A program made the translations under genes and the position numbers. A DNA stretch of 22,009 bases. It comes from a virus. Of the stretch, positions 1 through 22,009 are shown piece after piece (within the stretch, counting starts at the first letter, position 1; each line of letters begins with the position of its first letter). The notes beneath the pieces were generated by a model. The model had not been told where the DNA came from. It ran no database searches and was given only the letters and a program-made list of their open reading frames with translations. Location of the stretch: positions 1 to 22,009 of the IMG/VR virus record IMGVR_UViG_3300043446_001084; one strand, 5' to 3'.

Positions 1-408
1 GTTTCAAATGTTTCGAATCTGACTACGACTTCAACACGGGTTTATCAGACTCGGTTTTATCCGATCGCCTCGATCAATCAGCCTCTCCTTCTGGTTTATA
101 CTCTGAGCGAGGAGAGCGATCCTGACACGATGACACGGCCTCGGCGGATTATGCGTCGAGTAAATTTCACGCTCGAAGGCATGGCAAAAGGAACATCCGG
201 CTTGGATGATACGCTCGATGCCATTGCGCGGGATGTTGAAGAAGCGGTTCTCGCTGATCCGACCTGTAATTCTTTGGCGAAAGACACGGTTTTGACGGGG
301 ACGGTAATCGATTATAATGCAGAAGGTGAGCAACCTGTCGGCTCGATTAAAATGACGTTTCAAGTCACTTATCGAACGACTGAGACAGAATCAGAGTCGC
401 CAGTTTAA
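1..408 (+). CDS. Tail terminator / minor tail protein U-like, 5' partial
   Basis: The reading frame is open from the first base to the TAA at 406-408, so the gene enters from the left edge and at least 135 residues are visible. The ATG at 130 is only an internal methionine, because the residues before it (RVYQTRFYPIA, then INQPLLLVYTLSEES) read as continuous protein. The pattern of a short N-terminal strand region, a proline-rich turn, then R-R-V-N-F-T-L-E and a helix LDDTLDAIARDVEEAVLADP matches the small tail-terminator proteins (lambda gpU type) that cap the tail tube and join it to the head. Its position directly before the tail-tube gene fits the usual terminator-tube-chaperone-tape measure order. 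The family call is by pattern and position; the exact family is not certain. Confidence 0.7.
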   Translation, partial: VSNVSNLTTTSTRVYQTRFYPIASINQPLLLVYTLSEESDPDTMTRPRRIMRRVNFTLEGMAKGTSGLDDTLDAIARDVEEAVLADPTCNSLAKDTVLTGTVIDYNAEGEQPVGSIKMTFQVTYRTTETESESPV

Positions 409-419
409 GGAGTTTTGAA

Positions 420-812
420 ATGGCAAATCATACAGGTTCGGAAGGCGTAGTTAAGATTTCTTCAAATACGATCGCAGAGGTTCGTTCTTGGACGCTGACA
501 AATACGGCTGACACAATCGAGGACACGACGATGGGCGATTCATGGCGCTCATTCAAATCAGTTCTCTCGGCCTTTTCTGGTCAGGTGACTTGCTATTGGG
601 ATGAGACTGATACGACAGGTCAGGGTGCTTTGACATCTGGCTCGACGGTCACGCTCAACCTGTATCCAGAGGGTGCTTCAACTGGTGACATCTATTATAG
701 CGGTTCGGTGATCGTGACTTCGATCGAACGCACTGCATCTTTTGATGGCATGGTTGAAGCAACATTCGCATTCCAAGGCACAGGCACACTTTCACAATCA
801 ACTGCCTCGTAA
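420..812 (+). CDS. Major tail tube protein
   Basis: This 130-residue protein would form the stacked rings of the tail tube. It begins MANHTGSEGVVKISSN, is rich in Ser, Thr and Gly, and is almost all predicted beta structure. It has the segment IEDTTMGDSWRSFKSVLSAFSG (about residues 38-59), typical of tail-tube proteins in which a loop and helix follow the first strands. A good ribosome-binding site (AAGGAG, spacing 8) precedes the ATG, as expected for an abundantly made structural protein. It lies between the tail terminator and the tail assembly chaperone, where siphoviruses place the tube gene. Position and size support the call strongly; the sequence family is recognised only generally. 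Confidence 0.8.
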   Translation: MANHTGSEGVVKISSNTIAEVRSWTLTNTADTIEDTTMGDSWRSFKSVLSAFSGQVTCYWDETDTTGQGALTSGSTVTLNLYPEGASTGDIYYSGSVIVTSIERTASFDGMVEATFAFQGTGTLSQSTAS

Positions 813-826
813 TTAGGACTCAATAA

Positions 827-1162
827 ATGCACATAATTGAAAAAGCTAAATCGCACTTCAAGAATCAAAATGTGAATGTGATCGAAGTTCCAGAGTGGGG
901 TGAAGAAGGAAGTCCTTTTCTTATTTATTCCACTCCTTTCACTCTCGCCGAGAAAGATAAGATATTCAAAGGTTCTCAAGAGTCATCTCTTAAGGTTCTG
1001 GTTGATTGTCTCATCTTGAAAGCAAAAGATCAAAAAGGCGATCCTATTTTCACACTCGAACACAAGCGGGATTTGCTGAATTCTGTCGATCCAGATGTGA
1101 TCGTTCGAATAGCAAATCAAATGATCGCAACGGCAACGGTGGATGACACAATAAAAAACTAA
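827..1162 (+). CDS. Tail assembly chaperone, short form (gpG-like)
   Basis: This 111-residue protein lies between tail tube and tape measure, where lambda-like phages encode the G/GT chaperones that hold the tape measure protein during tail assembly and are absent from the mature virion. It is charged and helical, with a segment (FTLAEKDKIFKGSQESSLKV) seen in phage tail chaperones of the gpG type. The last codons before the TAA are ATA AAA AAC, which places a perfect A AAA AAC heptamer in the zero frame. A second open frame with conserved-looking sequence follows in the -1 frame. The ribosome-binding site is weak (TAGGA region). Function rests mainly on the position and the frameshift arrangement. 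Confidence 0.8.
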   Translation: MHIIEKAKSHFKNQNVNVIEVPEWGEEGSPFLIYSTPFTLAEKDKIFKGSQESSLKVLVDCLILKAKDQKGDPIFTLEHKRDLLNSVDPDVIVRIANQMIATATVDDTIKN

Positions 1163-1311
1163 GAGACGATCCCGATGCTTATTCTCGCTATGCACTCGCG
1201 GATCGTTTAGGTAAGACAATCGAGGAGATCAATGATCTATCGGTTGAAGAATTTATAGGTTGGATTGCTTATTTGAACATTGTCGCGGAGCGGATGAAGA
1301 ATGGCAAGTGA
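827..1311 (+). CDS. Tail assembly chaperone, frameshifted fusion (gpGT-like)
   Basis: A -1 slip on A AAA AAC (1153-1159) lets ribosomes bypass the TAA at 1160-1162 and read on from CTA at 1159 to the TGA at 1309-1311. This adds 50 residues and gives a 161-residue fusion. The extension reads LRDDPDAYSRYALADRLGKT and continues with IEEINDLSVEEFIGWIAYL, acidic and helical like the T domains of other siphoviruses that recruit the tape measure protein. It has no plausible start codon of its own near the junction, and its stop overlaps the tape measure start at 1301. What is seen is the heptamer in frame and the uninterrupted -1 frame; that it is used is inferred from the wide conservation of this arrangement. 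Confidence 0.85.
1153..1159 (+). other. Programmed -1 ribosomal frameshift site (A AAA AAC)
   Basis: The heptamer AAAAAAC is aligned with the zero frame as A AAA AAC and is followed directly by the TAA of the short chaperone. This is one of the most efficient classes of -1 slippery sequence in bacteria. I could not identify a clear stimulatory pseudoknot or an upstream Shine-Dalgarno-like stimulator by eye. Confidence 0.85.
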
Positions 1312-3100
1312 GCAATTAAAAATTGAATTGACGGCAGTCGATAAAACGACAGCGGCTTTCAATTCCATTCAATCAAACATGTCTAAACTCGGTAATGGGG
1401 CGATGCTTCTCAGTCGCTCTTTTACTGCTATTGGTGCGGCATTAACTGGAATCGGCGCGATGGGTGCTTTCAAGAGCCTCATCGATCAAGCTGACAATAT
1501 GAATGATCTGTCTAAAAAGACAGGTATCGCAGTTGGTGAATTATCAAAATTCAATCAAATGGCGAAGATGTCCGGCACTGATATAGGCGGTGTCGCAATT
1601 GGGTTGAAGAAACTCAGTTCAAATATTGTCGAAGCGGCGGGAGGCAATAGAGAGCTTTCAAAGATATTCAATATTCTCGGTGTTGATGTGAAGAACGCTG
1701 ATGGATCGATTCGCAATGCCGGATCGGTCATGTTGGATATTTCTAATATCTTCATGCAGATGGAAGATGGCGCTCTTAAGAACGCTCTGGCTGTTAAATT
1801 ATTCGGCAAAGCGGGCGCTGATCTCATTCCTTTTCTGAATGAAGGTGCTGATGCTCTAAATAAATTCAAAGAAACTATCGGAACAGACATGGCGGCTGAA
1901 TCCGATCGGTTTAATGATAATCTAGTAAAAATATCATCTAACTTTGAATTAGTTGGAAACAATATCGCGGCATTTTTTCTTCCAAAATTCAATTCTGTTT
2001 TGGAATCATTTATAAAATTCAATGAGAATGCTCCAGATTTCAATAAAGCATTGCTCGGAATGGGTGGTGCATATCCGACAAGTCTTGCTCTTGGCGGTGC
2101 TCCATTAGATCAATCTCAAAATGCTCTCAATAGAACTCCTGCTCCTCCATTGCCTCCACCGATTGTTATTGGAAGTCCAACACAAAAAAGCGCGATTCAA
2201 TTATTGCGTGAAAGTCAGCTTTCTCAGGCTCTCGGCGGAAAAGGCGGTCTCGATCAGTTAAAAGAATATATCATTAAACAGCGCGAAGCGATCGATCTTC
2301 TGGCTCTTGAAACTAAACAGGTAGGTCTCACTGCGGCTGAATATAATATTCTGAAAGCTGAGAAAGACGGCATGAACGAAATCAATAAAATGGTTCGTGA
2401 ACACGCGGGAGAAAATACGGAAGCATTCAGACAGGAAGCAGAGGCGCTTCTTGCTGAAAAGATTGCTATGATGCAACGAAATGAAGAATTCAAAAGATCA
2501 TTCGAAGGTGGAATGGTTGATGGGTTGAAGCGGGTTCGAGAAGAATTCACGAATGTCGGTCAGGCAGTTTCAGATACATGGGTTAATGCTTTCTCAAGCA
2601 TGGAAGATGCTTTTGTGAACTTCGTGAAAACCGGAAAGTTGGATTTCAAATCTCTTGCTGATTCTATCATTGCAGATATGGCTCGAATTACATTCAGACA
2701 GATGGTCAGCGGGTTCTTCGGCGGCGGCGGTGGTGGCGGCGGATTTAATATCCTCTCGATGTTCGGATTGGGCGGCGGCGGCGGTTCTGTTCCATTGCCT
2801 CCGATCGTCACTCGCGCTGTCGGCGGCTCTGTTTCTTCTGGTTCGCCATATCTGGTCGGCGAAAACGGTCCTGAATTATTCATGCCGAGTCGATCGGGTT
2901 CGATCATTCCTGATACATCGATGTCAGGTAGTGGCGGCGGAGTTATTGTAAATCAAACAATCAATGTCTCGACAGGCGTTCAGCAAACGGTTCGCGCTGA
3001 AATCCAGAGCCTTCTGCCTCAGATTTCAAACGCGGCAAAGGCGGCTGTCATCGATGCAAAGCGGCGCGGCGGCTCATTCGCCAATGCCTTCGGGGGCTAA
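1301..3100 (+). CDS. Tail tape measure protein
   Basis: This 599-residue protein would set tail length and is threaded through the tail tube. By the common rule of about 0.15 nm per residue it suggests a tail near 90 nm (inference). It starts with a helical segment typical of tape measures (LKIELTAVDKTTAAFNSIQS), followed by a hydrophobic stretch at about residues 33-57 and long amphipathic helices. Near the C-terminus it carries the lambda gpH-type features: DTWVNAFSSMEDAFVNFVKTG, glycine runs near residues 475 and 490, and the motif SPYLVGENGPELFMPSRSG, which is very common in phage tape measures. The start overlaps the frameshifted chaperone by 11 bases, with GGAG 10 bases upstream. It is short for the family, as in small siphoviruses. 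Confidence 0.92.
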   Translation: MASEQLKIELTAVDKTTAAFNSIQSNMSKLGNGAMLLSRSFTAIGAALTGIGAMGAFKSLIDQADNMNDLSKKTGIAVGELSKFNQMAKMSGTDIGGVAIGLKKLSSNIVEAAGGNRELSKIFNILGVDVKNADGSIRNAGSVMLDISNIFMQMEDGALKNALAVKLFGKAGADLIPFLNEGADALNKFKETIGTDMAAESDRFNDNLVKISSNFELVGNNIAAFFLPKFNSVLESFIKFNENAPDFNKALLGMGGAYPTSLALGGAPLDQSQNALNRTPAPPLPPPIVIGSPTQKSAIQLLRESQLSQALGGKGGLDQLKEYIIKQREAIDLLALETKQVGLTAAEYNILKAEKDGMNEINKMVREHAGENTEAFRQEAEALLAEKIAMMQRNEEFKRSFEGGMVDGLKRVREEFTNVGQAVSDTWVNAFSSMEDAFVNFVKTGKLDFKSLADSIIADMARITFRQMVSGFFGGGGGGGGFNILSMFGLGGGGGSVPLPPIVTRAVGGSVSSGSPYLVGENGPELFMPSRSGSIIPDTSMSGSGGGVIVNQTINVSTGVQQTVRAEIQSLLPQISNAAKAAVIDAKRRGGSFANAFGG

Positions 3101-3102
3101 TT

Positions 3103-3732
3103 ATGGCGATCACATATCCTCTCTCGCTCCCGACGATTACAGGAATTGCGAATATCGTCATCACGGCTCGAAACTCGGTCGCGGTTGCGACTTCTCCGTT
3201 CACTTTGACGACTCAGGTGATGCAACATCAGGGATCGCGATGGGAAGCCTCGGTTACTCTGCCTCCAATGAAACGAGCCTCGGCTGAGGAATGGATTGCC
3301 TTCCTGATCTCGCTCAATGGTGCGTATGGAACTTTTTTGCTTGGCGATCCTATGGGCGCGACAGCTAGAGGTTCGGCATCGACAGCCGCAGGAACTCCAC
3401 TTGTGAATGGTGGGTCTCAGACAGGATCGACGCTCAACATCGATGGCGCTCCGAATAGTGCGACAGGATATCTGAAGGCGGGTGATTATATCCAGTTGGG
3501 AACCGGATCGGGGTCTCAACTTTATAAAGTTCTGGCTGATGCAAATTCGAATGGAAGCGGTCAGGTTTCGCTCGATATCTGGCCTTCGCTCAGATCGTCT
3601 CCGGCGGATAATGCGGCTGTCGTTGTTGCAAGTGCGAAGGGATTATTCCGGCTATCAAGTTCCGATGCTTCGTTCTCGATCGATAATGCCTCGGTTTATG
3701 GAATCAATTTCTCAGCGGTGGAAGCACTATGA
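3103..3732 (+). CDS. Distal tail (Dit-like) protein
   Basis: This 209-residue protein follows the tape measure by 2 bases. The N-terminal part (MAITYPLSLPTI, FTLTTQVMQHQGSRWEASVT, LPPMKRASAEEWIAFLISLN) matches a family common in alphaproteobacterial and other phages just downstream of the tape measure, thought to form the ring between tail tube and tip. The segment GTFLLGDPMGATARG and the later YLKAGDYIQLGTGSGS/LYKVL suggest an inserted beta domain at about residues 90-190. The C-terminal strand (SIDNASVYGINFSAVEAL) closes the fold. The following gene overlaps in an ATGA junction, indicating coupled translation. Confident as a tail-tip structural protein; the Dit assignment is by position and family memory. 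Confidence 0.75.
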   Translation: MAITYPLSLPTITGIANIVITARNSVAVATSPFTLTTQVMQHQGSRWEASVTLPPMKRASAEEWIAFLISLNGAYGTFLLGDPMGATARGSASTAAGTPLVNGGSQTGSTLNIDGAPNSATGYLKAGDYIQLGTGSGSQLYKVLADANSNGSGQVSLDIWPSLRSSPADNAAVVVASAKGLFRLSSSDASFSIDNASVYGINFSAVEAL

Positions 3733-4277
3733 CGCGCAGTTTGGCGGCAGGATTTGCGAGTGCGCTCCAAGGCGCGGCGATTCAGCCGATCGTTCTTGTC
3801 GAGTTGAAGTTCGATTCTGGTGCTGTCCGGCTTTGGTCAGGTCTCGGGAATATCACTTATAACGGATTTTCTTATACGGGAGCGGGAACGCTTCTGGCGA
3901 TCTCCTCTATGGAAGATACGACTGACATCGCGGCGAAAGGGATTACGATCTCGCTCTCCGGCATCAATCCTCAAGCGCTTTCGATTGCGCTGACAGAGAA
4001 ATATCAGAACAGGACGGCGAATATCTATTTCTCGCTGTCAGGAATGGTTTCCGATGCGGTTCAGGTATTTTCAGGTCTAATCGATCAGATGTCGATCAAC
4101 GACACTGGTGAGACGCTGACGATCGCTGTTTCGGTTGAGTCTCGTCTAATCGATCTCGAACGGCCTCGAATTTGGCGCTATACATCCGAGGATCAAAAAA
4201 GAGTTTATCCGACAGACAAAGGCTTCGATTTCGTCAATGATCTCCAAACCAAACAAATTATCTGGGGTCGGGAATAA
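3729..4277 (+). CDS. Tail tip hub protein (follows Dit-like gene)
   Basis: This 182-residue protein starts in an ATGA overlap with the gene before it. It has the family pattern LLVEL/F-DSG-VR-WSG--ITYNG-SYTGAG--L (about residues 22-58), then IAAKGITISLSGI, QVFSGLIDQMSINDTGETLT and ESRLIDLERPRIWRYTSEDQ. This is a widespread phage protein placed between the Dit-like ring and the tail peptidase, and it probably builds the central hub under the tube. It ends with FDFVNDLQTKQIIWGRE, usual for the family, so it looks complete. No enzymatic motif is seen. The DUF2163-like hub of gene transfer agents is functionally similar, but homology to it was not established here. Confidence 0.7.
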   Translation: MTRSLAAGFASALQGAAIQPIVLVELKFDSGAVRLWSGLGNITYNGFSYTGAGTLLAISSMEDTTDIAAKGITISLSGINPQALSIALTEKYQNRTANIYFSLSGMVSDAVQVFSGLIDQMSINDTGETLTIAVSVESRLIDLERPRIWRYTSEDQKRVYPTDKGFDFVNDLQTKQIIWGRE

Positions 4278-4692
4278 GGTTCCTAATTGGGAATCTGCTC
4301 TCGATGCTTATATCGGCTCCTGCCGAGAAAAGGCGTTTGCGTGGGGTTCATTTGATTGCGTCCGGTTTGCGGATGGCGCTTTTCAGGCTCAGTATGGAAT
4401 CAACCTTTTCCCGTCATTTGATTACGATGATTTGAAATCTGCTCAAAAGGGATTGAGGAAATTCTGCAAGACGCTCGATCTCGCGGCGGCGATCGATCAA
4501 TTCCTTGATCGAAAAGAAAAAGCATTTCTCTCAAGAGGCGATCTGGTATTCCATAATTCGGCGCTTTCCGTGAATGTTGATGGAGTTGGCGGCTCTATTG
4601 GGATATGTTTGGGAACAAAGATTGCGCTCGTCGGCGAGGCATCTTTGCAATTCGATTCTATTGAAAAGGCTGAATTCGGGTGGCGGGTATGA
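4237..4692 (+). CDS. Tail-associated NlpC/P60-like protein (DUF6950 type)
   Basis: This 151-residue protein overlaps the previous gene by 41 bases. The motif FAWGSFDCVRFADGAF (about residues 35-50) places the candidate catalytic cysteine at residue 41, after Phe-Asp as in DUF6950 and other NlpC/P60-related tail peptidases. The later GDLVFHN may hold the histidine partner. Such proteins sit in the tail tip and are thought to cut or locally open peptidoglycan during DNA entry. No strong ribosome-binding site lies before the ATG at 4237 (only AAAGG about 14 bases upstream), so translation is probably coupled. The region downstream of residue 10 has no other ATG that would keep the motif, and the cysteine motif is included under any choice. 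Enzymatic activity is inferred. Confidence 0.7.
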   Translation: MISKPNKLSGVGNKVPNWESALDAYIGSCREKAFAWGSFDCVRFADGAFQAQYGINLFPSFDYDDLKSAQKGLRKFCKTLDLAAAIDQFLDRKEKAFLSRGDLVFHNSALSVNVDGVGGSIGICLGTKIALVGEASLQFDSIEKAEFGWRV

Positions 4693-7607
4693 AGATCAGG
4701 AAATTCCTCCTCGCATCGACATTCCTTGTCGGCTTGACCATTTCAGAACCTGCAAAGGCTGATCCGGTCTCATTGATCGCATCAGGCGCGACGGCGCTCG
4801 GATTTACAGAATTTGCGGCTTTTGTTGGCTCATTCTTTGGTAGATTGGTGGTTACTGCGGGTCTGACGGCGGTTGCCAGTTATCTATCCTCTCAAGATCA
4901 GCCGACAATTCCTGATTATCGAGGGATAACTCAAAGAGAAGAAAACTTCACTGATTCTTTAGCTGTCAGGCAAGTGATCTATGGTCGCGTTATGGTCGGC
5001 GGTCCGATCGTCTATGCCGAAACAACAAATCACAATAATTATCTTCATCTTGTGATTCCGGTCGCGGGGCATGAGATTACAGCCTTCGACAAGATATATT
5101 TCAACGATGATGAATTGACGCTCGATGGCTCAGGCAATGTGACGGCTCCCGCTCAATATGCGGGTAAAGCAAGAATTAAGACATATCTTGGAACAACATC
5201 ACAATCAGCCGATCCTGATTTAATTGCTGAATCAAATGGTCTTTGGACTTCAAATCATAAGCTGACAGGTGTCGCTTATATCTATGCGCGATTGGCATTC
5301 GATCAGGATGCTTTTCCGAATGGTCGTCCTACGATCAAGGCGATTGTAAGAGGCAAAAAGGTTTATGATACTCGAACTGCGACGACAGGATATTCAGCAA
5401 ATCCCGCATTATGCGTTCTTGATTATTTAAGAGATTCAACTTTTGGGTTTGGCGCGACTTTATCAGAGATTAATACAACGACATTCAATGCGGCGGCTAA
5501 TATTTGCGATGAAAATGTTTCTCTCGCGGCGGGTGGAACAGAAAAACGCTATGAATGCCACGGTGTGATTATGAGTGATCGCACTCCTAAATCAGCATTA
5601 GAAGATTTGCTGACATCATGCGGAGGGATGATTTTCTATTCCGGCGGCAAATGGAACATGAATGCCTCGGCATATAATACGCCGACAGTTACGATCACTG
5701 ACAATGATCTTCGCGCTCCGATCAATCTTGTTACTCGTCATTCCAAGAGAGACAATTTCAACATCGTGAAAGGCGTTTTTGTTTCTCCTGATGATGGATG
5801 GCAAGCAACTGATTTTCCGGCTATTAAATCAACGACATTCATCGCCGATGATTATAATATTGAATCTTCATTCGATCTGACTCTGCCATTTACAATCTCA
5901 TCTTCAATGGCGCAGAGATTGGCTAAAATTGCACTTTATCGTCATCGTCAGCAAATGACACTTGAACTGAAATGCAAAATGACTGCATTCAGAATCGAGG
6001 TCGGCGATACAATAATGGTGACGAATACTCGGTATGGATTCAGTTCTAAACCGTTCGAAGTCATCAATTTCAACTTCGCAATCGAAGGAACAAGTGAGGC
6101 TCCTGTATTCGGTGTTGATCTGACGCTGAGAGAAATCTCATCTTCTGTATTTAACTGGAATGCAGAAGAAACGGCAATCGAGCGTGATAATACATCGCTT
6201 CCAAACTATTCCTCGGTAGCAGTTCCGCAAATCACGGCATCTGATGAATTAAGAGCGGTGAATCAGGACGTTGTGACTGTCTTGCTCGTCAATGTATCAA
6301 GCACGAATCCTTTTGTGACTGATTATGAGGTTTCCTATAAGAAACAGAGCGATTCTGTTTATACGGAAGCAAATAAATCGACGAGCGGTAAATATGAAAT
6401 CCTGAAAGTCGAGGATGGTGTTTATTACGATATTCGATCGAGAGCAGTAACATTTCTCGGCGTGAAATCTGACTATCAGACATTAGCTTATCAAGTAATT
6501 GGTAAGACGGCTCCGCCATCGGATGTCACTGGTTTATCAATCAACTCAATTGGTGGCAGTGCTATTCTCCAATGGACTCCGGTCGCCGATCTTGATCTTT
6601 CTCATTATAAGGTTCGCTATTCAGCCTCTACATCGAGCGCAACCTATCAAAATGCGATCGATCTGGTTGATAAAGTCGCGCGTCCGGCAAACTCGGTCAT
6701 CGTCCCATCGAAGCAGGGAACCTATTTCGTCAAGGCTGTCGATAAGCTGAATTATGTTTCGGCGAATCCGGCCTCAGTTGTGCTTCTGACAAATATCTCG
6801 AATGTGAATGATCTGAATGTTGTCGCTACGGTTACGGAAAATCCGGCATTTAGTGGAACCAAAACTTCGGTTGTGAAAACGACTGACGGGGTATCCACTT
6901 GGATTCAATTAGACACGGCAGGATTGTTTGATTCAACTTCCGGCAATTTCGATAGTGCGGGTGGGTTATTCGATGCAGGGGGCGGCACGATTGCCACTTC
7001 CGGCTATTATGAATTTGCCAATTATATCGATCTGACCGAGAAATATACGAGCCGAGTGACGGCAAGTCTGAACAATATCCGTATCGATTACACTGATCTT
7101 TTTGACTCAGCGACGGGCAATTTCGACGATCGATCTGGTAATTTCGACGGCTCGGCAACGGCCTTTGATGATACATCGGTTGCACTTCAGGTAGCTACAA
7201 CGGATGGCGATCCGGCGGGTTCTCCTACATGGTCATCTTGGCAGAATTTCCTTGTCGGCGATTATAGTGCCAGAGCGTTCAAATTCAGGGCTTATCTGAC
7301 ATCATCGAACGGGAATGCTTCCCCATCTATCACTAATCTTTCGGTTAGCGTCGATATGCCGGATCGTGTAATATCTGGAGAAGATATTGTATCAGGCGCG
7401 GGAACTTATACGGTGACATTCTCTCCGGCTTATAAGTCTCTCGATGGGATCGGAATTTCGGCTCAAAATATGGGAACAGGCGACTACTATTCAATAAGTT
7501 CGAAATCAACGACCGGATTCCAGATCGTATTCAGGAATTCGGCGGGAACAGCGGTTTCAAGAACTTTCGATTATGTCGCTAGAGGTTACGGGAAGGTGGT
7601 TGTCTAA
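4689..7607 (+). CDS. Tail tip / host-specificity protein, gpJ-like
   Basis: This 972-residue protein would form the tail tip that contacts the host and carries the fibres. The ATG at 4689 shares ATGA with the previous stop and is preferred to the GTG at 4680. Residues 1-25 look like a Sec signal peptide: KIRK, a hydrophobic core and AKA before Asp-Pro, which is unusual for a virion protein. A second hydrophobic stretch (about residues 30-65) resembles the N-terminal segment of J-like proteins. Then come family features: REENFTDSLAVRQVIYGR, FDKIYFNDDEL, GRPTIKAIVRGKKVYD, NPALCVLDYLRD and a fibronectin-like region near residues 600-680. Two Phe-Asp repeat clusters lie near residues 745-767 and 803-827. 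The stop overlaps the next start as TAATG. Confidence 0.85.
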   Translation: MKIRKFLLASTFLVGLTISEPAKADPVSLIASGATALGFTEFAAFVGSFFGRLVVTAGLTAVASYLSSQDQPTIPDYRGITQREENFTDSLAVRQVIYGRVMVGGPIVYAETTNHNNYLHLVIPVAGHEITAFDKIYFNDDELTLDGSGNVTAPAQYAGKARIKTYLGTTSQSADPDLIAESNGLWTSNHKLTGVAYIYARLAFDQDAFPNGRPTIKAIVRGKKVYDTRTATTGYSANPALCVLDYLRDSTFGFGATLSEINTTTFNAAANICDENVSLAAGGTEKRYECHGVIMSDRTPKSALEDLLTSCGGMIFYSGGKWNMNASAYNTPTVTITDNDLRAPINLVTRHSKRDNFNIVKGVFVSPDDGWQATDFPAIKSTTFIADDYNIESSFDLTLPFTISSSMAQRLAKIALYRHRQQMTLELKCKMTAFRIEVGDTIMVTNTRYGFSSKPFEVINFNFAIEGTSEAPVFGVDLTLREISSSVFNWNAEETAIERDNTSLPNYSSVAVPQITASDELRAVNQDVVTVLLVNVSSTNPFVTDYEVSYKKQSDSVYTEANKSTSGKYEILKVEDGVYYDIRSRAVTFLGVKSDYQTLAYQVIGKTAPPSDVTGLSINSIGGSAILQWTPVADLDLSHYKVRYSASTSSATYQNAIDLVDKVARPANSVIVPSKQGTYFVKAVDKLNYVSANPASVVLLTNISNVNDLNVVATVTENPAFSGTKTSVVKTTDGVSTWIQLDTAGLFDSTSGNFDSAGGLFDAGGGTIATSGYYEFANYIDLTEKYTSRVTASLNNIRIDYTDLFDSATGNFDDRSGNFDGSATAFDDTSVALQVATTDGDPAGSPTWSSWQNFLVGDYSARAFKFRAYLTSSNGNASPSITNLSVSVDMPDRVISGEDIVSGAGTYTVTFSPAYKSLDGIGISAQNMGTGDYYSISSKSTTGFQIVFRNSAGTAVSRTFDYVARGYGKVVV

Positions 7608-8245
7608 TGTCTCAGCATGATTTCATTATCTCGAATCAGGGATTTCCTGCCTTCCGATCCGATCTGAACGACGGATTACAGGCTTTAGCGTCTTTGTCAT
7701 CTGGTGCTTCGGCTCCATCGACGACCTACGCGAATCAGCTTTGGTATGACACGGCAAACGATATTCTAAAGATTAGAAACGAGGACAACGACGCATGGAT
7801 TTCGATTGTCACGTTGAATCAAACGACGGATGCGGTTTCTAGCTTTGCGAACACGCCGAGCCTCTCTGGTTCCAATACTCTTTCAGGAACCAATACATTC
7901 AGCGGAACGATGTCTGCCACTGGCAACGCTTACATGGCAATCGACACACTGACAGATGCGTCAACAATCGCGGTTGATATGTCAGTCGGCAATAACTTCT
8001 CTGTCACGCTTGGTGGCAACCGGACGCTTGGCAATCCGACAAACCTGACGGCTGGTCAATCTGGTGTGATCTTCATCACTCAGGATGGCACAGGTTCTCG
8101 GACGCTGGCTTACTCGTCTTATTGGGACTTCCCGTCTCAGACGGCTCCTACGCTCACGACAACGGCTAATGCGGTGGATGTATTGGTTTATACTGTCCGT
8201 TCATCGACAAGCATTGCGGCTCAACTTCTGACCAATATCGGGTGA
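7607..8245 (+). CDS. Tail fibre-type protein
   Basis: This 212-residue protein begins at a TAATG junction with the tip gene, so its translation is coupled. The N-terminal part has the pattern ISNQGFPAFRSDLNDGLQAL, then P-STTYANQLWYDTANDILKIRN and DAWISIVTLN. This is a segment seen repeatedly in marine phage fibre proteins, where the tryptophan/tyrosine motif describes a small beta unit. A low-complexity Ser/Thr/Gly stretch (SLSGSNTLSGTNTFSG, about residues 84-102) leads to a C-terminal beta domain with IDTLTDASTIAVDMSVGNNF. It is probably a short fibre or an adaptor between the tip and the large fibre that follows. Composition matches the other structural genes, unlike the next gene. Confidence 0.7.
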   Translation: MSQHDFIISNQGFPAFRSDLNDGLQALASLSSGASAPSTTYANQLWYDTANDILKIRNEDNDAWISIVTLNQTTDAVSSFANTPSLSGSNTLSGTNTFSGTMSATGNAYMAIDTLTDASTIAVDMSVGNNFSVTLGGNRTLGNPTNLTAGQSGVIFITQDGTGSRTLAYSSYWDFPSQTAPTLTTTANAVDVLVYTVRSSTSIAAQLLTNIG

Positions 8246-8248
8246 CAA

Positions 8249-10639
8249 ATGGGATTACCTGTCGAAGTCAATAACTTAATGATGGGTTCATTAGGTGGCT
8301 ACAATATCAATCGTAGCTTGCGGTTTCGATCGTCTGCGAGTGCGTATTTGAATAGAACTTTAGGTTCGCCAAGCAGAACTACAAATACAATTTCTTGTTG
8401 GGTAAAAAGAGGCAATTTAACTTCGTCATATGGCCCATTATACTTTGCCACAAATTGGAACTCTGGTGTAAACTTTGAAGGAAGTGGCGGAGCAGTCCCA
8501 GATTCAATTCAAATCCTTGATGCGTCTAATAGTGCTGGTAGCACTTATTATGTTGATATAAGAACAAGCCAAGTATTTCGTGATCCGTCAGCTTGGTATC
8601 ATCTTGTTATTGTATATGACACAACAAATGCAACATCATCTGATCGCATTAGATTATATGTTAATGGCGCACGAGTTACTAATTTTCAAACGGCTACATA
8701 TCCATCTCAAAATCAACAATTAAATTTATTTGCTCCAAGCGAACCTTGGAGAATTGGTTCACGCGGTTGGGGTAGTGTCTTCTACCTTGACGGATATATG
8801 GCAGAATTTAATTATATTGACGGCCAAGCACTCACACCATCCTCATTCGGTGCATACGACACTAACGGCGTGTGGCAACCAAAGAAATATACTGGCACAT
8901 ACGGCACTAATGGTTTCTATCTGCCGTTCAGCAATACGACTAGCACGACTACGCTCGTCGCAGACTCGTCAGGCAACGGTAACAACTGGACACCTAACAA
9001 CATCTCGCTGACTGCTGGCACAACATACGACAGCATGATTGACTCGCCTACGGTGAGTGTAACGTCGTCTAATTATGCTGTTCTAAATCCTTTGGATAAG
9101 GGTAGTGACGCTACCCTGATCGATGGTAATCTTTCGATGTATACGCCGACATCTGGCGGCTCTGCGTTTGTTGTTCGTTCAAGTATTGCAATTCCTCGTT
9201 CAGGTAAATGGTACTGGGAAGGTTCGTCAGTATCGCTAAATGGCAATCCTGCAAACAATGCTATCTTTGGTGTAATTGCTCAATCGTCGGCTCTAACTTC
9301 TTATCTAGGAAGCACATCGACAGGTTACGGGTACTATGCCAACAACGGTAACAAATACAACAACGGCTCTGCGACAGCTTATGGTGCCACGTATACCTCA
9401 ACAGACATCATTGGCGTAGCTTTTGACGCTGATGCTGGAACGCTGACGTTCTACAAAAACAACGTCAGCCAAGGTACAGCATTCACAGGATTGACGGGAA
9501 CCACTTATTTTGCAGCCGTGGGCAACGGAGGAAGCAGCGCGTCTATCAACTTCGGTCAACGCCCATTCTCCTACACCCCGCCAACTGGCTTCAATGCGCT
9601 GAATACATATAACTTACCAGCACCAAGCATTGCTAATGGCGCACAGTATATGGCGGCTACGACTTACACTGGTAATGGAACAAATGGTCGAGTAATTACA
9701 ACTAGTTTGAATGAAGTTGGTTTGGCATGGATAAAATTGCGTAGCGGAATTGACGATCATCGAATTGCAAACATAGTTACTGGCGGTAATAAACATCTTA
9801 AATCAAATACTACTGACGCTGAATCTACTGGAACTACTATTATTCAAGGATTTTCCGGAAATACATTTACTGTAGGAACAGATACAAGCGTTAATGCAAA
9901 TGGATCAACGTATGTTGCATGGGGGTGGGCCGCAAATGGCACAGGCGTAACCAACAACTCTGGCACCATCACATCTACCGTGTCGGCTAATCCTACGGCT
10001 GGGTTTAGTATTGTGACTTATACGGGGACGGGTGCTAACGCGACTGTCGGTCATGGTTTGGGTGTTGCACCGTCTATGATTATTTTTAAAGTGAGAAGCA
10101 ATGGAACGTATGGATGGTATTGCTATCACACCTCTATTGGCGCAACTAATCATTTAGTCTTAAACACAACTGCGGCAAGTTCTGCTTCTTCTACTTTATT
10201 TAATGATACTGTCCCCACTAGTTCTGTAATGTCAGTTGGAACAAGTAACGGAACAAATCAATCTGGTCAAACCTACGTTGCCTACTGCTTCGCCGCTGTC
10301 TCTGGCTATAGTAGCATGGGATCGTTCACGGGCAATGGTTCGGCAGATGGGCCGTTCATTTTTACAAATTTTAGACCGCGTTGGGTCATGTTTAAAAACG
10401 CAAGTTCATCACCAACAAATTGGTTTATTTTTGACACATCCCGCGACACGTATAATGTTGCGTATCAACGTCTTTTTCCAAGCACATCAGATCAAGAATA
10501 TACAAATGCAAATACTTTAGACTTTTTGTCTAATGGATTTAAAATAAGAGATTCTAGTGCGGCATGGAATGGAAGTGGAAATACGATAATATACGCAGCA
10601 TTTGCTGAGTCGCCTTTTAAAATTTCACGCGCTCGATAA
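8249..10639 (+). CDS. Large tail fibre / adhesin with LamG- and SPRY-like domains
   Basis: This 796-residue protein is a likely receptor-binding fibre. Residues about 25-190 read as a LamG/concanavalin-like domain (LRFRSSASAYLNRTLG, TISCWVKRGN, YHLVIVYDTT, IRLYVNGARV, YLDGYMAEFNYIDGQ). Next is a linker common in marine phage fibres (VADSSGNGNNWTPNNISLTAG). Residues about 310-440 look like a SPRY domain (GKWYWEGSSVSL, IIGVAFDADAGTLTFYKNN). The remainder holds two copies of a repeated domain around GFSIVTYTGTGANATVGHGL and a C-terminal segment ending AAFAESPFKISRAR, typical of these fibres. Codon and tetranucleotide use differ from neighbours: GATC is about three times rarer than in the tip gene. 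This suggests exchange by recombination. Confidence 0.8.
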   Translation: MGLPVEVNNLMMGSLGGYNINRSLRFRSSASAYLNRTLGSPSRTTNTISCWVKRGNLTSSYGPLYFATNWNSGVNFEGSGGAVPDSIQILDASNSAGSTYYVDIRTSQVFRDPSAWYHLVIVYDTTNATSSDRIRLYVNGARVTNFQTATYPSQNQQLNLFAPSEPWRIGSRGWGSVFYLDGYMAEFNYIDGQALTPSSFGAYDTNGVWQPKKYTGTYGTNGFYLPFSNTTSTTTLVADSSGNGNNWTPNNISLTAGTTYDSMIDSPTVSVTSSNYAVLNPLDKGSDATLIDGNLSMYTPTSGGSAFVVRSSIAIPRSGKWYWEGSSVSLNGNPANNAIFGVIAQSSALTSYLGSTSTGYGYYANNGNKYNNGSATAYGATYTSTDIIGVAFDADAGTLTFYKNNVSQGTAFTGLTGTTYFAAVGNGGSSASINFGQRPFSYTPPTGFNALNTYNLPAPSIANGAQYMAATTYTGNGTNGRVITTSLNEVGLAWIKLRSGIDDHRIANIVTGGNKHLKSNTTDAESTGTTIIQGFSGNTFTVGTDTSVNANGSTYVAWGWAANGTGVTNNSGTITSTVSANPTAGFSIVTYTGTGANATVGHGLGVAPSMIIFKVRSNGTYGWYCYHTSIGATNHLVLNTTAASSASSTLFNDTVPTSSVMSVGTSNGTNQSGQTYVAYCFAAVSGYSSMGSFTGNGSADGPFIFTNFRPRWVMFKNASSSPTNWFIFDTSRDTYNVAYQRLFPSTSDQEYTNANTLDFLSNGFKIRDSSAAWNGSGNTIIYAAFAESPFKISRAR

Positions 10640-10648
10640 GGAGTAATC

Positions 10649-11110
10649 ATGTTTCTTCTCAACGGTTCACCACTTCAAGTCGATGTTCCATTTACGCATG
10701 ATAATATAAAATATCCTGCAAACTGGCTGAGACTTTCCTCACAAGCTGATCGTGATGCTATCGGTATCACAGAAGTCGCTGATCCGGTTCGTCCTGATGA
10801 TCGCTTTTATTACGTTGATGGAAATGGACATGGCGTTCCAAAAGACTTGGATAGCCTCAAAAAGACATGGTCATCTCAAGTCGATCAAACCGCTTATTCA
10901 ATGCTCTTTACTTCGGATTGGATGGTTGTTCGCAAGCAAGAGGTTGGGACAGATATTCCTGCGGATTGGCTGACATATCGCGCGGCAGTTCGGACGGCGG
11001 CGACAACGCATAAAGCAAACTTGAATGGCGCGGCTGATTTCGATGCGTTTGTTTCGGTTGCGAAAAGCCTGACATGGCCTCTCGATCCGAATGCTACTGT
11101 AATTTCCTGA
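10649..11110 (+). CDS. Fibre-associated protein, DUF4376-like
   Basis: This 153-residue protein lies 9 bases after the fibre with a strong ribosome-binding site (AAGGAG, spacing 6). The N-terminal half has FLLNGSPLQVDVPFTHDNIKY-PANWLRLSS, and the C-terminal half has DWLTYRAAVRTAATTHKANLNGAADFDAFV, which resembles the DUF4376 helical domain in fibre proteins and fibre-assembly partners of marine phages. It could be a small virion protein, or a chaperone that helps the large fibre fold or trimerise; the position favours a fibre partner. GATC and GC content here return to the values of the tail genes, so the compositional boundary lies at the end of the fibre. Confidence 0.6.
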   Translation: MFLLNGSPLQVDVPFTHDNIKYPANWLRLSSQADRDAIGITEVADPVRPDDRFYYVDGNGHGVPKDLDSLKKTWSSQVDQTAYSMLFTSDWMVVRKQEVGTDIPADWLTYRAAVRTAATTHKANLNGAADFDAFVSVAKSLTWPLDPNATVIS

Positions 11111-11161
11111 CTTTTGACGGCGGCAAATCTAGGGTAAAACTGGCATAAATTGGAGGCTCAG

Positions 11162-11350
11162 ATGTCATTACAGATCGATGAACACGCGAAAGTCATGATT
11201 GACATTGCCTCTATCACGACAGTTTTAGGGACACTCTGGGGTGCGTTACCTGCTTTGGCGGCTTTATTCTCTTTGATCTGGTCGATGATTCGAATTTATG
11301 AAACCAAAACCTTTCAAGGATGGATTTCGAAATTCAAGAAAAAGGACTAA
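11162..11350 (+). CDS. Small membrane protein, holin candidate
   Basis: The ATG at 11162 is chosen because GGAGG lies 5 bases upstream; an in-frame TTG at 11150 would add four residues and overlap that site. The 62-residue product has a hydrophobic region at about residues 16-40 (ASITTVLGTLWGALPALAALFSLIW) and a lysine-rich tail ending KKD. This resembles small phage membrane proteins annotated as putative holins. A clear 3-TM holin family member occurs at 12995, so this may instead be an antiholin, a second holin or an unrelated membrane protein. Nothing in the sequence decides between these. Confidence 0.6.
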   Translation: MSLQIDEHAKVMIDIASITTVLGTLWGALPALAALFSLIWSMIRIYETKTFQGWISKFKKKD

Positions 11351-11356
11351 AATCCG

Positions 11357-12073
11357 GTGGCGATCCAAGTCCTCAACGGCTCGTCGAGCCGGAATGTTTA
11401 TCTGGATGCGGTTCGCGGGATTCATCCTGATTGCTCAGGCGTTCATCGCTTTGCCTTTAATAACGATGTCGGCATCACTTACGAAACAATCTGGGACAAT
11501 GGCGGCGGGGAATATACCTATCCGGCCTCAGCGGTCGTTCTGACGGCAGTTTCCACTTCTGCGGCTGATACGATGGCTGTCCTGATTACGGGTCTCGACG
11601 GCTCTTATATGCCGATTTCTGAGCAGATCACGCTTGCGGGTCTAACTCCGGTCACGACGACTAAATCCTTCCTGCGGATTAATGATATCCAACTTGTCAC
11701 GGGCAACAATGCCGGAGAGATCAGTTTCAGCAATGGCGGAACGACCTACGGTCATATCTCGGCAACCTATGGTGTTCAGCAATCCTCGGTCTATACGGTT
11801 CCGGCAGGATATACGTTCTATATGACCCAGATCGATGTGACTTCAGGAACGATCAATGCGAACAAATATGGGTTTGGTCGCGCAGTTTTAAGATTCTTCA
11901 ATGGTCCGACATTGAGGTTTTTTGAAACGACATTCGTCACATCGCAGTTGAAATATGAGCCGCCAGTTCCGTTCAAAATTCCTGAAAAGACGGATTTCGA
12001 GTTTCAATGCAAATCCTTGTCATCGACAAATGAATTTACGGTCTATGTAAACGGACTTCTGGTGAAGGAATAA
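11357..12073 (+). CDS. Virion structural protein (probable), marine-phage type
   Basis: The start is the GTG at 11357, with AAAGGA 10 bases before it, 6 bases after the previous stop. The 238-residue protein is mostly predicted beta structure (AIQVLNGSSSRNVYLDAVRG, ITYETIWDNGGGEYTYP, VTTTKSFLRINDIQLVTG). It ends with a beta-rich segment containing FEFQCKSLSSTNEFTVYVNG. Similar proteins in aquatic phages are annotated as structural or virion-associated, and they could be decoration or tail-associated proteins. No enzymatic motif was seen. It lies between fibre genes and lysis genes, which fits a late gene. The role is inferred only from composition and place. Confidence 0.5.
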   Translation: MAIQVLNGSSSRNVYLDAVRGIHPDCSGVHRFAFNNDVGITYETIWDNGGGEYTYPASAVVLTAVSTSAADTMAVLITGLDGSYMPISEQITLAGLTPVTTTKSFLRINDIQLVTGNNAGEISFSNGGTTYGHISATYGVQQSSVYTVPAGYTFYMTQIDVTSGTINANKYGFGRAVLRFFNGPTLRFFETTFVTSQLKYEPPVPFKIPEKTDFEFQCKSLSSTNEFTVYVNGLLVKE

Positions 12074-12077
12074 TGCG

Positions 12078-12542
12078 ATGGACCCTTTCACCATATTGGC
12101 GGGAGCAACGGCGCTCTATAACGGGATAAAATCTGCGGTCGATGCGGGTTCGGATGTTATGGAGACTGCCGAGAAACTCGGCGGATTGTTCTCCAAAGTC
12201 GCTCAGATCACACAGATTGCGGCGACTCCTCGGAAGCGCAAACTATTCGAATCTCAGGCTGATTTCGAGGCTGAGGCGGTCAAGCTATTTGCGGCGAAGA
12301 AAAAAGCGCATCAGATGGCGCTCGAAGTTAAGAACTTATTCATCTCGCGCTATGGTCCGGCGGCTTGGGATAATATTCAAAGGGAAGTGATTGAGATGCG
12401 GAAACAGGCGGCTCGGCAAGCGGCGATTGCCTTGAAGGAAAAAGAAGAAGCACAGAAAGACTTGCTGATGATCGGCGGGATTGTCCTTTTCATCATCGTC
12501 GGGATCGGAGTCGTCGGTCTGGTTTTAACGCTTCGAGGCTGA
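12078..12542 (+). CDS. Helical protein with C-terminal membrane anchor, unknown function
   Basis: This 154-residue protein starts at an ATG with AAGGA 8 bases upstream. The first part (MDPFTILAGATALYNGIKSAVDAG) is mildly hydrophobic. The middle (about residues 45-125) is a charged, probably coiled-coil region with ATPRKRKLFESQADFEAEAV and many Lys, Glu and Ala residues. The end is a clear membrane segment (LLMIGGIVLFIIVGIGVVGLVLTL, about residues 129-152). Similar proteins occur in marine phages beside the lipoprotein and 2-TM genes that follow here. A spanin is possible from the setting, but inner-membrane spanins usually carry the membrane segment at the N-terminus, so I do not call it one. 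Confidence 0.6.
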   Translation: MDPFTILAGATALYNGIKSAVDAGSDVMETAEKLGGLFSKVAQITQIAATPRKRKLFESQADFEAEAVKLFAAKKKAHQMALEVKNLFISRYGPAAWDNIQREVIEMRKQAARQAAIALKEKEEAQKDLLMIGGIVLFIIVGIGVVGLVLTLRG

Positions 12543-12543
12543 G

Positions 12544-12750
12544 ATGCGGATTCTGGTCGTTTCGATTATTTCGATTATGCTGATCGGATGCGAAGATCGA
12601 TATCGTTATGCTTGCCAAGACCCCGCAAACTGGGAGAATGAGGAATGTCGGGAGCCAAAATGCCGAGCGACAGGGACGTGCTCAAACGAGTTGATAAAGA
12701 GATTGCAAAAGAATCCATGCGGCATCATCACAACCGAAGGAAGCGAATAA
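12544..12750 (+). CDS. Small lipoprotein, outer spanin candidate
   Basis: This 68-residue protein has a short signal sequence ending in the lipobox LIGC, with the lipidated cysteine at residue 16, followed by EDRYRYACQDPANWENEEC. Five more cysteines make the mature part cysteine-rich. GAGG 5 bases upstream supports the ATG. Its last 106 bases overlap the next gene in another frame. Small lipoproteins inside lysis cassettes are often outer-membrane spanins, and near-identical pairs of this lipoprotein with a 2-TM protein are known to me from marine phages as unknowns. The mature part is not proline-rich as many outer spanins are, so the spanin call is tentative. Confidence 0.65.
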   Translation: MRILVVSIISIMLIGCEDRYRYACQDPANWENEECREPKCRATGTCSNELIKRLQKNPCGIITTEGSE

Positions 12751-12995
12751 ACGAGAATGATCTGCACGCTCTACTTCAGTTTATCATTGGGATTAGCCTC
12801 TGTATCACACTCACTGGAACCGTCTTTGCGGTCCTATATTCGCTCATATTCGTCACTCAGCCTGTCGATGTTCAAGCGCCGAATGACCGCGAATTCTTCA
12901 AACTTATAGCACCGATCGCAACTTTCCTGACCGGAACGCTTTCAGGTATTATGCTTGCCTCAAAAGGTCACAAAAATCACGGAGACAACGACTGA
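12645..12995 (+). CDS. Two-TM membrane protein of unknown function
   Basis: This 116-residue protein has a basic N-terminus (RHHHNRRKR near residue 26-34) and a first membrane segment FIIGISLCITLTGTVFAVLY at about residues 46-65. A short loop follows with VTQPVDVQAPNDREFFKL, then a second membrane segment IAPIATFLTGTLSGIMLA. The tail is charged and ends HGDND. It overlaps the lipoprotein gene by 106 bases in a different frame. GGAG lies 8 bases before ATG 12645; an alternative ATG at 12660 also has GGGAG in range. The stop overlaps the holin start as TGATG. The family recurs in marine phages next to the same lipoprotein; a role in lysis control is plausible but unproven. Confidence 0.65.
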   Translation: MSGAKMPSDRDVLKRVDKEIAKESMRHHHNRRKRINENDLHALLQFIIGISLCITLTGTVFAVLYSLIFVTQPVDVQAPNDREFFKLIAPIATFLTGTLSGIMLASKGHKNHGDND

Positions 12996-13525
12996 TGGAT
13001 ATTCTTAAAACATTCGGACCATTGATTGGATCGGTGGCTCCTACGATTGCGACTGCTCTCGGGGGACCAGTGGCAGGAATGGCAGTAAAGGCACTCAGCG
13101 GCGCTTTATTCGGGCATGATGAAGCAAGCAAAGACGATATTATGACGGCTCTCGCCAATCCGACAGGCGATCAGCTTGCGGCTTTGAAAAAGATTGATTC
13201 CGATTTTGCGGTTCAGATGAAGGCTCTCGATATCGATCTGGAGCGCATTGCGGCAGGAGACCGAGCATCTGCGCGGGATATGCAGAAGGAAACGAAAGAC
13301 TGGATTCCTCGCGCCTTGGCTGTCTCGGTGACGATCGGCTTCTTTGCGATCCTGCTCTATATGCTTGTTTATGGTCTGCCGACTACGGGTAACGAGGCGC
13401 TTCTTCTCCTGCTCGGAGCATTGCAAACAGCATGGGGCGGAATCATTGCCTTCTATTTTGGCTCGTCATCTGGTAGCCAACAAAAAGATAAGATGATCTA
13501 TAATTCCACGCCGAATAAGGACTGA
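12995..13525 (+). CDS. Holin of the GTA 3-TM family
   Basis: This 176-residue protein begins at a TGATG junction. The first part (LIGSVAPTIATALGGPVAGMAVKAL) is followed by a conserved charged middle: ALANPTGDQLAALKKIDSDF, then MKALDIDLERIAAGDRASARDMQ. Two C-terminal membrane segments follow, at about residues 106-128 (RALAVSVTIGFFAILLYMLV) and 133-152 (ALLLLLGALQTAWGGIIAFY). This layout and the GDRASAR motif match the holin family first described for gene-transfer-agent release, common in alphaproteobacterial phages. Holins form inner-membrane lesions that let the endolysin reach peptidoglycan. The endolysin gene follows immediately, which supports the call. Confidence 0.85.
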   Translation: MDILKTFGPLIGSVAPTIATALGGPVAGMAVKALSGALFGHDEASKDDIMTALANPTGDQLAALKKIDSDFAVQMKALDIDLERIAAGDRASARDMQKETKDWIPRALAVSVTIGFFAILLYMLVYGLPTTGNEALLLLLGALQTAWGGIIAFYFGSSSGSQQKDKMIYNSTPNKD

Positions 13526-13529
13526 GCAA

Positions 13530-14135
13530 ATGAACGGATTCAAAGGAACTGCTCTTAAAATGACGCTTCAGGATATCGGCGTGATTGCGGATGCCATAGG
13601 AGTTGAATTAGCGGCTCTCAGGGCGGTTCTTGCGGTCGAGACGGGTGGAAGTGGCTTCGACAAATCAGGCCGTCCTAAGGCGCTTTTTGAGCGGCATTAT
13701 TTCTATAAATTCATCAAAGACGATCCGGTCCTTCTCGACCAAGCGGCGGCGGCAGGATTGGCATATCCTAAATGGGGCGAACGACCTTATCCGAAGGGGT
13801 CGGATGCGGTCTATGCGGAGATTGAGGCGGCATACGAAATGCGGCCTGAAGCGGCTTTAATGGCGACTAGTTGGGGCCTCGGGCAGATCATGGGGTCAAA
13901 TTGGAAATTGACCGGATGCGACTCGGTCGAAAACATGGTCGCGGAAGCTATGGAATCGGAAGCGAATCAGCTTCGACACATGGCAGGATTTATCAAATCT
14001 GCGGGTTTGCTCGATAAGCTGAAAGCGAAGGATTGGGCGGGATTCGCTAAAGGATATAACGGTCCCGCCTATGCCAAGAACTCCTACGATACGAAACTCG
14101 CAGGAGCATATTCAAACTTCGTCAATCTCGCTTAG
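13530..14135 (+). CDS. Endolysin, N-acetylmuramidase family (DUF3380 type)
   Basis: This 201-residue enzyme is predicted to cleave the glycan strands of peptidoglycan. The family signature VLAVETGGSGF places the likely catalytic glutamate at residue 37, followed by RPKALFERHYFYKF and, later, MATSWGLGQIMGSNW (about residues 111-125), then FAKGYNGPAYAKNSYDTKLA near the C-terminus. There is no signal peptide, so export through the holin lesion is expected. AAGGA lies about 9 bases before the ATG; an internal ATG at residue 11 would also keep the whole domain. The 3' end overlaps the convergent minus-strand gene by 14 bases, so no terminator separates late and early operons. Confidence 0.9.
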   Translation: MNGFKGTALKMTLQDIGVIADAIGVELAALRAVLAVETGGSGFDKSGRPKALFERHYFYKFIKDDPVLLDQAAAAGLAYPKWGERPYPKGSDAVYAEIEAAYEMRPEAALMATSWGLGQIMGSNWKLTGCDSVENMVAEAMESEANQLRHMAGFIKSAGLLDKLKAKDWAGFAKGYNGPAYAKNSYDTKLAGAYSNFVNLA

Positions 14136-14511
14136 ACCAGTCGATATCTTCGAAGATTTTCTCATAGATCGCTTCTTGCCTTTGAGGAGTATCATCGAGG
14201 ATTTTTACGATCTCCGTAATCATCTCTTTTGAAACTGGAGCGTCATATCCATCGTAATCGGTCGCTTCAGCTTCATGGATTTGATATATTTCATAATCCT
14301 TAACGAATAGCCGACCGAAATCATCTGATTCAGCCTCGTAATTGATAATCGCGGTTCCGTTTCCGTAATACGGCTTTCCTTCAACAACGAACTCTAATTC
14401 CTCGAATTCAAACTGAATCTCTCCCGAATAATATTTATTCGCATATTTCTTGTAGAACATTTCTAGGTTCCTTCTTACGTTTATTGCATATTGTTTCCAG
14501 AAATTAGTCAC
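14122..14511 (-). CDS. Unknown acidic protein at the end of the minus-strand operon
   Basis: This 129-residue protein starts in an ATGA overlap with the upstream gene. It is acidic and aromatic: FEFEELEFVVEGKPYYGNG near residues 34-52, then YEAESDDFGRLFVKDYEIYQ, and a C-terminal helix ending FEDIDWSKRD. The strand-turn-strand pattern with GKPYYGNGTAIINYE looks like a small beta sheet. I do not recognise the family. It is the last gene of the early minus-strand transcript and meets the endolysin tail to tail with a 14-base overlap, so transcripts of the two operons would be antisense at their ends. Confidence 0.6.
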   Translation of the reverse strand: MTNFWKQYAINVRRNLEMFYKKYANKYYSGEIQFEFEELEFVVEGKPYYGNGTAIINYEAESDDFGRLFVKDYEIYQIHEAEATDYDGYDAPVSKEMITEIVKILDDTPQRQEAIYEKIFEDIDWSKRD

Positions 14512-14804
14512 TCTTTCTCCTTCAGCGCGGCACGGGCTTTTTTGGCTTTTGCTCTACGAGATTGGCTTATATTTGCTTTTGCACGTTCATCAATAATTGT
14601 ATGAATGTGGTCATGTAGTGCAATCAATGTATCATGCCGAAGATTATCCATTAAAGCAGGGTAATTAAAACATTGCTCCCGCAACCGCTCAATCTCGTCT
14701 GCTCCGCTATCCATCAAAGCGCACTGGCAATATTCAACAACAGGATTGCATCCTTTGTTTTCAGGACACTGATATTTTCGTAGCGATTCAACGATGTCCA
14801 TCAC
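14508..14804 (-). CDS. Small Cys/His-containing phage protein, unknown function
   Basis: This 98-residue protein starts with ATGATG inside an ATGA overlap with the gene upstream, so either methionine may be used. The N-terminal half has cysteines at about residues 13, 19, 26, 28 and 45 (YQCPENKGC, EYCQCALMDSGADEIERLRE). This resembles small phage early proteins beginning with D-I-V-E-S-L-R, whose function is unknown. The middle has HDHIHTIIDE and the C-terminus is a highly basic helix (SQSRRAKAKKARAALKEKE) that could bind nucleic acid. The cysteines might bind metal, but no standard zinc-finger spacing is evident. Confidence 0.55.
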   Translation of the reverse strand: MMDIVESLRKYQCPENKGCNPVVEYCQCALMDSGADEIERLREQCFNYPALMDNLRHDTLIALHDHIHTIIDERAKANISQSRRAKAKKARAALKEKE

Positions 14805-15151
14805 TTCTTTTCCTGCATCGCATCAGCCATCTTCATCTTCACAGCTTCAAGATTGAATTGTGTGACGGCAGGCATTTTCTCGGTCGGTTCTGGATTTGAG
14901 AATTGCGCGGCAAAGGCAAGATATGAAGCGGCATCAACAAACGAATCTTCATGGCGCTTATTGGCAGAGATGCGGCTAAGTTTTAGAGCCGTCATAATGA
15001 TGCAGAGATCATAAACTGAGATCGGCTTTTCGAGGATTGCGGTGGCTATGTAACAAGCCTTCTCAAAATTTTCTAATGCAGGACCGTATTCAGTCCCTCT
15101 CTTTTCGATAGTAGTTGCTGATTGAAAAAGGATGTCTTTTGCGTGTGTCAT
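14801..15151 (-). CDS. DUF6378-type phage protein
   Basis: This 116-residue protein carries the pattern EKRGTEYGPALENFEKACYI, then DLCIIMTALKLSRISANKRH and EDSFVDAASYLAFAAQF. These are the hallmarks of a widespread phage helical domain (DUF6378), often seen near nucleotide-metabolism and recombination genes. The arrangement of Glu, Asp and Lys in successive helices is reminiscent of all-alpha NTP pyrophosphatases, but the catalytic ExxE motifs were not identified, so no reaction is claimed. Its start lies 62 bases inside the upstream gene, and its stop overlaps the downstream start as ATGA. Confidence 0.6.
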   Translation of the reverse strand: MTHAKDILFQSATTIEKRGTEYGPALENFEKACYIATAILEKPISVYDLCIIMTALKLSRISANKRHEDSFVDAASYLAFAAQFSNPEPTEKMPAVTQFNLEAVKMKMADAMQEKK

Positions 15152-15485
15152 TTTGTTTCTCGCTTTCGAGTTTGCGTTTTTGATCCAAGGCTGATCTTCC
15201 TGCGGGTGGTTTCCCTAAAAGAAGAACATTCGGATCGTCGGTTTTTTCCTGAATAATTCTAGTCTTTTGAAATATAAATTGTTGAAGATTTTCCTGCCTT
15301 TCTGTTAGTGGGACCAAATTCTCCGATAACCGATAATTCCTGATCCAGTTCCTCACGGTTGTCGGGGCAATACCAAGGTTTTCAGCGACTTTCTGCGCCG
15401 ATCGAATTCTCTTATATTCTTCAATGGCGGTCAGTCTTGCTTGATCCGCGTGTTTTGCCTTCATCGCGTAGAACGAGGCTCCCAT
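15090..15485 (-). CDS. Helix-turn-helix protein, transposase-like HTH
   Basis: This protein of up to 131 residues has an HTH near its N-terminus: AIEEYKRIRSAQKVAENLGI-PTTVRNWIRNYRLS, about residues 20-54, of the kind seen in helix-turn-helix proteins that read short repeats and in transposase N-termini. The rest (residues 60-131) is basic and of low similarity to anything I recognise. The ATG at 15485 has GGAAG upstream; an ATG at 15464 keeps the whole HTH and would shorten the overlap with the HNH gene. Both ends overlap neighbours by 44-65 bases, longer than elsewhere in this operon. A transcription factor or a DNA-targeting partner of the HNH protein are both possible. Confidence 0.55.
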   Translation of the reverse strand: MGASFYAMKAKHADQARLTAIEEYKRIRSAQKVAENLGIAPTTVRNWIRNYRLSENLVPLTERQENLQQFIFQKTRIIQEKTDDPNVLLLGKPPAGRSALDQKRKLESEKQNDTRKRHPFSISNYYRKERD

Positions 15486-15798
15486 TTAGCTTCCGTTTCC
15501 ACTTGGATGATTTACCACAAGGAAGCGGCTTTTTCGATAGTTTTGTATGATTGTGATAAGCGGCTTGTCGTTTCGCTTTAGCAAGACGGCTGACATCTGC
15601 CTTTGTCTTGTCTCGGTGGCAGGATTGGTGAGCCAGATCAAGGTTTTCGCCAGAGTCTTCTCCGCCAAGGGCGAGCGGGATGATATGTTCGATTTCCCAT
15701 TTCTCTTGCGAATGAATCTTTTGACCACAGATATGACACTTGCCATTTCGCGCATTGAATATCTCCACTCTTTCTTTTTTTGATATTGATCGTCTCAT
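15421..15798 (-). CDS. HNH endonuclease
   Basis: From the ATG at 15798 the product is 125 residues; this start shares TAATG with the upstream stop and is preferred to a GTG at 15822. It has the complete HNH pattern: a zinc-type CHIC at residues 21-24, WEIEHIIPLALGG with the EH pair at 37-38, ENLDLAHQSCH with Asn 52 and CH at 60-61, then KTKAD. Free-standing HNH proteins of this size in phages are homing-type or nicking nucleases, and some assist DNA packaging when next to terminase genes. Here the neighbours are early genes, so a packaging role is less likely unless the genome is circularly arranged. The basic C-terminal 50 residues may aid DNA binding. Confidence 0.8.
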   Translation of the reverse strand: MRRSISKKERVEIFNARNGKCHICGQKIHSQEKWEIEHIIPLALGGEDSGENLDLAHQSCHRDKTKADVSRLAKAKRQAAYHNHTKLSKKPLPCGKSSKWKRKLNGSLVLRDEGKTRGSSKTDRH

Positions 15799-16574
15799 TA
15801 AACGCCACACATTCCTTCGCACTCATTGATGAACATATTTAATTGTCCCATTTCTTCAATGGTTCTAAAATCTACTTCTTCAAGAGGTTTTAAGGAACGG
15901 TGCATATATTGTTCACCCCGGAATCCAGATTGATTTCTAATTGATCGATCAACTTCAACGGCATCCTTAAATTCATCTGGTGTTAGTGATCTCCATTGAT
16001 CATTTGAATGAAATGGACATCCAATGCAGGAAGATTTAGGAGCAGACCATCCTTTTGATTCCATCCATTTAATACAATCATTTCTGCTCATGCGTTTTTC
16101 AATTAAGGGCCATCTATTTTTAATATATTGAACCCGTGAAGGCTTCATTCTCATAATTTCATCTGTTGAAATTCCGATCCAAACTTCTGCTCCTGATTTT
16201 GGTCTTTTACCATTCATCAATTCAACAATCTTTTTTTGAATCGGACGTAATTTATATTCTGCGGTGCATTGTCTTCTACCCATTGCTTCTTTGCCATTTG
16301 GCATCTTCATAAACCACGGGACAGCCGCAAATCTTTGACCAGTTGTGTTTGTCATAGAAATAATATCAGACCGAAGATTTCCAGCAGAGACAATATAAAT
16401 CGGAAAAGGCAAAGCTGATTTTAGTTTTTCAAGATGATCATAAACCGCTTTTGGCTCCCATTGAGTATCTGAAAAAATCGCACAATCTGGAATTTCGCCT
16501 AATTCACCAGATGCCGCCATAAGAGCAAGAGTAGTTGATTGAACACCAGCACCAAGTGATAAAACTTTAATCAT
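15798..16574 (-). CDS. PP-loop ATP pyrophosphatase / PAPS reductase-like protein
   Basis: The ATG at 16574 (258 residues) sits in an ATGA overlap with the upstream gene and directly precedes IKVLSLGAGVQSTTLALMA, the PP-loop that binds ATP. Further signatures are FSDTQWEP (residues 35-42), the PAPS-reductase-like RRQCTAEYKLRPIQKKI, WIGISTDE, SSCIGCPFHSNDQW and a C-terminal ECEGMCGV. Proteins of this phage family usually carry the same cysteine pairs, and they belong to the adenine nucleotide alpha-hydrolase superfamily, which activates a substrate by adenylation. The substrate is unknown. Sulfur transfer to a nucleobase or RNA, or another adenylation, is possible but not shown. A purely assimilatory PAPS reductase role is unlikely in a phage early operon. 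Confidence 0.75.
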   Translation of the reverse strand: MIKVLSLGAGVQSTTLALMAASGELGEIPDCAIFSDTQWEPKAVYDHLEKLKSALPFPIYIVSAGNLRSDIISMTNTTGQRFAAVPWFMKMPNGKEAMGRRQCTAEYKLRPIQKKIVELMNGKRPKSGAEVWIGISTDEIMRMKPSRVQYIKNRWPLIEKRMSRNDCIKWMESKGWSAPKSSCIGCPFHSNDQWRSLTPDEFKDAVEVDRSIRNQSGFRGEQYMHRSLKPLEEVDFRTIEEMGQLNMFINECEGMCGV

Positions 16575-16933
16575 AATTTCATCTCTGCTCGTTTGGTTGC
16601 CTCTAGGCTTTGCCATTCGCTAAAACGCATTCGAATATATTCTAACTGAACCTTAAGCATCGCGGCTTTGGCTCTCGCCTTAACCATCTGGTCGATATAC
16701 TCAACCCATGACTCGGAAGCCTTAACATTCATTTCGGCCTTTGAAACTGGCATATCGCCGAGTTCAAGCATCTTGCGGGATAGGACCGCACTCTTGCTTT
16801 CTTCCATCAGCGATGCGGCTGAATCGGCATCAACCCATTTCTTAGCGATTATCCGATATTGTTCGCTCAATGGTATTTCATTGTCGTTTATTTTGCTCAT
16901 CACCATTGCTCTTTTTGATTGAAAACCATTCAT
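16571..16933 (-). CDS. Helical early protein, unknown, next to ERF gene
   Basis: This protein of up to 120 residues has two candidate starts. The ATG at 16933 forms an ATGA overlap with the 28-aa ORF upstream. The ATG at 16900 has an AAGAG-like ribosome site 8 bases upstream and gives 109 residues. The product is helical and charged (IPLSEQYRIIAKKWVDADSA, SKSAVLSRKMLELGDMPVSK, MVKARAKAAMLKVQLEYIRM). Similar helical proteins lie beside single-strand annealing genes in phages and may act with them, but I recognise no catalytic motif. Position immediately after ERF and the micropeptide suggests a recombination accessory role (inference). Confidence 0.6.
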   Translation of the reverse strand: MNGFQSKRAMVMSKINDNEIPLSEQYRIIAKKWVDADSAASLMEESKSAVLSRKMLELGDMPVSKAEMNVKASESWVEYIDQMVKARAKAAMLKVQLEYIRMRFSEWQSLEATKRAEMKL

Positions 16934-17016
16934 AGTTTTTTAGCCATTAAATAGATCGAGAGCGCAATAATCGCTAAAACGCTCCCGATCGAGATTGAGA
17001 AATAATAAAGAACCAT
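16930..17016 (-). CDS. 28-aa single-pass membrane micropeptide
   Basis: An ORF of 28 codons fills the apparent gap between the ERF gene and the next gene. Its ATG at 17016-17014 shares TGATG with the ERF stop, and its TGA at 16932-16930 shares ATGA with the next start. The product begins MVLYYFSISIGSVLAIIALS and ends IYLMAKKL, a single hydrophobic span with a lysine pair at the C-terminus. Both junctions match the coupling style of the rest of this operon, which is the main reason to believe it is translated. No family is recognised. It could modulate a host membrane protein or simply be a fortuitous frame. Confidence 0.55.
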   Translation of the reverse strand: MVLYYFSISIGSVLAIIALSIYLMAKKL

Positions 17017-17645
17017 CAAACTACTTCGTCGTAACGCTTATCCCATTCTTCGGAGAGGGCATCGCGCCATGCTTGGGGCCAAACAGAGACTTCGGTCATC
17101 AGAAGGCGTTTTAATTCCTTCAAATCAATCTTCGACTCACAATCTCGAATCATTTGAACTACATCTGTCCATCGCTCAGGTTGCTCTTTTTTCAATGAAT
17201 TACTGGTGCGAACAGGACGGCTATTATCGCGTGGAAACGATGAATCCTTATTGCGATCGATCGATCCTTCACCGTCGTCATCAATCGGGGGCAAAAGAAA
17301 TAATGCCATCAATGAATAGCGACAGCCATAGGTGATCGCCGAAGCGGTTCCTTGGGCATCCTTTTTTGATACAGGAATTTCCAATCGGCTACTCATCGAC
17401 TGACCTGAGATATGCGAGATCGTCGTTATAATCTCGATACAACCGGAATCAGTAAATCGGGAAGGTGCTTGTGTGACGACCAGATCATTCTCTTGCAATG
17501 CGGGTCGAAGCGCATCGATGACAGCCTCAAGCGAGGCGTATCGGTTCTTGAAGTGGGGATTGGTCGAGTCGCGCTTTACGCCAGAAATCTTGCCTTGGAC
17601 TTTGTGCAGTGCAACAATCAGCTTATTGTTTTGAGATTCGGTCAT
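17016..17645 (-). CDS. erf: ERF-family single-strand annealing protein
   Basis: The ATG at 17645 is preferred to the GTG at 17657 because GTGAG lies about 7 bases upstream of it. The 209-residue product has the ERF core at about residues 8-125: LHKVQGKISGVKRDSTNPHF, YASLEAVIDALRPALQENDLVV, then GCIEIITTISHISGQ and GTASAITYGCRYSLMALFLL. ERF proteins anneal complementary DNA strands during phage recombination and replication. A low-complexity linker (about residues 126-155) is followed by a helical C-terminal region of unknown role. The gene overlaps its upstream neighbour by 23 bases. A RusA resolvase on the other side of the control region would complete a recombination pathway. Confidence 0.88.
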   Translation of the reverse strand: MTESQNNKLIVALHKVQGKISGVKRDSTNPHFKNRYASLEAVIDALRPALQENDLVVTQAPSRFTDSGCIEIITTISHISGQSMSSRLEIPVSKKDAQGTASAITYGCRYSLMALFLLPPIDDDGEGSIDRNKDSSFPRDNSRPVRTSNSLKKEQPERWTDVVQMIRDCESKIDLKELKRLLMTEVSVWPQAWRDALSEEWDKRYDEVV

Positions 17646-17808
17646 TGTGTGTCTCACTTTCTTGTGGATAACTCATTTCAATTTTGCTATCTATTTGAAT
17701 TGATTGATGAATTATTAAGTTCCAGTTTTCATCGGAAGGATCGCGAGAATAGTTCGCAATTAATTCTAGCAGGTCGTGAACCATATTCGCCAGTTCAAAA
17801 TAACTCAT
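17623..17808 (-). CDS. Small leader protein of the minus-strand early operon
   Basis: The ATG at 17808 is chosen because AAAGGAG lies 7 bases upstream; the longer frame upstream of it crosses the control region and has no support. The 61-residue product (MSYFELANMVHDLLELIANY, DPSDENWNLIIHQSIQIDSK) is acidic and helical, and ends ETHNDRISKQ. No family is recognised. It is the first gene of the minus-strand early operon. Its coding sequence contains a perfect DnaA-box-like TTATCCACA about 18 bases before the ERF start. Confidence 0.6.
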   Translation of the reverse strand: MSYFELANMVHDLLELIANYSRDPSDENWNLIIHQSIQIDSKIEMSYPQESETHNDRISKQ

Positions 17809-17827
17809 TTTCAGGCTCCTTTCAGCC

Positions 17828-17856
17828 TTTACAACTGACGAATCAGAATTTAATTT
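17828..17856 (+). promoter_or_regulatory. Putative promoter for the rightward early operon
   Basis: TTTACA at 17828-17833 (five of six matches to the sigma-70 -35 consensus) is followed after exactly 17 bases by TAATTT at 17851-17856 (a weak -10, three of six matches). Transcription would begin near 17863, giving a leader of about 26 bases before the start codon at 17889, with AAAGGAG at 17873-17879. Confidence 0.4.
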
Positions 17857-17875
17857 GTTTGAACGGAACTGTAAA
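17847..17875 (-). promoter_or_regulatory. Putative promoter for the leftward early operon
   Basis: On the minus strand TTTACA (plus positions 17875-17870) is followed after exactly 17 bases by TAAATT (17852-17847), four of six matches to a -10. Transcription would start near 17840, with AAAGGAG at 17822-17816 before the start codon at 17808. The -10 element overlaps that of the rightward promoter. Confidence 0.42.
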
Positions 17876-17888
17876 GGAGATAAACGCA

Positions 17889-18242
17889 ATGAGTTTCGTG
17901 GAAGCACTCGACAAAATTATGAAAGTCCAAGAGCGGGATTTATTCCGCACAAATGCCAAGATCACATCGATCGAGGCGGCTCAATCTATATTCCCTAATC
18001 TGCGTGAATTGCATATCGAAATTCTAAGCTATGCAATAAATCAGGGATACAACGGGTTTACAGATATCGATCTCAACCGTCACTTCAAAACAGAAATGTC
18101 CACTTATCGCGCTCGAAGAAGCGAACTGGAGAAGGTTGGATTGATCGTCGATAGCGGTCGGCGAGTGAAATATCCAGAACGCGGGAATAACCGCAGTCAT
18201 ACAGTATTTGTCGCAAAGGAGTTCAAACTTGAAAACGGTTAA
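17889..18242 (+). CDS. Winged-helix DNA-binding protein, early regulator candidate
   Basis: The ATG at 17889 has AAAGGAG 9 bases upstream; the much longer open frame before it runs antisense through the ERF region and is rejected. The 117-residue product has an N-terminal helical part (MSFVEALDKIMKVQERDLFR), then a winged-helix domain. ELHIEILSYAINQGYNGFTD (about residues 40-59) leads to STYRARRSELEKVGLIVDSG (71-90), which reads as recognition helix and first wing strand. SHTVFVAKEF forms the last wing strand. The spacing resembles MarR-like folds. As the first gene of the rightward operon, next to the divergent promoters, it is a natural candidate to bind the inverted repeat there (inference). 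Confidence 0.65.
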   Translation: MSFVEALDKIMKVQERDLFRTNAKITSIEAAQSIFPNLRELHIEILSYAINQGYNGFTDIDLNRHFKTEMSTYRARRSELEKVGLIVDSGRRVKYPERGNNRSHTVFVAKEFKLENG

Positions 18243-18456
18243 GGAATTTTTAACGCAATTAGGTGGACCGAAGAAATTGGGTCAGACACTTGGTCGATCA
18301 CCGAGCAATATCACTTTCTGGGGAAATCAAGGTTCGATCCCGATCGATCACTGGCCTCGATTGATTGAGTTGGCGCATGAGGCACAGATCGAATGCACAG
18401 CCGAGATCATGCTCAGAATGTGCTTGAACAGCCCGAAGAAAGGTGAGACCATCTGA
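18229..18456 (+). CDS. Cro/CI-like HTH protein, carph-isopro-type
   Basis: The start is taken as TTG at 18229, because a perfect AAAGGAG lies at 18215-18221, 7 bases before it; another TTG at 18208 lacks such a site. The 75-residue product has one compact HTH: VKEFLTQLGGPKKLGQTLGR, SPSNITFWGNQGSIPIDHWP, RLIEL. The pattern of a glycine-rich turn, S-x-x-x-I-x-x-W and IP-x-x-HWP is that of the carph-isopro family found in alphaproteobacterial genomes and phages, thought to be Cro-like repressors. It overlaps the upstream gene by 14 bases, so both are made from one transcript. A terminator follows it. Confidence 0.7.
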   Translation: MKTVKEFLTQLGGPKKLGQTLGRSPSNITFWGNQGSIPIDHWPRLIELAHEAQIECTAEIMLRMCLNSPKKGETI

Positions 18457-18478
18457 ATTCTAGGGTTCCTCCCCCACT

Positions 18479-18511
18479 GGTCGGATCGACAACGGTCCGG
18501 CCTCTTTTTTT
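18479..18511 (+). terminator. Strong intrinsic terminator before rusA
   Basis: GGTCGGATCG at 18479-18488 pairs fully with CGGTCCGGCC at 18493-18502 (10 bp, two G-U pairs) around a four-base loop ACAA. TCTTTTTTT follows at 18503-18511. It ends only 1 base before the AAGGAG of the next gene. On the minus strand no T-run follows, so it works in the rightward direction only. Confidence 0.85.
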
Positions 18512-18522
18512 AAGGAGCCGAG

Positions 18523-18894
18523 ATGCGATTTCAGTTTGAGTTTCCGCCGAGCACGAATAATCTTTGGATGCCTGTCAAAGGTAAAGGATTAGTCAAAACA
18601 AAAGAATATCGAGCATGGCAGGACGCGAATGCTTGGATTATCAGGCAACAAATCGGGCTTGTGAAGATCGAAGGACCGTTTGAAGCATATTTTGTTTTCG
18701 AACGACCTGATCGACGCAAACGTGATCTCGATAATCTTCTAAAAGCGAGTTTAGACTGTATCACCAATGCTAGAGTAGTTCATGATGACTACCTATGCCA
18801 AAAGCTAACCGCAGAATGGATCAATCGTTATGGAAGAACTGTCTATTGTGAAATCATCGCAAAATCTGAGAACGGAACTGAAGGATCGATATAA
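18523..18894 (+). CDS. rusA: RusA-type Holliday junction resolvase
   Basis: This 123-residue enzyme cuts Holliday junctions during phage recombination and replication. AAGGAG lies 6 bases before the ATG. The N-terminal FEFPPSTNNLWMPVKGKGL and KTKEYRAWQ are standard RusA features. Acidic residues D68, D70 and D89 with K74 (RRKRDLDNLLKASLD, VVHDD) keep exactly the spacing of the catalytic D70, D72, D91 and K76 of E. coli RusA, offset by two. The protein therefore appears active. Placement after a terminator suggests its expression depends on read-through or a separate signal. The next gene overlaps by 65 bases. Confidence 0.92.
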   Translation: MRFQFEFPPSTNNLWMPVKGKGLVKTKEYRAWQDANAWIIRQQIGLVKIEGPFEAYFVFERPDRRKRDLDNLLKASLDCITNARVVHDDYLCQKLTAEWINRYGRTVYCEIIAKSENGTEGSI

Positions 18895-19429
18895 AGCGGC
18901 AAGGGAGCGGATCGATCGAGGAGCGATCGAGTTACGATACAAGAAAATCCTTGAAGAAAAAGAAAAGCAGTTTGAAAAAGAGTTGCAGGAAAAAATTCAA
19001 CGCGAACGGGAAAAGAAGCGGCTTGAAGAAGAAGTAATCAGAAAATTCAAAATCCATCGAGATTTTATGCTTTTGAAAAGCCTATCTGGTGAGGATGGAG
19101 AAGTGCCACCGAAGAAACTTGAAGAAGAAATCGAGTTCTGGAAACAGGCGCAGAAATACATTCGCGGTCAATCGATACCGGATGCGATCAAGCGGATCGT
19201 CGCTGAGGTATGCCTGAAGCACAATCAGTTCTTGCTCGATATCGAATCCGATCGGCGAACCAAAGAAGCGGTCGCGGCTCGGCAGGAGTTGATGTATCGG
19301 CTCAGGACAGAAACCACTTGGAGCCTTCCAAGGATCGGGCGGTTCCTCGGCAATCGGGATCACACCACAATTCTCCACGGTTTCCACAAGTTTAAGAAAC
19401 AACTGGAATCCGGCGAGGTTTCGCTATAA
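18830..19429 (+). CDS. DnaA domain IV (DNA-binding) protein without ATPase
   Basis: This protein of up to 199 residues has an N-terminal, very charged coiled-coil region (about residues 10-110, many Glu, Lys and Arg) and a C-terminal DnaA domain IV. PDAIKRIVAEVCLKHNQFLL and DRRTKEAVAARQELMYRLRT precede the signature SLPRIGRFLGNRDHTTILHG (about residues 165-184). The signature binds DnaA boxes in bacterial replication initiators. No Walker motifs are present, so it cannot act as an AAA+ initiator itself. It could target phage origin sites, or compete with host DnaA. The ATG at 18830 lacks a clear ribosome site; a GTG at 18848 is an alternative. It overlaps RusA by 65 bases. Confidence 0.8.
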   Translation: MEELSIVKSSQNLRTELKDRYKAARERIDRGAIELRYKKILEEKEKQFEKELQEKIQREREKKRLEEEVIRKFKIHRDFMLLKSLSGEDGEVPPKKLEEEIEFWKQAQKYIRGQSIPDAIKRIVAEVCLKHNQFLLDIESDRRTKEAVAARQELMYRLRTETTWSLPRIGRFLGNRDHTTILHGFHKFKKQLESGEVSL

Positions 19430-19431
19430 GG

Positions 19432-19471
19432 TAAAAAAATAGGCCGACAGAGCGGCAAACTCTATCGGCCT
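19432..19471 (-). terminator. Possible leftward terminator (hairpin 1 of the leader array)
   Basis: Read on the minus strand, AGGCCGA..TCGGCCT (with inner AGAG/CTCT and one mismatch) is followed directly by ATTTTTTTA. This has the form of an intrinsic terminator for leftward RNA. No leftward gene longer than the 28-aa ORF at 20697 lies upstream of it. On the plus strand the same hairpin has no T-run after it. Confidence 0.5.
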
Positions 19472-19546
19472 GAATACCTACGAGTGCGGCGTAGGTCGAG
19501 AACAGGATTATACTGTTCGCCGATCTCCGCTTCAATAGAGGAGATC
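19441..19546 (+). ncRNA. Structured leader: four consecutive hairpins before the initiator gene
   Basis: Four hairpins lie in 106 bases with no coding frame of note. H1: AGGCCGA/TCGGCCT plus AGAG/CTCT with one mismatch, loop at 19453-19459. H2: ACCTACG/CGTAGGT (19476-19482 with 19490-19496), 7-base loop. H3: GAACAG/CTGTTC (19500-19505 with 19513-19518), 7-base loop. H4: GATCTCC/GGAGATC (19522-19528 with 19540-19546), 11-base loop. The GAGGAG ribosome site of the initiator gene (19538-19543, 8 bases before the ATG) lies partly in the 3' arm of H4, so folding could hide it. I do not recognise a known riboswitch, tRNA or sRNA family. Confidence 0.65.
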
Positions 19547-19551
19547 AAATT

Positions 19552-20274
19552 ATGTCACTTCGCATTAAAAACTGGTCGAAGTTTCAACATTTCAAAGATC
19601 GTAAACCGCCTTGGATCAAGTTGTATCGGGATATTCTCGATGACTTGGATTGGCACGATCTCGACCCATTAGCGGCAAAATGCCTTGTTATGATCTGGGT
19701 GATTGCTTCCGAGGATGATGGAAGAATTCCTGATCTTCGGAAATTAGCATTCCGATTGCGTATTCCAGAAAATCAAATGAAATCAATAGTTTCAAAGCTA
19801 TCTCATTGGTTGGAACAAGATGATATCAACGTGATATCAGAACGATATCAAGATGATCTACCAGAGACAGAGAAAGAGAAAGAGAAAGAGAGAGAGAAAG
19901 AGACAGAGGTAGAGAAAGAGAAAGAGGCAAAATATTTGTCGCGTGGGACGCGACTTCCAGAGAATTGGAATCCTCGACCTGAAGATGGATTGAATGAAAT
20001 TGAATTGGCAAAGTTTCGAGACTACTGGAGATCGGTAGCAGGACAGAAGGGAGTGAAACGGGATTGGGATGCTACATGGCGCAACTGGCTCCGCAATTCG
20101 AAGCAATGGGTTGGTGGCTCAAACGGAAAGGATACTGCGCCGGAAACTTTTCGCATTGGGCATCCGAAGGGGCTCGTCAAGTTCGAGCCTGAGCGACCAA
20201 AATTGAGCGACGAACAACTTCGAGAAAGAGCCGAGTTTGTTAAGTCGGCACTCAAGAATTTTGGTATTTCTTAA
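19552..20274 (+). CDS. Replication initiator / replisome organiser-like protein
   Basis: This 240-residue protein begins SLRIKNWSKFQHFKDRKPPWIK, then LYRDILDDLDWHDL and VMIWVIASEDDGRIPDLRKL (about residues 46-65). That is the usual N-terminal winged-helix pattern of phage replication proteins analogous to lambda O or replisome organisers. A Glu/Lys linker (about residues 104-126) separates this from a C-terminal part with FRDYWRSVAGQKGVKRDWDA and TWRNWLR, common to DnaT- and organiser-type proteins that recruit the helicase. Within the gene, three GATATCA repeats and a polypurine tract suggest a replication origin. No helicase or loader gene is visible, so the host DnaB is probably recruited. 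Confidence 0.75.
   Translation: MSLRIKNWSKFQHFKDRKPPWIKLYRDILDDLDWHDLDPLAAKCLVMIWVIASEDDGRIPDLRKLAFRLRIPENQMKSIVSKLSHWLEQDDINVISERYQDDLPETEKEKEKEREKETEVEKEKEAKYLSRGTRLPENWNPRPEDGLNEIELAKFRDYWRSVAGQKGVKRDWDATWRNWLRNSKQWVGGSNGKDTAPETFRIGHPKGLVKFEPERPKLSDEQLRERAEFVKSALKNFGIS
19821..19861 (+). repeat. Phased GATATCA iterons inside the initiator gene
   Basis: GATATCA occurs at 19822-19828, 19833-19839 and 19844-19850, and a degenerate GATCTAC at 19855-19861; the period is exactly 11 bp. The first two copies extend to the 8-bp palindrome TGATATCA. The three exact copies are read in different codon frames (gat atc a, g ata tca, cga tat ca), so the repetition is at the DNA level. Confidence 0.7.
19863..19928 (+). 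repeat. Polypurine GA-rich tract encoding the Glu/Lys linker
   Basis: About 66 bases are almost entirely A and G (repeats of GAGAAA and GAGAGA with very few C or T). They encode the Glu-Lys linker of the initiator, and they begin 1-2 bases after the last iteron-like copy. The tract could ease strand opening or form an unusual DNA structure, or be only a coding repeat prone to slippage. Confidence 0.7.
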
Positions 20275-20302
20275 AAATCGATTAAAGCAAAGGAATCACA
20301 CA

Positions 20303-20614
20303 ATGTGGAAATCAAGACCAGAAGCATCGACGAGCAAACAGATGGCATACACGAACACAGGTTCGCTTTCAAAGAACTTGAAAAAAGAACAAGAGAAGCA
20401 TCCAGATATGCGCGGTCCTGCGACAATTATCTGTCCTCATTGCAATGCAACAAATGAATATTGGCTGAGTGGATGGTTCAAAATCGGTCGCGATTCGGCT
20501 CGTTTCATCAGCCTTGCCTTCCGACCGAAGGAAGAAAAGCCTGAGTCGAACAGCGGTCAGCAACTGGCAGACAAACGGTTTATGCGGCGCGATGACGACG
20601 ACATAGATTTCTAA
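20303..20614 (+). CDS. Unknown protein with CxxC and SSB-like acidic tail
   Basis: The ATG at 20303 is chosen over the longer frame from 20237 because AAAGGAA lies about 10 bases upstream and the extension overlaps the initiator. The 103-residue product has a lysine-rich N-terminus and one ICPHCNATNEYWLSGWFKIG segment with a CxxC (about residues 44-47). The middle is RDSARFISLAFRPK, and the tail ends RRDDDDIDF. The last residues resemble the acidic C-terminal tip of single-stranded DNA-binding proteins (DDDIPF), which binds replication partners. The CxxC is a single pair, so metal binding would need a partner or dimer. Not recognised as a known SSB. Located in the replication operon, a role there is likely (inference). 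Confidence 0.6.
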   Translation: MWKSRPEASTSKQMAYTNTGSLSKNLKKEQEKHPDMRGPATIICPHCNATNEYWLSGWFKIGRDSARFISLAFRPKEEKPESNSGQQLADKRFMRRDDDDIDF

Positions 20615-20697
20615 AAGATAATCCAGTAGGATAATAAAACCGCCATCAGGAAACTGAATCCGACGAACTCGATAGTTGCTTCTAAAAGTTTGAACAT
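20611..20697 (-). CDS. 28-aa membrane micropeptide on the opposite strand
   Basis: A minus-strand ORF runs from ATG at 20697-20695 to TAG at 20613-20611. The product begins MFKLLEATIEFVGFSFLMAV and ends LLSYWIIF, one hydrophobic span after a short charged start. A perfect AAAGGAG lies 7 bases upstream of the ATG. It overlaps the end of the rightward gene by 4 bases. The perfect ribosome-binding site at ideal spacing argues for translation. No promoter was recognised for it. The 139-base gap between 20614 and 20754 is otherwise only explained by regulatory sequence. Confidence 0.6.
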   Translation of the reverse strand: MFKLLEATIEFVGFSFLMAVLLSYWIIF

Positions 20698-20753
20698 GGT
20701 CGATCTCCTTTGATGTGAGCAGACTAATTCAAAGAAGTTAAAAAAGGGTTACG

Positions 20754-21401
20754 ATGCAGATCACGGTAAAATCAAATATCGACATTCTGTCTCGGCAGAT
20801 TCGATCCTATCGCAATCAAATTCCTCAAGCGACTGCGGCGGCATTGACCAAGACAGCCTTCGATATTCGGCAGGAGATCGTTCAGAACACATGGCCTCGA
20901 TCGGTTACGGTTCGCAATTCAAGATTCATGAACGCGGCTCTGCGGGTAAAGAACGCGACAAAGAGGATGCTGACTGCCTCGATATTCGACAGTCTGAGCC
21001 GGAACTATCTGGCTCGGCTTGAATCATCAGGCACCAAGACTCCGCTCGGAAACAATATCGCTATTCCTGCTCGGGATGTTGAAGGATTGATTCGTGGCGG
21101 CGGTGGAGCGGTCAAAAAAGCCTATAAACCGCGTAATCTGCTGAATAAGAACCGTTTCTTTAGAACGACTCTCAAATCCGGCATGGATGCGATCGTTGAA
21201 CGGCCGGCAGGGAAAGAGGCGGGTATTCGCAAGACAAACAGGCTCAAGAGAGGGCCGTTGAAGGTTTGGTATCTCTTGGAGCCAAAGGCACACATTCCGA
21301 AACTGTTCCCATTCTATGAGGCGGCAAGACGGGTTGTCGATCGTCGCTTTGCTTTGAATTTTCGCAATGCCTTCCGCCGAGCAGTGATGACAAGACGATG
21401 A
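20754..21401 (+). CDS. Minor tail protein Z-like / tail completion protein
   Basis: This 215-residue basic protein begins MQITVKSNIDILSRQIRSYR, followed by NQIPQATAAALTKTAFDIRQ, and has many Arg and Lys throughout (KKAYKPRNLLNKNRFFRTTL, ending FRRAVMTRR). This matches the pattern of the prophage minor tail protein Z family (lambda gpZ type), which helps finish the tail or its connection to the head. In lambda Z lies just before U, V and G, but here it lies after the replication genes and away from the other tail genes. AAGGG is about 6 bases upstream. The stop overlaps the next start as ATGA. Family call by pattern only. Confidence 0.6.
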   Translation: MQITVKSNIDILSRQIRSYRNQIPQATAAALTKTAFDIRQEIVQNTWPRSVTVRNSRFMNAALRVKNATKRMLTASIFDSLSRNYLARLESSGTKTPLGNNIAIPARDVEGLIRGGGGAVKKAYKPRNLLNKNRFFRTTLKSGMDAIVERPAGKEAGIRKTNRLKRGPLKVWYLLEPKAHIPKLFPFYEAARRVVDRRFALNFRNAFRRAVMTRR

Positions 21402-21958
21402 TCCACGAACAAGAACGGGCAAAATATAAGAGAATGTGGGATCAGCCGGAATATCGCGGCTTCTCTCCTGCCGAGCAGATCGTCGGCATTGCTCATTCAA
21501 TGTTCAAGAAATACGGAAGCATTGGAACGCTGATCGACTTCGGCTCAGGAACAGGCAGAGCATCATGGCGCTTCCATGATCTAGGGCATGAAGTCACTAT
21601 GGTCGACTTCGCGCCGAATGCGGTCGAGGTCGAAGGGATAGACTTCATCGACTCATGCCTCTGGCATCTTCCGTCCTATCTCAAAGCACAGAATGGATTC
21701 TGCTCGGATGTGATGGAGCATATCCCGACCGAGATGGTCAGCCAGACGCTCGACTGTATCCACCATGCAACGACAGACCTGATGCTGTTTCAAATTGCTT
21801 TAACGCCTGACTCCTGCGGTCAGTTGATTGGAGAGACGCTCCATCTCACGCTATGGACAGAGAGCCAGTGGCGGAAGGAACTCAACACCAGATGGACAGA
21901 ACTGCACACTGAAACAAACGGCTACAATCTCCTGTATCTAGGGAGATCAAACCATTGA
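21398..21958 (+). CDS. Class I SAM-dependent methyltransferase
   Basis: This 186-residue protein starts in an ATGA overlap with the Z-like gene. Motif I is LIDFGSGTGRAS (residues 45-56), which binds S-adenosylmethionine; acidic D70 follows in VTMVDFAPNAVEVEG. Later comes FCSDVMEHIPTEMVSQTLDC, with the D-V-M-E-H-I-P pattern of the methyltransferase motif IV region. No DNA methyltransferase target motif (such as DPPY or NPPY) is seen, so the substrate is unknown: a small molecule, RNA or protein are all possible. The sequence ends GRSNH 51 bases from the window edge. It is complete at both ends. Confidence 0.8.
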   Translation: MIHEQERAKYKRMWDQPEYRGFSPAEQIVGIAHSMFKKYGSIGTLIDFGSGTGRASWRFHDLGHEVTMVDFAPNAVEVEGIDFIDSCLWHLPSYLKAQNGFCSDVMEHIPTEMVSQTLDCIHHATTDLMLFQIALTPDSCGQLIGETLHLTLWTESQWRKELNTRWTELHTETNGYNLLYLGRSNH

Positions 21959-22009
21959 GACCCCTATCGCGGGTCCTTCCACGGGTTTTGTATGCGGGTA
22001 TCGCGCGAC
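21959..22009. other. Terminal stretch with short repeats, no gene seen
   Basis: The last 51 bases hold no recognisable ORF. GACCC/GGGTC (21959-21963 with 21971-21975) form a 5-bp hairpin with no T-run. TATCGCG is repeated at 21965-21971 and 21999-22005. The stretch is richer in G and C than its surroundings. It may be the start of a packaging site or a terminase region, but nothing here proves it. Confidence 0.3.

Follow-up and report, generated by a model that had tools for sequence, protein, structure and literature searches.

What is the role of four strong hairpins that stand directly in front of a phage replication gene? The window analysed here, by which we mean the whole stretch of 22,009 bases, is a virus record classed as linear and so possibly a fragment, and the closest matches to its 975-aa tail protein come from Roseobacter phages (46-50% identity among the best six records). 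Its replication block lies on the plus strand and consists, in order, of a RusA-like gene, a DnaA domain IV gene, the hairpin region and the replication gene. The gene upstream of the hairpins (18830..19429, plus strand; Bac_DnaA_C, Pfam 3.1e-16) encodes a product of 199 aa that has, of DnaA, the DNA-binding domain IV alone, placed at its C-terminus, and it is found just 5' of the initiator in the group of leaders designated A below. The replication (initiator) gene, the presumed target of the element described here, occupies 19552..20274 on the plus strand and matches phrog_26426, a replication protein (1.3e-17), as well as phrog_3992, a primosomal protein (1.8e-12), and phrog_1408, a replication initiation protein (3.1e-08). 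A query of named phages with 18830-20300 matched five records; the matching part (query 723-1090) covers the beginning of the replication gene and leaves out the hairpins. Within the early gene block there is also a sense-strand terminator-like site at 18479-18502, with 10 pairs followed by TCTTTTTTTA, between the ORFs at 18208-18456 and 18523-18894, which suggests control of termination in that block.

The first-pass annotation had placed four nearly perfect hairpins at 19441-19546, and all four stems are indeed found there or within a few bases. On the sense strand H1 (19441-19471) has 12 stem positions, with a single C.A mismatch, and a 7-base loop; H2 (19476-19496) has 7 bp and a 7-base loop; H3 (19500..19518, a palindrome assigned to neither strand) has 6 bp around a 7-base loop, so that the loops of the first three are equal in size, as claimed. 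H4 (19522..19546, plus strand) has 7 bp, GATCTCC/GGAGATC, in which CTCC pairs with the GGAG of the ribosome site (19540-19543). The stretch, with H1 starting 11 nt past the upstream stop, falls between the upstream ORF (18830-19429) and the ATG at 19552, and no gene on the sense strand explains it. Folding of 19430-19570 gives -49.1 kcal/mol, compared with -31.0 (sd 3.6) in 200 dinucleotide shuffles, none of which is as low (z = -5.04), and H2 is not formed in this sense-strand minimum free energy fold. An Rfam scan of the window returned no family at its cut-off, in line with the view that the layout belongs to no named RNA family.

Read on the opposite strand, the same bases look like a small gene. 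In a scan of 19350-19650 a single promoter-like site and a single terminator-like site came up; both lie on the minus strand, in the right order, and they enclose H2. The promoter is of the sigma-70 type, TTGAAG-17-TATAAT (19535-19507, minus strand), with its -35 box (19530..19535) in the H4 loop and its -10 box (19507..19512) in the H3 loop. The terminator is H1 itself, which on the minus strand forms 13 pairs (19441..19471), the most among the 14 terminator-like sites in 12000-22009, and is followed by ATTTTTTTAC, the T7 tract lying at 19433..19439. Taking the start from the usual spacing to the -10 box, at about 19500, we predict an antisense RNA of ∼68 nt (19433..19500, minus strand) whose predicted fold is two clean stem-loops (-31.7 kcal/mol, z = -5.75). 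H2 (19476..19496, minus strand) is the only hairpin wholly within the transcript ahead of the terminator, and is the likely recognition loop of both the antisense RNA and its target. As far as sequence can tell, the locus thus has the features of an antisense-RNA gene, namely its own promoter opposite the initiator mRNA strand, a predicted short stem-loop RNA that ends in an intrinsic terminator, and complementarity by position to the initiator mRNA leader (minus strand of 19433-19500, 5' of the ATG at 19552). On this reading the hairpins are not an array of four like units: H1 is a terminator, H2 a stem-loop of the RNA, and H3 and H4 carry the promoter boxes. The array is most likely best read as a minus-strand small-RNA gene and not as a sense-strand switch, and we put at about 80% the joint probability that it is a cis-encoded antisense RNA gene and that its RNA represses the initiator. 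The general lesson is that a hairpin array seen on one strand may turn out to supply the promoter and terminator for a gene encoded by its complement.

Comparison with relatives shows which parts of this layout are kept. Related genes were located in 80 viral loci by protein search, and searches with H4, H1 and H2 patterns added further contigs; the module is present in 13 records including the window, amounting to 11 distinct leaders, with copies of one leader counted once (L002, L084 and L143; L082 and L083; L088, L118 and L119). They fall into group A (the window, L007, L008 and L026) and group A' (L006, L085, L086, L087, L089, L278 and L280). Left out were L090, which has H1 but lacks the module and has a different downstream gene, and L144 and L178, which passed a loose antisense scan but are unlike the others in place or promoter. 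The replication proteins behind these leaders differ strongly in their N-terminal halves, and hence the module accompanies more than one initiator type. In an alignment from H2 to the start codon (A4), 8/55 columns are invariant, these being a CG after H2 together with ATA and CAA, which are the TAT and TTG of the minus-strand promoter; both triplets and the 17-bp spacer are invariant in all 11 leaders. In nine leaders the -35 box starts 16-18 nt 5' of the start codon, and T-rich tails follow H1 on the minus side of every leader. The palindromes around the boxes are kept far less often, the six pairs of H3 in 2/11 leaders and the seven of H4 in 4/11, as judged from MAFFT columns in which gap-shifted pairs could be missed; other stems are possible in this part of L007 and L008. 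Elsewhere in the family the promoter reads TTGCCC at -35, and some -10 boxes are weak. The H2 loop has 7 bases, or 6 in two leaders, and every one of its columns varies over the 11; among the four closest leaders it varies in 4/7 columns, and the stem changes in 1/14, the change being a gap. At the level of sequence we can thus point to a promoter, a terminator, two stem-loops, the strand, and a plan that is kept in the 11 leaders.

A pattern search for an A'-type H2 followed by GGGCAA found 12 records, eight of which are family members (six known and two new), and the remaining four have no -10 box at 17 bp. Both new members carry the terminator, T-tract and -10 box, none of which the pattern demanded; in one of the family, L280, the -35 box is a second GGGCAA, whereas the pattern had matched the first. 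By eye we also noted, at L022:3760-3910 on the minus strand, TTGCAC-17-TATTAC, a hairpin with a 7-base loop, a GC-rich terminator and a T-rich tail, a possible independent antisense module of unrelated sequence, which failed the promoter rule and is not counted.

The imperfections of H1 bear on the choice of strand. Over the 11 leaders its stem has 13 mismatches and no G-U on the sense strand (one cell is gapped), whereas on the minus strand 12 of the 13 become G-U and a single mismatch is left. Ten of these mismatches share one column and so are not ten events; a second column is mismatched in three leaders, two of which become G-U on the minus strand. Mismatches that can be G-U on one strand are a sign of RNA, and the tail after H1 has the same polarity, with 5-7 T in 9 on the minus side and 1-3 in 9 on the plus side in 11/11 leaders. 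Compensatory changes, the check that had been proposed for these stems, were found for H1 and H2, and the two palindromes around the promoter boxes failed it. The sense alignment (A3) has 18 pairs with 94.9% of cells paired, and both sides change in five pairs (15 cells); 0/500 shuffles reach this cell count or the covariation score, 12/500 reach the pair count, and no slid version does. The minus-strand alignment (A6) has 19 pairs, 96.1% paired, and likewise five changed on both sides. All five pairs are in H1 and H2; the three in H2 are split 7 to 4 between the groups and may therefore represent a single change of the stem.

These data bear on two other ways of reading the hairpins. In the first, they would form a sense-strand cis-acting RNA element that sets initiator translation without any antisense RNA, H4 being opened by a ligand, a protein or the ribosome. 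For the window, and for the three relatives closest to it, H4 is predicted to hide the GGAG; a start-codon hairpin of some kind beats nearly all shuffles (≤6/200 as low) in 8/11 leaders, and the covariation of H1 and H2 would be expected of a sense RNA too. The poor keeping of H3 and H4 as drawn beside promoter bases that never change, the H1 mismatches that become G-U solely on the minus strand, and a T-tract confined to the minus side make this explanation improbable. Hence the idea of a cis-acting switch for initiator dosage pointed in the right direction as to dosage control, but the small-RNA gene on the minus strand reads better than a switch on the sense strand; similarly, the placing of the ribosome site within a hairpin carries over in part, as a start-region hairpin, and not as H4 itself. 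In the second, the hairpins would belong to the origin as structured DNA, being extruded or serving as a DNA binding site for a phage protein. Although the palindromes adjoin the replication gene and the gene for DnaA domain IV, the one-strand G-U pattern in H1 speaks of RNA and the H3 and H4 palindromes are not kept, and we give this possibility scarcely any weight. We found no evidence for the earlier suggestions of a structured part of the origin or of an RNA bound by a phage protein.

A simpler explanation would be that H1 is an intergenic terminator and no more, next to promoter-like bases that arose by chance, with no small RNA gene at all. The antisense promoter has 10/12 consensus bases, and over 10 kb matches of this quality are no commoner than expected (14 against 14.9). 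H1-like stems, moreover, occur in many unrelated bacterial genomes: a search for H1 gave 27 matches, several of them good hairpins with A- and T-rich flanks of the terminator style, none of which we recognised by eye, without a family search, as lying 5' of a replication gene. Hairpins of this kind (GGCC, AGAGCG..AACTC, GGCC) were seen at L090:2823-2878, L096, L098, L100 and other bacterial loci, terminator-like and in unrelated phage or bacterial contexts, and their loop motif is perhaps one that terminators favour. Three results make a lone terminator very unlikely as the whole account. The promoter triplets and their spacing are invariant and the palindromes that surround them are not; H2, which lies between promoter and terminator, covaries; and the placement of the promoter is rare. 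For the last point we asked for TTG, 17 bp and TAT (4 of 6) at the same antisense position relative to the ORF start at 2,091 distinct ATG starts (ORFs ≥100 aa) from the viral loci, and found it at 10, of which nine are distinct leaders of the module family and one, L175, is the single case outside it. Two members, L026 and L280, are missing from the nine, we think through an ORF cut by a contig end and a longer distance. Over 200 sources, a covariance model built from H1 and H2 scored the known members alone above 58 bits, with L090 next at 29.8 bits. A scan of 94 clusters for promoter-plus-terminator modules found 10 on the sense and 10 on the antisense strand, compared with 0-2 in each of six mononucleotide shuffles, the sense modules being chiefly other leader classes of the replication gene plus a few scattered ones. 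Plasmids gave no match to the window leader, and the leader of L086 gave one 32-base match within traA.

Leftward transcription might instead serve replication itself, as a primer or as transcriptional activation of a nearby origin, and not repress the initiator. The position is that of lambda pO-oop: a priming role was once supposed for its RNA, and its promoter continues to be connected with replication (PMC12197685, PMC3349717). Against this, a strong terminator closes the RNA after ∼68 nt, and a variable loop on a kept stem is better suited to recognition than to priming. The search for an origin near the leader found, as notable direct repeats, the codons of the initiator's low-complexity linker, and no iteron-like origin adjoining; matches to the DnaA box, with one mismatch allowed, were fewer than in shuffles. 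We therefore consider a priming or activating role highly doubtful. Within the replication gene itself, four overlapping GA-rich 28-nt repeats with a 12-nt spacing (19863-19926) encode a Glu-Lys-rich linker; they may act as an origin in the manner of lambda O or be linker and no more.

If the locus is an antisense RNA gene, as we favour, its promoter would fire leftward across the initiator ribosome site, from a -35 box in the H4 loop and a -10 box in the H3 loop, and the transcript, starting near 19500, would carry H2 in complementary form, a stem-loop whose loop has 7 bases, before stopping at the H1 hairpin and U-tract, just past the stop codon of the upstream gene. Such an RNA would be fully complementary to the 5' part of the leader (19433-19500), and we infer that it is made, pairs with the leader and represses the gene; because of this complementarity, more copies of the phage genome would give more antisense RNA and so less initiator. 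Two routes to repression were weighed and set aside. Modelled over all 11 leaders, antisense pairing hardly alters access to the ribosome site or start codon, since in group A the ribosome site, and in group A' the start codon, stays mostly masked whether or not the antisense-covered part is blocked, and no ribosome-site switch is seen; attenuation is at odds with the lack of a sense-strand terminator near the window leader (19350-19650). As folding backs neither, the step we favour is contact through the H2 loop, leading to a duplex and RNase III decay of the leader, possibly assisted by colliding transcription. Duplex decay is the route described for OOP acting on cII (PMC12197685). Separately, in the window and in the three relatives closest to it, the H4 sense hairpin would lower translation by hiding the ribosome site. 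Kissing between the H1 and H2 loops, judged by eye, fits one relative and not the others.

The variation of the H2 loop allows a further and much more tentative proposal, one that we think probably wrong as it stands: that the 7-base loop is a type tag, by which a resident or earlier phage silences the initiator of a newcomer with the same loop, making the locus a plasmid-style copy-number and incompatibility locus. Were this true, it would amount to an RNA-based replication immunity, separate from that of the repressor.

Most relatives of the replication gene have leaders of other classes. In 29/80 leaders scanned we found a sense-strand RNA of ∼110 nt that appears to contain two pseudoknots and has a terminator with T7-T9 shortly 5' of the start codon. 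In an alignment of this class (A5: L049:4886-4997 with L012, L019, L021, L023, L027, L034, L041, L050, L055, L056, L060 and L067) the loop CUUGGCGG pairs with CCGCCAAC, and a second knotted helix has all six pairs changed on both sides; the structure, named by hand, has 34 pairs over 13 leaders and 96.1% paired cells; both sides change in 20 of the pairs, a count that 0/500 shuffles reach. None of the loci scanned gave an Rfam match at the cut-off, and a relaxed search of L049 gave none that was plausible; the class has the look of a structured RNA not described before, possibly an attenuator. At L011:4900-4975, directly 5' of the replication gene, a leader of another class resembles int-alpA RNA (RF02996; 36.0 bits, just over the cut-off of 35.8), and similar leaders were recognised by eye in L010, L013-L018, L020 and others. 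This replication initiator gene thus seems often to stand behind some structured RNA, of at least three designs.

Antisense control of initiators is textbook knowledge for plasmids, and to our knowledge lambda OOP, known mainly for its effect on cII, is the one well-known phage RNA in such a position. OOP is a short self-terminating RNA (77 nt) whose promoter, at the beginning of the initiator gene O, drives leftward transcription, antisense to the rightward mRNA (PMC3349717, PMC5869508). The likeness lies in a leftward promoter at the start of the initiator gene and a self-terminating RNA, here predicted at ∼68 nt. However, OOP extends over the final 55 nt of cII, which it lowers, whereas the phage RNA predicted here covers the initiator leader alone and ends at 19433, short of the end of the upstream ORF at 19429; the Rfam scan shows no sequence relation to OOP. 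In the repABC plasmids of alphaproteobacteria, according to PMC3155836, a ctRNA encoded between the upstream gene and repC lowers RepC. Our locus would likewise place a small antisense RNA between the initiator gene and its upstream neighbour, but pairing in repABC makes the repC leader form an intrinsic terminator, and no sense terminator was seen around the window leader. The RNAI of I-complex plasmids is described in PMC10286972 as a small antisense RNA 5' of the initiator that sets copy number and incompatibility. It resembles the RNA predicted here in being a small antisense RNA upstream of an initiator. Control by RNAI in I-complex and IncI-alpha plasmids uses a UUGGCG loop and a CGCCAA partner in the leader; the window leader is without this pair, and no leader peptide was established for it, whereas 29/80 scanned leaders, of another class in front of the same gene family, have the pair. 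The best match in a relaxed Rfam search was to ctRNA_pGA1 (RF00236) at 19496-19429 on the minus strand, over the full model length, but it reached 18.4 bits (E 0.14) where the cut-off is 45; of two other leaders, one gave the same match at E 0.93 and the other none, and membership was rejected.

A search of the literature by titles and abstracts, with subscription papers largely outside its reach, returned no antisense RNA dedicated to a phage initiator leader except in work on lambda OOP, and the table of phage small RNAs in a 2025 review (PMC12197685) names OOP, sar, c4 and others, none stated there to act on an initiator leader. Because there is no overlap with the upstream gene as in OOP, no leader terminator as in repABC and a score far below the cut-off for ctRNA_pGA1, we file the predicted RNA as a member of none of these families. 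By analogy, its mode of action would resemble that of the repABC and I-complex antisense RNAs and its position that of lambda OOP, and such a leader-confined antisense RNA in a phage family would show plasmid-like replication control in phages and predicts loop-specific incompatibility between them.

Follow-up and report, generated by a model that had tools for sequence, protein, structure and literature searches.

An 11-bp-phased palindrome array inside a phage initiator gene: a candidate replication origin whose iteron class follows one initiator residue

Introduction

Replication origins that lie inside the gene for their own initiator are already known. In phage lambda, ori-lambda consists of iterons and a biased tract in the middle of gene O and is bound by the initiator; each iteron is an imperfect inverted repeat about 19 bp long (18-19), an AT-rich tract accompanies the set, and in the O proteins of Stx phages extra iterons lengthen the protein, by 13 aa (PMC7466680). 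The origin of pSK41 lies centrally within rep (PMC5703833). Initiators of the RepA_N type have a DnaD-like winged-helix N-terminal domain, semi-palindromic iterons with inverted repeats converging on a poly-A tract, and a C-terminal domain that varies by host (PMC7145576). For mycobacteriophage repA, an internal origin was considered likely, and no repeated motifs were identified in the regions examined (PMC7157519).

The sequence analyzed here is IMG/VR record IMGVR_UViG_3300043446_001084, a 22,009-bp virus contig (positions 1 to 22,009; hereafter the window). Sequence comparison and analogy make it very probable that a repeat array and an adjoining purine tract inside an initiator gene of the window together form the replication origin of the phage, with the architecture of lambda and pSK41. 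As in lambda O, iterons and a biased tract occur in the middle of the initiator gene, and complete relatives have the order cro, O, helicase loader, nin. The array is conserved at the DNA level, and its binding by the window initiator is what the residue-14 code described below would predict. Unlike lambda, the window has palindromes of 8 bp that recur every 11 bp, a 40% GC tract rich in purines, and no detectable O sequence homology. The window has a repeat array within the initiator gene, a candidate for an origin placed as in pSK41, and differs from the RepA_N initiators (pSK41, pTZ2162) in lacking PF06970, in its 8-bp palindromes at 11-bp steps, and in having an added purine tract and a DnaT-like C-terminal domain. 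The RepA-like initiators of mycobacteriophages have a C-terminal domain homologous to that of the window protein, whereas their N-terminal domain is unmatched. Iodobacter phage phiPLPE gp04, the Cylindrospermopsis phage Cr-LKS3 replication protein O, and Xanthomonas phage PBR31 gp04 belong to the same family and contain the same embedded array, which is annotated in none of the three records; the phiPLPE genome paper describes other repeats only (PMC3391216). No publication naming the origin of this family, nor this variant of the arrangement or its residue code, was found in the literature searched, a search outside which most subscription journals lie.

Results

A phased palindrome array and a purine tract in the window

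Three GATATCA heptamers, 11 bp apart, read in three frames and extended in two cases to full palindromes, had been predicted from the sequence, and all of these particulars hold. The heptamers begin on the + strand at 19822, 19833, and 19844, a step of exactly 11 bp, and their offsets from the start codon at 19552 (270, 281, and 292) place them in codon phases 0, 2, and 1. The gene and its embedded elements are as follows.

19552..20274, + strand: initiator gene, 240 aa, encoding a predicted N-terminal winged-helix domain, a low-complexity linker, and a C-terminal DnaT-like domain
19552..19851, + strand: N-terminal DNA-binding domain, predicted winged helix, codons 1-100 (AF2 model, fold comparison)
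19591..19593, + strand: Phe14 codon, for the residue after QH in the N-terminal domain, predicting iteron class across the family
19821..19828, no strand assigned: iteron 1, TGATATCA, full palindrome (direct sequence)
19832..19839, no strand assigned: iteron 2, TGATATCA, full palindrome (heptamer bases each kept in 54-55 of 55 relatives)
19843..19850, no strand assigned: iteron 3, CGATATCA (direct sequence)
19854..19857, + strand: fourth site, half-site TGAT, in the 11-bp register (19855 = 19822 + 33; bases each kept in 50-54 of 55 relatives)
19863..19927, + strand: purine-rich tract, 65 bases, KEKEKE-coding, candidate opening or loading region (GAGNNA pattern kept in 55 relatives)
19942..20109, + strand: C-terminal DnaT-like domain, codons 131-186, DYW...DW.ATWRNW (PF17948, tblastn)

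Among the heptamers of the 22-kb window, GATATCA alone occurs three times at one fixed step of 8-15 bp. Sixty windows simulated with a first-order Markov model contained no heptamer with three copies at an 11-bp step; the pattern exceeds what chance would give. When codons 89-104 were redrawn synonymously, three GATATCA copies arose in 7 of 20,000 trials, and the frozen wobble positions described below uphold the original argument that protein repetition is not the cause. The degenerate fourth copy is present in phase as the TGAT half-site, and the purine-rich tract follows the array as described: purines make up 95% of its 60-mer at 19865, only 11 of 21,949 windows reach this level on either strand, and the sole purine or pyrimidine run of at least 18 bases in the window (19869-19903) is also here. 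The likeness to lambda that had been drawn from these features is sound for a repeat array inside an initiator gene, and complete relatives add a lambda-like gene order. The likeness does not extend to an easily melted segment, since no adjacent AT-rich unwinding region of the lambda kind was found; low duplex stability of the 40% GC tract reaches only the 94th percentile, and the least stable 60-mer of the initiator gene begins at about 19767, upstream of the array.

The array is conserved as DNA

Selection of relatives by protein similarity alone gave 147 F-type genes, reduced to 55 by redundancy removal. All three sites are present within one mismatch in 54 of the 55, and, as the original prediction had anticipated for homologs, synonymous sites are frozen within the iterons and free between them. 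Site bases are nearly invariant across the relatives and spacer bases vary. At most iteron codons the z-score for wobble homogeneity is 16-49, and at the CAA codon it is 11; at two spacer codons the values are 1.3 and -1.4, and the N-domain background, which includes the effect of shared ancestry, has a mean of 2.3 and a maximum of 12.6. The codon before the second ATA may encode V, L, T, A, M, or P, and its last base is G in 55 of 55 genes; likewise, the last base of the codon before TAT is always A in these relatives.

The array also moves relative to the reading frame and changes in extent. In two loci (L096 and L198), it lies in a different codon phase and encodes a different peptide, WLISERYQDDINLIQK. 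One gene (L122) has 33 extra bp, corresponding to three more units, L045 and its relatives have two additional sites, and a further array lies close to codon 30 in four loci (L101, L113, L166, and L191). A search of viral contigs by DNA pattern alone matched at least 120 contigs, and among the matches listed, the pattern lies in the initiator family in all fetched contigs except L123, L150, L151, and L178. The tract is similarly indifferent to what it encodes: (GAGACA)n encodes ETETE in 120 genes and RDRDR in four loci, and other forms are (GAGAA)n, read as EKRREE, GAGTAA repeats, read as SEKSKS, and AATAAG repeats, with TETETE and KEKEKE also found. An automated measure of the purine tract took the upstream array in many TGCTAGCA genes, such that its class mean of 0.67 understates the tract. 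Hundreds of environmental phages retain the DNA pattern despite changed protein text. Frozen wobble positions at the sites, free spacers, frame shifts, and the various readings of the tract argue, at the level of sequence comparison, that selection acts on the DNA. An exception to the presence of the array is L619, an F-type initiator with an intact N-terminal domain and no array, whose origin may lie elsewhere.

Residue 14 of the initiator predicts the iteron class

In Iodobacter phage phiPLPE and phage ctXG6705, TGCTAGCA-type sites replace TGATATCA, again 11 bp apart and with purines downstream of them. phiPLPE and Cr-LKS3 are of the TGCTAGCA class, and PBR31, like the window, is of the TGATATCA class. 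Most of the matches listed in a search with the TGCTAGCA pattern belong to homologous genes, where the sites occupy codon phases 0 and 2; a related-locus search with phiPLPE gp04 as query confirmed no relatives. The change between classes, from TGAT/ATCA to TGCT/AGCA, is symmetric, as expected for a true palindromic site.

Residue 14 of the N-terminal domain is the sole alignment column with perfect association to iteron class. Phe occurs with TGATATCA in 173 cases and no exception (173:0), and Tyr with TGCTAGCA in 106:0. After thinning to 75% identity, the counts are 36:0 for Phe/TGATATCA and 53:0 for Tyr/TGCTAGCA, and no other column exceeds 0.888. Even where TGCTAGCA proteins share as much as 62-72% identity with TGATATCA proteins, the rule holds (L403, L021, L448, and L540). 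Among 26 further proteins less than 90% identical to the earlier ones, the 25 with sites all fit, the one without sites being L619. In a 97-row tree, the best tree has eight class changes and well-supported branches force only one, the small number of forced switches being due to the shortness of the N-terminal domain. The residue-14 code, and the near-universal presence of the initiator at the array, point to the N-terminal domain as the predicted binder of its own embedded sites; residue 14 may act indirectly. The balance of this evidence tilts slightly toward a large family of environmental phages with a self-contained initiator-plus-origin cassette in which a single Phe/Tyr position would set the working iteron, TGAT/ATCA or TGCT/AGCA, with the pair switched jointly and repeatedly.

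Two further patterns were seen among the relatives. Sites of the type GTATATAC/GTCTAGAC, again stepped by 11 bp, may represent a third iteron class in three Y-type loci (L520, L521, and L523). In six others (L390, L493, L495, L496, L502, and L508), a second TGCTAGCA array occurs earlier, at codons ~62-70, in the part of the gene that encodes the wHTH, and the DNA-binding domain itself is thus partly encoded over iterons.

The initiator combines a predicted winged-helix domain with exchangeable C-terminal domains

The initiator matches phrog_26426 (replication protein) in its N-terminal part with E 1.3e-17 and phrog_3992 (primosomal protein) with E 1.8e-12, and its C-terminal part also matches phrog_1408 (primosomal or initiation). 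The N- and C-terminal domains of the AF2 model are confident, with pLDDT of about 86-96 for residues 1-90, and the low-confidence linker coincides with the purine tract. By VIA, the N-domain model resembles the RepA_N initiators 4pql, 4pt7, 4pta, and 5kbj, one of which has DNA, and the DnaD N-domains 2vn2 and 2v79, with Z 5.5-6.0 in both comparisons, a level that LexA equals. Foldseek of the model against the PDB gave no match at E 0.001, hmmsearch of an N-domain profile against PDB sequences gave chance matches only, and tblastn of the N-domain found no plasmid relative. A Pfam search of the window initiator returned no significant family, homology to the O protein family was not found, and PF06970 (RepA_N) had no matches in 24 family members at E 0.1. 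The protein had been called O-like in the original prediction, a description that is apt for an analog and not for a homolog, the model resembling instead the RepA_N and DnaD winged helices.

PF17948 (DnaT) matches 6 of 24 relatives, the best at 2.2e-5, and does not match the window protein itself. Residues 130-206 of the window protein match Mycobacterium RepA-like initiators by tblastn, with 42-44% identity. Unrelated C-terminal domains are found downstream of the N-terminal domain and array in relatives; the L006 protein is 88% identical to that of the window over residues 1-104 and unrelated beyond.

Gene neighborhood

The initiator gene is present in 189 of 193 clustered loci and is the sole near-universal gene around the array. 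The complete relatives Cr-LKS3, phiPLPE, and ctEw122 have a lambda-like order of cro, O-like gene, DnaC or helicase, and NinB, with not every gene present in each. The neighbors of the window initiator are only RusA and the following two proteins.

18830..19429, + strand: protein with DnaA domain IV (PF08299, E 3.1e-16), found in 6 of 193 non-redundant loci
20303..20614, + strand: SSB-like protein (PHROG 7364, E 1.3e-8), a replication-module neighbor downstream of the initiator

The upstream gene had been correctly recognized as encoding a DnaA domain IV, and had been offered in support of an origin; it lends none, given its presence in 6 of 193 loci. Because it is not conserved with the array, sequence comparison indicates that it is probably not part of the array system, and we rejected it as a partner, with no DnaA box nearby. 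No DnaA boxes of an oriC-type origin occur at the array, the single TTATCCACA-like box in 17000-22009 being at 17663, 2.2 kb away.

The early region of the window also contains a phosphoadenosine phosphosulfate reductase-like gene (15798-16616, - strand; PHROG 424, E 1.9e-47). An ERF-type single-strand annealing gene is found at 17016-17657 (- strand); 78 of 193 loci have a member of its cluster close to the initiator.

Discussion

Taking lambda O and pSK41 RepA as models, we propose that the N-terminal winged helix would bind the phased palindromes of 8 bp, which recur once per helical turn, with a nucleoprotein complex built on a single face of the DNA. Residue 14 would distinguish TGAT/ATCA from TGCT/AGCA half-sites. 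The complex may then open the adjacent strand-asymmetric purine tract or hand it over, presented single-stranded, and the swappable C-terminal domain, DnaT-like in the window, could recruit a host or phage helicase loader. Several observations count against the origin reading: the GC skew, a tract that is not markedly AT-rich, the array-less L619, and the single forced class switch. In four complete relatives, GC skew gives no pointer to the array and follows gene strand, and its minima lie away from the array except, loosely, in PBR31 (301 versus 1470) and ct2t2046 (detrended, 33826 versus 33405).

The strongest rival is an intragenic operator at which a regulator, either the initiator or a ribbon-helix-helix protein, represses or pauses the replication operon while replication starts elsewhere. 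We regard this as improbable. Outside phages, 11-bp-phased TGATATCA arrays do sit upstream of genes, including many Lachnospiraceae promoters, and some are near RHH or ParA genes: L123 and L151 have an RHH_1 protein (PF01402, E 6.9e-5), and L178 adjoins an RHH-like protein. The phage array, however, is ~270 bp within the gene and not at a promoter, it has only the initiator conserved beside it and no RHH or other regulator gene, and its class tracks a residue of that initiator; an operator would also leave the attached purine tract unexplained. A structured RNA or nut-like antitermination signal in the early transcript has still less in its favor. Antitermination sites are established in the early operons of lambdoid phages, and neighboring palindromes could pair, with weakly predicted folding (z of -2.0 for the array and -3.8 for array plus tract); a fold of L483, calculated on coordinates outside the array, was left out. 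But whenever identical palindromes stand in an array, such folding results; the non-palindromic copies TGCTTGCA and TGCTATCA disrupt the pairing with no compensating change and yet preserve the 11-bp spacing, and the residue-14 code would remain unexplained.

Least credible of all are two readings that we place on a par. According to one, the sites arise incidentally from a conserved peptide, DDINVISERYQDD, and a charged TETETE or KEKEKE linker grown by slippage. The peptide is indeed similar in many relatives, and slippage could lengthen a simple repeat such as the tract; this reading is already contradicted by wobble positions that vary between the sites and are frozen within them, by arrays in other frames that encode other peptides, and by the identical (GAGACA)n that four loci read as RDRDRD. 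According to the other, the array is a recombination site for module exchange, where C-terminal domains swap, and unrelated C-terminal domains do follow the N-terminal domain and array, as in L006. Exchange at an origin that lies inside an initiator gene is expected anyway, as in lambdoid O genes, and on its own it would require no 11-bp phasing and no joint change with residue 14.

If the array and tract are the origin, the origins of mostly uncultured phages could be read straight from sequence, and a one-residue specificity code for replication origins would be readable from metagenomes. It would be a natural, apparently repeatedly switched protein-DNA code, in which Phe or Tyr goes with A:T or C:G in both half-sites. 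A DNA element would then have left its footprint in these initiators as their common TETETE/KEKEKE linker.

Similar repeats occur in other settings. In many Lachnospiraceae and other Firmicutes (L203, L205, L213, L236, L242, L281, and others), TTGACA is followed by TGATATCA-type sites in 11-bp steps just before a gene starting MEEKVLNKKKNGM, and these arrays are a conserved promoter-operator of an unrelated system. In GC-rich isolate prophage or plasmid sequence (L123, 2500-3300; L151, 1300-2450), a ParA-like gene and the RHH_1 protein lie downstream of TGATATCA repeats, which are possibly a partition operator. L211 (Aeromonas tecta, NZ_CDCA01000009) has an 11-bp unit, GATATCAAAGC/GATATCAGAGC, repeated head to tail at least 15 times at about 4585-4770, and within the extent of the search this repeat is not part of the initiator family. 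Limnohabitans phage DC33 (PQ492659) is a 39-kb circular genome with a tailed-phage-like early region, and its recorded placement in the Inoviridae looks like a misassignment.
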